Below are positions 1 through 64,000 of a stretch of DNA of 64,000 bases, one piece after another (within the stretch, counting starts at the first letter, position 1; the number at the start of each line of letters is the position of its first letter). Where the stretch lies: contig NZ_SRKY01000001.1 in NCBI RefSeq assembly GCF_004803475.1, forward strand, positions 620,001 through 684,000, written 5' to 3'. Below the pieces are notes generated by a model. That model did not search any database. It saw only the letters and a list, made by a program, of their open reading frames with translations, and had not been told where the DNA came from. Origin of the DNA: Aliishimia ponticola. GTDB taxonomy: Bacteria > Pseudomonadota > Alphaproteobacteria > Rhodobacterales > Rhodobacteraceae. The position numbers and the translations under genes are program-made.

Positions 1-164
1 GTCACTTTCACATATATTCCAGTCGGGGGTGGTTAAGTCACGGCATTGTCCGCGCTTTACCAATTAGGCGCCTTGCCGAAGAAAACGACGCGACGTTTTC
101 GCCTCCCCTTTCCTACTCGCCGTCAATTTACCCAAATGAGTTCGCTTTAGTTTGATTGTACATT

Positions 165-1028
165 ATGGATCGTTTTCCCATCGCATCGATAATCATTCCA
201 GCTTGCAACGAGCAGTTCGCCATCAAGCGTTGCCTCGAAACATTGCTGAAAGACGCCCGTCCCGGTGAATTCGAAATCATTGTCGTCTGCAACGGGTGCA
301 ATGATGACACGAGCCTCGTCGCGCAGGGGTTCGAGCCTTTCGGCGTCACGGTGATGGAAACGGCGACAGCTTCCAAGTCCAAGGCCTTAAGGATAGGCGA
401 CGGGGTAGCGACCCAGTTTCCACGACTGTATCTGGATGCCGATATTCATTTTACGACCGATGCCGCGCGGACTCTGGTGCAGTTTCTGTCGGATAACCCT
501 CTGGTGTTAGCAAGCTCTCCGCGCGCTACGGTGGATACATCCGCCAGTGATTTTCTGGTCCGGGCCTATTATCGCGTTTGGACCAGTTTGCCCTATTTCA
601 ACGATGATTTGCTTGGTTCCGGGCTTTACTCGCTGTCCAAGAAAGGCCGCAGCCTTTTCCAGCATTTCCCCGACGTGATTGCCGATGACGAATTCGTGCG
701 CCGGACAGTTGCCCCTAGTGAACGCCAAACATGCCCTGCGTCTTCCTTCCGCCTTTATGCGCCTCGGGATGTGCGCACCTTGGTGAGAGTGCTGACGCGA
801 GTGCGCCTGGGTCTGCGAGAATTGGATCACGAGTTCCCGAAGCTGGCAAAAACCGTCGGTACAAGCATGAAGACCACCATCCTCACCCTTATGCGACGCC
901 CAAAGCTTTGGTCCCAAGCCCCGATTTACCTTGCGCTTGTCTGCCTGGCAGAGTGGCGCGCTGGCCGGACATGGAAGCAAAGCAGGTTCATCATTTGGCA
1001 CCGTGATGAGACGAACAGGCGCGCGTAA
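165..1028 (+). CDS. Family 2 glycosyltransferase
   Basis: Probable GT-A fold glycosyltransferase transferring a sugar from a nucleotide-sugar to an unknown acceptor, likely for surface polysaccharide. The N-terminus has the family 2 opening (IIIPACNE, residues 9-16). A DAD triad at 91-93 fits the metal/nucleotide-binding DxD, and an ADDEF stretch near 173-177 resembles the acidic catalytic-base region. No membrane segment is obvious, so it is probably cytoplasmic or peripheral. I chose the ATG at 165 (287 aa) over a TTG three codons earlier; neither has a good ribosome site. The gene and its flanks are poorer in GC than the rest of the window and use more A/T-ending codons, which fits an accessory surface-sugar patch. 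Donor and acceptor cannot be told. Confidence 0.8.
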   Translation: MDRFPIASIIIPACNEQFAIKRCLETLLKDARPGEFEIIVVCNGCNDDTSLVAQGFEPFGVTVMETATASKSKALRIGDGVATQFPRLYLDADIHFTTDAARTLVQFLSDNPLVLASSPRATVDTSASDFLVRAYYRVWTSLPYFNDDLLGSGLYSLSKKGRSLFQHFPDVIADDEFVRRTVAPSERQTCPASSFRLYAPRDVRTLVRVLTRVRLGLRELDHEFPKLAKTVGTSMKTTILTLMRRPKLWSQAPIYLALVCLAEWRAGRTWKQSRFIIWHRDETNRRA

Positions 1029-1382
1029 AGAAAACCGCCTCGGCTTTTTTCAGGGTGCATCCACTTGGTGCACTGATTGCCGCGAACGCTGCACCTCGTT
1101 TTCACGCCGTATCGAGCCGGGCCGGAGACAACCCTGCCGCGCCCTTGATGTTCACGGTTGGTTGTATGCACGGCGCACGCGATCGAACAGAACCCGGCAA
1201 GAATCACCCGACGTACAAGCATAGGCTTTGAGGCGCCGAGTGGCCGGAACAGTGGACAGAAACAACTGCGCTAAATCGTCAGTGGCGAGAGCTTTCCAAC
1301 AATTTGTCGAGTGGACGATTGTCCGATTGATCGGAGCACCGCTTACATCCGCAAATGGTCGGAAAGCTGCATGTACCCATCC
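1029..1382. other. 354-bp intergenic stretch, no supported gene
   Basis: Between the glycosyltransferase and the 3' end of the convergent methyltransferase. Several short open frames exist on both strands, but none has a recognisable family, ribosome site or codon pattern like its neighbours. The string AAATGGTCGGAA occurs near 1352 and again near 1437 inside the methyltransferase end, too short to call a repeat element. No convincing terminator: the run CTCGGCTTTTTTC just after the glycosyltransferase stop has only a three-base stem. Confidence 0.5.
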
Positions 1383-2093
1383 TTATTTCGCACGTCCCGC
1401 CATGATGATGTGCTGAGTACCGACATGGCCCCGCATAAATGGTCGGAACAGCCAGACTGCGCGCTTGATAACGTCGCCGAGGGTTCTAATCCGTCTTGGC
1501 GTGGCGTCAAAATCATCAAGCAAAACTAATTCGAAACCGTTTTCCAAGAACATTTTCTCCAATTGCCAGTGGGTCAAAGGTGTGATGTGCCCAATCCCAT
1601 TGTATTGAAAGTCATCAAACATCCCAAAACGACCAGCCACAAAGAACTTAAATCGGCTATAGACGCCAGACGCATTCGGCGTCGATATTAGAAACAAGCC
1701 TCCCTGCTTCAACAACTTGCGCGCTTCACGAAACGCATTTCGTGGATTTTCAATGTGTTCCAAAACCTCAATGCAAGTGACCACGTTGAAATTCTCATCA
1801 AGCTTCTCGGCAAAGGGATGACTTAAATCACCTACCACGCATTCGAGGTCACATGTCGCCATGTCGGTTTCCAAGACAACTCCTTTGGCAGTGTTTCCTG
1901 CTGCTATCAGCCGCTTACCCCAAGCTCCACTGCCGGCACCGAGGTCTAGTACATGAAGAGGGCCAGAGACCAAATTTGAAAGAACGTTAAACAAATGGTC
2001 ATGCAAACCGACTGATGCCATTTGGATACCGCCGCTTTGGGCGGTCTTCTTTTCGAAGCTACCACTCAAAGAAAAGAAATCTGTAATACTCAT
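1383..2093 (-). CDS. Class I SAM-dependent methyltransferase
   Basis: A 236-aa methyltransferase of the UbiG/Methyltransf_11-type fold. Motif I is DLGAGSG (residues 50-56), and the post-II region has the common EVLEHI (109-114). A GGLFLISTPN strand follows, as in motif III of this superfamily. The substrate cannot be read from the sequence. With a glycosyltransferase next door, polysaccharide or glycolipid methylation is a reasonable inference only. It faces the glycosyltransferase convergently and is lower in GC than the chromosome to its right. The C-terminal third (RFGMFDDFQYNGIGHITPLT) looks like a substrate-specific segment. Alternatives include a small-molecule or quinone methylase. Confidence 0.8.
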   Translation of the reverse strand: MSITDFFSLSGSFEKKTAQSGGIQMASVGLHDHLFNVLSNLVSGPLHVLDLGAGSGAWGKRLIAAGNTAKGVVLETDMATCDLECVVGDLSHPFAEKLDENFNVVTCIEVLEHIENPRNAFREARKLLKQGGLFLISTPNASGVYSRFKFFVAGRFGMFDDFQYNGIGHITPLTHWQLEKMFLENGFELVLLDDFDATPRRIRTLGDVIKRAVWLFRPFMRGHVGTQHIIMAGRAK

Positions 2094-2420
2094 CTATGGC
2101 TCCAAATTTTGCTAAAACTAAATAAAGGTAAAGTTTACCCCTTTCTCGAACCACTTCAAGTATCTGTCTAACGCGCGGCGGGTTGACGTGGTTCGTTTGG
2201 CTTCCAGCTTCCAAAATTTTTGCATAATCAATGGAGAACCGGTCAAGGCAAACTGCGATGCAAGATCATTACGACCATGAGTCGCTTGCGGGCCCATCAT
2301 ATCAGGTTTCCCAACAATCAAAGTCCGCATATGCAGCGGCAAAGAGGGTGATAAAATGGGCGATGCCCGCGGTCATCACTCAGTTATATTGAGCGAAAAC
2401 AATAAGTTATGTGGTTGAAT
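2094..2420. other. AT-rich 327-bp gap between methyltransferase and tRNA-Arg
   Basis: Low-GC stretch upstream of the methyltransferase and downstream of the 3' end of tRNA-Arg. It holds a perfect 13-bp inverted repeat GGTAAAGTTTACC at 2127-2139, about 35 bp upstream of the methyltransferase start, which could be an operator. It also holds one short doubtful ORF (listed separately). The 3' side of a tRNA gene is the classic integration side for mobile elements, but I see no integrase and no second copy of the tRNA end here. Confidence 0.45.
2118..2342 (-). CDS. Doubtful 74-codon ORF, possible gene remnant
   Basis: Open frame lying in the same direction as, and 24 bp before, the methyltransferase. 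It opens at a TTG; the first ATG is five codons in (2330), and a stop codon lies just upstream, so it is not a longer gene cut by a single frameshift in that frame. The product has a basic, aromatic C-terminal half (QKFWKLEAKRTTSTRR, then DRYLKWFEKG) that reads like the tail of a real protein, but I recognise no family. No ribosome site. It may be a decayed fragment of a surface-polysaccharide gene or a chance frame. Confidence 0.22.
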   Translation of the reverse strand: MPLHMRTLIVGKPDMMGPQATHGRNDLASQFALTGSPLIMQKFWKLEAKRTTSTRRALDRYLKWFEKGVNFTFI

Positions 2421-2497
<77 letters not shown>

Positions 2498-2608
2498 ATA
2501 TGTCCGGGGCTATACCGGGCCTCTGATCGGGCTGCAATCTTAAAGTTGAGCCGCCCGGTCGCAAATCTGGTCCGGGCGGGCGGCCGCAAGGCTTACGGCC
2601 AGTTCGTG

Positions 2609-3829
2609 TCAGGAAAACAGCTCATGCGCGAGTTCCAATGCCTCGACCAGCACGTCGACCTCTTCACGCGTGTTGTAAAGACCAAAGCTCGCCCGGCAGG
2701 TCGCCGTAACGCCCAGATGGTCCATCAACGGCCCCGCGCAATGGTGCCCCGCGCGCACCGCAACGCCCTTCTTGTCAAGGATCGTGGAGATGTCATGCGC
2801 ATGGGCTGCGCCGTCCAACGTGAAGGAAAAGATCGCGCCCTTGCCCGGCGCGGTGCCCTGAACGTTCAGCCAGTTGAGCCCGGTCAGACGGTCCTGCGCA
2901 TAGTCCCGCAGGCTGGCTTCATGGGCGGCGATGTTCTCCATCCCCAGCCCCATCATATAGTCCAGCGCCGCGCCAAGACCGATGGTCTGCACGATACCGG
3001 GGGTGCCGGCCTCGAACTTCATCGGCGGATCGTTATATGTCACCGCATCCTTGGTCACTTCGCGGATCATATCGCCGCCCCCAAGGAAGGGCCGCATCTC
3101 TGCCATCCGTTCTGGACGGACATGAATCGCGCCGGACCCGGACGGACCATATAGCTTGTGCCCTGTCACCGCATAGAAATCCGCGCCAATATCCGCGACG
3201 TTGACCGGCATATGCACGGCGGCCTGACTGCCATCCACCAGAACCGCGACCCCGCGTGCCCGCGCCGCTGCCACGATGGGTTTCACATCGACGACGGTGC
3301 CAAGCACGTTCGACATATGGGTGATCGCGACCAGCTTGGTCTTGGGACCGATCGCGTCGATCACCGCTTGCGGATCAAGCGCGCCGTCCGGCCCCACATC
3401 GACCCATTTCAGAACCACACCCTGACGTTCGCGCAGGAAGTGCCACGGCACGATGTTGGCGTGATGTTCCATCACCGACAGAACGATCTCGTCGCCCGCC
3501 TGCAAACGCGGCATCGCCCAGGCATAGGCGACCATATTGATGCCCTCGGTCGTGCCGGAGTTGAAGATGATCTCTTCCTCCGACTCGGCTCCAAGAAAAC
3601 GCGCCACGGTTCCCCGCACAGCTTCATATTTGTCGGTGGCCAGGTTCGACAGGAAATGCAGCCCGCGATGGACGTTTGCATATTCCTCCGCATAGCCGCG
3701 CGTAACGGCATCGATCACCACTTGCGGTTTTTGCGCAGAGGCCCCATTGTCGAGATACACCAACGGCTTGCCATTCACCTGCCGCGACAGGATCGGGAAA
3801 TCCGCGCGGATTTCGGCAACATCATACAT
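2609..3829 (-). CDS. sufS: SufS cysteine desulfurase
   Basis: Group II PLP-dependent cysteine desulfurase of the SUF pathway. It takes sulfur from L-cysteine as a persulfide and hands it, via SufE, to the SufBCD scaffold. At 406 aa it matches the family. Lys225 in VTGHKLYGPSG is the PLP-binding lysine. Cys364 in RAGHHCAGP is the persulfide cysteine, at the expected position and in the short-loop context of group II enzymes. It is the last gene of the leftward suf operon and overlaps the preceding YIP1-family gene by 8 bp. Its acceptor SufE is encoded separately at 61.0-61.4 kb. A second, group I desulfurase sits at the other end of the operon, so the two probably divide labour. Confidence 0.96.
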   Translation of the reverse strand: MYDVAEIRADFPILSRQVNGKPLVYLDNGASAQKPQVVIDAVTRGYAEEYANVHRGLHFLSNLATDKYEAVRGTVARFLGAESEEEIIFNSGTTEGINMVAYAWAMPRLQAGDEIVLSVMEHHANIVPWHFLRERQGVVLKWVDVGPDGALDPQAVIDAIGPKTKLVAITHMSNVLGTVVDVKPIVAAARARGVAVLVDGSQAAVHMPVNVADIGADFYAVTGHKLYGPSGSGAIHVRPERMAEMRPFLGGGDMIREVTKDAVTYNDPPMKFEAGTPGIVQTIGLGAALDYMMGLGMENIAAHEASLRDYAQDRLTGLNWLNVQGTAPGKGAIFSFTLDGAAHAHDISTILDKKGVAVRAGHHCAGPLMDHLGVTATCRASFGLYNTREEVDVLVEALELAHELFS

Positions 3830-4409
3830 CGGGCAACACTCCCATTTGTCCGAACCCGGTCAGCATCAACAGCATGGACAGCGCCACGATGAGGCCGACG
3901 AACGTGATGAACAGCGCCAGCAAAGCGCCACCGATGGAGGACAGACCGTGCCCCACCTTGATGAAATTCAGGACGATCCACAGCGACAGCACTGTCATCA
4001 CAAGGTAATACAGCGATCCCAGCGGCGGCAGCGCAATCAGCAGCAGAACGCCAATCGCCTGCAAGGCCACGCGCACGAATTGCAGCCAGACCATCAGCTT
4101 GAGCAGCCCGGCCAAAACGCCCTGCCCGCCCACGATACGGCCCGACCATGTCAGCACATGCACGAACAGCAGCAGGCCGCCCGCCATCACCATGAAATAC
4201 AGAAACGGGCTGGTCAGAAAGGCCGGCCATTCCGGCGGCAGCGGAAACAGCGCAGCCATCGTCCCGGTCAGCACCGCATTCATCGCAGCGCCCGCGACAA
4301 GCCCCTGATAGACATCGCGCGGGGCGACATCCTGGGCCAGCACCGTTTGCGCCGCATCAGCGGGCGCGCGCAGTGTTTGTACGAAAAGCGAAGACCATGT
4401 CAGGCTCAT
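3822..4409 (-). CDS. YIP1-family membrane protein, suf operon (distal)
   Basis: A 195-aa, very hydrophobic protein with about five membrane segments, starting near residues 35-55, 65-85, 95-125, 130-150 and 160-185. Its architecture fits the bacterial Yip1 domain family. The role is unknown. It is embedded in the Fe-S operon: the start overlaps the previous YIP1 gene by 4 bp (ATGA) and the end overlaps sufS by 8 bp, so it is surely cotranscribed and probably translationally coupled. Conservation of such genes between sufD and sufS in relatives would suggest a membrane-linked part of Fe-S assembly or iron handling, but this is inference. No metal-binding motif stands out. Confidence 0.75.
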   Translation of the reverse strand: MSLTWSSLFVQTLRAPADAAQTVLAQDVAPRDVYQGLVAGAAMNAVLTGTMAALFPLPPEWPAFLTSPFLYFMVMAGGLLLFVHVLTWSGRIVGGQGVLAGLLKLMVWLQFVRVALQAIGVLLLIALPPLGSLYYLVMTVLSLWIVLNFIKVGHGLSSIGGALLALFITFVGLIVALSMLLMLTGFGQMGVLPDV

Positions 4410-4894
4410 GCGGCGACCCTGCGTTCAGTTACCCAAAGCCCCGTGCCCCAGAAGGCGACGAAGCAAAGCAGCCAAAGACTGCCGACCAAGGTGGATTGCA
4501 CACCCGCCCCGATGAAACCCAGCACAAGGCCAAGGAGCAGAAAGATCGGCGCGGCCGCCAACAGCGCCCAAAAGAGCGCGAGCCGCGCGGTATAGAAACT
4601 GCCCTGCCCGCCAAAGATCAGCGCGATGACGTGGCTGATACCGGCGATCAGGTAGAAGGCCAGCGGGGCAATCATCAACCAGCCAAGCAGCGCGCCACCC
4701 ATCATCATGTTCAGATCGCCTTCGGTCAGATGCGCCTCACGGGCGAGCCGTGGCAACTGCGCCAGAAACATCAGCGCACAGCCCGCAATAAGATAGGCCA
4801 GCACCCGGTCCTCCCGCGTGCCATCCCCCAGCAAATCGGCGACCACCAGACGGGGCCGCCGATACATGGCGAGAATTCTGCGCGAAACGCTCAT
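4406..4894 (-). CDS. YIP1-family membrane protein, suf operon (proximal)
   Basis: A 162-aa protein with a short basic cytoplasmic N-terminus and about four hydrophobic spans (residues 28-48, 55-85, 95-125 and 130-155). It belongs to the same Yip1-like group as the next gene. The two may be an ancient duplication or two halves of a heteromeric membrane unit. Its ATG overlaps the sufD stop by one base and its stop overlaps the next gene's start by four, so the sufD-yip1-yip1-sufS block is tightly coupled. Function is not known from sequence; there is no catalytic motif. Confidence 0.72.
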   Translation of the reverse strand: MSVSRRILAMYRRPRLVVADLLGDGTREDRVLAYLIAGCALMFLAQLPRLAREAHLTEGDLNMMMGGALLGWLMIAPLAFYLIAGISHVIALIFGGQGSFYTARLALFWALLAAAPIFLLLGLVLGFIGAGVQSTLVGSLWLLCFVAFWGTGLWVTERRVAA

Positions 4895-6168
4895 CAGCCG
4901 CGGCGACGACGCAACCAGCCGGACAGCCGTTCGGTGAGTTCTTCGGCGATATCCGCGTCCTCGATCTCTTCCAGCGCTTCGGCAAGGAAGGCCAGCGTCA
5001 TCAGGTCGGTCGCTTCGGCCATCGGCACCCCGCGCGAGCGCAGATAAAACAGGCCTGTCTCATCGATCGCGCCGGACGTGCTGCCATGGGAGCAGGCAAC
5101 GTCATCGGCATAGATTTCAAGCTCCGGCTTGGCGAGGAACTGGCTGTCCTCATCCAGCAGCAAGGACTGGCTGATCTGATAGCCGTCGGTCTTTTGCGCG
5201 CCTTCCTTCACAAGGATCTTGCCCTGGAACACGCCGACCGCGCCATTGCGCAGCACCTTTTTGAACACCTGACGGCTTTCGCAGTTGAGCGCGTCATGCG
5301 TTACGAAAACCGTGTCATCATGATGAAAATCGCCATCACCGACACAGGCGCCGGCCACATGGGCAATCGCGTCATCGCCCGTCAGATCGATCACGCATTC
5401 ATTGCGGGTCAACCGGCCATTGACCGTCAGCGTGAAGGATTTGAACGCGCTTTGCGTGCCCAGCCGTGCGAAAATATGCGTAGCGTCGCGCCGTTCGTGG
5501 TCGCGGCCTTGCGCACGCACATGGTTGAAGCGCGCAGTATCCGCGACATCGACCTCCATGCACTGATTGAAGCGCGCGGCGCCGGGGCCGTTTTCTAGCA
5601 GCGTCAGTTCGGCGCCTGCGTCCAGCTTGATGACATGATGCAGAACCGCGTCCGAGTCTTCTTTCGTGTGCCGATAGATGATCGAGATCGGTTTTTCCGC
5701 CTTGCCCGTAACATGGATCAGAACACCGTCGGTCGCATAGGCCGTATTCAACGCCGCCAGCGGACGGGGAACATAATGCCCCTCGCCTTCCAGCTTGCCG
5801 TAAAGGTCGGACGCCCAATGGATGTCCTGCGCATTTGCAAGGCGATCAATTTGCAAACCCGACATTTGCAAATCGCCTGACGCCGCGGCGTCAAACACAC
5901 CGTCTACAAAGACAATTTCCAGAACATCACGATTTGCAAAGAGCCGCTCTTCATCATTTGCAAATACCGCCGCACGCGGCGCATCGGGCTGAACAAGCGT
6001 CTCGGGACGGGTGTATTTCCAGTACTCGTCCCGGCGACCGGGCAGGCCCATGTCGCGCACACGCGTCAGCGCCGCTTTGCGGGCCGGATCAGACCAACCG
6101 CCGGTCGGCAGCGTCATCGCCGCAAGCCGATCTTCGGTGGTATTGGATGTGGTTGCCGGTTCGGCCAT
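4894..6168 (-). CDS. sufD: SufD, Fe-S scaffold subunit
   Basis: A 424-aa subunit of the SufBC2D scaffold that builds iron-sulfur clusters in the cytoplasm. The central and C-terminal part shows the right-handed parallel beta-helix of the SufBD family, including DDVACSHGSTSGAIDETGLFY, with the conserved Cys and His that contribute to the SufB-SufD interface, followed by YLRSRG. The start overlaps the sufC stop (TAATG). An oddity lies at nucleotide level: codons 69-112 contain five near-copies of the palindrome TTTGCAAA, encoding FAN, FAN, LQM, LQI and LAN with codons (TTT, TTG, GCA, AAT) unlike those preferred around them (see the repeat entry). The protein itself looks intact. Confidence 0.95.
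   Translation of the reverse strand: MAEPATTSNTTEDRLAAMTLPTGGWSDPARKAALTRVRDMGLPGRRDEYWKYTRPETLVQPDAPRAAVFANDEERLFANRDVLEIVFVDGVFDAAASGDLQMSGLQIDRLANAQDIHWASDLYGKLEGEGHYVPRPLAALNTAYATDGVLIHVTGKAEKPISIIYRHTKEDSDAVLHHVIKLDAGAELTLLENGPGAARFNQCMEVDVADTARFNHVRAQGRDHERRDATHIFARLGTQSAFKSFTLTVNGRLTRNECVIDLTGDDAIAHVAGACVGDGDFHHDDTVFVTHDALNCESRQVFKKVLRNGAVGVFQGKILVKEGAQKTDGYQISQSLLLDEDSQFLAKPELEIYADDVACSHGSTSGAIDETGLFYLRSRGVPMAEATDLMTLAFLAEALEEIEDADIAEELTERLSGWLRRRRG
5833..5965. repeat. Cluster of five TTTGCAAA palindromes inside sufD
   Basis: ATTTGCAA or a longer form occurs at 5833-5840, 5849-5857, 5864-5873, 5932-5940 and 5956-5965. Four hold the full 8-bp palindrome TTTGCAAA; the first is TTTGCAAG. 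Start-to-start spacings are 16, 15, 68 and 24 bp. On the coding strand they fall in two codon registers (TTT GCA AAT and TTG CAA AT), so protein conservation alone does not explain them. The same palindrome is the half-site I recall for ScfR-type acyl-CoA regulators such as PccR of Rhodobacter sphaeroides. The function here is unknown. Confidence 0.75.
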
Positions 6169-6923
6169 TACGCCACCTCCGCCAGGATATCCGCATAGCC
6201 GTTGTTTTCGACTTCAAGCGCAAGCTCGGGCCCGCCGGTCTTCACGATGCGGCCATCGGCCATGATATGCACCACATCCGGTTTGATGTGGTCGAGAAGC
6301 CGCTGATAGTGGGTGATCACAAGGAACGACCGCCCTTCGGAACGCAGCGCATTCACGCCCTCGGCCACCAATTTCATGGCATCCACATCCAGACCGGAAT
6401 CCGTTTCATCGAGGATGCACATCTTGGGCTCCAGCATCGCCATCTGAAGGATCTCGTTGCGCTTTTTCTCACCGCCGGAGAAGCCCACATTGACCGGGCG
6501 CTTCAGCATTTCCGCGTCGATCTTCAGGTCTTTGGCCTTGGCACGCACTTCCTTGAGGAAATCTGCCGCGCTCAATTCCTCTTCGCCGCGCGCCTTGCGC
6601 TGTGCGTTTACGGCTGTACGCAGGAAGGTCATGTTGCCCACGCCGGGGATTTCCACCGGATACTGGAACGCCAGGAACAGACCTGCTGCCGCGCGCTCTT
6701 CCGGTTCCATCTCAAGGATGTCTTCACCATCCAGAGACGCGCTGCCGCCAGTGACTTCATACCCGTCCTTGCCGGACAGAACATAAGACAATGTCGACTT
6801 GCCCGAACCGTTCGGCCCCATGATCGCATGAACCTTACCGTCCTCGACAGAAAGATTAACGCCCTTGAGGATCGCCTTACCTTCTTCTTCAAGTTCGACT
6901 TTCAGGTCTTTGATTTCCAACAT
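6168..6923 (-). CDS. sufC: SufC, Fe-S assembly ATPase
   Basis: ABC-type ATPase of the SufBC2D scaffold; its ATP-driven dimerisation opens the SufB-SufD interface for cluster assembly. It has Walker A GPNGSGKST, the signature FSGGEKKRNE typical of SufC (not the usual LSGGQ), Walker B MCILDETDSGLD with its D-loop, and the H-loop ITHYQRLL. There are two in-frame ATGs; I prefer the second (6923, 251 aa) because AGGAAG then has normal spacing, while the first ATG abuts it. It lies between a YbjQ-family gene and sufD, with overlapping stop and start to sufD. The length matches the family. Confidence 0.96.
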   Translation of the reverse strand: MLEIKDLKVELEEEGKAILKGVNLSVEDGKVHAIMGPNGSGKSTLSYVLSGKDGYEVTGGSASLDGEDILEMEPEERAAAGLFLAFQYPVEIPGVGNMTFLRTAVNAQRKARGEEELSAADFLKEVRAKAKDLKIDAEMLKRPVNVGFSGGEKKRNEILQMAMLEPKMCILDETDSGLDVDAMKLVAEGVNALRSEGRSFLVITHYQRLLDHIKPDVVHIMADGRIVKTGGPELALEVENNGYADILAEVA

Positions 6924-6934
6924 TTTCATCTTCC

Positions 6935-7246
6935 TTAACCGATCACGACGGCGGTGCCGGAAGCACTCACCATCAGCATATTATTGATGACCTCGTAGTC
7001 GAGATCGACACCTACGACAGCGTTGGCACCCAGATCGGCAGCCCGCTGTTCAAGTTCGTTAATCGCGATCTGCCGGGCCTTGCCGAGCTCTTGCTCGTAA
7101 GCGCCGGACCGACCACCCAGAATATCCGTGATACCTGCAAAGATATCGCGGAACACATTCGCACCAAGGATGGCTTCGCCCACGACGATGCCCTTGTAGT
7201 CGGTGATCTTGTACCCCTCGACCGAAGGCGTGGTTGTGGTGATCAT
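6935..7246 (-). CDS. YbjQ/UPF0145 family protein in the suf operon
   Basis: A 103-aa protein of the YbjQ family (DUF74, sometimes called heavy-metal-binding domain). Recognisable parts are [23 protein letters not shown] at the start, [20 protein letters not shown], the central [17 protein letters not shown], and the C-terminal [12 protein letters not shown]. The family forms small pentameric barrels, and its function is not established. I chose the ATG at 7246, preceded by GGGAGAGCAGG, over an ATG eight codons upstream. Only 11 bp separate it from sufC. Its placement between sufB and sufC implies a role in, or supply to, the Fe-S machinery, but that is context only. Confidence 0.85.
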
Positions 7247-7272
7247 TTTCCTGCTCTCCCAAGGGGACATGC

Positions 7273-8796
7273 TTAGCCCACGGACCCTTCCAACGAGATC
7301 GCGACAAGCTGCTGCGCTTCCATCGCGAATTCCATCGGCAGTGCTTGCAGCACTTCCTTGCAGAACCCGTTCACGACCAACGCCACAGCCTCTTCTTCAT
7401 CCATCCCGCGCGAACGGCAATAGAACAGCTGATCGTCATCCACTTTCGATGTGGTCGCCTCGTGCTCCACGCGGGAGGAGTTGTTCTTCACCTCGATATA
7501 GGGAACCGTATGCGCCCCACATTTGTCACCGATCAGCAACGAGTCACACTGGGTGTAATTCCGGCTGTTCTTGGCTTTCGGGTGCATGGAGACCAGACCG
7601 CGATAGGTGTTCTGCGCCTTGCCCGCCGAAATGCCCTTGGACACGATCCGCGATTTGGTGTTCTTGCCCAGATGCACCATCTTGGTGCCTGTGTCCGCCT
7701 GCTGCATGTTATTGGCGATGGCGATGGAGTAGAACTCGCCCTGGCTGTCGTCGCCGCGCAGAATGCAGGACGGGTACTTCCACGTCACGGCAGAGCCAGT
7801 CTCGACCTGTGTCCACATCACTTTGGCCCGGTCACCCCGGCAATCGGCACGCTTGGTCACGAAGTTATAGATCCCGCCCTTGCCGTTTTCATCACCGGGG
7901 AACCAGTTCTGAACGGTGGAGTATTTCACCTCGGCATCTTCTTCGATGATGATTTCAACGACGGCCGCGTGCAGTTGCGACTGATCACGCTGCGGCGCGG
8001 TGCAGCCTTCCAAGTAGCTGACATAGCTGCCTTTATCGGCAATGATAAGGGTGCGTTCGAACTGACCAGTATTCTCCGCGTTGATGCGGAAATAGGTGGA
8101 CAGTTCCATCGGGCAGCGCACGCCCGGCGGCACATAGACGAAGGAGCCATCCGAAAAGACAGCGGAGTTCAGCGTCGCGTAGAAGTTGTCAGACACCGGC
8201 ACGACCGATCCCAGATACTTCTTCACCAGTTCCGGGTGTTCCTTGATCGCCTCGGAAATGGAGCAGAAGATGACGCCCGCCTCTTTCAGCTCTTTCTGGA
8301 ACGTGGTGCCGACAGATACGGAATCGAACACCGCGTCCACGGCCACTTTGCGCGCCTCGGCCGGCATCTCGCCCGCGCCTTCGACGCCCGCCAGAATGGC
8401 CTGTTCCTTCAAGGGGATCCCCAGCTTGGCATAGGTCGCCAGAAGTTTGGGATCGACCTCATCCAGCGATTTCGGCTTCACCTCCATCGATTTCGGGCGC
8501 GCATAGTAATACTGGTCCTGGAAATCGATTTCCGGGTAATCGACCATGGCCCAATCGGGCTCTTCCTTGGTCAGCCAGCGCTCATACGCTTCCAGCCGCC
8601 ACCGGGTCATCCACTCGGGCTCTTCGTTCTTCTCGGAAATCAGCCGCACGATATCCGGCGTCAGCCCCTTGGGGGCGTATTCCATTTCGATTTCGGTTTC
8701 CCAGCCGTATTTATACTTGCCAGCAAGCCCCTTTACGGCGTCAACGGTATCCTGTTCGACACCTTCCTTGACTTGAACATCGTCCATGGCAGACAT
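7273..8796 (-). CDS. sufB: SufB, Fe-S scaffold subunit
   Basis: Core scaffold protein on which nascent Fe-S clusters are built with SufC and SufD; it receives persulfide sulfur from SufS/SufE. The product is 507 aa from the ATG at 8796, which has AGGAGAAACGC before it; an upstream in-frame start would add 21 residues and overlap iscS. SufB hallmarks include the N-terminal [57 protein letters not shown] and the C-terminal [12 protein letters not shown]. It begins 20 bp after the iscS stop. No anomaly in length or motifs. Confidence 0.96.
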
Positions 8797-8816
8797 GCGT
8801 TTCTCCTGACTGGCGG

Positions 8817-9956
8817 TCACGCAGCGCGTGACTGGTGTTTCTTCAATTTCGCGCCCCACGCATCAGCAAAGCGCAGGACTTCTTCTTCTGTGGTTCCAAG
8901 GCCAAGACTGACCCTGATGGCAGAGGCCGCGTCCTCGGGCGAAAAGCCCATCGCAAGCAATGCGCGACTGGCTTTCACCTTGCCCGACGAACAGGCGGAC
9001 CCCGCCGAAATGGCAAAGCCGGACAAATCCATCTGCATCACCTGAGTCTCGCCCTTCCAGCCGGGCGTTAGGATGCAGGAGGTGTTCGGCAATCTGGCTG
9101 CGGATTTCCCGACAAAAATAGTCTTATTTGCGTGGACCTCAAGGGCGTTTTCTAGAATATTTCTAAGTTCCGCAACCCGGTCCCATGCACCGCCCTGCAC
9201 ATCGCGCCCCGCACATTCCGCCGCAACGCCAAAACCTGCGATCCCGACAAGGTTTTCCGTCCCGGAACGGCGCCCCATTTCCTGTCCGCCGCCGACGATC
9301 AAGGGGGCGTGTTCCAGATCATCCAGCCCTTTGCGCAGGATCAACGCACCCACACCCTTCGGGCCGCCAAACTTATGGGCCGAGATCAGCGCGACATCGC
9401 AGCGCAAATCATCGAACTTCAACGGCATCTTGCCCCACGCCTGCACCGCATCGCACAAGTAGCGGCAATGCTCCGGCAGGCGTTGGCGCAGATAGTCCAG
9501 CGTGCCCGGCACGTCTTGCAGCACGCCGGTTTCCGAATTGGCGGCCTGAACGGCAAAGGCATGGGCTTGGCCCAGCGGTCCCAGCGCTTCGAAGTCGAAG
9601 CCTTCGCCGAAACGGATCAGCCCATCGGGACCAAGACCAAATGCCAGATCAGACGAGCGCAGCGCGAGAACCGCATCATGTTCGCCATCGGAACAGATGT
9701 AACCGGCACTGGCCCGGAAGGCATGAATGGCCGTCGCCGTCGCCTCTGTCGCGCTGCCGGTAAAGACCACTTGCGACGGCGTGCATCCAACGAAATCAGC
9801 CACTTGCGCGCGGGCGTGTTCGACCAGCGCCTTCGCCTTGCGCCCTTCGGCATGGACAGAAGACGGATTGCCCACCACATCCATCGCATCGATCATCGCC
9901 GCGCGAACTTCGGGGCGCAGCGGCGTCGTGGCGTTATGGTCGAGATAGGTTCTCAT
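8817..9956 (-). CDS. iscS: IscS/NifS-type cysteine desulfurase
   Basis: Group I PLP cysteine desulfurase supplying sulfur for Fe-S clusters and possibly thio-tRNA. The 379-aa product has YLDHNATTP at the start, PLP lysine Lys195 in [10 protein letters not shown], the [10 protein letters not shown] phosphate-binding segment, and the persulfide cysteine Cys322 in [12 protein letters not shown] on the long flexible loop of group I enzymes. It is the second gene of the operon, with a 4-bp ATGA overlap with iscR. Codons for residues about 265-285 form a local AT-rich patch containing an Irr-box-like palindrome (see that entry), out of character with the rest of the gene. iscU, hscA and hscB are absent here, as usual in Rhodobacterales. 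Confidence 0.93.
9152..9166. promoter_or_regulatory. Intragenic Irr/ICE-like palindrome in iscS
   Basis: CTAGAA-TAT-TTCTAA matches the TTAGAA-N3-TTCTAA pattern with one mismatch and is extended on the left by a second palindrome, TTCTAGAA. It sits in an AT-rich patch of roughly 60 bp inside iscS, about 355 bp before the sufB start codon. It resembles the box in front of iscR. It could be a secondary Irr or IscR contact controlling the distal operon, or a chance product of local codon choice. Confidence 0.35.
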
Positions 9957-10411
9957 TCATCCACCACGTCAAACAGGTTCGGCACCGCCGGGCATGGCGC
10001 CAGTTCGTTGTCGATCACATCGCTCAACCGCGTTTGATGCAGGAATACGTAGACGTGGGCCGAAAGGCTTTGCCAAAGGCGGTTCGTCAGCGATTGCGCG
10101 CGCGACCCGGACGTGCCGCCCGAGGCCCCTGCCCCCATATGCATCGCATCGACGGTCTCATCCACCGCCGCAAGAATATCGACGACGCGAATCTCGCTCG
10201 CGGGCCGGGACAGACGATAACCGCCGCGCGGCCCGCGCACCGATGTTACAAGCTCCGCCCGGCGCAGTTTCACGAAAAGCTGTTCCAGATAGGCCAGCGA
10301 AATCGATTGGCGTTCCGAAATATCCCCAAGCGAGACCAGCGACTCCTGATCCTGCAAGGCGATATCCGCAAGCGCGACCATCGCGTAACGCCCCTTGGTT
10401 GACAGCTTCAT
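9953..10411 (-). CDS. iscR: IscR-type Rrf2 regulator with a single cysteine
   Basis: Rrf2-family winged-helix repressor of Fe-S genes. The 152-aa product starts at the typical MKLSTKGRYAM, has the wing RGPRGGYRLSR (59-69) and the family sequence IRVVDILAAVDETVDAM. The three clustered cysteines that ligate the [2Fe-2S] cluster in E. coli IscR (Cys92, 98, 104) are missing: that loop reads MGAGASGGTSGSRAQS. The only cysteine is Cys140, near the C-terminus (ELAPCPAVP). Rhodobacter sphaeroides IscR was reported, as I recall, to bind a cluster with a single cysteine, so this is probably a functional lineage variant. It is the first gene of the operon and overlaps iscS by 4 bp. I start at the ATG at 10411, as in other IscRs. 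Confidence 0.92.
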   Translation of the reverse strand: MKLSTKGRYAMVALADIALQDQESLVSLGDISERQSISLAYLEQLFVKLRRAELVTSVRGPRGGYRLSRPASEIRVVDILAAVDETVDAMHMGAGASGGTSGSRAQSLTNRLWQSLSAHVYVFLHQTRLSDVIDNELAPCPAVPNLFDVVDE

Positions 10412-10505
10412 GTCACGCCCTCCAAATGCAGCGGGCAATTGACCTTGCCCACGCATATGCCTAAATGCTCAACACCCGCGCGGCGTACCACGCGGGTTCC
10501 GTTTG

Positions 10506-10520
10506 TTAGAAACGTTCTAA
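10506..10520. promoter_or_regulatory. Irr box (ICE)-like operator upstream of iscR
   Basis: TTAGAA-ACG-TTCTAA has perfect 6-bp arms and fits the iron control element bound by Irr in alphaproteobacteria (TTTAGAA-N3-TTCTAAA), with only the outermost T and A changed. It lies 94 bp before iscR, in the divergent region shared with the hydrolase at 10.6 kb. This predicts iron- and heme-status control of the whole suf operon. An IscR site could also overlap; I cannot separate the two by eye. Confidence 0.7.
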
Positions 10521-10583
10521 GTTGTCCCGGCGTACTCGTCAAGAAATGCCGGAAGCCGAACACGACGAAAGGCAAGACCGCAT

Positions 10584-11237
10584 ATGCCCGAGGTGATTTT
10601 CCCCGGACCCGAAGGTCGGCTTGAAGGCCGCTACCACCCCCAGAAAGACCGAGACGCGCCCATCGCCATCGTGCTGCATCCGCATCCTCAGTTTGGCGGG
10701 ACGATGAACCACAAGGTGTGCTATAATCTGCACTATGCGTTCTACAACATGGGTTTTACCGTTTTGCGGTTCAACTTCCGGGGCGTCGGACGCAGCCAGG
10801 GTGAATACGATCAGGGCGTGGGCGAATTGTCCGACGCGGCATCGGCGCTGGATTACCTGCAATCGATGAACCAGAACTCCAAGCATTGCTGGGTCGCCGG
10901 GTTCTCCTTCGGTGCGTGGATCGGCATGCAATTGCTGATGCGCCGTCCGGAAATCACCGGGTTCATCTCTGTCTCGCCGCCCGCGAACATGTATGACTTC
11001 TCGTTCCTCGCGCCCTGCCCGTCTTCGGGCCTGATCATAAACGGTTCTGCTGACCGTGTGGCCCCGCCCGCGGACACCGCGTCGCTGGTGGGCAAGTTGC
11101 ACGAACAGAAAGGCATCACCATCACCCATGAAGTCGTGGAAGGCGCCGGGCACTTCTTTGAAGACCCGCATATGGACACGCTGATTTCCACCACGACCGA
11201 TTACGTGAAGCGCCGCCTGACAGAGACGACGCGCTGA
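10584..11237 (+). CDS. Alpha/beta hydrolase (dienelactone hydrolase-like)
   Basis: A 217-aa single-domain alpha/beta hydrolase of the group annotated as COG2945-type. It begins with a cradle of beta strands and HPHPQFGGTMNHKV, an oxyanion-hole-like segment. The nucleophile elbow is GFSFGAWIG (serine near residue 115). An acid lies in NGSADRVAPP (about 155), and the histidine is in VVEGAGHFF (about 190). The substrate is not known. It is cytoplasmic, with no signal peptide. It is divergent from iscR, and its stop overlaps the start of the next small gene (TGATG), so the two are coupled. Any iron link is from shared promoter space only. Confidence 0.85.
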   Translation: MPEVIFPGPEGRLEGRYHPQKDRDAPIAIVLHPHPQFGGTMNHKVCYNLHYAFYNMGFTVLRFNFRGVGRSQGEYDQGVGELSDAASALDYLQSMNQNSKHCWVAGFSFGAWIGMQLLMRRPEITGFISVSPPANMYDFSFLAPCPSSGLIINGSADRVAPPADTASLVGKLHEQKGITITHEVVEGAGHFFEDPHMDTLISTTTDYVKRRLTETTR

Positions 11238-11482
11238 TGACCGATCCCGCTGTTCAACAGATGGCCAACAAGCTGGCGGATGATTGCATCGCCGCCCAGG
11301 CCGAGATTGGCGACGACCGAATGTTCATGGAACTGGCACAAGTTCTGGGCGCGGCGTCGCAAACTCTGGAAGAGGCTTTCCTGACCGCCGTGCGGACACG
11401 CATGGCGGAGGTCGCTGGCCGAAATTTCCTGATGAAAAAGCTCGACGCGTATCGCGCGGCACAAGGCACGGGCGGAGAATAA
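11237..11482 (+). CDS. Small conserved protein of unknown function
   Basis: An 81-aa acidic, largely helical protein (MTDPAVQQMANKLADDC... ending in GTGGE). Its ATG shares a base with the hydrolase stop codon, so it is translated with it. Codon use matches the chromosome, and GC at third positions is high, supporting a real gene. It has one cysteine and no transmembrane segment. I recognise no named domain. It probably occurs alongside the hydrolase in relatives, which would be the best clue to its role. Confidence 0.72.
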   Translation: MTDPAVQQMANKLADDCIAAQAEIGDDRMFMELAQVLGAASQTLEEAFLTAVRTRMAEVAGRNFLMKKLDAYRAAQGTGGE

Positions 11483-11704
11483 TCCGCCCGGCTCCGGCCC
11501 GGAATTTTACAAGCCCCGGGCCTCTCATATCGGGTATGCAATTTCAGAAACCATATTTCATCGTTTAATTTCAAAAATTTACGGGATCGAGATTTCGATC
11601 ACCCGTCTGAAAAGAATTTATGAACTTTCTCCCGCTTGAAGTGAAATTTGCCGTGCGTACGTATCTGAAACGAGCAAACAATCTGGCTTCAACAGGAAAG
11701 ACCC

Positions 11705-12826
11705 ATGACAATTCATCGAGCCCACATCGCAGGCGCCGCGCTGGCTTCGGCCCTCAGCATGACATCCTCCGCAAATGCGCAGGCGCTGGAATATCAGAAC
11801 ACATCCGGCGGTTCTGTCACCGTGTATGGGCAGCTCAACTTCGGTTACCTGAACTTTGACGATGGCGAGTCCACCACGGACGAAATCGTTGACAACGACA
11901 ACTCCCCCAGCCGCGTCGGCATGGCGCTTGTGCAGCCCTTTGGCGACAACCAACTGCGCTTCCGCTTCGAGACCGCGCTAGGTCTGCGGTCCTCCTCGGG
12001 CATCAGCCAGACAGAGGTGCCGGATGGGATCGACTGGGACCGCACCAATATCCGCCATTTCGACTTCGCATGGGCCAACCCGAACTACGGGACGATCTCG
12101 TTGGGTCAAGGGTCGATGGCAACGGATGGCGTGACCGGCGCGGACGATTCCGGCACTGATGTCATCTCCAACGTGTCCGTTTCTGATATCGCAGGGTCCT
12201 TCGCATTCCGCGATTCCACCGGTGCCTTGACCGGGGTGGAACTGTCTGACGCTTTCTCGACCTTCGATGGTGGCCGTCGCGGTCGTATCCGCTGGGACAG
12301 CCCCGAAGTGGCCAACTTCACCTTCTCTGTCGCACACGGGACCGAGATTCTGGATGAGGACGCCGATACCGATTACACCGACCTTGCTGTGCGTTACGGC
12401 AACGATTTCGGTGATTTCAACGTCAACGCAGCCTTGGGTGCGCGCCGCATTCAGCCCAGCGGCAGCGACGACGAAGATTACGTGATCGGCTCTGTCGCTG
12501 TGCATCACGCGCCCACTGGCCTCAGCTTTGCGGTCGCAGCCGGTAGCGAAGACGGTGGCGGCGACTATTACTACGCCAAACTGGGCTATGCGCGTGACTT
12601 CTTCGCAGTTGGGACCACCGCTTTCTCGATCGATTACTACGAAGGCGACGACATCAACGGCGCAGGCACATCCAGCGATTCCGTTGGCTTCTCTGTCGTG
12701 CAAAGCCTCGACAGCGCGAACTCCGAAATCTTCGCGACCTACCGCGAATATTCCTATTCGGATGGTACCGCGACCTCTTACCAGGACGCCAACGCGACCA
12801 TGATTGGCGCACGCTGGAAATTCTGA
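11705..12826 (+). CDS. Outer-membrane porin
   Basis: A 373-aa precursor with a signal peptide ending near ANA (residues 23-25), then a mature beta-barrel. It opens with the porin-like VTVYGQLNFGYLNF, has alternating hydrophobic/polar strands, acidic Ca-like loops and a C-terminal phenylalanine (GARWKF) for BAM recognition. It belongs to the Gram-negative general porin family and probably forms a trimer for diffusion of small solutes. A ribosome site CAGGAAAG precedes the ATG. The 222-bp leader upstream is AT-rich and contains a small ATCGA-GATT-TCGAT inverted repeat; a strong intrinsic terminator follows. It is monocistronic. Confidence 0.9.
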   Translation: MTIHRAHIAGAALASALSMTSSANAQALEYQNTSGGSVTVYGQLNFGYLNFDDGESTTDEIVDNDNSPSRVGMALVQPFGDNQLRFRFETALGLRSSSGISQTEVPDGIDWDRTNIRHFDFAWANPNYGTISLGQGSMATDGVTGADDSGTDVISNVSVSDIAGSFAFRDSTGALTGVELSDAFSTFDGGRRGRIRWDSPEVANFTFSVAHGTEILDEDADTDYTDLAVRYGNDFGDFNVNAALGARRIQPSGSDDEDYVIGSVAVHHAPTGLSFAVAAGSEDGGGDYYYAKLGYARDFFAVGTTAFSIDYYEGDDINGAGTSSDSVGFSVVQSLDSANSEIFATYREYSYSDGTATSYQDANATMIGARWKF

Positions 12827-12887
12827 TCCGCGCAGGTGATGCGGGGCGGTTTGTTCCCTCGGACCGTTCCGCAGATCCCGCTCGTGA

Positions 12888-12917
12888 AAAGGGCCCCACC
12901 GTTCAGGTTGGGGCCCT
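12888..12917 (+). terminator. Intrinsic terminator after the porin
   Basis: A stem of AAAGGGCCCCA-CC against GGTTGGGGCCCTTT with a five-base loop (GTTCA) and one bulge, followed by a short T-rich tail (TTTCTGTTTC). It lies 60 bp past the porin stop and 40 bp before the end of the convergent icd. The near-symmetric A and T flanks could let it act on both strands. Confidence 0.85.
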
Positions 12918-12959
12918 TTCTGTTTCTGAAATCGCCGTCTGGCAGATCTACGGTGGCGT

Positions 12960-15176
12960 TTAGCCGATGATCTCGTTCAGCGTCGCGCTGGGCCGCATGA
13001 CTTTCGCCGTCGCCGCGTCATCATTGCGGAAATAGCCGCCCGTATCCGCCGCAGCGCCTGCACCCGCGCTTAGTTCGGCGAGGATCTTTTCTTCGTTCTC
13101 GGCCAGGGCTTTCGCCATCGGGGCAAAGAACGCAGCCAGATCGGCGTCGTCGCTTTGCGCAGCCAGCGCTTCCGCCCAGTAGCGCGCGAACCAGTAGTGG
13201 CTTGCGCGGTTGTCCGGCTCGCCCGCTTTGCGGCTCGGCGACCGGTTGTGGTCCAGAATGCCCTGCGTTGCCGCCTCTGCCGCTGCGCCCAGCACAGCCG
13301 CTTTCGCGTTGCCCTTGCTATCTGCAAGGAAGTTCAGCGACTCGCCAAGCGCACAGAATTCGCCCATGGAGTCCCAACGCAGGTGGTTCTCGGCATGAAG
13401 CTGCTGCACGTGTTTGGGCGCAGAGCCACCCGCGCCGGTTTCGAACAACCCGCCGCCATTCATCAGCTTGACGATGGACAGCATCTTGGCCGACGTGCCC
13501 AGTTCAAGGATCGGGAACAGGTCTGTCAGATAGTCGCGCAGCACGTTGCCGGTGATGGCAATGGAATCCTTGCCGGCGGTGATGGTCTCCAACGATTGAC
13601 GGGTCGCTTCGCGCGGCGCCATGATCTTGAATTTACCAGCGACACCAGCCGCTTCCAGCGCGGGCTTCACGTATTGGATGAGCTGCGCGTCGTGTGCGCG
13701 GTCCGCGTCCAGCCAGAAGATCGCTTCGGACCCTGTGAGGCGCTGACGATCCATCGCAAGCTGAATCCAGTTCTCGATCGGCGCCTTCTTGACCGTGCAG
13801 GACCGCCAGATATCGCCGCCTTCGACCTCGTGCGAATGCAGCGTTTCACCGTTGGCCAGCACGATCCGGATGGTCCCATCCGCAGGCGCTTCGAAGGTGG
13901 TCGGGTGCGACCCGTACTCTTCCGCCTTCTGTGCCATCAGGCCGACATTGGCGACGGAACCGGCCGTTGTCACATCAAGCGCGCCGTTGGCTTTGAAGAA
14001 GTTGATCGACTCGTCATAGACCGGCGCATAGCAGTTATCCGGGATGACGCAGTTGGTGTCGCCTTTGGCCCCGGTTTCGTCCCAGCCCTTGCCGCCCGCG
14101 CGGATGACCGCCGGCATGGAGGCGTCGATGATCACATCGGACGGCACGTGCAGGTTGGTGATGCCCTTGTCGCTATCCACCATATACATGGACGGGCGAT
14201 CCAGCGCGTCGATCTCTGCCTTGATCTCTGCCGCGTTTGGCAGGGTTTCGATTGCCGCCAGCACGTCGCCCAGCCCCGAATTCGGCGAACCGCCCGCCGC
14301 AGCAATCGCCGCGCCATGCTTTTCCCAAACCGGGCCAAGCCATGCCTTCACCGCGTGGCCGAAGATGATCGGGTCAGAGACCTTCATCATCGTTGCCTTC
14401 ATGTGCAGCGAGAACATCGTGCCGTCTTTCTTGGTGTCCTCGATCGCATCGGCAAGAAACGCGCTGAGCGCCTTGGCGGACATGTAAGTCGCGTCGGCGA
14501 CGGTGCCCTCTTCCAGCGGCCAGACGTCTTTCAGAACGGTGACGCTGCCATCCTTGGCGACGAATTCGATCTTCGCGTCCCCTGCCTGCGCCGCCGTGAT
14601 GGTGGCAGAGACTTCATTGGCGCGGAAATCATTGCCCGGCATCGACGACACTTTGGTCTTGCTGGTGGACTCCCATTTGCCCATCGAATGCGGGTTCTTC
14701 TGCGCAAAGGACTTCACGGCGCGCGCGGACCGGCGGTCGGAGTTGCCTTCGCGCAGGACCGGGTTCACGGCAGAGCCCTTGATCGCATCATACCGCGCCC
14801 GGATCGACTTTTCCTCGTCCGTTTTGGGGTCTTCGGGGTAATCGGGCAGCGCATAGCCCTTGGCTTGAAGCTCTTCGACGGCGGCAACCAGCTGCGGCAC
14901 CGAAGCAGAGATGTTCGGCAGCTTGATCACATTGGCGTCCGGCTGCTTCACCAATTGGCCCAGCTCTGCCAGGTCGTCATTCTGGCGCTGTTCTTCCTTC
15001 AGGAACTCCGGGAATGTCGCGATGATCCGACCCGCAAGCGAAATGTCGCGCGTGCCGACCTCGATTCCCGCGACAGAGGCAAACCGGCGGATGATCGGCA
15101 AGAACGATCCGCTCGCCAGTTCCGGCGCTTCGTCGACTTTGGTGTAAATGATGTCGGGCGTTTCGGTATTCGACAT
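12960..15176 (-). CDS. Monomeric NADP-dependent isocitrate dehydrogenase
   Basis: A 738-aa monomeric isocitrate dehydrogenase (IDH-II type, like Azotobacter and Corynebacterium enzymes): isocitrate + NADP+ to 2-oxoglutarate + CO2 + NADPH in the TCA cycle. Family segments include the N-terminal [35 protein letters not shown]-type [57 protein letters not shown] and the C-terminal [17 protein letters not shown]. The length is that of the family. Start ATG at 15176 with AAGGAAGACC. It is divergent from a second, unrelated icd 245 bp away, an unusual pairing (see findings). Confidence 0.95.
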
Positions 15177-15366
15177 AGGTCTTCCTTTTGCTCCTGTCGT
15201 CGCCCGGTCGCCATCGATATATGTCTGTTCGAAGATCGCCGTGCGAGCTTAAATTTTGCGCTTGTCGGTGCTCTATGTGACGCCCTTTTGCAAGTCAATG
15301 CATACAGCGGTATACAACCTGCGGCGCTTTGTGCCATCACCCCATCGGACGTTAGCCATAATTCGT

Positions 15367-15384
15367 TTACCCTGCATCGGGTAA
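15367..15384. promoter_or_regulatory. Inverted repeat between the two icd genes
   Basis: TTACCC-TGCATC-GGGTAA is a perfect 6-bp dyad with a 6-bp spacer, 37 bp upstream of the homodimeric icd start. The same divergent region also holds a second symmetric patch (ATAC-AGCG-GTAT, near 15303) and a TTTTGCAAG near 15286. The position suits an operator governing one or both icd genes. No regulator can be named. Confidence 0.4.
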
Positions 15385-15421
15385 CACTCTATACGGCACA
15401 GATCACAACCAAGGACCTCCC

Positions 15422-16636
15422 ATGACCAAGATCAAGGTAGCGAACCCCATCGTCGAGATGGACGGCGACGAAATGACCCGGATCATCTGGCAATTTATCA
15501 AGGACAAGCTGATCCTGCCATATCTGGATCTGGACCTGCTTTACTACGATCTCGGGATCGAAGAACGCGACCGCACCGAAGACCAGATCACCATCGATGC
15601 GGCGGAAAAGACCAAGGAGGTCGGCGTCGCGGTCAAATGCGCCACGATTACGCCGGATGAGGCGCGGGTCGAGGAATTCGGTCTCAAGAAGATGTGGCGG
15701 TCGCCCAACGGCACGATCCGCAACATTCTGGGCGGTGTGATCTTTCGCCAGCCGATCATCTGCCGTAACGTGCCGCGCCTGGTGCCCGGCTGGTCGCGCC
15801 CCATCGTGGTAGGCCGCCATGCCTTTGGCGACCAGTACAAAGCGACCGACATGAAATTCCCCGGCCCCGGCACGCTGACCATGAAATTCGTCGGCGAAGA
15901 CGGTCAGGAAATCGAACATGAGGTCTACAAGGCCGATGGCCCCGGCGTGTTCATGTCCATGTATAACATCGACAAATCGATCTATGACTTCGCGCGCGCC
16001 TCGTTCAATTACGGTCTGAACCTGGGCTGGCCTGTCTATCTGTCGACCAAGAACACGATCCTCAAGCAATATGACGGGCGCTTCCTTGAGATCTTCCAGG
16101 AAGTTTATGACGCGGAATTCCGCGAGCAGTTCGAAGCCAAGAAAATCTGGTACGAACACCGCCTGATCGACGACATGGTGGCCTGTGCCATCAAGTGGAA
16201 TGGCGGCTTTGTCTGGGCCTGCAAGAACTATGACGGCGATGTGCAGTCCGACGTGGTTGCGCAAGGCTTCGGATCATTGGGGATGATGACGTCGCAGCTG
16301 ATGACCCCCGATGGCAAGATCGTTGAGGCGGAAGCGGCGCATGGCACCGTGACCCGCCACTACCGCCAGCACCAGAAGGGCGAGCAGACCTCGACCAACT
16401 CCATCGCGTCGATCTATGCGTGGACAGGTGGTCTCAAGCACCGCGCCAAGCTGGATGGCAATGATGCGCTGATGACCTTCGCCACGACTCTGGAAAAGGT
16501 CATCGTCGATACCGTGGAATCCGGGTTCATGACCAAGGACCTGGCGCTTCTGGTCGGTCCCGATCAGGGCTGGCTGACGACCATGGGCTTCCTCGAAAAG
16601 ATTGACGAGAACCTGAACAAGGCGCTTGCGGGCTGA
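15422..16636 (+). CDS. icd: Homodimeric NADP isocitrate dehydrogenase, eukaryotic-like type
   Basis: A 404-aa isocitrate dehydrogenase of the subfamily shared with eukaryotic cytosolic and mitochondrial enzymes and many alphaproteobacteria, not the E. coli subtype. It catalyses the same reaction as the monomeric enzyme to its left. Key segments are [16 protein letters not shown], the substrate loop [18 protein letters not shown], the metal-binding [27 protein letters not shown], and the NADP region [15 protein letters not shown] followed by [12 protein letters not shown]. Ribosome site AAGGACC. A clear intrinsic terminator follows. It is presumably the main housekeeping enzyme; having both types suggests redundancy or condition-specific NADPH supply. 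Confidence 0.96.
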
Positions 16637-16658
16637 AAGCCTGCCTGAAATCGGATCA

Positions 16659-16684
16659 GGGCGCGCAAAACTGCGCGCCCTTTT
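16659..16684 (+). terminator. Intrinsic terminator after icd
   Basis: A nine-base perfect stem GGGCGCGCA / TGCGCGCCC with an AAAC loop, followed by TTTT, 22 bp past the icd stop. It also lies just before the stop of the convergent PfpI gene. Confidence 0.9.
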
Positions 16685-16706
16685 CATTTCGTGCAATCGT
16701 CACGGA

Positions 16707-17267
16707 TCACGCGGCTTTGCGCTCATGCGTGCCTTCTTCGATCTCTTCGATGATCTTGGACACGAATGCATCCAGATCGCCCGGATTGCGCGAGGTGATC
16801 AGGCCCTGGTCTGTCACCACTTCGCTGTCCTCCCAATGGGCGCCGGCATTTTCCACATCGGTCCGGATCGACGGGTAGGATGTCGCCTTGCGGCCCTTCA
16901 AGACGCCAGCTTCGACCAGCAACCACGGGGCATGGCAAATGGCGGCGACGGTCTTGCCATCGTTATAGGCCTTGCGGATCAGGTCCACGGCCTCTTCGTT
17001 TGTGCGCAGGATATCGGGGTTGATCTGACCGCCCGGCAGCACGACGGCGTCATAATCTGCAAGTGTGACGTCGCCAATTGCAACATCCGCGCTGGCCTCA
17101 CGGCCCCAATCCTTATCATCCCAGCCCGTAATCGCAGCGCCATCCGGCGTGGCCACATGTACGGTGGCGCCCGCCTCGCGCAGCTTGTCGCGCGGCACTT
17201 CCAGTTCTGACTGCTCAAAGCCATTGGTCGACAGGATCAGAATCTTCGCTTCGGTAATCGTCGGCAT
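16707..17267 (-). CDS. DJ-1/PfpI family protein (YhbO-like)
   Basis: A 186-aa DJ-1/PfpI superfamily protein. The nucleophile elbow is AAICHAPWLLVEAG with the catalytic cysteine followed by His, and an acidic residue near the start (NGFEQSELEVP) completes the usual Glu/Cys/His set. Relatives such as YhbO and PfpI have been described as stress proteins, proteases or protein/nucleotide deglycases; which applies here is uncertain. Cytoplasmic. Ribosome site GAAGGAGAAAC precedes the ATG. It is a single gene between the icd terminator and a divergent SMR transporter. Its 3' end lies 23 bp from the icd terminator. Confidence 0.9.
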   Translation of the reverse strand: MPTITEAKILILSTNGFEQSELEVPRDKLREAGATVHVATPDGAAITGWDDKDWGREASADVAIGDVTLADYDAVVLPGGQINPDILRTNEEAVDLIRKAYNDGKTVAAICHAPWLLVEAGVLKGRKATSYPSIRTDVENAGAHWEDSEVVTDQGLITSRNPGDLDAFVSKIIEEIEEGTHERKAA

Positions 17268-17379
17268 GATGTTTCTCCTTCGTTTCCGTCATACGTTGAC
17301 AACCCAATGCACAGCGGCTCAGATCGTTCCGAAAAATCTGCCCCCTTCCATCATCACGCCACCGGAAAGTCCCGCCACA

Positions 17380-17715
17380 ATGCCGTTGCACTATGTCTAT
17401 TTGTTCGTCGCAGTCGTCGCCGAGACCATCGGAACTTCGGCACTTCAAGCCAGCCAGCAATTCACGCGGCTTTGGCCTTCTGCCTTGGTGATCGTCGCTT
17501 ACACGATCAGCTTCTACCTGTTGTCGCTGACCCTGCGGACCATGCCGGTGGGCATCATGTATGCGATTTGGTCGGGCCTTGGCATCGTGCTAATCGCGCT
17601 GATCGGGTTCGTGGTGTTCGGCCAAGTCCTCGATTGGCCCGCGATGGTCGGTCTTGGGCTGATCATTGCCGGGATCGTCGTGATTCAGCTTTTCTCCAAC
17701 ACGGTCACGCACTGA
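17380..17715 (+). CDS. SMR-family multidrug/quaternary-ammonium exporter
   Basis: A 111-aa four-helix small multidrug resistance protein. The proton/substrate-coupling glutamate is Glu15 in VVAETIGTSAL (equivalent to EmrE Glu14). The family also shows in MPVGIMYAIWSGLGIVLIALIGFVVFGQ (helix 3 with Tyr and Trp). It acts as an antiparallel dimer in the inner membrane, exporting lipophilic cations or guanidinium-like compounds by proton antiport. I set the start at 17380, where the family N-terminus begins (MPLHYVYLFVAVVAE); longer upstream readings have no homology. A weak GGAAAG precedes it. It is a single gene, not the paired SugE or EbrAB type. Confidence 0.92.
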   Translation: MPLHYVYLFVAVVAETIGTSALQASQQFTRLWPSALVIVAYTISFYLLSLTLRTMPVGIMYAIWSGLGIVLIALIGFVVFGQVLDWPAMVGLGLIIAGIVVIQLFSNTVTH

Positions 17716-17775
17716 AGACGGTTGCGGGCCGTTTTCCGCTCCGCCTATGGTGGGGAAAGGAGTAAGGGGCACGCG

Positions 17776-18897
17776 ATGTCGGACCGGCCATCACTGACGC
17801 TTGGGATCGAAGAAGAATACCTGATCGTCGACAAAACCACGCGCGGACTGGTCACGGAACCGTCGGATGCTTTTGTGGCGGCCTGCAAAGACCGTTTGGG
17901 CGAGCAAGTGACGGGCGAGTTCTTGCAATGCCAGATCGAAGTCGGCACCCGCCCCCATAAATCCGTGCCCGACGCGATCACGGATCTGCGGGCCCTGCGC
18001 GACGGGGTGCGCGACGTGGCCGCCGATTTCGGATTTGCCCCCATCGCCGCATCGACCCACCCGTTTTCCCACTGGCGCGATCAGCAACGAACGGAAAAGC
18101 CGCGCTATGACGGGCTGGCCCGCGATATGGGACAGGTGGTGGATCGGATGATGATCTGCGGGATGCATATCCATATCGGGATCGAGGATGAGGACCTGCG
18201 GCTCGATTTGATGCAGCAGGCCTGTTATTTTCTGCCGCATCTGCTGGCGCTCAGTTGTTCCTCACCGTTTTGGGAAGGCGCGGATACCGGGCTGGCCTCG
18301 TACCGGCTGACCGTGTTCGACGCGATGCCGCGCACCGGCCTGCCCGATGACATGCACAGTTTCGCCGCCTATCGCCGCATGGTCGACCGGCTGGTGCAGG
18401 CCGGCTGTATCGAAGACGGCACCAAGATCTGGTGGGATATCCGTCCGTCGGACAAATTTCCCACGGTCGAACAGCGCATCACCGATATTTGCACCCGGAT
18501 CGAAGACGCAGCCTGTATCGCCGCCATCTATCAATCGCTGATCGCCTATCTATACCGGCTCAAATGCCGCAATCAGCGGTGGCGTCTGTATCCGCGCACC
18601 CTGATCATGGAAAACCGCTGGCGTGCCCAAAGGTTCGGCACCGATGGCGAATTGATCGATCTGGGACGCGGCGCCCTCACCGGGTTTGCGGACCTGATGG
18701 AAGAGGTGATCGACATGCTTGGCCCCGACGCCGAAGCGCTGGAGTGCCATAGCGAATTGCTCCATGCGCGGCGATTGGCGTCAAATGGAAACTCTGCGAC
18801 GCGGCAACGCGCAATTCACGCCAAAGCGCTTGCAGAGGGCGCCACTGCGGACGAGGCGCTGATCCAAGTCGTCGATGATCTGATCGCAGCGTTCTGA
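17776..18897 (+). CDS. YbdK-type carboxylate-amine ligase (GCS2 family)
   Basis: A 373-aa protein of the glutamate-cysteine ligase 2 family (YbdK-like), with the opening TLGIEEEYLIVD, which supplies Glu residues for Mg-ATP binding. MMICGMHIHIGIED resembles the active-site strand of the family, and IWWDIRPSDKFPTVEQRITD is the arginine-containing substrate region. The E. coli relative shows only weak gamma-glutamyl-cysteine ligase activity, so the true substrate is open. I chose the ATG at 17776, giving MSDRPSLTLGIEEE. It follows the SMR gene by 60 bp on the same strand, with no terminator between, and may be cotranscribed. Confidence 0.88.
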   Translation: MSDRPSLTLGIEEEYLIVDKTTRGLVTEPSDAFVAACKDRLGEQVTGEFLQCQIEVGTRPHKSVPDAITDLRALRDGVRDVAADFGFAPIAASTHPFSHWRDQQRTEKPRYDGLARDMGQVVDRMMICGMHIHIGIEDEDLRLDLMQQACYFLPHLLALSCSSPFWEGADTGLASYRLTVFDAMPRTGLPDDMHSFAAYRRMVDRLVQAGCIEDGTKIWWDIRPSDKFPTVEQRITDICTRIEDAACIAAIYQSLIAYLYRLKCRNQRWRLYPRTLIMENRWRAQRFGTDGELIDLGRGALTGFADLMEEVIDMLGPDAEALECHSELLHARRLASNGNSATRQRAIHAKALAEGATADEALIQVVDDLIAAF

Positions 18898-18975
18898 CCC
18901 ATTGAAAATACCCACTAGCCTTTGTGGACCTCGCGCGGTATGGCCCGCGCGACCCTCTCAAAGGACCCGGAATTC

Positions 18976-20793
18976 ATGGATCTTCGCAATATCGCCATTA
19001 TCGCTCACGTTGACCACGGCAAAACCACGCTCGTGGACGAGTTGCTCAAGCAATCCGGAGCGTTCCGCGAAAATCAGGCTGTGGCGGAACGCGCGATGGA
19101 CAGCAACGATCTTGAGCGCGAGCGCGGGATCACGATTTTCGCCAAGCCGACCTCCGTCGAATGGAAGAACACCCGTATCAACATCGTCGACACCCCCGGC
19201 CACGCCGATTTCGGTGGCGAGGTGGAGCGTATTCTCTCAATGGTGGATGGTGTTGTTCTGCTTGTAGACGCTGCCGAAGGCCCGATGCCGCAAACGAAAT
19301 TCGTGACGTCCAAGGCGCTTGCCCTTGGCCTGCGCCCCATCGTGGTTCTGAACAAGGTGGACAAACCCGACGCCGAACCTGACCGCGCGCTGGACGAATG
19401 TTTTGACCTCTTCGCCTCGCTCGACGCGGACGAAGATCAGCTTGATTTCCCTCATCTTTACGCTTCCGGCCGTTCTGGCTGGGCCGATCCGGAACTGGAC
19501 GGGCCGCGCAAGGATCTGCACGCGCTGTTCAACCTCATCGTCAACCACGTCCCCGCGCCGCAACAGCTGAAAAAGCAGGGCGACGACTTCCGGATGCTGG
19601 CGACGACGCTCGGCTCCGACCCGTTTGTGGGCCGTCTTCTGACGGGCCGGGTCGAAAGCGGCTCCATCAAGGTGGGGGCCACGGTTCAGGCCCTGTCGCG
19701 CATCGGCGAAAAGATCGAACAGTTCCGCGTGACCAAGATCCAGGCCTTCCGCGGCCTGTCGATGCAGGACATCGACGAGGCGAATGCCGGCGACATCGTG
19801 TCGATTGCAGGTATGGCGAAGGCCACCGTTGCGGACACGATCTGCGCCCTGGCCGTTGACGAACCTCTCGAAGCGCAGCCGATCGACCCGCCGACCATCA
19901 CCGTGACCTTCGGCATCAACGATTCCCCGCTTGCGGGCCGCGACGGCAAGAAAGTCCAAAGCCGCGTCATTCGCGACCGGCTTTATAAAGAGGCAGAATC
20001 TAACGTCGCGATCAAAATCAAGGACACGCCCGGCGGTGAAGCCTTCGAAGTGTCCGGCCGCGGCGAACTCCAGATGGGCGTTCTGATCGAAAACATGCGC
20101 CGCGAAGGGTTCGAACTCTCGATCTCTCGTCCGCAGGTGATCATGAAAGAGGTCGACGGCAAAGTGATGGAGCCGGTCGAAGAAGCCACGATCGACGTGG
20201 ATGACGAATATTCCGGCGCGGTCATCGAAAAGCTGACCGGCACCCGCAAGGGCGAGTTGGTCGAAATGAAACCGGCTGGCGCAGGCAAAACGCGGATCAT
20301 CGCGCATGTCCCGTCGCGCGGTTTGATCGGCTATCACGGCGAATTCCTGACCGATACGCGCGGCACCGGCGTGCTGAACCGCGTGTTCCACGGCTGGACC
20401 GAACATCGCGGACCGATCCCGGGTCGCCGCGCTGGCGTTCTGATTTCCATGGAGAATGGCGAGGCCGTCGCCTATGCGCTGTGGAACCTCGAAGATCGCG
20501 GCAAGATGATGATTGGGGCGCAGGCGCCGGTCTATCAGGGCATGATCATCGGCGAACACAGCCGCGAGAACGATCTAGAAGTGAACCCGCTCAAGGGCAA
20601 GAAGCTGACCAACGTGCGCGCGTCCGGTTCGGACGAAGCGGTGCGCCTCACCACGCCAATGACGCTGAGCCTCGAAGAGGCGATTGCCTATATCAACGAT
20701 GATGAGCTGGTTGAAGTGACGCCAAACGCGGTTCGTCTGCGCAAGCGCTACCTTGATCCGCATGAGCGCAAGCGGATGTCAAAGTCCCTTTAA
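18976..20793 (+). CDS. typA: TypA/BipA translational GTPase
   Basis: A 605-aa ribosome-associated GTPase implicated in large-subunit assembly and stress or low-temperature growth. G1 AHVDHGKTT (residues 8-16), switch [11 protein letters not shown]3 [10 protein letters not shown]4 [10 protein letters not shown] and G5 follow in order. EF-G-like domains II, III and V come next, and the C-terminal domain carries the TypA-specific [16 protein letters not shown] and [13 protein letters not shown]. Start at the ATG at 18976 ([15 protein letters not shown]), the family norm, despite a weak ribosome site. It is convergent with the gene at 20.8-21.3 kb. Confidence 0.96.
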
Positions 20794-20837
20794 CCGGGAG
20801 ACATGCCCGTCGCGGCCGTTTATTCGGCCCGGCGGGG

Positions 20838-21305
20838 TCAGACGCGGAAATCCATGATGGGAGAGGTCGAATCGAGACCGGCTTCTTCCATCCTTTGTGC
20901 CAGAAGTGTCGCGAAATCGACGCCTGCGGTGTCTTCGCTGGCGTCATATTCCTCCAACGTGGAATTGAGCAGATCAAGCGCGACCGTGTCCGAGACTCGC
21001 TCCGGTCCCCGCGATGCCCCTGCGCCGCCGCCTTCGGCGCCAGGTCCACGTTCCGGGCGATCCCCCTGCCCTGAGGCGCCCACGCCAAGCGCCGCCAGAC
21101 CTTCCGTCAAAGCAACGCTTTCCTGTGCGTCCGCCTCACCTGTGCCGGTGACCAAATCCGGGGCGTCGCGATCACGAATTTCAGAAGTGTCGGAGGGAGA
21201 CGCAAGACCATCCAGACGCTGTTCCACCGCGTCTGTGGCTCTTTGATAGAAATACTGCTGCGACGTCTGCAACGCATTCGCCGCCGTATTGAAATTCGTT
21301 AACAT
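20838..21305 (-). CDS. Unrecognised 155-aa protein
   Basis: I do not recognise a family. The N-terminal 40 residues are helical with aromatic pairs (NFNTAANALQTSQQYFYQRATDAVEQRL). A long glycine/acid-rich disordered middle follows, then a C-terminal helical part (VALDLLNSTLEEYDASEDTAGVDFATLLAQRMEEAGLDS). There is no signal peptide, membrane span or cysteine. The start ATG at 21305 has GGAGAGG before it. A TTAA-N7-TAAC element lies about 86 bp upstream, near-matching the CtrA half-site pair, so cell-cycle or motility regulation is possible. Codon use is typical of the chromosome. Confidence 0.7.
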   Translation of the reverse strand: MLTNFNTAANALQTSQQYFYQRATDAVEQRLDGLASPSDTSEIRDRDAPDLVTGTGEADAQESVALTEGLAALGVGASGQGDRPERGPGAEGGGAGASRGPERVSDTVALDLLNSTLEEYDASEDTAGVDFATLLAQRMEEAGLDSTSPIMDFRV

Positions 21306-21390
21306 TGGCCTCTCCACGGGATGATGCGTCAGATAGCTGACTTCCCGTGGATAGCAGACCAGCGTTACCCCAACGCAAAGGGTCACGCTG

Positions 21391-21405
21391 TTAACGAAGG
21401 ATAAC
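21391..21405. promoter_or_regulatory. Degenerate CtrA-like site
   Basis: TTAA-CGAAGGA-TAAC, upstream of the unrecognised gene at 20.8-21.3 kb and just beyond the end of the DUF1330 gene. One half-site is exact and the other has one mismatch to the TTAA-N7-TTAA pattern. Weak evidence by itself, but the region is otherwise GC-rich and intergenic. Confidence 0.3.
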
Positions 21406-21427
21406 AATCCAGAATTTAAGGAAGTTT

Positions 21428-21718
21428 TTACTCGTCCGACGTCTCGACGACCATCAACTCCCGCTCGGACGCATCCCGCGCATGGCTCAACGCCTCTTGG
21501 TATTCAGGCGAGTTGTAGCACGCGACCGCCGCTTCCACGGATTCGAACTTGGCGACCACATTGCGTGGCCGTTCGCGCCCTTCCAGCTGAACAAAGCGCC
21601 CACCGCGCGCAATGAACTTGCCGCCGTGTTTCGCAATCGCAGGCCCGGCCAGCTCGGCATATTTGCCGTAAGACTCTGCGTCCGTGACCGTTACATGTGC
21701 AATCCAAAGTGCGCCCAT
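21428..21718 (-). CDS. DUF1330 family protein
   Basis: A 96-aa dimeric alpha/beta-barrel (ferredoxin-like) protein of the DUF1330 family: WIAHVTVTDAESYGKYAELAGPAIAKHGGKFIARGG, then GRERPRNVVAKFESVEAAVACYNSPEYQEAL. The family has no assigned biochemical role. It lies 3 bp after alaS on the same strand, with GGAAGGATAAG before the ATG, so it is cotranscribed with alaS. Cytoplasmic. Confidence 0.9.
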   Translation of the reverse strand: MGALWIAHVTVTDAESYGKYAELAGPAIAKHGGKFIARGGRFVQLEGRERPRNVVAKFESVEAAVACYNSPEYQEALSHARDASERELMVVETSDE

Positions 21719-21721
21719 ATC

Positions 21722-24391
21722 TTATCCTTCCAGTACCGCTTCGGCGGCCTTAATCGCGGCTTCCGCATTGGCCGCGTCTTTCGCGCCGCCCTGGGCCATG
21801 TCAGGACGACCACCGCCGCCCTTGCCGCCCAGTTCCGCCACGGCGGCCTTGACCAGATCGACCGCATTCGCCCGATCCGTCGCATCCTGCGTGACACCCG
21901 CGGCCACCGCAACCTTGCCGTCGGCCTCTGCGATCAAAAGAATGGCACCGGAGCCGATCTGCGATTTATGTTCGTCGATCAGGGGCGGCAAATCCTTGCC
22001 CGTGACGCCGCTGAGCACCTTGGCGAGGAAGCGAACGCCGTTGATCTCCTTCGCGGCGGGCGCATCGCCGCCACCACCGCCCATGGCCAACTCACGCCGC
22101 AATTGCGCGACTTCGTTCTCCAGCTTCTTACGTTCGCCCAGCAGCGCTTTGACACGTTCCGGCACATCGCCCGGCTGCGCCTTCAGCTCGCCAGCGACTT
22201 CCGTCAAAAGGCTGTCCTGCTTGCGCAGATGGTTGATCGCCGCCTCGCCGGTCAGCGCCTCGACCCGGCGGATACCGGCGGCGGCGGAACTGTCGCTGAG
22301 CGTAACAAAGGCACCGATATCGCCGGTGCGGCGCACATGCGTACCGCCACAAAGTTCAAGCGAGTAGGTGTTGCCGTCGCTCCCCTTGCCGGATCCATCC
22401 GACATGCCCATGGACACAACGCGCACTTCGTCGCCATACTTTTCGCCGAACAAAGCTTGCGCCCCCAAGGCGCGCGCATCGTCCGGTGTCATGATCCGCG
22501 TCTCAACTGGCGCGTTTTGCCGGATATAGGCGTTCACCTCTGTTTCAATCCGCGCCAATTCCGTCGCAGAAAGCGCCGCGCCATGGGAAAAGTCGAAGCG
22601 CAGGCGATCGGGCGCATTGAGAGAGCCCCGTTGCGCCACGTGATCGCCAAGTGCTTCGCGCAAAGCCTCATGCAGCAGGTGCGTTGCAGAGTGGTTCGCC
22701 CGAATGGCAGAGCGCCGCGCATGATCGACTTCCAGCGCAAGGGCATCGCCCTTGCTGAACGTCCCGGCGGTCACGGTGATCTGATGCGCGATGATCTTGC
22801 CATCGGCCATCTTTTGCGTGTCGGTCACAGTCGCCAGATCGTCCTCGTTCTCCAAGCGACGCAGCCAACCGCTATCGCCGACCTGGCCGCCGGATTCGCC
22901 ATAGAACGGGGATTGGTTCAAGATTGCCCACCCCGTTTCCCCGGTGGTGAGCGTATCGACCTCGGCCCCATCGCGAACCAGTGCCAGCAACTGGCCTTCG
23001 GCTTTTTCCGTGTCGTAGCCAAGGAAATCGGTCGCGCCTTCGCGTTCGGAAATGTCGAACCAAATCGCCGAATCCGCAGCCTCCCCGGACCCGGACCAAG
23101 CTGCGCGCGCCCGCGCCTTTTGCTCCGCCATGGCGGCATCAAACCCGTCTACGTCAACCTCGCGCTGCTTTTCGCGCAGCGCATCCTGCGTCAAATCCAG
23201 CGGAAACCCGTAAGTGTCATAGAGCTTGAACGCCGCCGCGCCAGGCAACGGGGCATTCTCCGGCAAGCCGGCAAGCTCGTCATCCAGTAGTTTCAGCCCA
23301 CGATCCAGCGTCTGCTTGAACCGGGTTTCTTCGGACAACAGCGTTTCTTCGATCAGCGATTGCGCGCGCCCCAGCTCTGGATAGGCGGCCCCCATCTGTC
23401 GCACCAGCGCCGGAACCAGACGGTGCATCACCGGATCGGCAGAGCCCAGCATATGCGCGTGGCGCATCGCGCGGCGCATGATCCGGCGCAACACATACCC
23501 ACGCCCGTCATTGGACGGCATCACCCCATCGGCGATCAGGAACGAGGTGGACCGCAAATGATCCGCGATCACCCGGTGATGCATCTTGCCGGGGCCATCC
23601 GGATCGGCAGAGGTCACATCCGCGGATGCCTCGATCAGCGACCGCATCAGATCCGTGTCGTAGTTATCATGCTTGCCTTGCAGCAACGCGCCGATCCGTT
23701 CCAGCCCCATGCCAGTATCGATCGACTGCATGTCGAGCGCCCGCATCGAGCCGTCTTCGAACTGTTCATTCTGCATGAACACGACATTCCAGATTTCGAT
23801 GAACCGGTCGCCGTCTTCCTCGGGCGAACCCGGAGGTCCCCCCCAGACATCGGGCCCGTGGTCATAGAAAATCTCGGTGCACGGACCGCATGGCCCGGTC
23901 GGCCCCATTTGCCAGAAATTGTCCGAAGTTGCGATGCGGATGATCCGGTCTTCGGGAATACCGATCTTTTTCCAGATCTGCGCCGCTTCGTCATCCGTGT
24001 GATAGACGGTCACGTAAAGCCGATCGGACGGGATCTGGAATTCGCGGGTAATCAACTCATAGGCGAATGGGATCGCCTCGGCCTTGAAATAATCCCCGAA
24101 CGAGAAATTTCCGAGCATTTCAAAGAAGGTATGGTGACGCGCCGTATAGCCGACATTGTCCAGATCGTTATGCTTGCCCCCCGCCCGCACGCATTTCTGC
24201 GAGGTCGTCGCGCGGGAATAGTCGCGCGTTTCAACGCCGGTGAACAGGTTCTTGAACTGCACCATCCCGGAATTGACGAACATCAGGGTCGGATCGTTGC
24301 GCGGCACCAGCGGACTGGATGGCACGACCTCATGCCCCTGTTTTTCGAAGTAATTCAGGAAGGTGGAACGAATGTCGTTGAGCGAGACCAT
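21722..24391 (-). CDS. alaS: Alanyl-tRNA synthetase
   Basis: An 889-aa class II synthetase charging tRNA-Ala. The N-terminal catalytic domain begins with the family sequence [41 protein letters not shown]. The editing domain has the zinc ligands NHSATHLLH (HxxxH) and LCGGTHV. The C-terminal C-Ala domain, with a DHHA1-like [11 protein letters not shown], completes it. Length and order match full bacterial AlaRS, with nothing missing. It is transcribed leftward, 131 bp from the end of recA with a terminator between, and is followed immediately by a DUF1330 gene. Confidence 0.97.
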
Positions 24392-24473
24392 CAGCGGCGC
24401 CTTGCGAAAGTTGGACGGTTCCGTTCACATACCTTTCGCCCGTTCGACTGTCCACAGCCCAGCAAAGCAAGAA

Positions 24474-24496
24474 GGGAGACACGTTGCGTGCCTCCC
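24474..24496 (-). terminator. Hairpin terminator after recA
   Basis: The stem GGGAGACACG / CGTGCCTCCC (one A.C mismatch) with a TTG loop lies 26 bp past the recA stop. On the minus strand it is followed by the pyrimidine-rich TTCTTGCTTTGC rather than a clean U-run. Confidence 0.65.
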
Positions 24497-24522
24497 CTCT
24501 CAAATGTCATCCGATCCGGCGA

Positions 24523-25596
24523 TCAGGCTTCGATGATGTCGTCATCCCCGGCACCCGGCGGCATGTCGAATTCCAGACCATGCGCGGCCCGAATCTTGTC
24601 TTCGATATCCAGCGCCATGGCGGTGTTCTCGCGCAGGAATTGCTTGGCGTTCTCACGCCCCTGCCCGATCCGCTCGTCACCATAAGAGAACCACGCGCCG
24701 GATTTTTCGACGATCCCCGCCTTCACACCCAGGTCGAGAAGCTCGCCCATCTTGGAAATGCCTTCGCCATACATGATGTCGAATTCCACCTGTTTGAACG
24801 GCGGCGCGACCTTGTTCTTGACGATCTTGACCCGCGTGGCGTTGCCGACGACCTCATCCCGGTCTTTCAGCGCGCCAATCCGGCGGATGTCCAGCCGGAC
24901 GGAGGAATAGAATTTCAGCGCGTTACCGCCCGTCGTGGTTTCCGGGCTGCCGAACATAACGCCGATCTTCATCCGGATCTGGTTGATGAAGATCACCATG
25001 CAATTCGACCGGCTGATCGATCCGGTCAGTTTGCGCATGGCCTGGCTCATCAGGCGGGCCTGAACACCCACGCTGGAATCGCCCATATCGCCTTCGAGTT
25101 CGGATTTCGGCGTCAGCGCGGCCACGGAATCGACCACGACCATGTTCACCGCGCCGGACCGCACCAGCGTATCGGTGATTTCAAGCGCCTGTTCGCCCGT
25201 ATCGGGCTGCGAGATCAGCAATTCGTCCAGATCGACGCCCAGCTTGCGGGCATATTGAGGATCCAGCGCGTGTTCCGCGTCGACGAAGGCGCATACGCCG
25301 CCGTTTTTCTGCTGTTCGGCGATGCAATGCAGCGTCAGCGTGGTCTTACCCGACGATTCCGGGCCGTAAATCTCGACGATCCGGCCCATCGGCAGCCCGC
25401 CAATGCCAAGCGCGATATCAAGCCCCAGCGATCCGGTGGAGCTGGCCTTGATGTCCTGCGTCGCGCCTTCCTGCCCCAGCTTCATGATGGAGCCTTTGCC
25501 GAATTGACGCTCAATCTGGGCCAACGCGCTGTCGAGCGCCTTTTGTTTGTCGGCGTTTTGCTTGTTGTTCATGGTCAAAAGATCTGCCGTTGCCAT
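24523..25596 (-). CDS. recA: RecA recombinase
   Basis: A 357-aa DNA strand-exchange ATPase and SOS co-protease. Walker A is GPESSGKTT (78-86). [14 protein letters not shown] is Walker B with loop L1 after it, and loop L2 is near [29 protein letters not shown]. The acidic C-terminal tail is [10 protein letters not shown]. Length is typical. Ribosome site AAAGGACAACC. An alphaproteobacterial SOS box lies 53 bp upstream, so LexA control is expected. It is divergent from a sulfotransferase-like gene. Confidence 0.98.
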
Positions 25597-25648
25597 TCTG
25601 GTTGTCCTTTATTGTCACACCCTGAGGGGGGCGGCAATCACTGCCTAT

Positions 25649-25663
25649 GTTCGCCTCTTGTTC
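25649..25663. promoter_or_regulatory. SOS box (LexA site) of recA
   Basis: GTTC-GCCTCTT-GTTC: an exact match to the alphaproteobacterial LexA direct repeat GTTC-N7-GTTC (GAAC-N7-GAAC on the recA strand). It sits 53 bp before the recA start, within the divergent promoter region shared with the gene at 25.8 kb, which might also respond. Confidence 0.92.
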
Positions 25664-25775
25664 TCTATGCGATCAAAAGGAGAACATTTCAATACAATTC
25701 TACATATACTGACTTTGCGAGAGACATATTAAGGATGTGTTATCTGAGTTCCGCTATTGCGAAGAAGAGGCTCAG

Positions 25776-26381
25776 ATGCTTGTTTTTACGCGCGAAAATC
25801 TTGTTTTCCTTGCGGTTCCCAAGACGGGGAGCACCGCTTACGAAATCGCGCTGCGCGATCGGGCGGATATGGTGATTTCCAACCCGCCGGAACTGAAACA
25901 TGCGCCCGTCTATCGGTATAACAGATTCTTTCGGCCCATGCTGACATCCGTCTGCGGCACCGATCCGGAGCTTTTGGCAGTCATCCGGGAGCCGATCTCG
26001 TGGCTGGGCAGTTGGTATCGCTATCGGCGCCGTTCGTTCCTGAACGGCAAGCCGACCAGCACGCAAGGGATGTCGTTTGACGCCTTCGTGACCGATTACC
26101 TGAAGGGCCAGCGCCCCCCACATGCGGATGTCGGCAGTCAAACCCGGTTCCTGCGCGCCCAGCCCAACGGGTGCCGCGTCTCGCATCTGTTTCGCTACGA
26201 AGAACCGCATGCGCTCAACACATTTCTAGCCGGTCGTTTGGGCGTTCAGGTTGTGACGGAAAGCATGAATGTCTCGCCCGATCATTCCCTCACGCTCGAC
26301 CCTGCTGTCGAAGCCAAGCTGCGGCGCAAATTCGCTGCCGATTTCGCGCTGCATGAAACGCTGGATGTCTCGCAACTGTAA
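25776..26381 (+). CDS. Sulfotransferase-like protein
   Basis: A 201-aa protein with sulfotransferase-superfamily PAPS motifs: VPKTGSTA (residues 16-23, the 5'-phosphosulfate loop) and VIREPISWLGSWYRYR (the 3'-phosphate-binding region). It is shorter than classical enzymes and matches the small sulfotransferase-like proteins common in roseobacters. The target (polysaccharide, lipid or small molecule) is unknown. I start at the ATG at 25776, since the sequence before it is not family-like; an AGAGG precedes it. It is divergent from recA and convergent with cckA, only 6 bp away. Confidence 0.75.
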   Translation: MLVFTRENLVFLAVPKTGSTAYEIALRDRADMVISNPPELKHAPVYRYNRFFRPMLTSVCGTDPELLAVIREPISWLGSWYRYRRRSFLNGKPTSTQGMSFDAFVTDYLKGQRPPHADVGSQTRFLRAQPNGCRVSHLFRYEEPHALNTFLAGRLGVQVVTESMNVSPDHSLTLDPAVEAKLRRKFAADFALHETLDVSQL

Positions 26382-26387
26382 CGGCGG

Positions 26388-28691
26388 TCAGTGCAGTTGG
26401 CGATGCACCGTTTCGGCCAGATCGGTCAACGAGAACGGCTTGGGCAGAAATACCGAATTCGGGATGCGCGACTGTGTCTCGCCAAAACTATCTTCGGCAT
26501 AGCCAGAGACGAACACAACCCGGGTATCGGGCCGCTCTTTCAACGCTTGTTGCACCCAGGATGGGCCATCCATACCCGGCATCACCACATCGGTCACAAA
26601 GACATCGATGCTGAGCGAAGGATCGCTAAGCGTTTCCAGCGCCGCTTCCGCGCTGTCGGCCTCCAACACGGTGTAGCCGCGCATACGCAGCGCGCGGCTG
26701 GCAAAGGCGCGCACGGGGGCTTCGTCTTCTACCAGCAGGATCACGCCTTCGGCATGTGCGGGTGTGACTTTCTGTTCCACCGCGACAACATCGGCTTCGA
26801 CCGTTTCCTCCTGCGCGTCCTGCGCGGGAAGATAGATGGTGAAGGTGGTGCCTTTGCCGACGATACTATCGACGAAAATGAAGCCGCCGGTCTGCTTTAC
26901 GATACCATAGGCAGTCGACAGGCCGAGCCCGGTGCCCTCATCCGTCCGTTTGGTCGTATAGAACGGCTCAAACACCTTTTGCAGCTTGTCGGGCGGGATG
27001 CCGATGCCCTCATCGGACACGGTCACGCAAACATATGTTCCCGCCGCCACAGTGGCATTGTCGCGCACCATCGGCTCCGACAGTTCGGCATATTCGCAGG
27101 TCACGCGGATCTGCCCGCCTTCCGGCATCGCGTCGCGCGCGTTCACCACGAGGTTCATCAGAACCTGTTCCAACTGGCGCTTATCGGCGCGGATCGGCGG
27201 CAGAACCGGATCATAGCTTGTGTGCAACGACACCCGTTCCCCGACAAGACGATTCAGTAGATGCGTCAGATCGGCAAGCGTGTCGCGCATGTCGATTGTC
27301 TTGGGGCGCAGGGTCTGCTTGCGCGAGAAGGCGAGCAACTGGCTGACCAGCGCCGCCGCGCGGTTGGCGTTCTGGTTGATTTGAACCAGATCGGCGTAAT
27401 CGGGATCGCCTTGGTCATGGCGCAGCAACAGAAGGTCACAATGGCCGGAAATCGCGGTGAGCAGGTTGTTGAAATCATGGGCGACGCCGCCCGCCAATTG
27501 CCCGATCGCCTGCATCTTCTGGCTTTGTACGAATTGCGCCTCAAGCGTTTTCAACTCGGTCGCATCGTTAAGAACGGCAATCAGCGCAGGACCATCGGCG
27601 GTGTCGACCGGGGTCAACGTCACCTGCACGAACACCTCTTTATCCGCGCGCCGCAGCCGCAGAAATTCGGAGTTCTGCCCGGCACGGCGATCCAAGGTAT
27701 CGCGCAGCCAATCGCGAATGGACCGGCCAAGCCCCTCCATCAGATCCGACAGCAGCACGCCGGAGCGCAATTCATCGCCCAACAAAAACTTGGCGGACGA
27801 ATTGTAAGTCAGGACATCGCCACTGGGCGACACGCGCAGCAATGGTACGGGCAGTTCTTCGATCGCCTGCCAACCTTCCGTGTGCTGCGGGTTGTCTATG
27901 GGCAGGAAATAGAGCGCCCGGCGCCCTGCCCCCGCATCGATTTCACAAGGCGTAACCGTGACACGGCCCGTATCGGTCGAGATATCCGTCGGAACGCCCT
28001 GGCGCATATTCGGGTCCAGCAAAACACGGTCCAGCGATTTGACACGTCGCCCGATCAGCGCGCGCGCCGCCTCGTTCATGGACAAGATCGCGTCATTGCG
28101 CCCCAGCATCAGCATCGGCAATTGCGGCGCGGCAGAGCGTGTGGCCACGGCCTTTTCCTGCAAATCCTCAAGCCGCCAAACAAGGCGATTATCGCTCATC
28201 CGATGCACGGACAGGCGAACATGCCCCTTGCGCGTCACGATCTCTTCCCGGGCGGCACCCGCATCAGAGACCGCGCCCTGCAACCGGTTGAGGATCGGCG
28301 ACGGGTTCGCGAATATCTGCTTCAACGTGCCGCCCAGCGTGTCACTGACCCGGCCATCGCAGCGCACGCGCGCTGCACGGTTTGTAAACAGAACAACGCC
28401 ATCCTCATCCGTAATGAAGCTTGGCAGCACGTCTTCGGATATGAAATTCGCAAGCGACGTTTCTTCGACCCGGTCCGACAGGTCGATGCGCCACCACAGA
28501 ATGACAAACACGCCAAGCAGCGCGACAAGAACACTGGCCGACGTGATAATACCGATACGCGGCAATCCCGCAGGCGCGAGAAACGCTATCGCGACCATCG
28601 CAACGGTCGCCAACATAAGGCCGCGACGCCTGGACCGCGCATGACGCGCCAGATCCAGAAGGTGTTTTCCGCGACCAGCAACGAGTTGCAT
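26388..28691 (-). CDS. cckA: CckA hybrid histidine kinase
   Basis: Membrane-bound hybrid kinase at the top of the CckA-ChpT-CtrA phosphorelay, which in Rhodobacterales governs motility, gene transfer agents and quorum-linked behaviour. The 767-aa product has two membrane spans (about 25-42 and 46-66), a PAS-rich region (about 80-385), phospho-acceptor His405 in GGVAHDFNNLLTAI, N-box NLVVNARDAMP, G-boxes DEGIGIPP and GTGLGLST, then a C-terminal receiver with phospho-Asp701 in VFVTDVVMPGMDGP. I prefer the ATG at 28691, preceded by GGGGACAGG, over an upstream GTG. A full TTAA-N7-TTAA site lies about 50 bp before the start. Confidence 0.93.
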   Translation of the reverse strand: MQLVAGRGKHLLDLARHARSRRRGLMLATVAMVAIAFLAPAGLPRIGIITSASVLVALLGVFVILWWRIDLSDRVEETSLANFISEDVLPSFITDEDGVVLFTNRAARVRCDGRVSDTLGGTLKQIFANPSPILNRLQGAVSDAGAAREEIVTRKGHVRLSVHRMSDNRLVWRLEDLQEKAVATRSAAPQLPMLMLGRNDAILSMNEAARALIGRRVKSLDRVLLDPNMRQGVPTDISTDTGRVTVTPCEIDAGAGRRALYFLPIDNPQHTEGWQAIEELPVPLLRVSPSGDVLTYNSSAKFLLGDELRSGVLLSDLMEGLGRSIRDWLRDTLDRRAGQNSEFLRLRRADKEVFVQVTLTPVDTADGPALIAVLNDATELKTLEAQFVQSQKMQAIGQLAGGVAHDFNNLLTAISGHCDLLLLRHDQGDPDYADLVQINQNANRAAALVSQLLAFSRKQTLRPKTIDMRDTLADLTHLLNRLVGERVSLHTSYDPVLPPIRADKRQLEQVLMNLVVNARDAMPEGGQIRVTCEYAELSEPMVRDNATVAAGTYVCVTVSDEGIGIPPDKLQKVFEPFYTTKRTDEGTGLGLSTAYGIVKQTGGFIFVDSIVGKGTTFTIYLPAQDAQEETVEADVVAVEQKVTPAHAEGVILLVEDEAPVRAFASRALRMRGYTVLEADSAEAALETLSDPSLSIDVFVTDVVMPGMDGPSWVQQALKERPDTRVVFVSGYAEDSFGETQSRIPNSVFLPKPFSLTDLAETVHRQLH

Positions 28692-28739
28692 ACCTGTCCC
28701 CACGTTGATTCGTTGTCACGTATTACGCGCCGCGTTTGG

Positions 28740-28754
28740 TTAATTCCTACTTAA
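28740..28754. promoter_or_regulatory. CtrA box upstream of cckA
   Basis: TTAA-TTCCTAC-TTAA, exactly the CtrA full-site spacing (TTAA-N7-TTAA), within the nearly symmetric GGTTAATTCCTACTTAACC. It lies in the 102-bp gap between cckA and the rsmB-like gene, 48 bp before the cckA ATG. It predicts feedback of CtrA on its own upstream kinase. Confidence 0.75.
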
Positions 28755-28793
28755 CCTGCGACACGCTAACGCAGAATAACCAATCATGGGTCA

Positions 28794-29981
28794 CTAGTCG
28801 AATGCGTTCTCCCGCATAAATTGAACCAGATAGAAGCCATCTCCGTCTGGCGTCACGGTCCAATGGTGCTCTTGATGCACAGCCCACCCATCGAAATTGG
28901 CAAGAAACCAATCCTTTTGGACCTCGTTTTCCTCGGCAAGGATCGAACAGGTCGCATAACAGATGCGCCCCTGCGCAGAAGCAAGCGGCACAGTTTGCAT
29001 CAATACATCACGTTGGATCGCTTGAAGTTCGGCCAGACGTTCCCGCGTCAATCGCCACTTGGCATCTGGCGCACGCCGCCATGACCCGGAACCGGAACAT
29101 GGCGCATCGATCAGAATGATATCAAAGCCCGCCGGTTTCAAATGCGCCCGGTCGCGCATGATCCGCACTTGCGCGCCAGCACGCTCCGCCCGTTGCGGAA
29201 GATCCTTCATCCGCCCGGCATCAATATCATGCGCGGTCACGACCTTGCCAGAGCGTGCCGCCAGCGCGAGGGTCTTGCCCCCACCGCCGGCGCAGAAATC
29301 CAGGATGTGATCCGACCGGGACAAATCCAGCGCTTCGACGACGGCTTGGCTGGAGGCGTCCTGCATCTCGAACAGGCCCTCTTGGAATTCCGGCAAATTG
29401 GTCAGGCCACCGCGATCCTGAACCAGCGTCAACGCGGCCTCCGCCAGAGGGTTCTCCCGCAGGTCGACCCCGGCGCGGGTCAACCGATCCATCAGCGCGG
29501 GCCGCGTCGTCTTTTGCAGGTTCGTCCGCAGCGTGATCGGCCCGCGATGAGACAGCGCACGCGCTTGCTGCAGAGCTACGTCATGGCCCATCGCGTTGGA
29601 AAGGCTTTCAAAAATCCACGCGGGCATATCGGGATCGTCCGATGGCGGTGCCGTGATGGCTGCGCGTTCCTCGTCCGTCAGCGGGTGCGGGGCGTGTCTT
29701 TCGCCGGTGAACACCGTGTCGAGAGGAATTTCCTGCGCCACGCAGGCGCCAATCATCAGCGAACGCCCCGAAGCGCCGCATGAGGTTTGGCCCGCAATCG
29801 ATTGAAAAGACGACAGGTTTCTGATCGAGTGGTAGACGTGATCGCGCACCGCCGCACGGTCCTTGGACCCGGCGAACCGGCTGCGCCGTGCCCAGCTGGT
29901 CAAGGCCTTTTCGGCCGCGGCGCCACCTACGATCTCATCGAGAACCTCGATGGCCGCCGCAATCCTCGCTTCCGGACGCAT
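28794..29981 (-). CDS. RsmB/NOP-family rRNA (cytosine-5) methyltransferase
   Basis: A 395-aa SAM-dependent RNA m5C methyltransferase of the NOP2/Sun/RsmB family, probably acting on 16S rRNA. The SAM loop is LDFCAGGGGKTLALAA. The catalytic cysteines are in DAPCSGSGSWRRAPDAKW (motif IV) and CYATCSILAEENE (motif VI). The N-terminal part (about residues 1-130) is an RNA-binding extension without a clear NusB domain, the short form frequent in alphaproteobacteria. It starts one base after the guaB stop (TGATATG), so it is coupled to guaB. The exact rRNA position is not deducible. Confidence 0.9.
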   Translation of the reverse strand: MRPEARIAAAIEVLDEIVGGAAAEKALTSWARRSRFAGSKDRAAVRDHVYHSIRNLSSFQSIAGQTSCGASGRSLMIGACVAQEIPLDTVFTGERHAPHPLTDEERAAITAPPSDDPDMPAWIFESLSNAMGHDVALQQARALSHRGPITLRTNLQKTTRPALMDRLTRAGVDLRENPLAEAALTLVQDRGGLTNLPEFQEGLFEMQDASSQAVVEALDLSRSDHILDFCAGGGGKTLALAARSGKVVTAHDIDAGRMKDLPQRAERAGAQVRIMRDRAHLKPAGFDIILIDAPCSGSGSWRRAPDAKWRLTRERLAELQAIQRDVLMQTVPLASAQGRICYATCSILAEENEVQKDWFLANFDGWAVHQEHHWTVTPDGDGFYLVQFMRENAFD

Positions 29982-29982
29982 A

Positions 29983-31539
<1,557 letters not shown>

Positions 31540-31559
31540 TCAAAATCGGAGGTCAGACC

Positions 31560-32513
31560 ATGTCCAACAGCTATGATTCCGGGCGGCTTGACCTTCCATT
31601 TGTCGGCATCGCCACCTTCGGCAAGCGCCCCTATCAGCCCGATTGGTCTGCCCTGGACGCCGATATCGCCATTCTGGGCGCGCCTTTCGATTTCGGCACC
31701 CAGTGGCGGTCCGGGGCCCGGTTCGGGCCGCGCGCGGTGCGGGAGGCGTCGACCCTGTTCAGTTTTGGCCACGCTGGCGCCTATGACCACGAAGATGATG
31801 CGATCTACCTGCCCGGTTCAGTCAAGATCGTGGATATGGGGGACGCCGATATCGTTCACACCGACACCGAAAAAAGCCACGCCAATATCGAAACCGGTGT
31901 GCGCGCCGCCCTCGCCGCCAAAGCGTTGCCGGTGGTGATTGGCGGCGACCACTCGATCAACATCCCCTGCTTGCGCGCCTTTGATGACCAAGGCGCCATT
32001 CACGTGGTGCAAATCGACGCGCATCTGGATTTCGTGGATGAACGGCACGGTGTGCGGCACGGCCACGGGAACCCGATGCGCCGCGCTGCGGAACATGGCT
32101 ATGTGACGGGACTGACGCAGATCGGCATTCGCAACGTGTCCTCCACCGCGCGCGAAGGGTACGAGGATGCCCGCGCGATGGGGTCGGATATCCTGTCTGT
32201 GCGGCAAGCCCGCGCGCTTGGCCCCGCAGCGACGATTACACGGATTCCCATGGGCGCGCGAGTCTATGTCACCATCGATATCGACGCCTTCTGCCCCTCC
32301 ATCGCACCGGGCACCGGCACACCGTCTCATGGCGGGTTCCTCTATTACGACGTGCTGGAAATGCTACAGGACCTCGCCAAGCGGCACGAGATCGTCGGCG
32401 TCGATCTGGTTGAGGTCGCGCCGGATTACGACCCGACCGGCTCCACCGCGATCCTTGCTGCGCAGATTTTGCTGAATTTCCTCGGTTTCATCTTCCACGA
32501 ACGACAGAAGTGA
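31560..32513 (+). CDS. speB: Agmatinase (ureohydrolase family)
   Basis: A 317-aa Mn-dependent ureohydrolase. The metal ligands stand in GGDHSIN, DAHLDF and DIDAFCPSIAPGTGTP, the arginase/agmatinase set, and the GTGTPSHGG loop is typical of agmatinase-type enzymes. The presumed reaction is agmatine to putrescine plus urea, though proclavaminate amidino hydrolase or guanidino-acid hydrolases share these motifs. Ribosome site CGGAGGTC. Monocistronic or leading into the RACo gene 88 bp downstream; no terminator is obvious between them. Normal length. Confidence 0.9.
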   Translation: MSNSYDSGRLDLPFVGIATFGKRPYQPDWSALDADIAILGAPFDFGTQWRSGARFGPRAVREASTLFSFGHAGAYDHEDDAIYLPGSVKIVDMGDADIVHTDTEKSHANIETGVRAALAAKALPVVIGGDHSINIPCLRAFDDQGAIHVVQIDAHLDFVDERHGVRHGHGNPMRRAAEHGYVTGLTQIGIRNVSSTAREGYEDARAMGSDILSVRQARALGPAATITRIPMGARVYVTIDIDAFCPSIAPGTGTPSHGGFLYYDVLEMLQDLAKRHEIVGVDLVEVAPDYDPTGSTAILAAQILLNFLGFIFHERQK

Positions 32514-32601
32514 CGCGCGCGGGCTGCATTTTGCCGCCATTCAGCTTTCGCTTTGCCGCCAAGAGCCTATGTTGCCGGAAATGCCAAGCTCAGGGACGCG
32601 C

Positions 32602-34653
32602 ATGGAACACGATCCTCTCGTCATTTTCACCCCTTCCGGAAAACGCGGGCGCTTTCCCGTCGGCACACCGATCCTGACCGCCGCGCGCCAGCTTGGCGTC
32701 GATCTGGATTCCGTCTGCGGGGGGCGCGGCATCTGTTCGAAATGTCAGATCACCCCATCCTATGGCGAGTTTTCCAAGCATGGCGTGACCGTGGCCGAAG
32801 ACGCGCTGTCCGAATGGAACGCGGTCGAACAGCGTTACAAGGACAAGCGCGGCTTGAAGGACGGGCGCCGCCTTGGCTGTCAGGCGACCGTACTGAAAGA
32901 CATCGTGATTGATGTGCCGCCAGAAAGCCAGGTGCACAAACAGGTCGTGCGCAAGGCCGCGACGGCCCGTGCGATCACCATGGATCCGGCCACGCGGTTG
33001 TATTTCGTCACCGTGCAGGAACCCGATATGCACGAGCCCACCGGCGATCTGGAGCGGCTGAAGTCAGCCCTGTCAGAACAGTGGGAAATCAACGGGTTGA
33101 TCTGCGATCCTCATGTTCTGCGTAAACTGCAGCCGGTGCTGCGCAAAGGCAAGTGGCAGGTGACCGTCGCGCTGAACAAGGGTCACGCCGACGACACCCA
33201 TCGTCTGGTCGAGATCTGGCCGGGCCTGCACGAGGGCGGGCTTTACGGGCTTGCCATCGACCTTGGTTCAACCACCATCGCCGCGCATCTGTGCGATCTG
33301 GTGAGTGGCGAGGTCATCGCCTCCGCCGGTGTGATGAACCCACAAATCCGCTTTGGCGAAGACCTGATGAGCCGGGTCAGCTACGCCATGATGAACCCCG
33401 GCGGCGATCTGGAAATGACCAGCGCGGTGCGGGACGCGATCAACACCCTGGCCCGCGACATCGCGCGCGAGGCGGATATCTCGCCGGAATTAATCCTCGA
33501 AGCCGTTTTCGTCTGCAACCCGGTCATGCACCATCTGCTCTTGGGCATCGACCCGGTGGAATTGGGCCAAGCCCCCTTCGCGCTCGCGACCTCCGGCGCG
33601 CTGTACCTGGGTGCCCGCGATCTTGATCTGGATGCGCTCAATTCCGGTGCGCGCATCTATATCCTGCCCTGCATTGCCGGGCATGTCGGGGCGGATGCCG
33701 CTGCCGTCGCGCTGTCCGAAGAACCGGGCAAATCCGAAGACCTTGTGCTGGTGGTCGATGTGGGCACCAATGCGGAAATCCTGTTGGGCGACACATCCCG
33801 CGTGCTGGCCTGTTCCTCGCCGACCGGACCCGCCTTCGAGGGCGCGCAGATCAGTTCCGGTCAGCGGGCCGCGCCCGGCGCCATCGAACGGATCGAGATC
33901 GACCCGGACACCAAAGAGCCGCGCTTCCGCGTGATCGGCTGCGAGCTTTGGTCAGATACGCCGGGTTTCGTGCAGGAAACAGCTGTGACCGGTATTACGG
34001 GCATCTGCGGCTCTGGCATTATCGAAGCGGTTGCGGAAATGCGCATGGCGGGGATCCTGGACGCGGCGGGCCTGATCGGCAGCGCCGCGCAAACCGGAAC
34101 AGACCGGTGCACGCCGCAAGGCCGGACGCATGAATATGTGATCCACGACGCCAGCTCCGATGGCGGACCGCGCATCACCGTCACCCAAGGTGATATTCGC
34201 GCGATCCAGCTTGCGAAATCGGCGCTCTATGCGGGCGCGCGTCTGTTGATGGACGAACGCGGGGTGGATCATGTGGACCGCGTGGTTCTGGCCGGTGCCT
34301 TCGGAGCGCATATCTCGCCGAAACATGCGATGGTCCTGGGGATGATCCCGGATGTGCCGCTGGACAAGGTCACCAGTGCTGGCAATGCGGCGGGCACCGG
34401 GGCGCGGATCGCCCTGTGCAATGCCGCCGCGCGGGCGCAGATCGAAGAAACGGTCACGCAGATCACCAAGGTCGAAACCGCGATCGAGCCTCGGTTCCAA
34501 GAGCATTTCATCAACGCCTCGGCCATTCCGAACGCGGTCGATCCGTTTCCACATCTGGCACAGGTCGTGGCCTTGCCCGATGTCAGCTTCAACAGCGGAA
34601 GTGGCGGCGATGCAGGTGCCAGTGGGGGCCGCCGACGTCGCAGACGTGGCTGA
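32602..34653 (+). CDS. Corrinoid activation protein (RACo/RamA-like, DUF4445)
   Basis: An ATP-dependent reductive activator that rescues oxidised cob(II)amide of corrinoid methyl-transfer proteins. The N-terminal [2Fe-2S] ferredoxin domain has Cys39, 45, 48 and 93 (SVCGGRGICSKC ... RRLGC). A linker follows, then the ASKHA-type ATPase/DUF4445 half with GLAIDLGSTTIAAHL, VLVVDVGTNAEILLG and VLAGAFGAHI. Of three possible starts I prefer the ATG at 32602 (683 aa), preceded by CAGGGACG. The C-terminus ends in a glycine-rich linker and six consecutive arginines, unusual for the family. The likely client is the corrinoid protein encoded at 59.6 kb; in roseobacters such a protein is thought to reactivate a split methionine synthase. 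Confidence 0.9.
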   Translation: MEHDPLVIFTPSGKRGRFPVGTPILTAARQLGVDLDSVCGGRGICSKCQITPSYGEFSKHGVTVAEDALSEWNAVEQRYKDKRGLKDGRRLGCQATVLKDIVIDVPPESQVHKQVVRKAATARAITMDPATRLYFVTVQEPDMHEPTGDLERLKSALSEQWEINGLICDPHVLRKLQPVLRKGKWQVTVALNKGHADDTHRLVEIWPGLHEGGLYGLAIDLGSTTIAAHLCDLVSGEVIASAGVMNPQIRFGEDLMSRVSYAMMNPGGDLEMTSAVRDAINTLARDIAREADISPELILEAVFVCNPVMHHLLLGIDPVELGQAPFALATSGALYLGARDLDLDALNSGARIYILPCIAGHVGADAAAVALSEEPGKSEDLVLVVDVGTNAEILLGDTSRVLACSSPTGPAFEGAQISSGQRAAPGAIERIEIDPDTKEPRFRVIGCELWSDTPGFVQETAVTGITGICGSGIIEAVAEMRMAGILDAAGLIGSAAQTGTDRCTPQGRTHEYVIHDASSDGGPRITVTQGDIRAIQLAKSALYAGARLLMDERGVDHVDRVVLAGAFGAHISPKHAMVLGMIPDVPLDKVTSAGNAAGTGARIALCNAAARAQIEETVTQITKVETAIEPRFQEHFINASAIPNAVDPFPHLAQVVALPDVSFNSGSGGDAGASGGRRRRRRG

Positions 34654-34659
34654 AACGGC

Positions 34660-35208
34660 TCAAAACAGCTCCAGATCGTTGCCAACCGGCGCGGCGGCCG
34701 GTTTCGGCGGCGCCACGGGTTCGGGCGGCGTTTCCGTCAGCAAACGCATATTGACCCGTCCGGTCGCGCCCCAGAACCGCAAGGCACGCGCTGATGTTCC
34801 GCCAACGGATGAATTGATACAGGCGATATTTTCCTGCTTCAGGAAATCGAAGGCAAACCGTGCATTGTCTTCCCCGATCTGAGTCGCCGTCTCCAGCATC
34901 TGCGCACCGCCAAAGACCTTGGCCTTCAGGTTTTCACGTCGCCCGCCATTCTTGATGATCGCGTTGATCAGAACTTCCATCTCGGCCACGCCCGCCATGT
35001 CATAGCCGGAGCCGCTGCCGATTTTCTGCCCGGCCAGCAAAAGATGGTTCATCCCGCCCACGCCCACAGTGTCATCCCACAGACAACACGCCACGCAAGA
35101 CCCCAGCAAGGTCGAGATGATTGTATCGGGATCATCGGTGATGGCATGTTCGCCCTGAACGATCAGTTTCGTTTGCCCGGCGGGTGCGATTCCGGTAAGT
35201 GAGGTCAT
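34660..35208 (-). CDS. cheD: CheD chemoreceptor glutamine deamidase
   Basis: A 182-aa protein converting specific glutamines of chemoreceptors to glutamates. The catalytic cysteine is in STLLGSCVACCLWD, the histidine in GGMNHLLLAG, and the conserved threonine/serine region follows (SVGGTSARALRFW). It begins 3 bp after the cheB stop, so cheB and cheD form a unit. No cheA, cheW, cheR, cheY or receptor is in the window; the pair is detached from a main chemotaxis cluster or acts on receptors encoded elsewhere. Confidence 0.93.
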   Translation of the reverse strand: MTSLTGIAPAGQTKLIVQGEHAITDDPDTIISTLLGSCVACCLWDDTVGVGGMNHLLLAGQKIGSGSGYDMAGVAEMEVLINAIIKNGGRRENLKAKVFGGAQMLETATQIGEDNARFAFDFLKQENIACINSSVGGTSARALRFWGATGRVNMRLLTETPPEPVAPPKPAAAPVGNDLELF

Positions 35209-35211
35209 TCG

Positions 35212-36354
35212 CTATATCCTTCCGGCTGATTGCGCTTTCATACGGCTGGCGATGCGTTGTCCGATCTCATCGGGAGAAAGCGCCAAATCCGCCGCCCCCA
35301 ATTCATATGCGGCGCGCGGCATTCCGTAGACGACGCTGGTGGATTCGTTCTGTGTCATCGTGAAAAAACCTGCCTTCCTCAGTGCCAGTAGCCCGCGCGC
35401 GCCATCGTCGCCCATGCCGGTCATCACTGCCGCCGCACCCGATAGCCCCGCATCGGCTGCCGAGAGGAACAAATCGTCGACCGAAGGCCGGTACAAAACC
35501 TCGGCAGAGGGCGCGGCCAAAGCACAGGTGATCGTCCCGTCAGTGCGGCGGATCAACCGGGTGGACACGTCTTTACCGATGGCAATCACCGCCTGGCCGG
35601 GTTCCAGCGCCATCCCGTCCTGGGCAAGGGTGAAGCGGCGGCGATAGTTTTCATTCAGACGGCGCGTGAAACTGCGCAGGAAATTTTCCGGCATATGTTG
35701 CGCCAACACGATGGGGCACGCGATTTCATCGACCTCGCGCAGCACCCGTTCCAACGCCGTGACACCGCCGGTCGAGGCCCCGATCAGGATCACGTCACCG
35801 CGCCATTGCGCTTCGGGCGGTGGCACCAGTTCTTTGCGCGCGATGCGGCGGCCTGCTGCGCCCGGCTGAACCCGTGTATGCGCTGCCTGCAATACCCGTT
35901 CGCAAATCTGCACGGCAACATTCGGCGCGAAGGCAGAGCGCGGCTTTTCGATGCAATCCACCGCGCCCAGCGACAATGCCTCAATCGCCTCGCGGCTGCC
36001 CGCCTCTGTCAGGGCAGACACCATGACCACAGGAAGCGGATGATGGATCATCAGGCGCGACAGGAATTCCAGCCCGCTCATGCCCGGCATATTAACATCC
36101 AGCGTCATCACATCGACCTGCAGGTGATCCAGCATCCTGCGCGCTTCCGAGGCGCAACTCGCCTCTCCCACGACCTCAAGCCGTTCATCCTGTTCCAGCA
36201 CGAAGCGCAACCAGCGCCGGATGCTGCGGGAGTCATCGACGATCATAACGCGGGTGGGCATATGCTGTATCGGACCACCATCCATTCGTGCCAAATCCCG
36301 TCCCTCAGTGCCGAAGCCGTCTCGCGCCGTGTCTAGACCGGCGTTCTTCAACAT
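35212..36354 (-). CDS. cheB: CheB receptor methylesterase/response regulator
   Basis: An N-terminal receiver (RVMIVDDSRSIRRW; phospho-Asp in MTLDVNMPGMSG) is joined by a linker to the C-terminal methylesterase, whose triad is the serine in GASTGG, the histidine in AQHMPENF and the aspartate in MTGMGDDGA. It demethylates or deamidates chemoreceptor glutamates for adaptation. The frame is open from 36354 (380 aa), but the first 31 residues are not family-like; the ATG at 36261 (MPTRVMIVDDS) would give the usual N-terminus. None of the candidate starts has a strong ribosome site. It is the first gene of cheB-cheD. Confidence 0.93.
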   Translation of the reverse strand: MLKNAGLDTARDGFGTEGRDLARMDGGPIQHMPTRVMIVDDSRSIRRWLRFVLEQDERLEVVGEASCASEARRMLDHLQVDVMTLDVNMPGMSGLEFLSRLMIHHPLPVVMVSALTEAGSREAIEALSLGAVDCIEKPRSAFAPNVAVQICERVLQAAHTRVQPGAAGRRIARKELVPPPEAQWRGDVILIGASTGGVTALERVLREVDEIACPIVLAQHMPENFLRSFTRRLNENYRRRFTLAQDGMALEPGQAVIAIGKDVSTRLIRRTDGTITCALAAPSAEVLYRPSVDDLFLSAADAGLSGAAAVMTGMGDDGARGLLALRKAGFFTMTQNESTSVVYGMPRAAYELGAADLALSPDEIGQRIASRMKAQSAGRI

Positions 36355-36527
36355 GGTGTTAATGCGTCCATGGATTTTTCCTTCAATAAGCTAGATCAGA
36401 CAACAAGACGGCGCGGCCCATACCGGGGTGTGAAACCGGCGCGCCGGACAAGTTGCGCCTTTACACTCGGACGGCGGGACACGAGGTTGCGCGGCGACAT
36501 GACGGAACGTGGACAGGACGTGGATAG

Positions 36528-37019
36528 GTGATGATTTTCGAACCAGATGGCTCCAACACGCGGGATTTGCGCGATTGTTTTGCGCGGTTCACGACCGGCG
36601 TCACCATTGTCACCTGCCCTTCGGAACACGGCCCCGTTGGCATGACCGCAAACAGCTTTTCGTCGATCTCTCTCGATCCACCGCTGGTCTTGTGGGCCGC
36701 CTCGCGCAAATCGCGCCGGTTCGCGGCCTTTGACGCGGCGCCGAAATTTGCCATTCATGTGCTATCGGCAGCGCAAAAAGACCTGTGCGATCTGTTCGCC
36801 AAGGATGGCTTTGCGCTGCGCGACATCGCCCATGACACGAACGCGGCAGGCGTGCCTTTGCTGGCCGATTGTCTGGCCTGTTTCGAATGCACCCGGACCG
36901 ATATTCACCCTGCCGGCGATCACGCGCTGATCCTGGGCAAAGTCACCCGTGCGCGCTGGCAAAAAGGGGACGCGCTGGCCTTCTTCGCCAGCGAATTCAC
37001 CACCGTCGCCCAGCCCTAG
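36528..37019 (+). CDS. Flavin reductase-like FMN-binding protein
   Basis: A 163-aa protein of the flavin reductase/HpaC family (split barrel binding FMN). Typical segments are RDCFARFTTGVTIVTCP, VGMTANSFSSISLDPPLVLW and FAIHVLSAAQKDLCDLFA, then DHALILGKVTRAR. Such proteins reduce free FMN or FAD with NAD(P)H for a partner monooxygenase, or are a FMN-bound oxidoreductase on their own. No partner monooxygenase lies next to it; the FAD enzyme at 47.6 kb binds its own cofactor. A second ATG one codon later is equally possible. It is divergent from cheB. Confidence 0.88.
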   Translation: MMIFEPDGSNTRDLRDCFARFTTGVTIVTCPSEHGPVGMTANSFSSISLDPPLVLWAASRKSRRFAAFDAAPKFAIHVLSAAQKDLCDLFAKDGFALRDIAHDTNAAGVPLLADCLACFECTRTDIHPAGDHALILGKVTRARWQKGDALAFFASEFTTVAQP

Positions 37020-37114
37020 GCACCGGGCGCGCGTCACTGGGCGCCGGACGATCAATTGACGGCGCCACCAAAGCCGTGCAACAGCTTGTTTGGGTGTGAA
37101 ATCAGGATCAACAG

Positions 37115-37543
37115 GTGACCCGCAAAGCACTGTCTCTCAGCGGCGAATGGACGGGGGTGTTCGACTATGCGAACACGCCGGATGAGGCCGTGACCTTCAC
37201 TGCCAGCCTGACAGATGTGGCCGGCGTGATCTGGGGCACTACCTGCGAGCGCAACAGCTTTTCCCCCATCGCGGCGCGGGATTTGTCGGCATCGCTGTCG
37301 GGAATGCGGTCCGGCTATGAGGTGCGGTTTCGTAAGGAATACATGGGCGATGTGCCGGGCGGCGAAGATATAATCTCTTACGTCGGGCATGTCTCCGAAG
37401 ACGGCAACCGCATTTCCGGCGATTGGCGCATTGCCATCCCCGGCGTGAATGTCAGCGGCCCCTTCGTGATGAACCGTGTCCGGGGCACGCGCGCGCAGAT
37501 CCGGGTGACAACCAGCGTCAGCGCCTTGATCGAACGCGGCTGA
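37115..37543 (+). CDS. Conserved hypothetical beta-rich protein
   Basis: A 142-aa protein starting at a GTG at 37115. It opens with SLSGEWTGVFDYANTPDEAVTFTASLTDVAGVIWG and has a strand-rich, lipocalin-like pattern throughout (GYEVRFRKEYMG, ISGDWRI). No signal peptide, cysteine cluster or catalytic motif. The repeated 'SGEW.G.F' and 'I.G.W' look like a small beta-barrel that could bind a ligand. No family name can be given with confidence. It lies between the flavin reductase and xylB on the same strand. Confidence 0.65.
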   Translation: MTRKALSLSGEWTGVFDYANTPDEAVTFTASLTDVAGVIWGTTCERNSFSPIAARDLSASLSGMRSGYEVRFRKEYMGDVPGGEDIISYVGHVSEDGNRISGDWRIAIPGVNVSGPFVMNRVRGTRAQIRVTTSVSALIERG

Positions 37544-37651
37544 CCCCGGCGGGCAGTCGCCCCCACGAAAAGATGCGCCCCGGAAAATGACGCGTTGACA
37601 CCGCCGCCCCCGATATATTTCACTGTCCGAAACAAATAGGGGGGACTGGTC

Positions 37652-39106
37652 ATGTATCTCGGCCTTGATCTGGGGACATCCGGCTTGCGCGCGCTTCTTG
37701 TAAGCGAAAACGGGGATGTTCTGGCGGAGGAAGAAGCCAAATACGGCACGCAGACACCGCATCCCGGCTGGTCGGAGCAGGACCCGCAGGATTGGGTCAC
37801 GGCCTGCGAAACCGTTATGGGCAACTTGCGGCAGGCGTATCCCGACAAGGTTGCGGCGCTGCGCGGTATCGGGCTGAGCGGTCAGATGCATGGCGCGACG
37901 CTTCTGGACGCCGATCACAATGTGCTGCGTCCCGCGATGCTGTGGAACGACACGCGCGCGGCGCAAGAGGCACAGCGCCTCGACCAGGCGCCGCATATGC
38001 GCGAGATCACCGGGAATATCGTCTTTCCAGGCTTCACCGCGCCGAAACTCGATTGGGTCCGCAGCAATGAGCCAGAACTTTTCGACAAGGTTGCGCTGGT
38101 GCTGCTGCCCAAGGATTACCTGCGGCTCTGGCTGACCGGAGAGGCGATCAGCGATATGTCCGACAGCGCGGGAACCGCGTGGTTCGACACCGGCGCGCGC
38201 GATTGGTCCGATGCTGCGCTGGCCGAAGGGCATATGCGCCGCGATCAGATGCCCGCCTTGGTCGAGGGCGCGGCCCCCGGCGGTCAACTGCGCGGCGATC
38301 TACGCGCGGCCTGGGGCATCAGCGGCCCCGTGGTGCTTGCGGGCGGCGGCGGCGACAACGCGGCGGCGGCCTGCGGTGCGGGGTGTTTCGCGGAAGGCAG
38401 CGGCTTTGTATCGCTTGGGACGTCTGGTGTCTTGCTGGCTGCGCGCAGCAGTTACGCCCCCGCCCCCGCAACCGCCGTTCACAGCTTTTGTCACGCAGTG
38501 CCAGAGCGTTGGTATCAGATGGGCGTTATCCTTGCCGCGACCGACTGCCTGAACTGGCTGTCGCGCGTGACGGGGCAACCCCCAGCGGCGCTTGCCGGCA
38601 CCCTGCCCGCGCAGATCGCTGGCCCCTCTACGCTGACGTTCCTGCCGTACCTGTCAGGGGAAAGAACCCCGCATAACGATCCGGCGATCCGTGGGTCTTT
38701 CGTTGGGCTGGATATCAGCCACGACCAAGCAGAGCTGACGCAAGCCGTGATGGAAGGGGTTGCCTTCGCCCTGCGCGACAGTCTGGATGCGCTCAGCGTG
38801 ACCGGCGCGCGGCTTGAAACCTTGCTGGCCATCGGCGGCGGTGCGCAGTCTGAATTCTGGCTGGATACGCTCGCCTCGGTGTTGAACCTGCCGCTGGACC
38901 TGCCCGAAGGCGGCGCGTTCGGCGCGGCGCTGGGCGCGGCGCGGCTGGCCATATGCGCGGTGACGGGGGCGCAACCCGAAGACGTGATGACCGCCCCGCC
39001 CATCGCCCGCCAGATCTTGCCGCGCGCGGACCTCACCGATGCCTATGCCGCCGCGCATGACCGCTACCGCGCGCTTTATCCGGCGATCCGGGGCGCGTTC
39101 CAGTGA
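37652..39106 (+). CDS. xylB: Xylulokinase
   Basis: A 484-aa FGGY-family sugar kinase, D-xylulose + ATP to xylulose 5-phosphate. It starts with MYLGLDLGTSGLRALLVSENG (phosphate 1 loop), has the substrate region GLSGQMHGATLLD, a second phosphate loop SLGTSGVLLAA and the adenosine motif AIGGGAQSEFWLD. A strong ribosome site (GGGGGGAC) precedes it. It is the head of a tight unit with the aldose epimerase and the di-heme peroxidase (4-bp overlaps each). The xylose isomerase gene xylA is not in this window, so it is encoded elsewhere or replaced by a dehydrogenase route. Confidence 0.93.
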   Translation: MYLGLDLGTSGLRALLVSENGDVLAEEEAKYGTQTPHPGWSEQDPQDWVTACETVMGNLRQAYPDKVAALRGIGLSGQMHGATLLDADHNVLRPAMLWNDTRAAQEAQRLDQAPHMREITGNIVFPGFTAPKLDWVRSNEPELFDKVALVLLPKDYLRLWLTGEAISDMSDSAGTAWFDTGARDWSDAALAEGHMRRDQMPALVEGAAPGGQLRGDLRAAWGISGPVVLAGGGGDNAAAACGAGCFAEGSGFVSLGTSGVLLAARSSYAPAPATAVHSFCHAVPERWYQMGVILAATDCLNWLSRVTGQPPAALAGTLPAQIAGPSTLTFLPYLSGERTPHNDPAIRGSFVGLDISHDQAELTQAVMEGVAFALRDSLDALSVTGARLETLLAIGGGAQSEFWLDTLASVLNLPLDLPEGGAFGAALGAARLAICAVTGAQPEDVMTAPPIARQILPRADLTDAYAAAHDRYRALYPAIRGAFQ

Positions 39107-40035
39107 CGGCGGGCCGCAAGATCGGCCACCTAACCCTGCAAGACGGCGATATGCGTGTCGGCCTCTTGGATCATGGCGCGGTAACGCAATTCTGGCAGGT
39201 GGGCGACAGGGCGCTGATCCTTGGCTATGCCGATCCGGAGGATTACCGACAGGACCCATTCTATCTGGGCGCGATCGTGGGCCGTGTGGCAAACCGCATC
39301 GGCGGGGCGCATTTCCCAATAAATGGGACAGAGGTCGAATTGCCCGCAAATGATGGCCCGCATCACCTGCATGGCGGCCCGCAAGGGCTGTCGACCCGGC
39401 ACTGGGAGATGGAGCGTCTGGACCCCACCCGCGCGCGGCTGTTCTACCGATCCGAAGATGGCGAAAGCGGCCATCCCGGCGCGGTGGAATTCGAGATCGC
39501 GGTGGAACTATGCGCGCCGCGGCTGCGCTATACCCTGCGCGCGCGGCCAGAGCGCGAGATGCCCATCAGCCTTGCGCAGCACAATTACTATACGCTGGGC
39601 CAGCCGAAGGTCATTGACGACCTCTGCCTTCAACTGCCTGCCGATACGATGTTGGAAAGACGCCGCGATGGGATCGTGACAGGCGCGCGGCTGCCCCTGA
39701 CAGGCGGGAAAGACAGCTTTGCCGAACCGGTCAGGATCGGTGCCCGGCAAATGGACGACTTCTACCTGTTCCGTGCGGCCCCCACGCCATCGCACCCGGC
39801 CCCGGTGGCGCAGATCACCGCACCGCAAGGCCATGGGCTGCGGTTTTCCTCGGACCAGCCGGGCGCGCAAATCTATACCGGTGACGGGCTGGGCGCACCG
39901 TTTGGCCCCCGTGCGGGGCTGTGTGTCGAACCGTCGGGCTTTCCCAACGCGGTGAATTGCCCCGGTTTTCCATCGGTGATCTACGGGCCGGACCGCCCCT
40001 ATTCCCAAGTGCTGGAGATCGAGTACCAGCCATGA
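39103..40035 (+). CDS. Aldose 1-epimerase (mutarotase)
   Basis: A 310-aa galactose mutarotase-like enzyme interconverting alpha and beta anomers. It has the family pattern YLGAIVGRVANRIGGAHFPINGTEVELPANDGPHHLHGG, with the catalytic histidine in HHLHGG; AQHNYYTLG, a second conserved histidine; and the glutamate region near the end (GLCVEPSGFPNAVN). It starts at a GTG overlapping the xylB stop (GTGA), and its own stop overlaps the next gene. By context it prepares the xylose anomer for isomerase, but it may act on several aldoses. Confidence 0.9.
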   Translation: MTAGRKIGHLTLQDGDMRVGLLDHGAVTQFWQVGDRALILGYADPEDYRQDPFYLGAIVGRVANRIGGAHFPINGTEVELPANDGPHHLHGGPQGLSTRHWEMERLDPTRARLFYRSEDGESGHPGAVEFEIAVELCAPRLRYTLRARPEREMPISLAQHNYYTLGQPKVIDDLCLQLPADTMLERRRDGIVTGARLPLTGGKDSFAEPVRIGARQMDDFYLFRAAPTPSHPAPVAQITAPQGHGLRFSSDQPGAQIYTGDGLGAPFGPRAGLCVEPSGFPNAVNCPGFPSVIYGPDRPYSQVLEIEYQP

Positions 40036-41318
40036 GGTTCCTCTTTGCCCTGCTGTTGATCGCTGCCCGCGCCGGAGCGCAAGACCTTGGCCCGCCGCCC
40101 CAATTCGCGCCTGTCGATCCGCTGCGTGCGGAACTGGGGCAATTGCTGTTCTACGATCCGATCCTGTCGGGCAATCGCAATATCTCGTGCGCGACCTGCC
40201 ACCACCCCCGCTTTGGCACCGCCGACGGGGTGGCGCTGGGCCTTGGCGAAGGCGGTCACGGGCTGGGGCCCGCGCGGCGCGCAACGCACACCAACCAGCC
40301 CGAAGAGCGTATCCCGCGCAATGCGCCCGGCCTTTGGAACCTCGGCGCGGCCGAATTCACCACCATGTTCCATGACGGCCGGCTGGAGGCGGACCCGGAC
40401 CAGCCCGGCGGCATCCGAACGCCCTTGGGTCAAGACATGGTCAGCGGCTTTGACAGCGTGCTGTCGGCGCAAAGCATGTTTCCGGTCCTCTCCGGGGACG
40501 AAATGGCCGGGCAATATTCCGAGAACGAGATCAGCCGCGCGGTGCGCCAGGGCCTTCTGGCCCAGCCCGGGGGCGCGTGGGACAGGCTGGCGGCGCGGGT
40601 GGCGGCAATCCCCGCATATGCGGAACGGTTTGCCGCCCTCGATGGCCCGGACCAAAAGATCACCTTCACCGCGATTTCCAATCTTCTGGCTGATTTCATC
40701 CGCTTTGAATGGCGTGCCGATAACAGCCTTTTCGATCAGGCGATGCGCGGCACGGCTGACCTGCCAGAGGCCGCCGCGCGGGGCATGGCGCTGTTTTACG
40801 GCAAGGCGGGCTGCGCGCGCTGCCATGCCGGATGGTTCCAGACCGATCACCGATTTCACGCGATAGCCATGCCGCAATTCGGCCCCGGCAAGCGCGCCCG
40901 GTTCGAGGACCACGCCCGCGATACCGGACGGATGCGCGTGACGGGCGATCCGGGCGATGCCTTTGCCTTTCGCACGCCCTCGCTTCGGAATGTGGTGCTG
41001 ACTGCGCCTTACGGGCATAGCGGTGCCTACCCAACGCTGCGCGGGGTCATTCGCCATCACGCCGATCCGGTCGCCGGTTTGCAGGGATATGACCGCACCA
41101 AGGCCGCGCTGCTGCCGCTGGATGGGGCCGAGGATTGGCACATCATGGACAGCGCAGAGGAACGCGCGCGCATCGCCGCCGCGAACCAGTTGCCGCCCAC
41201 ACAGATCAGCCCGGCAGAGGTCGATGATCTGATCGCCTTTCTGAACAGCCTCACCGATAATGCCGAACGGCTGGGTATTCCCGATACCGTGCCCAGCGGC
41301 CTTCCTGTGGACCGCTAG
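40032..41318 (+). CDS. Di-heme cytochrome c peroxidase/MauG-like protein
   Basis: A 428-aa periplasmic di-heme protein. The signal peptide is residues 1-17 (cleavage after AGAQ or nearby). CATCH at 53-57 and CARCH at 261-265 bind two c-type hemes, in the two-domain layout of the CCP/MauG family. RTPSLRNVVLTAPYGHSGAYPTLRGVIRHH is the family's conserved C-terminal segment. It either reduces H2O2 or, like MauG, performs long-range oxidation of a partner protein. It is coupled to the aldose epimerase by an ATGA overlap, and its stop shares CTAG with the convergent FG-GAP gene. The pairing with a sugar operon is unusual. Confidence 0.93.
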   Translation: MRFLFALLLIAARAGAQDLGPPPQFAPVDPLRAELGQLLFYDPILSGNRNISCATCHHPRFGTADGVALGLGEGGHGLGPARRATHTNQPEERIPRNAPGLWNLGAAEFTTMFHDGRLEADPDQPGGIRTPLGQDMVSGFDSVLSAQSMFPVLSGDEMAGQYSENEISRAVRQGLLAQPGGAWDRLAARVAAIPAYAERFAALDGPDQKITFTAISNLLADFIRFEWRADNSLFDQAMRGTADLPEAAARGMALFYGKAGCARCHAGWFQTDHRFHAIAMPQFGPGKRARFEDHARDTGRMRVTGDPGDAFAFRTPSLRNVVLTAPYGHSGAYPTLRGVIRHHADPVAGLQGYDRTKAALLPLDGAEDWHIMDSAEERARIAAANQLPPTQISPAEVDDLIAFLNSLTDNAERLGIPDTVPSGLPVDR

Positions 41319-42832
41319 CGCGCCGGGTCGCGCGTTACCACCAGATGGTGGCCCGCCTCCACCTGCTGCCACGCGCCCACCCTGCCGTCGGGCCAGATCA
41401 CCCGAAGCTGCGCCGAGGTCGCTTGGCCCAGCCCGAAATGCTCTGGCACCGCCTGCCCGCTCGCATGTCCACCGCCCAACGTAATTTCGCGCGTGTGCAA
41501 CATGTCGCCCAGGCGCAACTCGATAAAGGCGCCGACAGCGCGCCGGTTTGGGGCGGGCGCGCGCAGCTCAACCGTCAGCCAAGCGCCAACCGGCCCGGTA
41601 TTCTCATAAAGCTCGACCGGCGCTCGGCGATTGACCACCACCAGATCCAGCGCGCCGTCCCGGTTGAGATCGACAAGCGCCGCACCGCGAGAGCGTTCGA
41701 ACGTGGCGATCCCCGCCTGCGCCGCAGCTTCGGCAAACGTGCCATCAGCGCCCTGTATCAAAAGCGAATTGGGATCGCGCATCGCGGCATCAGGCATTTG
41801 TTCCACATTGCCCTTGGCAACGAAGATGTCATCGCGCCCGTCATTATTCGCATCGCCCCATTGCGCGTGCCAGCCGGTCGAGGGACGACCATCCCCGCCC
41901 ACATGCGGCCGATGCGCCGTGGTGCCGCGCGCATAGGTCACGTCCCGCCAGACCGGCCCACCGGGCGCTGGATCGAACTCCTGCAACTTTTGATCGCCCA
42001 TGGAGGTCAAATATACCTCGGGGAAACCATCTCCGGTCACATCGCGCGAGGCTATGCCCATGCCCCACAGCCGATAGGTCTGCCAGCCCTCGCCCGCGAC
42101 GAAAAGCTGCGCGGGATGTTCCATGCGCCACATCTGCTCTGCGCCGCCGCGCACATAGTAGTGCCGGTCATTGCTGATCCTCAAATCAGCGCGCCCGCTG
42201 CGGGACCAGTCGGAAAACAAGATCGACAGGGCGCAGTACCCCGGCTCCAACAGCTGCGGCGGGCCATAGCGGCCTGCCTTGGGACGATACAGCCGGCTGG
42301 CATCACAGGCCTCGAACGGGCCATCGGGATCGGCGCGGTCCACATAGGTGCCAAAGGCAAGCGTCGGCAGCGTCGCGCCCGCCTCCCATGTGGCTGAAAA
42401 CGCCGTGGTCCAGTGGTCGCCGGACCGAAACCCCAGCCCTTCGAACGGGGTAAAGGCGCAATCGCCCTGCCCCTGCATCAGCATGTCCGGGCCAACCCGC
42501 AGGATCGCAAGGTCCAGAAGCCCGTCACTGTCGATATCAATGGGATAGGCCCCGGTGACGCCGGTCAACGCCAACGCGCTGGGCGTCTGGGCACGAAACG
42601 CCAAACCGCCATCTGCCGTCACGTTGCGCATCAGTTGCGCCGGATTGCTGCCACCCGCGAGATACAGTTCGGGCAGACCGTCGCCATCGCAATCGAAGAC
42701 AGCCACGCCGCCGCCCACAAAATGTTCCCACCCGCCGGTATAGACATGTTCAGGCACCGCGCGCGGCGTGTATTCAGGCGCTTGCGCCGATGCCGCGCCC
42801 GCCAGACAGAGCGCAAGCGCGCTAAGCCGCAT
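41315..42832 (-). CDS. Secreted FG-GAP/VCBS repeat protein with ASPIC/UnbV domain
   Basis: A 505-aa CRTAC1-like exported protein. I start at the ATG at 42832, so that a signal peptide (LSALALCLAGAASA) leads. At least five Ca-binding FG-GAP loops are visible (DCDGDGLPE, DIDSDGLLD, DVTGDGFPE, DANNDGRDD, DLNRDGALD), predicting a beta-propeller, followed by a C-terminal ASPIC/UnbV domain (GAWLTVEL ... ITLGGGHASGQ ... LRVIWPDGR). No enzymatic role is known for the family; it may bind carbohydrate or protein. Its start overlaps the ROK repressor stop by 11 bp, so it is cotranscribed with it, and it converges on the di-heme peroxidase. Confidence 0.9.
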   Translation of the reverse strand: MRLSALALCLAGAASAQAPEYTPRAVPEHVYTGGWEHFVGGGVAVFDCDGDGLPELYLAGGSNPAQLMRNVTADGGLAFRAQTPSALALTGVTGAYPIDIDSDGLLDLAILRVGPDMLMQGQGDCAFTPFEGLGFRSGDHWTTAFSATWEAGATLPTLAFGTYVDRADPDGPFEACDASRLYRPKAGRYGPPQLLEPGYCALSILFSDWSRSGRADLRISNDRHYYVRGGAEQMWRMEHPAQLFVAGEGWQTYRLWGMGIASRDVTGDGFPEVYLTSMGDQKLQEFDPAPGGPVWRDVTYARGTTAHRPHVGGDGRPSTGWHAQWGDANNDGRDDIFVAKGNVEQMPDAAMRDPNSLLIQGADGTFAEAAAQAGIATFERSRGAALVDLNRDGALDLVVVNRRAPVELYENTGPVGAWLTVELRAPAPNRRAVGAFIELRLGDMLHTREITLGGGHASGQAVPEHFGLGQATSAQLRVIWPDGRVGAWQQVEAGHHLVVTRDPAR

Positions 42833-44036
42833 TTTGCGCCATGGTCTGGATCGTGCGCAGCGAAATCTGTTCGATCGCAAAGGTCGCCGCGCCGCGCGCC
42901 CACATCAGATCGCCCCATTGATGCACCCGGATATCCGGCAAAGGCGCGTCGATCCGCAGAACACTATTCTGGATCTTCTCTGTCACTTTCGGGCTGTGCA
43001 GATGGTCGAAACAGGTTTGCGCGCCTGACAGGATAATCAGTTCCGGATCAAACAGATTGATCATATTGGCCATTCCCAGCGCGAACATGTCACTGGCGCG
43101 GGTCAGTGCGTCTTGCGCGCGCGCATCGCCCGCCAGCGCGGCCTTCTGCACCAGTCCGATATCGGCAGGCGCATCCATCGCCGGCGTCAGCCCCGCCGCG
43201 CGGAGCACCGCATAATCGCCCAGATATGCCTCAAGACAGCCAGTCTGCCCACATTGGCACAGCGCACCATCCAGCGCGACCTTGGTGTGACCGAATTCGG
43301 CGCCGCACCCATGCACGCCCCGATAAATCTTGCCGTCGATCACGATGCCCATGCCGACGCCGTGCTCCACCGTGACAACAAGGAAATTGTCAACGCCGCG
43401 CCCTTCGCCCATCAGATGTTCGGCCTTGGCCACCAGATTGGCGTCGTTGTCGAAGAAAACGGGCCACGGCGCCCCTTCGGCGGGATCGGTCCCGAAATCC
43501 ACGTTGCGGTCCGTCAGTGACGACGACCAATGCACGAAATTGGAGGTCGCATCGATCTGCCCGGCCAGCGCCACGCCGACCCCGGACAAATCCGCCGAAG
43601 CAATCCCGGCGCAGGCGCAGGCCGCCGCGACCGCGCGCGCGATTTCCTGCATCAAGCCGTCCGCTGTCATCCGCGCCGAGGGCAGATCCGTGTCGGCAGA
43701 GGCGATTTCCTTACCTTCGAAATCCGCAATCAGGACAGAGGCCCGGCGATGCGCGATCTTTACCCCGGCCACCAGATGTGCCTTGGCCCGCAACCGCAAC
43801 AGCACGCGCGGACGGCCGCGCTTGACCGTGCCGCCAAGGTCTTGCGCCACCTCTTCGATCAGGCCCGCATTCATCAAGTCAGATGTTGCCGCGGTCACGG
43901 TCGCAGGGCTCAACCCGGTCTCTTGCGCGATGTCGATCCGGGCGATCTTTCCGACCCGGCGGATCGTCTCAAGCACGCGCCGCCGACCGACCCGTTTGAG
44001 ATGTGTCGCGCCCGTCGCGCCGTCTGCCGGAGCCAT
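42822..44036 (-). CDS. ROK-family repressor of the xylose locus (XylR/NagC type)
   Basis: A 404-aa regulator. The N-terminal winged helix-turn-helix (VLETIRRVGKIARIDIAQETGLSPATVTAATSDLMNAGLI) precedes a ROK sugar-kinase fold with KLVAGVKI-like phosphate loops and the zinc/ROK signature around GCGAEFGHTKVALDGALCQCGQTGCLEAYLG (CxCGxxGCxE present). It likely senses D-xylose and represses the divergent xylFHG and perhaps its own operon with the FG-GAP gene. Ribosome site GGGAGGGGCG. The 159-bp divergent region to xylF is AT-rich and should hold its operator. Confidence 0.92.
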   Translation of the reverse strand: MAPADGATGATHLKRVGRRRVLETIRRVGKIARIDIAQETGLSPATVTAATSDLMNAGLIEEVAQDLGGTVKRGRPRVLLRLRAKAHLVAGVKIAHRRASVLIADFEGKEIASADTDLPSARMTADGLMQEIARAVAAACACAGIASADLSGVGVALAGQIDATSNFVHWSSSLTDRNVDFGTDPAEGAPWPVFFDNDANLVAKAEHLMGEGRGVDNFLVVTVEHGVGMGIVIDGKIYRGVHGCGAEFGHTKVALDGALCQCGQTGCLEAYLGDYAVLRAAGLTPAMDAPADIGLVQKAALAGDARAQDALTRASDMFALGMANMINLFDPELIILSGAQTCFDHLHSPKVTEKIQNSVLRIDAPLPDIRVHQWGDLMWARGAATFAIEQISLRTIQTMAQNAA

Positions 44037-44104
44037 TTCGCCCCTCCCTCCCTATGCGTTTATCCGTTCTACGCGATCCGGCGCCGAACGGGCAACAATA
44101 TATT

Positions 44105-44132
44105 TTGACACGTAAATTAATAGTGCTAAGAA
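44105..44132 (+). promoter_or_regulatory. Probable xylF promoter
   Basis: TTGACA (44105-44110), then a 16-bp spacer and TAAGAA, in an AT-rich patch of the ROK-xylF divergent region, 64 bp before xylF. The -35 is a perfect consensus and the -10 a fair one. The spacer holds the near-symmetric AAATTAAT, a candidate ROK contact. Confidence 0.45.
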
Positions 44133-44195
44133 AGTTGCACGAGTCCCGCCATGACAGGTTTCACTGGCGGCGACACAGCCAGGGAGGAATAAGAA

Positions 44196-45218
44196 GTGAA
44201 ACTTTTCGCAACCATATCTGCTGCCGCGATGATGCTGGGCGGTGCGGCCCTTGCCGCTGATCTGACGGTCGGCGTGAGCTGGTCCAACTTTCAGGAAGAG
44301 CGCTGGAAAACCGACGAAGCGGCCATTGTGGGCGCATTGGAAGCGGCTGGCGCGGATTATGTCTCTGCCGATGCGCAATCCTCGTCCGCCAAGCAGCTGT
44401 CCGATATTGAAAGCCTGATCGCCCAAGGCGTCGATGCGCTGATTATCCTTGCGCAGGACGCCCAAGCGATTGGCCCTGCCGTTCAGGCCGCCGCGGATGA
44501 AGGCATCCCGGTCGTCGCTTATGACCGCCTGATCGAAGACAACCGCGCCTTCTACCTGACCTTCGACAATGTCGAAGTGGGCCGGATGCAGGCACGGGCC
44601 GTTCTCGAAGCGCAGCCCGAAGGCAATTACGTGATGATCAAGGGCTCGCCCACCGATCCCAATGCCGATTTCCTGCGCGGCGGCCAGCAAGAAGTGCTGC
44701 AAGCGGCCATCGACAGCGGCAAGATCACCATCGTTGGCGAAGCCTATACCGATGGCTGGCTTCCGGCGAATGCGCAGCGCAACATGGAACAAATCCTGAC
44801 GGCGAGCGACAACAAGGTCGATGCGGTCGTGGCCTCCAATGATGGCACCGCCGGTGGCGCCGTGGCAGCGCTGACGGCGCAGGGCATGGATGGTATCCCG
44901 GTCTCTGGCCAGGATGGCGACCACGCCGCGCTGAACCGTGTGGCCAAGGGCACGCAGACCGTGTCCGTTTGGAAAGACGCGCGCGATCTGGGTCAGGCGG
45001 CCGGTGAAATCGCCGTCGCGCTGGCGGGCGGAAGCTCCATGGAGGATATCGAGGGGCGCACCGAATGGACCTCGCCCTCCGGTACGACGATGAACGCCAG
45101 GTTCCTCGCCCCGGTCCCGGTTACCAAGGACAACCTGACAGCGGTTGTCGATGCTGGCTGGATTTCCAAGGACGCCCTGTGCCAAGGCGTGTCCGGCGGC
45201 CCGGCACCTTGTAACTAA
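44196..45218 (+). CDS. xylF: D-xylose ABC transporter, periplasmic binding protein
   Basis: A 340-aa precursor with a signal peptide ending at ALA (residue 20). The mature part is a type I sugar-binding protein: LTVGVSWSNFQEERWKTDE, YVSADAQSSSAKQLSDIESLIAQGVDALIILAQD, PVVAYDRLI, IKGSPTDPNADFLRGGQ and ASNDGTAGGAVAAL match XylF. It delivers D-xylose to the permease. It starts at a GTG with the strong site GGAGGAAT. First gene of xylFHG, divergent from the ROK repressor. Confidence 0.94.
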   Translation: MKLFATISAAAMMLGGAALAADLTVGVSWSNFQEERWKTDEAAIVGALEAAGADYVSADAQSSSAKQLSDIESLIAQGVDALIILAQDAQAIGPAVQAAADEGIPVVAYDRLIEDNRAFYLTFDNVEVGRMQARAVLEAQPEGNYVMIKGSPTDPNADFLRGGQQEVLQAAIDSGKITIVGEAYTDGWLPANAQRNMEQILTASDNKVDAVVASNDGTAGGAVAALTAQGMDGIPVSGQDGDHAALNRVAKGTQTVSVWKDARDLGQAAGEIAVALAGGSSMEDIEGRTEWTSPSGTTMNARFLAPVPVTKDNLTAVVDAGWISKDALCQGVSGGPAPCN

Positions 45219-45300
45219 GCACACCTGTTCCGGCCCCTGCTGCACGACGCGCGGGGGCCGGATCGGAACCAGACGACGCTGAGCAATGGGAGACCCCGTG

Positions 45301-46599
45301 ATGGTCGACTCCACAAGTCAGCCGATCCCCACAACGACCAAGCGCAGCCTGTTCCAGCAACTGGAACTGGACATGCGGCTTCTGGGTATGATCGGCGCAT
45401 TCGTTATCCTGTGCATCGGGTTCGACCTTCTGACCGAGGGACGATTCCTGACGCCGCGCAACATCTTCAATCTGGCGATCCAGACGGTTTCCGTCGCGAT
45501 CATGGCCTGCGGAATGGTCTTCGTGATCGTCACCCGCCATATCGACCTGTCCGTCGGCGCGCTGCTGGCAACCTGCTCCGCCATCATGGCCGTGACGCAG
45601 ACCGATTTCGTACCCAATACGCTGGGGCTTGGTCTGAACCACCCGGCAAGCTGGGCCATCGCATTGGCGGTGGGGCTGGCCGCGGGCACCATCATCGGCG
45701 CATTCCACGGCTGGATGATCGGCTATCTGACGATCCCGGCCTTCATCGTGACCCTTGGCGGGTTCCTCGTCTGGCGCAACGTCGCTTGGTATTTAACCGA
45801 CGGCCAAACCATCGGGCCGCTGGATGCGAATTTCCTGAAATTCGGCGGCACCAATGGGACGCTGGGCGAAAGCCTAAGCTGGGCCATCGGCCTGATCCTT
45901 GCCGCGCTTGCCGTCTGGGTGTTGTGGACCGCCCGTCGGTCCCGCGCGGCCCATGGCTTCCCGGTGAAACCACTTTGGGCCCAGGCCACGCTGTCGGTCC
46001 TGATCGCGGGCGCGATCCTTGGCTTCGTCGCGGTGCTGAACGCCTATTCCATCCCCGAACGCCGCCTTGCCCGCATGTTCGAAGCGCGCGGCGAGGTCAT
46101 GCCCGAGGGGCTTGAGGTCGGCTATGGCCTGCCCTTCTCGGTCCTGATCCTTGTGGTCGTGGCCGTCGCGATGACCATCATCGCCCGCCGCACCCGGTTT
46201 GGCCGCTATGTCTTTGCCACCGGCGGCAACCCGGACGCGGCCGAGCTTTCGGGCATCAACACCCGCCTGCTCACCGTCAAGATCTTTGCCCTCATGGGGT
46301 TTCTCTGCGCGCTGTCCGCTGTGGTCGCTTCTGCGCGGCTGACCTTCCACGCCAATGACATCGGCACTTTGGACGAATTGCGCGTCATCGCGGCGGCGGT
46401 GATCGGGGGAACGGCGCTTTCCGGCGGGTTCGGCACAATCTATGGCGCGATCCTTGGCGCGCTGATCATGCAATCGCTGCAATCGGGTATGGCGATGGTT
46501 GGCGTTGACGCGCCGTTCCAGAACATCGTCGTTGGCACCGTGCTGGTACTGGCCGTGCTGATCGACATCATCTACCGCAAACGTCTGGGAGAGAAGTGA
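45301..46599 (+). CDS. xylH: Xylose ABC transporter permease
   Basis: A 432-aa inner-membrane permease of the ribose/xylose (BPD_transp_2) family with about 10-12 spans. Conserved pieces are [47 protein letters not shown] and [34 protein letters not shown], then [25 protein letters not shown]. It forms the channel for xylose. I chose the ATG at 45301, with GGGAGA seven bases before it, over one five codons upstream. It overlaps xylG by one base (TGATG). Confidence 0.92.
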
Positions 46600-47354
46600 T
46601 GGTGGACCGGACCGGAACCCCCTTGGTAGAGATGCGCGACATCTCTATCGCGTTTGGCGGCGTCAAGGCTGTCGACCATGTCTCTGTCGATCTTTACCCC
46701 GGCGAAGTCGTCGGCCTGCTGGGCCATAACGGTGCGGGTAAATCCACGCTGATCAAGATCCTGTCGGGCGCCTATCAGGGTGACACGGGCCAGATCCTGA
46801 TCGACGGCAAGCCGGTGGAGATCACCAATCCCCGCGATGCGCGCGCCAACAATATCGAGACGATCTATCAGACGCTCGCCCTTGCCGATAACCTTGATGC
46901 GGCGTCCAACCTGTTTCTTGGGCGCGAACTGGTGACTCCGTTCGGGCTGGTGGACGACGCCGCGATGGAGGCCGAGTGCCGCACGATCATGGGGCGGCTC
47001 AACCCGAACTTCCAGAAGTTCAATGAACCGGTCTCGGCCCTGTCGGGGGGGCAAAGGCAATCGGTGGCCATCGCGCGCGCGGTCTATTTCAATGCACGCA
47101 TCCTGATCATGGACGAACCCACCGCCGCGCTTGGCCCCCATGAAACCCAGATGGTCGCCGACCTGATCCAGCAACTCAAGGCGCAGGGCATCGGCATCTT
47201 CCTGATCGACCATGACGTACATGCGGTCATGGAACTGTGCGACCGCGCATCCGTAATGAAGAACGGCCAATTGGTCGGCACGGTCGATATTCCGGACGTG
47301 ACCGATGACGATCTGCTGTCCATGATCATTCTGGGCAAACGCCCCGGCGAATAA
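46599..47354 (+). CDS. xylG: Xylose ABC transporter ATPase, single-domain type
   Basis: A 251-aa ATPase: Walker [11 protein letters not shown], signature [15 protein letters not shown], Walker [12 protein letters not shown]-loop [12 protein letters not shown]. It drives xylose import with XylH. E. coli XylG has two fused ATP-binding domains (about 510 aa); this one has a single domain, so a homodimer must power the transporter, as in the FrcA-type systems of alphaproteobacteria. The start is the ATG sharing its A with the xylH stop. A GC-rich perfect hairpin follows the gene. Confidence 0.92.
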
Positions 47355-47415
47355 GCGGCGGACTTGCGGGCCGCCCTGTTGCCGATCGGACGCCAGAGAC
47401 GGTATGAAACCCGAT

Positions 47416-47449
47416 GCGCGCCGCCGAACGGCAATGCCCGGCGGCGCGC
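47416..47449 (+). terminator. GC-rich hairpin after xylG
   Basis: A perfect 11-bp inverted repeat GCGCGCCGCCG / CGGCGGCGCGC with a 12-base loop, 61 bp past xylG. There is no U-run, so it is either a Rho-assisted or processing hairpin, or a boundary element between xylFHG and the next gene. Confidence 0.55.
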
Positions 47450-47505
47450 AGGACGCAGCAGTCATGCGGCGGCAATCGTTTCTTATGAAGGGCTTGGCGA
47501 GAAAA

Positions 47506-47568
47506 TTTGCAAAACCGGATTTGCAAAATCATCAATATTTACTTCAAGCTTAAAATTTCAAGCTTGAA
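47506..47568. promoter_or_regulatory. Double palindrome operator region before the aminobenzoyl-CoA gene
   Basis: Two motif pairs lie in an AT-rich stretch 52-114 bp before the gene. First, TTTGCAAA at 47506-47513 and again at 47520-47527, separated by 6 bp. Second, TTCAAGCTT at 47543-47551 followed by the perfect palindrome TTCAAGCTTGAA at 47557-47568. The TTTGCAAA pair recalls the site of ScfR/PccR-type acyl-CoA regulators (recalled with a 4-bp spacer). The TTCAAGCTT pair, repeated at 14-bp spacing, suggests a second dimeric regulator, such as a MarR- or TetR-type protein. Confidence 0.7.
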
Positions 47569-47619
47569 ATAGTTTGCCCGACGCCCGACACTCCTCCAAA
47601 GACGCCGAGGAGGATGAAG

Positions 47620-49914
47620 ATGCGTATTGCCTGTTTGGGCGGTGGACCTGCCGGACTGTATTTCGCGATCTCGATGAAGCTGCGCGATCCGTCGCACGAT
47701 ATCACGGTGATCGAACGCAACCGCCCCGACGACACATTCGGCTGGGGCGTCGTGTTGTCGGACGAAACGCTGGGAAATCTTGCGGCGAACGATCCCCAAA
47801 GCGCCGAGCAGATCCGCGCCCATTTCGCCTATTGGGATGATATTTCCCTCAAGATCGGAGGGCAGGATCTACGCTCCTCCGGTCATGGGTTCTGCGGCAT
47901 CGGGCGCAAGCAACTGCTGATCTTGCTGCAAGCGCGCGCCCGCGAGCTTGGAATCGACCTTCGGTTCGAAACCGAATTCGACGACGTCGATCGCTATAGC
48001 CGCGACTACGATCTGGTGGTCGCCAGCGACGGGCTCAATTCGCGCACCCGCACCCATTTCCAGCAACAGTTCCAGCCCGAGATCGACCTGCGCCTTTGCC
48101 CCTTTGTCTGGCTGGGCACGCACCAGACCTTTGCCGATGCCTTCACCTTCATCTTCGAAGAGACCGATAAGGGTTGGCTCTGGGCGCATGCCTACCAATT
48201 CGACGAGAACACCGCGACCTTCATCGTCGAATGCGCGCAAGAGACCTATGACGCCTATGGTTTTGCCGATCTCAGCCAGGAGGAAAGCATCGCCATCTGC
48301 GAAGAGGTCTTCCGCGACCACTTGGGCGGACACGGATTGATGAGCAATGCGGGCCATATTCGCGGCTCGGCCTGGATACGGTTCCCGCGCGTGCTGTGCG
48401 GGAAATGGCACCATGACAACGTCGTTCTGCTGGGCGATGCGGCGGCCACGGCGCATTTCTCTATCGGTTCGGGCACCAAACTGGCCTTCGAATCCGCCAT
48501 CGCACTGGCCGAATATTTGCAAAATGAACCGGATTTGCAGTCTGCATTTGCAAAATACCAGGATGAGCGCCGGCTTGAAGTGCTGCGCCTGCAATCGGCC
48601 GCGCGCAATTCGCTGGAATGGTTCGAACATGTGGAGCGTTATCTGCATCTGGACCCGGTGCAGTTGAACTATTCCCTGCTGACGCGCAGCCAGCGGATCA
48701 GTCACGAAAACCTACGCCTGCGGGACAAGGCTTGGCTGGAAGGCGCGGAACGCTGGTTCATGGACCGTGCCGGGGCCGCGCCGGATGCACCACTGCGCCC
48801 GCCCATGCTGGCGCCGTATCGTCTGGCCGATATGGAGTTGAAGAACCGCATCGTTGTTTCACCCATGGCGCAGTACAAAGCCGTCGATGGATGCCCGACC
48901 GATTGGCATTTGGTGCATTACGGCGAACGCGCCAAGGGCGGCGCCGCGCTTGTCTATACCGAAATGACCTGCGTCAGCGCCGAAGGCCGGATCACACCGG
49001 GCTGTCCGGGCCTATATACGGCAGAGCATGAAACCGCATGGCGGCGGATCACCGATTTCGTTCATGCACAAACCGACGCGAAGATCTGCTGCCAGATTGG
49101 CCACTCGGGGCGCAAGGGGTCGACCCGCATCGGGTGGGAAGGAATGGACCAGCCCCTGCCGGACGGCAATTGGGATCTGGTCAGCGCCTCCGCCCTGCCC
49201 TGGTCGCCGCAAAACGCCACGCCGCGCGAAATCACCCGTGCGGAGATGGAGGAGATCACCGCCCAGTTCCTCGACGCCACCCATATGGCCGCGCGCGCAG
49301 GCTTCGACATGATCGAACTCCATGCGGCGCATGGCTATTTGCTGTCCTCTTTCATCTCGCCAGTGTCGAACCAGCGCATGGATGACTATGGTGGCACGCT
49401 GGAGAACCGGATGCGCTGGCCGCTCGAAGTGCTGCGCGCCATGCGGCAGGCCTGGGCATCGGGCAAGCCACTGTCGGTTCGGATATCCGCCCATGACTGG
49501 GTCGGCGATCACGGGATCACGCCCGAAGACGCCGTGGAAATCGCGCGCATGTTTGCCGAGGCCGGTGCCGACCTGATCGATGTTTCTGCCGGTCAGACCA
49601 CGCCTGAGGCACGCCCCGTCTATGGCCGTATGTTCCAGACGCCGTTCTCGGACCGTATCCGTAACGAGGCGGGGCTGCCGACCATGGCCGTTGGCAATAT
49701 TTCAGAGGCGGATCACGCCAATTCGATCCTGCTGGCCGGACGCGCAGATCTTGTCGCGGTTGGGCGGCCTCATCTGGCCGACCCCTACTGGACACTGCGC
49801 GAAGCGGCGCGGATCGGGGACCGCGCGGCGACGGATTGGCCCTTGCCCTATCTTGCCGGGCGCGATCAGCTTTGGCGCCTTGCCGACCGCGACGCAGAAA
49901 TCCGCGAGGTATGA
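47620..49914 (+). CDS. Bifunctional FAD monooxygenase/old-yellow-enzyme fusion (2-aminobenzoyl-CoA or salicylyl-CoA type)
   Basis: A 764-aa fusion. The N-terminal half (about 1-375) is a PHBH-like FAD hydroxylase: GGGPAGLYF (7-15) and [20 protein letters not shown]. The C-terminal half (about 390-760) is an old yellow enzyme FMN/flavin reductase: [43 protein letters not shown] and [11 protein letters not shown]. This matches 2-aminobenzoyl-CoA monooxygenase/reductase, which oxidises and dearomatises anthraniloyl-CoA, and the related salicylyl-CoA 5-hydroxylase. The gene 4 bp downstream encodes tryptophan dioxygenase, favouring the anthranilate role. The ATG at 47620 is chosen because GGAGG then has 6-bp spacing. 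TTTGCAAA motifs lie upstream and also inside the gene. Confidence 0.88.
48516..48554. repeat. TTTGCAAA copies inside the aminobenzoyl-CoA gene
   Basis: Full copies of TTTGCAAA at 48516-48523 and 48547-48554, with a partial TTTGCAG at 48534-48540 between them. In the protein they encode YLQN, DLQ and AFAK, in different codon registers and with unusual codons (TTG, GCA, AAT). The copies upstream of the gene and those in sufD are the only other full examples I found in the window. Confidence 0.7.
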
Positions 49915-49918
49915 TGCC

Positions 49919-50746
49919 ATGAGCGATCCATATGATCCGGGCAAGGACGGGGCGAAGATGTCCTATGAGGATGCGATGTCCTATGGCGATTATCTGCATC
50001 TCGACGCCCTGTTGGCGCAGCAGGCCCCGCAAAGCCGCGCCCATGACGAGATGCTGTTCATCATCCAGCACCAGACCAGCGAGCTTTGGATGAAGCTCGC
50101 CATTTACGAATTGTCGGCCGCGCGCGAGGCGTTGCGCAGCGGGGCGACGCCGCAGATGTTCAAGCAGCTTGCCCGCGTGTCGCGCATCTTTGAGCAGCTC
50201 AACAGCGCCTGGGACGTGCTGCGCACCATGACGCCCGCTGATTATACCCAGTTCCGCGACGCGCTTGGCCCCAGTTCCGGGTTCCAGTCGCACCAGTACA
50301 GGATGATCGAGTTCATCCTGGGCAATCGGAACCCGAATATGCTGGCCCCGCACGCGCATCGGCCGGACCTGCATGCGCAGTTGCGCGCGGAACTGTCGCG
50401 GCCCAGCTTTTACGACGAGGTTCTCGCCCTTCTGTGCCGCAGCTTGGGCAAGACGCCGCCCACGCCGCAACTGGAAACCCCGCGCCACTCCGATCCGGAT
50501 ATCCTTGCCCTGTGGCAGCAGGTCTATGAGGACGTGGACACCTATTGGACGCTTTACGACTTGGCCGAAAAGCTGGTCGATCTGGAGGATTATTTCCGCC
50601 GCTGGCGTTTCAATCACGTGACCACGGTAGAACGCATCATCGGTTTCAAACGCGGCACCGGCGGCACGCAGGGCGTCGCATATCTGCGCCGGATGCTGGA
50701 GGTCGAACTCTTCCCCGAACTCTGGCATCTTCGCAGCCATCTCTAG
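49919..50746 (+). CDS. kynA: Tryptophan 2,3-dioxygenase
   Basis: A 275-aa heme dioxygenase opening the indole ring of L-tryptophan to N-formylkynurenine, the first step of the kynurenine route. Family segments are [22 protein letters not shown], the heme-pocket helix [39 protein letters not shown] and [22 protein letters not shown], with the substrate-carboxylate arginines. It starts 4 bp after the fusion enzyme's stop, so the two form a unit. Kynureninase and formamidase, expected between these steps, are not in the window. Confidence 0.95.
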
Positions 50747-50830
50747 GGACGGTTTGGCGCATTATTGCGCCCCAAACGCACCGACGGGACTTGCCCCGCC
50801 CGCAGGCTTGATGTATCGCACGATCCTACC

Positions 50831-50904
50831 GCGGGTATGGTGAAAAGGTATCACGCGAGCTTCCCAAGCTTAAGTTACGGGTTCGATTCCCGTTACCCGC
50901 TCCA
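50831..50904 (+). tRNA. tRNA-Gly (anticodon CCC)
   Basis: A 74-nt cloverleaf. The acceptor is GCGGGTA / TACCCGC with discriminator T and encoded CCA. The D-arm is GTGA..TCAC, the anticodon loop TTCCCAA gives CCC (reads GGG glycine), and the T-arm is ACGGGTTCGATTCCCGT. The anticodon stem CGAGC / GCTTA has a C.A mismatch at 27-43 and a G.U next to it, weaker than in E. coli tRNA-Gly(CCC). It lies alone, between kynA and a convergent ligase gene. Confidence 0.93.
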
Positions 50905-51002
50905 ACAGATTTCACCGCATGTTCAAGAGCATCGCCGCAAGGCGATCGTGATCGGTTGATCGCGGCTCGCCTATGAGGGCCAGTGTAGATCAGCCGTCAT
51001 TG

Positions 51003-51032
51003 AAAACCCCGCGCCAGACGTCCAGCGCGGGG
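51003..51032 (-). terminator. Intrinsic terminator of the acyl-CoA ligase gene
   Basis: On the minus strand, CCCCGCGC / GCGCGGGG (8 bp perfect) with a 10-base loop, followed by TTTT, 8 bp past the ligase stop. Strong by form. Confidence 0.88.
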
Positions 51033-51040
51033 CGAAGGCG

Positions 51041-52660
51041 TCACGCCATCAGCACGTCGCCATATTCTTCCTTCAGCTTGCGCTTGAGCACCTTGCCCGT
51101 CGCGCCAAGGGGCAGCTCGTCCACGAAGATCACCTTATCCGGCACCTGCCAGCTTGCGATCTTGTTGTCGAAGATGGACAGCACTTCGGCCTCGGACGGA
51201 TCCGCCCCTTCGGCACGCACAGCCAGCAGAATGGGGCGTTCATCCCATTTCTCGTGCCGCGCACCGATGACGGCCGCATTCGCCAAAGCGGGATGCGCCA
51301 CGGCGATGTTTTCCAGATCGACAGAGCTGATCCACTCGCCGCCCGACTTGATGATGTCCTTCGACCGGTCCTTGATCGTCAGATAGCCGTCCGGGTCCAG
51401 CACCGCCACGTCGCCGGTATAGAACCAGCCGTCATTCAGCGCCGAGCCGGGCTCCGTGCGGAAATAGCTGTCCAGAACCCATTCGCCTCGGCAGACCAGA
51501 TCGCCTTGGGTCACGCCGTCATTGGGCAGCATGTTGCCATCCTCGTCGACGATTGCCAGTTCGACACCGAATGGCGGCCGTCCCTGCCCCACGCGCAGCG
51601 CGTGCTGCTCTTCGATGGGCAGATGCTTGTGCTTGGCCAACGGTTGGTTGGTCGAGCCAAGCGGGCTCAATTCCGTCATGCCCCACGCATGGATCGTGTC
51701 CACGCCGTGATCTTCGCGGAACGCGTCGATCATCGAGGGAGGACAGGCCGACCCGCCAATGACAGTCCGTTCAAGGCTGGCAAGCTTGGAGCCGGTTTTC
51801 TTCGCCTCGTTCAGCAGGCCCAGCCAGATTGTCGGCACACCAAGGGCGATGGTGATTTCATGTGTGTCGATCAGCTTGACCAGCGACGCGCCATCCAGGC
51901 CCGGCCCCGGCATCACCATGCGCGCGCCCGACATGGCACAGGCATAGGGTGTGCCCCAGGCGTTGACGTGGAACATCGGCACCACCGGCATCACCACATC
52001 CTGCGCGGAAAACCCGATGCAGTCGCGCATGTTGGACGCCATCGCGTGCAGCAGCGTGGACCGGTGGGAATAAAGAACCCCCTTGGGATTGCCCGTCGTT
52101 CCCGACGTATAACACAGCGACGAGGCTGTCTTTTCATCGAATTGCGGCCAGACGAAATCGCCCGGACCGTCCGCGATGAAATCGTCATAAAGCATGATTC
52201 CCGGAATGATGTCCGACGCCCCGTCATCGCTACCTTCCATCAGGATGATATGTTCCAGAAGCGGACACTCATCCTTCACCGCCGCGACCAGCGGCAGGAA
52301 GGTGCGTTCGACGAACAGTACCTTGTCCTCGGCATGGTTGAGGATATAGGCTAATTGCTGCGGAGGCAGGCGCGGGTTCAGCGTGTGGCAGACATAGCCG
52401 CCGCCCGACGTGCCGAAATAGATTTCCAGGTGGCGACGGTTGTTCCACGCCAATGTCCCGCATCGCGCCTGATTTTCGATCCCAAGCGCCCCAAGGGCAC
52501 GGGCAAGCGCGCGCGAATTCGATTCGACTTGCGACCAGGTCGTCGTCTCTTCGCCGCCGCCCGTATTGACCGAAAAGATCTCCGTGTCCGCGTGATACTT
52601 TGCTGCGTGCGTGATCAAACCGGAGATCAGAAGGTCTCCACCCATCATCTGGCCCTGCAT
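51041..52660 (-). CDS. Acyl-CoA ligase, DmdB-like
   Basis: A 539-aa AMP-forming acyl-CoA synthetase (ANL superfamily). The P-loop is SSLCYTSGTTGNPKGVLYSHRS (A3). Other family parts are HAWGMTELSPLGS (A5), the A7 region GWFYTGDVAVLDPDGYLTIKDRSKDIIKSGGEWIS, and A10 with catalytic lysine ATGKVLKRKLKEE. The whole sequence, from DLLISGLITHAAKYHADTEIFSVNTGG onward, resembles DmdB, the methylmercaptopropionate-CoA ligase of DMSP demethylation in roseobacters, as well as generic medium-chain fatty acyl-CoA ligases. Start at the ATG at 52660, with GGGAGGAACGG. dmdA, dmdC and dmdD are not adjacent, so the DMSP role is inference. Confidence 0.85.
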   Translation of the reverse strand: MQGQMMGGDLLISGLITHAAKYHADTEIFSVNTGGGEETTTWSQVESNSRALARALGALGIENQARCGTLAWNNRRHLEIYFGTSGGGYVCHTLNPRLPPQQLAYILNHAEDKVLFVERTFLPLVAAVKDECPLLEHIILMEGSDDGASDIIPGIMLYDDFIADGPGDFVWPQFDEKTASSLCYTSGTTGNPKGVLYSHRSTLLHAMASNMRDCIGFSAQDVVMPVVPMFHVNAWGTPYACAMSGARMVMPGPGLDGASLVKLIDTHEITIALGVPTIWLGLLNEAKKTGSKLASLERTVIGGSACPPSMIDAFREDHGVDTIHAWGMTELSPLGSTNQPLAKHKHLPIEEQHALRVGQGRPPFGVELAIVDEDGNMLPNDGVTQGDLVCRGEWVLDSYFRTEPGSALNDGWFYTGDVAVLDPDGYLTIKDRSKDIIKSGGEWISSVDLENIAVAHPALANAAVIGARHEKWDERPILLAVRAEGADPSEAEVLSIFDNKIASWQVPDKVIFVDELPLGATGKVLKRKLKEEYGDVLMA

Positions 52661-52750
52661 GGCCGTTCCTCCCCTAAAACTAAGCTCGCTAATCAGAGTG
52701 CCGCGCAGCGCGGGCGGTTTCAAGCCGCAGATGCACGTTCTTTCGTTACG

Positions 52751-53437
52751 TCAGAACGCCGTGCTGTCATATCCGAAGGCCTTGAAATCCGGCCCATAGA
52801 TCACACGCACCAGATCAGCCTCGTCAGCTTGGTAGTATGCGCCAAGCGCCACATCGCGCGCCCGGTTGACGCTTTGATTGGTACGCTCCAGCCCCGCGAA
52901 CTCCAGCCCGAGTGTCTGCGCGAGATCTGCCAGATCATCGGCCAGCGTTTCAAAGCGCAGGATATGCGTGACCAAACGCTGCCCGGCGGCGTCGTCCACG
53001 AACCAGCTTTGGTTCGGCAGTTTCGCGAACCACAGGTTCTTGCCCATGTTCTGCCCCAGAACCCGCCGCGTATCCGCGCGGTAGGACAGGTAATCGGCAA
53101 AGCTCATCTCTCGGATGGCCTTGCCGTAGGGCGTCTTGAGTTGCTTCATATATTCGTAATGCGACACCGCATGGTCGAAGGGATTGCGCACGACCGCGAA
53201 ACTTGTGTAGCGCGCAAACGCCTCCGCCCCGATCAGGCGCACCACCGCACGTGCGGGATCGTGGCGTTTCAGGAACGCGGTTTGCGGCGACCGCGCCACG
53301 CCAAAGCGACGCGCCAGGCGGCTGAGCGGCAGGCGTTCCGCCTTTTCGTCATATTGGCCCAACGCTTTATCGACCGCCATTCCCGCATTCTTGGGGATAT
53401 GGATGAAGATGAAGCGCCGGGAATGGCTGACGATCAT
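52751..53437 (-). CDS. Sulfotransferase family protein
   Basis: A 228-aa sulfotransferase_2-like protein. [18 protein letters not shown] is the 5'-phosphosulfate loop, and [19 protein letters not shown] the 3'-phosphate-binding region with its conserved Arg and Ser. It likely transfers sulfate from PAPS to a carbohydrate or lipid; the acceptor is unknown. I start at the ATG at 53437, where the family N-terminus begins ([19 protein letters not shown]). That ATG overlaps the pgi stop by 4 bp (ATGA), so this gene is translationally coupled to glucose-6-phosphate metabolism, which is odd for the family. Confidence 0.85.
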
Positions 53438-55041
53438 GTGGCGCTGGTCCGATGCGCCAAGCGGTACGCCACCAATTGCCGGGTCGATCCGTCCTTGTCT
53501 TCCGCGCTGGCCTCTCCCGTGACGACGGGGCCAAGCGCGGTGGCAAGTTCCTTGCCAAGCTCGACGCCCCACTGGTCATAGGAGTTGATACCAAGGATCA
53601 CGCCTTCGATGAAAACGCGGTGTTCATACAGCGCGATGATCTGCCCCAGCGTTGCCGGGTCCAGCAGCGGATAGATCAGCGTCGTGGAGGGGCGATTGCC
53701 CGCAAACACGCGGTGCGCCGCCTGCCGTTCCAGTTCGGCCCCCTCGAAGCTGTCCGCAACCTTGGCCCGCGCGGCGTCCAGATCACGCCCGCGCATCAGC
53801 GCCTCGGACTGGGCAAAGCAATTGGCGACCAGAAGATCGTGGTGATGCCCCAGATCCGCTTCATGGCCGTTCGCCGCCACCATGAATTCGCAGGGGATCA
53901 CGTCGGTGCCCTGATGGATCAGCTGGTAAAACGCATGTTGTCCGTTGGTGCCCGGCTCCCCCCAGACAATCGGACCGGAGGGGATGTCCAGCCGCGTGCC
54001 ATCCATGCGCACCGACTTGCCGTTGCTTTCCATTTCAAGCTGCTGAAGATAGGCCGGAAGCCGTCCCAGACGTTCGTCATAGGGCAACACCGCACGCGAG
54101 GCATAGTCGCAGACCTGCCGGTGCCAGATTCCGACCAGTGCCAGCATCAGCGGCATGTTGTCGGTGCCCTTGGCGCTGCGCATATGGCGGTCCATCTCCT
54201 GCCCGCCGCGCAGGAACGCGCGGAAGGCCTTGGGACCAATGGCGATCATCAGGCTCAACCCGATCGGCCCCCACATGGAATAGCGCCCGCCCACCCAGTC
54301 TTCGAAACCGAAGACGCGGTCGGCCGGGATGCCAAACGCCTCCGTCTTGTCCAGCGCCGTGGAAACAGCCGCGAATTGTGTGGCCGGATCACCGCCCTGA
54401 TCCACCATCCACGCCTTCGCCGTGCGCGCGTTGGTCATGGTTTCAATGGTGGTAAAGGTCTTGGACGCGACGATCACAAGGGTCGTGCGCGCATCGCAGC
54501 CGCGCAGCGTATCCGCGATATGCGCGCCATCCACGTTGGACACGAAATGCACCCGCGGCCCATCGTGATAGGGCGACAAGGCGCGCGCCGCCATGGCCGG
54601 CCCAAGGTCAGAGCCGCCAATCCCGATATTGACCACATCGGTGATCTTGCTGGCGCGGAACTGGTCGGCAAAGCGAGCCATCCGGTCCAGTACGGCCAGA
54701 ACCTCCGGCATGACGTCGGTGCCGTCCTGCAGTACCGGATCGCCGTCCAGATTGCGCAGCGCCGTGTGCAGCACCGCGCGTCCTTCGGTTTCATTGATCG
54801 GCGCGCCGCTGAACATCGCGTCGCGCCGTTCCTCCCAGCCCGAAGCCGCCGCCAAGTCCAGCAGCGCATCGCGCGCCGCCGCGTCGATCGCCGTCTTGGA
54901 ATAGTCGAACAGCATATCGCCGGTCTGCGCGCTGAAGGACTGCGCGCGGGTCTGATCCTCGGCAAAGAGGCTTTCGATCCGCGTCTCGCGCGCGGCCAGG
55001 TCTTTCAGCTTGTCCCACATATCGGTCGCTCCCGTGGTCAT
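53434..55041 (-). CDS. pgi: Glucose-6-phosphate isomerase
   Basis: A 535-aa isomerase interconverting glucose 6-phosphate and fructose 6-phosphate. Family signatures: [55 protein letters not shown], the active-site loop [26 protein letters not shown], and the C-terminal lysine near [18 protein letters not shown]. Third gene of zwf-pgl-pgi; it starts at an ATG overlapping the pgl stop by 4 bp (55041). An ATG seven codons on (MWDKLKDL) is a possible alternative. It likely supports the Entner-Doudoroff/pentose phosphate cycle. Confidence 0.96.
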
Positions 55042-55709
55042 TCGGCCCAGTGGACCGTCAAATCCTGCATCACCGCCCGGATCGGCGCCTGTTCGGGCGG
55101 CAGTTTCTGCGCCCGTTCCAACGCCTCGCGCTTGGCCGCGCCAAAGATGACAAGGTGCTTGCTCAGCGCGCCGTTCAGCACATGCGCCGCCAATGTCACC
55201 CGTTGTTCGGGCTGATCTTCCGGCTCGACGATATTCAGTACCGGGGCGTCCGGCGCAAGCGCGGCGTGCACCCCCGGCGCACCGGGGAAAAGAGACGCCG
55301 TATGCATGTCATCGCCCATGCCCAGCAGCAGCACCGAGATCGGCAGCACAGGGCTTACGTCTTCGCCCAGACGCGGCACGGTCTTGCCGATGGCGCCCTC
55401 GCCATAAAATGGCAGGAACCGCGCCATCTGCGCCGCATCTGTCAGAAGACGCGCGCGCACCAGCGCCGTGTTGGAGCGCGCATGATCCTCTGGCACCCAG
55501 CGTTCATCCGTCAGCATGACGGTCACGCGGCTCCAATCGAGGCGACGAATGCTCGACAGCACGTCAAAGATCGGCCCCGGCGTGGTGCCGCCGGGCACGG
55601 CAAAAGAGGCAGAGTCGCCCTGCACCAGACGGTTCTCAAGGTCGCTTGCCAACTTGTCGGCCACATCCATGGCCAGCAACTCACGGTCGGGGTATTCGAT
55701 GATATTCAC
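55038..55709 (-). CDS. pgl: 6-phosphogluconolactonase
   Basis: A 223-aa hydrolase of 6-phosphogluconolactone, second step of the oxidative pentose phosphate and Entner-Doudoroff routes. It has [16 protein letters not shown] (the sugar-phosphate loop), [22 protein letters not shown] and [20 protein letters not shown], all diagnostic for the DevB/NagB-like family. It starts at a GTG overlapping the zwf stop (GTGA at 55706-55709), with GGAGG six bases before; the longer upstream frame lies inside zwf. Coupled to pgi downstream. Confidence 0.95.
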
Positions 55710-57190
55710 ATCCGCCTCCGCTTCTGGGTAATTTCGCGCCAGATCAACCCGTCGCGCGCCATGAGTTGATCGGCCTCCACCGGGCCGGACCCGCCGGATT
55801 CGTAGGGCTTGGGCACGTCGCCGCGCGCCTCCCACCCGGCGATGATCGGATCGGTCCAGGCCCATGCGGCCTCGACCTCATCACCGCGCATGAACAGCGT
55901 CTGGTTGCCCCGGATCACGTCCATGATCAGCCGCTCATAGGCGTCGGGCGGATCTTCGACCTCTGGCCCAAGCGCTTCGGCAAAGGTCATGTCGAGCGGC
56001 ACGTCAATCAGACGCATCCCGCCCGGCCCCGGCTCCTTGATCGTCACATCCATCGTGATGCCTTCATTCGGCTGCAACTGAATCGCCAGAACGTTGCGAT
56101 TGGTGCCGTGTTCGACATCCTCGAAAATCGTGTGCGGCAGCGGTTTGAACACCACCGCGATTTCAGAGGACCGCGCAGACATCCTTTTGCCCGTGCGCAG
56201 ATAGAAAGGCGTTCCGGCCCACCGCCAATTGGCAAGGTTGACCTTCATCGCAATGAAACTTTCGGTCTTGGAGCGCGGATCGCCCACCGCCGTGCGGTAA
56301 TCGGGATGCGCGTCTTCATCTTCGCCCGCCATGTATTGCCCGCGCACGACGTGATGCGGCATCACCGGCTCCAGGGCGCGGATGACCTTCAGCTTTTCGT
56401 CGCGCACCGCGTCCGGGTCGAACTTCGCCGGAGGCTCCATCGCGATCAGGCAAAGCAACTGCATCAGGTGGTTCTGCACCATATCGCGCATCGCGCCTGA
56501 GCGGTCATAATATTCGCCCCGCCCGCCAACGCCCACGGTTTCGGCCACAGTGATCTGGATATGGTCGATATATTGCGAATTCCACAGCGGCTCGAAGAGC
56601 ACATTACCAAAGCGCACCGCCATCAGGTTCTGCACGGTTTCCTTGCCCAGATAATGGTCGATCCGGTAAATCTGGCTTTCGTCGAAATGCTGCGCGAGAG
56701 TCTGGTTCAATTCCCGCGCGCTTTGCAGATCGCGGCCAAAGGGCTTTTCGACCACGACCCGGCACGTGGGCGACACCATGCCATGCGCATGGAGCCGCTT
56801 GGCAATATCGCCGAACAAGCCCGGCGCGACCGAGAAATAGAACGCCTCGATCCGGCCATCGCGTGACATCAACTGTTTCAGCGTTTCCCAGCCGTCTTCG
56901 CCGCGCGCATCCACATGGGCATAGCTCAGCTTTTCCAAAAACCCTTCAAGCGTTCCATCCTCGCAATGATGGCTGCCGCTGAACTCTCGCACCGCTTCGG
57001 CCACGATCTCGCGATAGGCGTCGTTGTCCATCTCGCCGCGCGCCGCGCCGATGATCCGCGCGTCGGACGGTATCTGCCCCGCGCAAAATCGCCGGAACAG
57101 GCCGGGCAAAATCTTGCGCCGCGCCAGATCGCCGGTCCCGCCAAAAATGACAAGATCGAACGTATCGACCGGAATGACCCTCGAAACCAT
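55706..57190 (-). CDS. zwf: Glucose-6-phosphate 1-dehydrogenase
   Basis: A 494-aa dehydrogenase of glucose 6-phosphate giving NADPH. DLVIFGGTGDLARRKILPGLF is the dinucleotide-binding fingerprint, RIDHYLGKETVQNLMAVRF the catalytic signature with His and Lys, and VVVEKPFGRDL the second conserved block. First gene of zwf-pgl-pgi. Start at the ATG at 57190, with AGGAGGACTGC, giving MVSRVIPVDTFDLVIFGG. Promoter and operator lie in the 161-bp gap to the divergent radical SAM gene; I see no clear HexR- or RpiR-type site. Confidence 0.97.
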   Translation of the reverse strand: MVSRVIPVDTFDLVIFGGTGDLARRKILPGLFRRFCAGQIPSDARIIGAARGEMDNDAYREIVAEAVREFSGSHHCEDGTLEGFLEKLSYAHVDARGEDGWETLKQLMSRDGRIEAFYFSVAPGLFGDIAKRLHAHGMVSPTCRVVVEKPFGRDLQSARELNQTLAQHFDESQIYRIDHYLGKETVQNLMAVRFGNVLFEPLWNSQYIDHIQITVAETVGVGGRGEYYDRSGAMRDMVQNHLMQLLCLIAMEPPAKFDPDAVRDEKLKVIRALEPVMPHHVVRGQYMAGEDEDAHPDYRTAVGDPRSKTESFIAMKVNLANWRWAGTPFYLRTGKRMSARSSEIAVVFKPLPHTIFEDVEHGTNRNVLAIQLQPNEGITMDVTIKEPGPGGMRLIDVPLDMTFAEALGPEVEDPPDAYERLIMDVIRGNQTLFMRGDEVEAAWAWTDPIIAGWEARGDVPKPYESGGSGPVEADQLMARDGLIWREITQKRRRM

Positions 57191-57351
57191 GCAGTCCTCC
57201 TGTTGCGAAACCTCTGTTTTTTCCGCAATGTTAGCCCTAACACAACTTCTCGGCATCACAAGTGCGTCAAAGCTGGCTCAGTGGGTTTTTTCGGGCTCTG
57301 CGACAGTCTAAATGTTCTCAAGCAATACCATAACCGCCGGATGACGCCACG

Positions 57352-58299
57352 ATGAAAGACCTCTCTGCCGCCAATAGCGGAAAATTCCAAAATCCAGAGG
57401 TCACGTCAGACGGCAGTCGCCGCGCCGTGGTCGAACTTTCGGATCCGCAAACGCTGTGGTTCAACACCGGCACGCTTTGCAACATCGAATGCGCGAATTG
57501 CTACATTCTCAGCTCTCCATCCAATGACGCGCTGGTCTATCTGACCACCGAGGATGTGAATGACTATCTGGACCAGTTGGAAGACCGCAATTGGCAGGCG
57601 CGCGAGATCGGCTTTACCGGCGGCGAGCCCTTCATGAACCCGCAAATGATCGACATGACGCGGGCCGCGCTGTCACGCGGGTACGAGGTGCTGATCCTCA
57701 CCAACGCCATGCGTCCGATGATGCGCAAATCGGTACAGGCCGGTCTGTTGGAACTGAATGCCGCCTATCCCGGCAAGCTGACGCTGCGAATCTCTGTCGA
57801 TCACTACCGTCCGGACCTGCATGACGAAGAACGTGGCGATGGCAGCTTCGACAAGACGCTGACCGGCATGAAATGGCTTCGGGACAACGGGTTCCGCATG
57901 GCGATTGCGGGCCGGGCACTCTTTGGGGACAGCGATGCCGACAGCCGCGCAGGCTATGCCGCGTTCTTTGAGAAACATGGCTTTTCCATCGATTCGACCG
58001 ACCCGTCGCAAACGGTTCTGTTCCCGGAAATGGATATGACTGTCGAAGTGCCTGAAATCACCACGGCCTGCTGGGGCATTCTGAACAAATCGCCCGACGA
58101 TGTGATGTGTGCGTCCTCGCGCATGGTCGTCAAACGCAAGGGCGCAGAACAACCGACCGTTCTGGCCTGCACCCTGCTGCCCTATGACGAAGAGTTCGAG
58201 ATGGGTCCGCGCCTTGAAGATGCGGAAAAGCCCGTTGCGCTGAACCATCCCCATTGCGCGAAATTCTGCGTTTTGGGCGGGGCGTCCTGTTCTGCCTAG
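57352..58299 (+). CDS. Radical SAM protein with C-terminal cysteine cluster
   Basis: A 315-aa radical SAM enzyme. The [4Fe-4S]-SAM site is CNIECANC (Cys43, 47, 50), and the GGE motif (FTGGEPFMNP) follows. The C-terminal third has cysteines in TACWGIL, DDVMCASS, LACTLLP and HPHCAKFCVLGGASCSA, enough for an auxiliary cluster as in SPASM/twitch enzymes. The substrate is unknown. It is convergent with another radical SAM gene, sharing CTAG at the stops, and divergent from zwf. No obvious precursor-peptide gene lies beside it. Confidence 0.85.
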   Translation: MKDLSAANSGKFQNPEVTSDGSRRAVVELSDPQTLWFNTGTLCNIECANCYILSSPSNDALVYLTTEDVNDYLDQLEDRNWQAREIGFTGGEPFMNPQMIDMTRAALSRGYEVLILTNAMRPMMRKSVQAGLLELNAAYPGKLTLRISVDHYRPDLHDEERGDGSFDKTLTGMKWLRDNGFRMAIAGRALFGDSDADSRAGYAAFFEKHGFSIDSTDPSQTVLFPEMDMTVEVPEITTACWGILNKSPDDVMCASSRMVVKRKGAEQPTVLACTLLPYDEEFEMGPRLEDAEKPVALNHPHCAKFCVLGGASCSA

Positions 58300-59381
58300 G
58301 ACGCGCCGAACAGATCCAACTGCGCGCCGCCTCGCACCGGCTTTGAAAACAGATCGGTCCTGAGCGGCGGCAGATGCTCTGCCAGCCCCAGACGCTTGAC
58401 CGCAAGTTTGAACCGCGCCTGCACCATCTGCGCATATTCCCCCTCGCCGCGCATCCGTTTGCCCCAACTGGCATCATACGCCTTTCCGCCATGCATTTCG
58501 CGCAGTCGCGCCATCACGCGCCCGGCGCGGTCCGGAACGTGGGCCGCCAGCCATTCCTGCCACAGCGCGGACACCTCGCGCGGCAAACGCAGCATGATCC
58601 AACTGGCCGATCCCGCTCCCGCCTCTGCCCCAGCCTTGAGGATTGCTTCAAGCTCCGGATCAGTGAGGGCCGGCACCATCGGGGAGGCCATGATCCGCAC
58701 CTCGATCCCGGCGGCGGCGAGCCGTTCGATCATACGCAACCGCCGCGACGGTGATGGCGCGCGCGGTTCCATCTTGCGGCACAGATCCGCGTCGAGCGTG
58801 GTGACAGAGACCCCGACCCGCGCAAGCCCCTGCGCTGCCATGTCTGACAGGATGTCGATGTCGCGTTCGATCAGCGTGCCCTTGGTCACGATCGCAACCG
58901 GATGGCGTGTTTCGGCCAGCACCTCAAGGCAGGCCCGCGTGATCCGCCTGTCCCGCTCGACCGGTTGATATGGATCGGTATTCGTCCCCATCGCAAGGAC
59001 GTCCGGCACATAGGATCTTGCCGAAAGCTCCCGCCGCAGCACCTCTGCCGCGTTGGGCTTGCAGACCAACCGTGTTTCGAAATCCAACCCCGGCGACAGG
59101 CCGAGATAGGCATGGGATGGGCGCGCGAAACAGTAAACGCAGCCATGCTCACACCCTCGATAGGCGTTGACCGACCGGTCAAAGGGCAAATCGGGCGAAC
59201 GGTTATAGGAAATGACGGTGCGCGCGATTTCCTCGCGCAGTTCCGTCACAAGGCGCGGATCGTTCTCTGTATCCCCGCCCCAGCCGTCATCGACGCGCTC
59301 ACTTTGATGCGCCTCGAACCGCCCCGCCGCATTGGACCTTGCGCCGCGCGCCTTGGGAATTTCCGGTTTCACCTGTGCCAT
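58296..59381 (-). CDS. PA0069-family radical SAM protein (SplB-like)
   Basis: A 361-aa radical SAM protein. The cluster motif is CEHGCVYCFARPSHAYLGLSPGLDFETRL, the typical CxxxCxxC of the spore-photoproduct-lyase-like PA0069 group, and VLAMGTNTDPYQPVERDRRITRACLEVL follows. Its biochemical role is unproven, though DNA repair-like radical chemistry is often suggested for relatives. The N-terminus (RGARSNAAGRFE ... RGCEHGC) is as in the family. Its stop shares CTAG with the convergent radical SAM gene. No neighbour clarifies the substrate. Confidence 0.9.
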   Translation of the reverse strand: MAQVKPEIPKARGARSNAAGRFEAHQSERVDDGWGGDTENDPRLVTELREEIARTVISYNRSPDLPFDRSVNAYRGCEHGCVYCFARPSHAYLGLSPGLDFETRLVCKPNAAEVLRRELSARSYVPDVLAMGTNTDPYQPVERDRRITRACLEVLAETRHPVAIVTKGTLIERDIDILSDMAAQGLARVGVSVTTLDADLCRKMEPRAPSPSRRLRMIERLAAAGIEVRIMASPMVPALTDPELEAILKAGAEAGAGSASWIMLRLPREVSALWQEWLAAHVPDRAGRVMARLREMHGGKAYDASWGKRMRGEGEYAQMVQARFKLAVKRLGLAEHLPPLRTDLFSKPVRGGAQLDLFGAS

Positions 59382-59591
59382 GGCTGCAAATTAGAACATT
59401 GCGCGAACATTGCCAATCGGGCATTTCCCGCCCCGCGCCAAAACGACGATAAGCTGCGCAGGTGGCCCCCAAATAGTCGCGCTTGAAACGGGCTGTGTCG
59501 TTTCCCTCCTAGTGTTGGGTCGCAATCTGCCCGATTAAACGGGTAGTGATGTGCACCGCGCCCGCATTGGGCCAGCAAGGGATTTGTGACC

Positions 59592-60293
59592 ATGTCCGAC
59601 GAAGAAGACGAGATCATCCTCAGCGAACTGAATGACGAGGATCTCGTCCAGCAGATGTTCGACGACCTTTATGATGGTTTGAAAGAAGAGATCGAAGAAG
59701 GCGTCCGCATCCTTCTGGATCGCGGCTGGGCCCCTTACAAAGTTCTGACCGAAGCCCTTGTCGGCGGCATGAAGATCGTCGGCGACGATTTCCGCGACGG
59801 TATTCTGTTCGTGCCCGAGGTGCTTCTGGCGGCCAACGCGATGAAGGGCGGCATGTCGATCCTCAAGCCGCTGCTCGCCGAAACTGGCGCGCCGCGCATG
59901 GGCAAGATGGTGATCGGCACCGTCAAAGGCGACATTCACGACATCGGCAAGAACCTTGTGTCGATGATGATGGAAGGCGCGGGCTTTGAAGTGGTCGATC
60001 TGGGCATCAACAACCCGGTCGAAAACTATCTTGAAGCGCTGGAAACCGAAAAGCCCGATATTCTGGGCATGTCCGCCCTGCTGACGACCACGATGCCTTA
60101 CATGAAGGTCGTGATCGACACGATGGTCGAACAGGGTATCCGCGACGATTATACCGTCCTTGTCGGGGGCGCACCGCTGAACGAGGAATTCGGCAAGGCC
60201 ATTGGCGCCGACGCCTATTGCCGTGATGCAGCCGTGGCTGTGCAGACTGCCAAGGATTACATGGCACGCAAGCACAACCAGGTTGGTGCCTGA
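59592..60293 (+). CDS. Corrinoid (B12-binding) methyl-transfer protein
   Basis: A 233-aa corrinoid carrier: a helical cap domain (about 1-100) joined to a Rossmann-like B12-binding domain with the cobalt-ligand motif GDIHDIGKNL (Asp114, His116, Gly119), then SALLTTTMPYMKVVID and VLVGGAPLNEEF. It shuttles a methyl group on cobalamin between methyltransferases, as MtbC/MtmC do and as the B12 module of MetH does. Start at the ATG at 59592 rather than the GTG six bases before. It pairs with DUF1638 92 bp downstream; its likely activator is the RACo protein at 32.6 kb. The methyltransferase partners are not in the window. Confidence 0.92.
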   Translation: MSDEEDEIILSELNDEDLVQQMFDDLYDGLKEEIEEGVRILLDRGWAPYKVLTEALVGGMKIVGDDFRDGILFVPEVLLAANAMKGGMSILKPLLAETGAPRMGKMVIGTVKGDIHDIGKNLVSMMMEGAGFEVVDLGINNPVENYLEALETEKPDILGMSALLTTTMPYMKVVIDTMVEQGIRDDYTVLVGGAPLNEEFGKAIGADAYCRDAAVAVQTAKDYMARKHNQVGA

Positions 60294-60385
60294 GCATCTG
60301 CCATGTACAATCGGACGGCCCGCCGCAGGGCCGCCCGCAAAATCCCGCCTACCAATGGCCCTCCATGGCTGGGAGGACATGTTGA

Positions 60386-61018
60386 ATGACACTTCCCGGT
60401 GACAGCACGCTGACCGAACACGGGTTAGAGGCAACAGGGCGCGGGCGTATCCTGCTGATCGCGTGCGGCGCCTTGGCCCGCGAAATCCTTGATCTGAAAA
60501 CCGCCAATGGTTGGGATCATCTGGACCTGACCTGCCTGCCCGCCAAGCTGCATCTTTACCCGGACAAGATCACCGACGCCGTGCGCGAGGCGGTTCAGAC
60601 CCACCGCGCCGACTATGACGATATCTTCGTGGTCTATGCCGATTGCGGCACTGGCGGGTTGCTTCAGGCGGCCTGCACCGAGATGGGCGTAAAGATGATC
60701 GAGGGGCCGCATTGCTACAGCTTTTTTGAGGGCAACGCGCGGTTCGCGGACAGCGGCGACGACATTGGCACCTTTTACCTGACCGATTTCCTTGTCCGGC
60801 AATTCGACGCTTTCGTGTGGAAACCCATGGGCCTCGACCGCCACCCGGAACTGCGCGACATGCTGTTCGGCAATTATACAAAGCTGGTCTATCAGGCGCA
60901 GACCGATGATCCGGGCCTGACAGAAAAGGCCAAAGCCTGCGCCGCGCGCCTTGGCCTGCCGTTTGAAAGACGTTTCACCGGCTATGGCGATCTGGAAAGC
61001 GCGCTGGCAGGTTTGTGA
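60386..61018 (+). CDS. DUF1638 protein
   Basis: A 210-aa protein of the DUF1638 family: RILLIACGALAREIL, HLDLTCLPAKLHLYPDKI, FVVYADCGTGGLLQAACTEMGVKMIEGPHCYSFFEGN, then FYLTDFLVRQFDAFVWKPMGLDRHPELRDMLF. Several conserved cysteines and histidines could bind a metal. The role is not established, but the family sits with corrinoid methyl-transfer proteins. As I recall, mutant fitness work in a Phaeobacter tied a DUF1638 gene to methionine synthesis by a split MetH. It lies just after the corrinoid gene, with GGGAGGACATG before the start. Confidence 0.88.
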   Translation: MTLPGDSTLTEHGLEATGRGRILLIACGALAREILDLKTANGWDHLDLTCLPAKLHLYPDKITDAVREAVQTHRADYDDIFVVYADCGTGGLLQAACTEMGVKMIEGPHCYSFFEGNARFADSGDDIGTFYLTDFLVRQFDAFVWKPMGLDRHPELRDMLFGNYTKLVYQAQTDDPGLTEKAKACAARLGLPFERRFTGYGDLESALAGL

Positions 61019-61034
61019 GCCGCCACAGGCGCGC

Positions 61035-61448
61035 TCAGGCCGCCGCTTCTGCCGCCACGGCGCGAATCCGTTCGATCATCGCCCTAAGCCCGTTGGAGCG
61101 TTGCGCCGACAGATGGTCGTTCAGCCCCAGCCGCGCCATTTCGGCCCGCGCATCGACAGCGGCGACCTCCGCCACCGGCAACCCGTTGTAAAGCTTGCGC
61201 AAAAGCGCGATCAGACCCTGCACGATCATCGCGTCGCTTTCGCCTTCAAACCGGAACACACCATCCGTGATCTCCGGCTGAAGCCAGACCTGGCTGGCGC
61301 AACCGTCAACCTTTGTCGCGGGCACTTTCAGCGCGTCGGGCAGCGGCGTCAGTTTCTTGCCTTCTTCGATCACAAACCGGTAACGATCCTCCCAGTCATC
61401 GAGAAACTCGAAATCTTCCACAATCTCTTCAAAGGCGGCACTGGCCAT
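61035..61448 (-). CDS. sufE: SufE sulfur acceptor
   Basis: A 137-aa SufE/CsdE family protein that takes persulfide from SufS and passes it to SufB. The acceptor cysteine is Cys50 in VDGCASQVW; the N-terminal helices (FEEIVEDFEFLDDWEDRYRFVIEEGKKL) and GLIALLRKLYNG are typical. Start at 61448 with AAGGAGAGTGACG. It is encoded apart from the suf operon, convergent with the DUF1638 gene. It is presumably the partner of SufS at 2.6-3.8 kb. Confidence 0.95.
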   Translation of the reverse strand: MASAAFEEIVEDFEFLDDWEDRYRFVIEEGKKLTPLPDALKVPATKVDGCASQVWLQPEITDGVFRFEGESDAMIVQGLIALLRKLYNGLPVAEVAAVDARAEMARLGLNDHLSAQRSNGLRAMIERIRAVAAEAAA

Positions 61449-61576
61449 ATCGTCACTCTCCTTCTCGCGCCCTTGCAGTTAATCCGCTGCACCCACCGCG
61501 TCCAGCCCCTGCCGGATTGAAGGCTTTGCAACCCCACCCAGATGCGTTAACCCAAGGAAAAGTTTGATGACGGGGC

Positions 61577-62110
61577 ATGGGGCATATGCGCAGAACTACG
61601 ACCATCCTTCTGATTTCGGCCACGTTGCTTGGCGGGTGCGGCACTGTGCGCGACTCTCGCCTCAATCCGTTCAACTGGTTTGGCCGCTCCAGCGAAGTCC
61701 CTGCCCAGCAGCAGGCCCCGGAAGAGGTCAACCCGCTGATCCCGCAGAAATCCTCGTTCAACCGCAGCCGCGACGAATATCGCAACCGTGATCTGACGAC
61801 ACCAATCGCCACGGTGACGGATATCAAGGTGGAGCGTGTGCCCGGCGGCGCAATCGTTCGCGCGACCGGGCTGGATGCGACCCAGGGCGCGTTCAACGTG
61901 GAATTGGTGCCCGCTAACGAAGATGAAGTTCCGGTCGAAGGCGTGCTGACCTACACGTTCGAACGGCAGGTGCCGCAAGATCCGCAGCCGGTCGGCACCG
62001 AACAGTCGCGCGAAGTCGTGGTGGCCCGTGCGCTGACAGATCAGCAGTTGCAAGGTGTTCGCACGATCCGCGTGGTCGCGGCACAAAACGCGCGGCAGGT
62101 ACGTCGCTAA
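61577..62110 (+). CDS. Conserved lipoprotein
   Basis: A 177-aa protein with a lipoprotein signal: a short basic start (MGHMRRTT), a hydrophobic stretch and lipobox LLGGC (cysteine at residue 21). After a proline/glutamine-rich linker comes a folded beta-rich domain (PIATVTDIKVERVPGGAIVRATGLDATQGAFNVELVPA), then REVVVARALTDQQLQGVRTIRVVAA. No named domain is recognised; the lineage-restricted look fits a Rhodobacterales envelope lipoprotein. Acylation of the cysteine and outer-membrane placement are expected from the lipobox. A second ATG at 61586 would also keep the signal. Confidence 0.8.
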   Translation: MGHMRRTTTILLISATLLGGCGTVRDSRLNPFNWFGRSSEVPAQQQAPEEVNPLIPQKSSFNRSRDEYRNRDLTTPIATVTDIKVERVPGGAIVRATGLDATQGAFNVELVPANEDEVPVEGVLTYTFERQVPQDPQPVGTEQSREVVVARALTDQQLQGVRTIRVVAAQNARQVRR

Positions 62111-62122
62111 AGCAAAGCGTCA

Positions 62123-62143
62123 GCGGCGCGTCCCCCGCGCCGC
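62123..62143. terminator. GC hairpin between convergent lipoprotein and rnd genes
   Basis: A perfect 8-bp stem GCGGCGCG / CGCGCCGC with a TCCCC loop in the 39-bp gap between the two stops. It has no T-run on either strand, so it may act as a shared, Rho-assisted or collision-type end. Confidence 0.5.
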
Positions 62144-62149
62144 CACCCG

Positions 62150-63307
62150 TCAGAGTTCGACGATCTTGATCGCGTCGCCATCGGCAGACAGCGCGATTTT
62201 CCCCTCGCACAGACGCAGCGCATCTGTTCCGAACACCTCGGACCGCCACCCGCGCAGCGCCTGCAGATCGCGCTGACCCGCGGAAATCGCATCAAGATCG
62301 GACGCGCTGGCAATCAGACGCGGCGCAACACCAGAGCTTTCCGTCTTGGCCTTCAGCAACACGCGCAGCAGGTCGGCAAGCGCCGGATTGACTTGCAGCT
62401 TGTCACGGCTGGTATCGGCCTTCGGCAAATCCTCGGGCGGATAGTCCAGCCCCCGCTTCACGGCCTCAAGAATACCTTCGGCAATCTCACCTTTGCGCGC
62501 ATCGCGCAAAAGCAGCCGCGCGCGCCCCAGTTCCTTCAGGTCCGACGGCTTCAACGAGGCAAGCTCGATCAGCGCGTCGTCCTTATAGACCCGGTTGCGC
62601 GGGATGTTCTTGGTCTGCGCATGGATCTCGCGGAACCGCGCCAATTCCTTGACCAGCGCGAGGAACTTACCGCTATTGGTGCGCGTCTTGACCCGCTGCC
62701 AGGCGTCTTCAGGCTCCACCCGGTAGGTTTCGGGCGTTGTCAGAACCTCAAGCTCTTCGCCGACCCATTTCGCGCGCCCCGACTGCGCCAGTTCTTCCGA
62801 CAGCACTTCGTAGATCTTGCGCAAATGCGTCACGTCAGCCAGCGCATAGGCTTTTTGTGCTTCTGTCAGCGGGCGGCGCGACCAATCGGTAAAGCGTGAC
62901 GTCTTGTCCAGCTTGGCCCGCGCGATCCGCTTCACCAGCGTTTCATAGCCCACCTGATCGCCAAACCCGCAGACCATGGCCGCAACCTGCGTGTCAAAAA
63001 GCGGCTCGGGGATCACCCCGGCTTCGACGAAGAAGATTTCAAGATCCTGCCGCGCCGCGTGGAACACTTTGACCACGGACGTATCGCGGAAAAGCTCATA
63101 GAGCGGCTCAAGCGACATATCGTTGCCCAAGGGATCGACCAGAACCGCGTCGGTCTTGCCGTCCCCCGGATAGGCCAACTGCGCGAGGCAAAGCTTGGCG
63201 TAATAGGTCCGTTCCCGCAAAAACTCGGTATCTACCGTAACATAGGGGGCTTGGGCCGCCTCGGCGCAAAATGCAGCGAGGTCTTCGGTCGTGGTCAGAA
63301 TGCGCAT
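62150..63307 (-). CDS. rnd: Ribonuclease D
   Basis: A 385-aa 3'-to-5' exoribonuclease trimming tRNA precursors. The DEDDy residues stand in VTVDTEFLRERTYY (Exo I), VFHAARQDLEIFF (Exo II) and YALADVTHLRKIYEVL (Exo III). HRDC-type helical regions follow (NIPRNRVYKDDALIELASLKPSDLKEL). Normal length. It is transcribed leftward, downstream of purN on the same strand, with a 70-bp gap. No anomaly seen. Confidence 0.96.
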   Translation of the reverse strand: MRILTTTEDLAAFCAEAAQAPYVTVDTEFLRERTYYAKLCLAQLAYPGDGKTDAVLVDPLGNDMSLEPLYELFRDTSVVKVFHAARQDLEIFFVEAGVIPEPLFDTQVAAMVCGFGDQVGYETLVKRIARAKLDKTSRFTDWSRRPLTEAQKAYALADVTHLRKIYEVLSEELAQSGRAKWVGEELEVLTTPETYRVEPEDAWQRVKTRTNSGKFLALVKELARFREIHAQTKNIPRNRVYKDDALIELASLKPSDLKELGRARLLLRDARKGEIAEGILEAVKRGLDYPPEDLPKADTSRDKLQVNPALADLLRVLLKAKTESSGVAPRLIASASDLDAISAGQRDLQALRGWRSEVFGTDALRLCEGKIALSADGDAIKIVEL

Positions 63308-63377
63308 AGACGGCTATACTTGTCTTTCTTGAGCGTATCCCTTCGTCCTAGCCCAAGATGCCAGCCTTTACCAGAGC

Positions 63378-63971
63378 CTACCCCAACCAGACAGGGCGGC
63401 GATCCCCGGCTGCAAATCGGCGCAGCACAGCGGGATAAAGGCGGTGTTCTTCCACCAGAACCCGCGCGGCAAGGCTGTCAGGCGTATCGCCCTCTTGGAT
63501 CGGCACCCGCGCCTGACCAAGGATCGGCCCGTCATCCAGTTCCGGTGTGACCTCATGCACGGTGCAGCCATGCTCGGTCTCGCCTGCTTCCAATGCGCGC
63601 GCATGGGTGTGCAGCCCGCGATATTTCGGCAGCAGCGACGGGTGGATATTGATCATCCGCCCGCTCCACGGTGTCACGAATCCGGCGGTGAGAACACGCA
63701 TGAACCCGGCCAGACAGATGATATCCGGCGCGTGCGGGGCCAAAGCCTGCGCCAGCGCGGTTTCGAACGCGGCGCGGTCCCCGGCAAAGGGGCGGTGGTC
63801 CACGACTTCGGTCGCCAGCCCCTGCCCGCGCGCCCAAGCGATGCCGCCCGCGTCTTCCTTGTTGGACAGAATAACGGCAGGACGTGCGGGATGATCGCCG
63901 GTCATACTATCGACCAGCGCGCGCATGTTCGATCCGCCGCCAGAGATGAAAATAGCGACGCGCTTGGTCAC
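63378..63971 (-). CDS. purN: Phosphoribosylglycinamide formyltransferase
   Basis: A 197-aa GAR transformylase of de novo purine synthesis, using 10-formyl-THF. It has VAIFISGGGSNMRALVDS, CLAGFMRVLTAGFV, INIHPSLLPKYRGLHTHARALEAGETEHGCTVHEV (catalytic His and the ribose-phosphate loop) and DDGPILGQARV with the catalytic aspartate. It starts at a GTG overlapping the stop of an upstream frame (GTGA), as expected behind purM. Confidence 0.96.
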   Translation of the reverse strand: MTKRVAIFISGGGSNMRALVDSMTGDHPARPAVILSNKEDAGGIAWARGQGLATEVVDHRPFAGDRAAFETALAQALAPHAPDIICLAGFMRVLTAGFVTPWSGRMINIHPSLLPKYRGLHTHARALEAGETEHGCTVHEVTPELDDGPILGQARVPIQEGDTPDSLAARVLVEEHRLYPAVLRRFAAGDRRPVWLG

Positions 63972-64000
63972 ATCAGCGATCCGGTATAATGCACCGCGCC
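63968..64000 (-). CDS. 3' end of an upstream gene, probably purM (cut by window edge)
   Basis: The last ten codons of a gene reading leftward, ending GAVHYTGSLM and a TGA that overlaps the purN GTG by 4 bp. The purM-purN order is usual, so this is probably phosphoribosylaminoimidazole synthetase, but ten codons are too few to identify it from sequence alone. Confidence 0.5.
   Translation of the reverse strand, partial: GAVHYTGSLM

Follow-up and report, generated by a model that had tools for sequence, protein, structure and literature searches.

Known domain-marking systems

To our knowledge, defined DNA motifs that mark the terminus domain of bacterial chromosomes are hardly known beyond enterics and Vibrio. 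The ram/RacA system of Bacillus subtilis combines a MerR-like protein with short palindromes distributed across a single chromosomal domain, features with counterparts in the genome described here, but it concerns the origin domain, uses a GC-rich motif and belongs to a Firmicute. In the Escherichia coli Ter macrodomain, the 13-mer matS, the site of MatP, is distributed over an 800-kb stretch (PMC7188993) in 23 copies (PMC3330122), and PMC7188993 states that MatP and ZapB are confined to enteric bacteria. Caulobacter ZapT (21 kDa with tag; PMC7858052) gives ten ChIP peaks, mostly in ORFs and all but one in the terminus region (PMC7188993; the terminus geography is also given in PMC7858052), and PMC7188993 also reports that its authors identified no consensus and that sequence specificity in vitro was low. 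A further set of described sites belongs to ScfR-type regulators. PrpR of Mycobacterium tuberculosis binds TTTGCAAA, at a site in which a single base separates a perfect box from an imperfect one (PMC3420887), ScfR sites commonly consist of two nearly identical boxes, and the RamB boxes of Paracoccus are separated by an 18-bp spacer (PMC10370305).

The TTTGCAAA boxes described here share features with each of these systems. As with matS, a short palindrome is present in many copies over several hundred kilobases round the terminus; unlike matS, the enriched site is 8 bp rather than a 13-mer, it occurs in pairs and small arrays, and its host is an alphaproteobacterium. As with the ZapT sites of Caulobacter crescentus, the boxes are alphaproteobacterial, terminus-biased and mostly intra-ORF (PMC7188993), and a ZapT homologue is encoded in the same genome; unlike those sites, they have a sharp motif. 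As in ScfR operators, the box is TTTGCAAA and two boxes flank a spacer. However, spacers here are 5-7, 13, 14, 16 and 23 bp, compared with 18 or 1 bp in the published ScfR sites, and most pairs lie inside ORFs around the terminus, whereas ScfR operators are promoter sites of a few metabolic genes. Among the matches listed in the open-licence literature, none describes a terminus motif or an array of TTTGCAAA for Rhodobacteraceae. The arrays look like matS-like terminus-domain sites in some Rhodobacteraceae. With moderate confidence, we interpret the boxes in sufD as part of a terminus-domain array of paired TTTGCAAA bound by an ScfR-type protein that would organise the terminus.

An array of boxes within sufD

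The window, that is, the whole stretch of 64,000 nucleotides analysed (C1:620001-684000), belongs to a 4.08-Mb draft assembly of 15 contigs, ~1.2 Mb of which was covered by base-by-base reading. The sufD array comprises the following features, in window coordinates:

4894-6168 (C1:624894-626168), minus strand: sufD, the array-bearing gene (ORF and orthologue search)
5833-5840, plus strand: ATTTGCAA, incomplete fifth box (motif scan)
5850-5857, no strand assigned: TTTGCAAA box, codon phase 2 (motif scan)
5865-5872, no strand assigned: TTTGCAAA box, codon phase 2, 15 bp after the 5850 box
5933-5940, no strand assigned: TTTGCAAA box, codon phase 0
5957-5964, no strand assigned: TTTGCAAA box, codon phase 0, 24 bp after the 5933 box

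The shorter ATTTGCAA occurs on the plus strand at 5833, 5849, 5864, 5932 and 5956, all within sufD. The first-pass annotation had described a cluster of palindromes in two reading registers, and both statements are borne out, with four TTTGCAAA and a fifth ATTTGCAA within 133 bp, 5850/5865 in phase 2 and 5933/5957 in phase 0. Synonymous-codon shuffling of sufD (n = 20,000) gave a mean of 0.123 TTTGCAAA and a maximum of 2, compared with the 4 seen. Among the best 80 of 553 orthologues, the closest five are Tateyamaria loci (77-81% identity), TTTGCAAA is present in sufD of none, and a single ATTTGCAA lies inside the gene in two (L070 and L075). In a codon alignment of the host sufD with 14 of the 80 kept orthologues, the boxes arise through synonymous substitutions and through residue replacements at SufD positions that vary; the residues encoded at the boxes are FAN, FAN, LQM, LQI and LAN here and, for example, FHN, FGE, LTL, VRI and LAE in Tateyamaria. 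The shuffle null and the alignment both support the earlier claim that selection acts on DNA, not protein. In the comparison with orthologues, the same residues encoded without the motif would have counted against that claim; the motif is absent there, but the residues mostly differ, and this shows a lineage-specific gain.

The window contains eight TTTGCAAA in total, compared with 1.20 in dinucleotide shuffles, and 0 of 100 shuffles reached eight. The remaining four had been placed by eye at or in a putative aminobenzoyl-CoA gene, and they are indeed upstream of and within one 766-aa gene (47614-49914):

47506-47513, no strand assigned: TTTGCAAA box, intergenic, first member of a pair 14 bp apart
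47520-47527, no strand assigned: TTTGCAAA box, intergenic, second member of the pair
48516-48523, no strand assigned: TTTGCAAA box in the 766-aa gene, phase 2
48547-48554, no strand assigned: TTTGCAAA box in the 766-aa gene, phase 0, 31 bp after the 48516 box

The 47506-47527 pair has a 6-bp spacer and lies ~0.1 kb upstream of the 766-aa gene; a pair at C1:500336 likewise has a 6-bp spacer. These two intergenic pairs could be ordinary ScfR-type operators.

Paired boxes cluster around the probable replication terminus

Across the genome, TTTGCAAA occurs 90 times, 48 of them on C1, compared with 12 occurrences of a reversed control. Defining a pair as two TTTGCAAA with 2-32 bp between them gives 15 close pairs at 12 loci, and 0 for the reversed control. 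Forty relatives have 0-3 pairs each; in a sample of 394 genomes from the family, the runners-up have 8, and most of the family has 0-1 per genome. Start-to-start spacings of the 13 pairs in C1:455-960 kb are 24 (four pairs), 22 (three), 14 (two), 13, 15, 21 and 31 bp. A spacing of 23 is absent among these 13 and occurs at least seven times elsewhere in the family, by hand count of the pairs listed. The spacers of 14 pairs with 22-bp spacing, of which two are homologous, show a weak inner C...G preference, and no consensus is claimed.

The polarity of KOPS (GGGNAGGG) switches at C1:582-583.5 kb, with 131 of 135 sites between 386 and 1004 kb fitting the switch, and from this polarity we infer that the replication terminus lies there. 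GC skew on C1 is clearly negative from 606 kb onward, and a DnaA domain match lies on a different contig, C10. A dif consensus had no match at ≤3 mismatches, its best score being 18/28 in the terminus domain compared with 19 in the C10 control; dif and the termination point need not coincide (PMC13342612). Pair loci span ~130 kb to the left and ~375 kb to the right of the terminus, sufD being ~42 kb to the right of the switch, and 13 of the 15 pairs (10 of the 12 loci) are ≤400 kb from it (binomial P 3.8e-6). Outside this range, a pair on C9 lies at a distance of 2.3 kb from an ScfR domain, and another is on C12. Counted individually, 41 of the 90 boxes are near the terminus compared with 17.7 expected. 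Single boxes merged to clusters are just mildly enriched (23 of at most 72, P 0.009), so the signal resides mainly in the pairs.

Two single TTTGCAAA lie <2 kb from the KOPS switch, one at C1:583740 (L023:9740) in an ORF with HTH domains and the other at C1:584883 (L023:10883) upstream of a response-regulator gene.

GC content is equal (0.613) in C1:386-1004 kb and in C10:1-400 kb, which served as an origin-side control. TTTGCAAA is the top strand-merged 8-mer, with 40 copies in C1:455-960 kb and 5 in C10:1-400 kb, a comparison favoured by terminus-domain edges that were drawn from the motif itself. Counting boxes in ORFs chosen by a crude composition rule, the excess over a codon-shuffled expectation proposed in the first-pass annotation is large in the terminus domain (31 boxes compared with 3.63 expected, the largest count in 60 synonymous shuffles being 7) but not clear in C10 (5 compared with 2.83, sd 1.63). 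The reversed control AAACGTTT occurs once in core-region ORFs and not at all in C10 ORFs.

Pairs centred on the terminus recur in other genera

Comparison genomes were selected on pair count, not pair position, and several from other genera have pairs clustered around a KOPS switch. In G204, the seven pairs are all located between 1.22 and 2.57 Mb on a contig of 4.08 Mb whose polarity reverses between 1.87 and 1.911 Mb (centring on the switch, P 0.0056), and no box was found in the five stretches sampled from the interval 20 kb to 1.12 Mb. G203 has pairs at 1.91, 2.09 and 2.36 Mb, with a polarity reversal between 2.10 and 2.20 Mb, and further pairs at 2.80 and 3.11 Mb; the 2.80-Mb pair resembles the C9 pair of the host genome and is presumed to be an ScfR operator. 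Jointly, pairs of G204 and G203 have a mean relative distance to the switch of 0.205 (P 0.00035); including the presumed operator gives 0.218 (P 0.00032). In G267, pairs at 0.51, 0.61 and 1.15 Mb accompany a polarity reversal between 0.625 and 0.75 Mb, and a fourth pair, on C15, is 0.9 kb from an ScfR domain. G282 has eight pairs, two of them ≤2.4 kb from an ScfR domain, in an assembly too fragmented for placement.

Two sites are common to genomes of different genera, in which the codons of the motif are retained. An indolepyruvate oxidoreductase gene carries the site TTG CAA ... TTT GCA AAG in G203, G282 and G387, three genera among which codons agree at just 46-47% of identical residues; the host orthologue, at ~C1:0.99 Mb, reads ATG GAG ... 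TTC GCC AAG. A TIGR00275 gene carries TTG CAA AC ... TTT GCA AA in both G204 and G267, with codon agreement at 60% of identical residues. The single congeneric genome compared (81% complete) has two pairs, one resembling the host C9 pair beside an ScfR gene, and the lack of arrays there suggests that the array is young or was lost in that genome. Isolated pairs in the family are often ScfR-linked. In a sample of seven genomes with isolated pairs (G205, G245, G387, G373, G208, G305 and G195), a KOPS switch is suggested within ~200 kb of the pair in G205, and none was found within ~150-200 kb in G245, G387 and G373.

In G112, a 428-aa HupE/UreJ-like ORF contains four TTTGCAAA in 92 bp (L255:1451-1542), resembling the sufD array.

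Candidate binding proteins and alternative readings

We propose that a sequence-specific protein would occupy each pair, probably as two dimers with a separation of about two helical turns, and that the bound protein may bridge sites or use a partner and so organise, mark or tether the terminus in the manner of MatP. Paired palindromes about two helical turns apart over half a megabase round the terminus would suit a bridging or marking protein of this kind, and the array may also be linked to division. The first-pass annotation had offered three guesses, of which a binding array for a nucleoid protein came closest. The Fe-S setting that it mentioned is incidental, and regulation specific to Fe-S or suf genes was rejected, since sufD is one among ten terminus pair loci. 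Oriented signals (KOPS-like sites or Tus-type fork barriers) were rejected as well, because TTTGCAAA is a perfect palindrome and thus directionless. A sharp motif together with two or three named candidate proteins in culturable marine bacteria would make alphaproteobacterial terminus organisation directly testable, and the scattered presence of arrays, with a congeneric genome apparently lacking them, means that gain or loss of such a system could be watched.

The most likely candidate binder is of the ScfR type, favoured because paired TTTGCAAA are the operators of this family. The earlier reference to ScfR regulators such as PccR was apt as far as the motif goes, given the PrpR box, the two-box ScfR sites and the recurrence of pairs beside ScfR genes. 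Pairs lie 0.9-2.4 kb from a PF09856 domain in, for example, G246, G281, G097, G113, G317 and G214, also in G369, G344, G348 and G342, and on C9 of the host genome; in five more genomes, pairs coincide with or lie close to the start of ORFs that are homologous to one another, and the one such ORF tested is an ScfR. The host encodes a full ScfR domain set (PccR-like) at C9:182740 and a shorter, partial ScfR-like protein at C1:81152, beside a 122-aa ORF read as a putative response regulator. Either the PccR homologue or the shorter protein would be the candidate, and a protein specific for TTTGCAAA is thus expected to encounter the terminus pairs. ScfR is present in 371 of 394 genomes, mostly in two copies. 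Copy number was rejected by eye as the cause of the arrays, since array-rich genomes have 2-3 copies (two in G000, G001, G203, G267 and G112; three in G204, G282, G132 and G196) and most of the family has two. A tentative extension, which we put forward as a possibility and little more, is that an ScfR CoA-thioester sensor was recruited as terminus organiser in several Rhodobacteraceae, so that acyl-CoA status would be read at the terminus as the cell divides.

The same array might instead be bound by a ZapT homologue, connecting the terminus to the Z-ring via ZauP and ZapA as in Caulobacter. A suitable gene exists inside the domain: at C1:889 kb, the ORF next after ihfA (TIGR00987, above cut-off) is 392 aa long and contains a MerR_1 domain. 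The mostly intra-ORF, terminus-biased peaks of Caulobacter ZapT fit this assignment, but its reported lack of a consensus and low specificity in vitro do not (PMC7188993), and the exact match to an ScfR box would be coincidence. We consider the ZapT homologue the principal alternative, though an unlikely binder. The ZapT-like MerR protein (L039:1795-2973) has a long Pro/Ala-rich middle.

Distinctly doubtful is occupation of the array by some other DNA-binding protein that was gained in some lineages and is absent in others. A gained gene would match the patchy distribution of arrays better than ScfR, which is nearly universal, but no such gene is in hand, and the ScfR box would have to be common to both by chance or descent.

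We give only a low probability to the reading as a decoy, in which late-replicating boxes absorb a PccR-type regulator and thereby adjust how much of it is free as the cell cycle proceeds. The scheme is favoured by the match of the box to ScfR operators and by the copy number of terminus DNA, which is the lowest on the chromosome while cells grow; however, pairing at a fixed 22/24 bp is not required of a sponge, and origin-proximal sites, with their higher copy number, would serve better.

Hardly more credible, and if anything slightly less so, is the reading of the pairs as ordinary operators that regulate their host or nearby genes, a large acyl-CoA regulon lying near the terminus by chance. 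Acyl-CoA genes do occur among the carriers (an enoyl-CoA hydratase in the host, a 3-hydroxyisobutyryl-CoA hydrolase-type gene in G204), the intergenic pairs at 47506 and C1:500336 are operator-like, and pairs are found beside ScfR genes elsewhere in the family. The carriers, however, are without common function. On C1, 10 of the 13 pairs fall inside picked ORFs whose functions are unrelated and three are intergenic, one of these following a holC-like ORF. Besides the enoyl-CoA hydratase, the C1 carriers are an unassigned 320-aa ORF and SufD, with two pairs each, and a 420-aa ORF, the window's 766-aa gene, IspDF, AnmK and a GcvT-like protein; among the carriers in other genomes are argC and genes of aminotransferase type and cytidylyltransferase-like type. 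No theme joins sufD, ispDF, anmK, the GcvT-like gene and argC, pairs lie deep inside ORFs, and this reading would leave unexplained why the pairs of several genera centre on the KOPS switch. The 420-aa ORF (L019, one pair) has no family match and an odd composition, and may not represent a genuine gene.

Chance or regional base composition is very improbable: although motif count guided the choice of both the domain edges and the other genera, GC is equal in both regions, TTTGCAAA ranks first of all 8-mers, the AAACGTTT counts are 1 and 0, the synonymous-shuffle null is exceeded, and the pattern is replicated in G204 and G203.

Two further genomes carry many near-identical pairs that are probably repeat elements. 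In G234, five of seven pairs, on several contigs, read AACTT/AAGTT between common boxes, and G386 has five similar 33-bp elements with near-identical pairs, also on several contigs.
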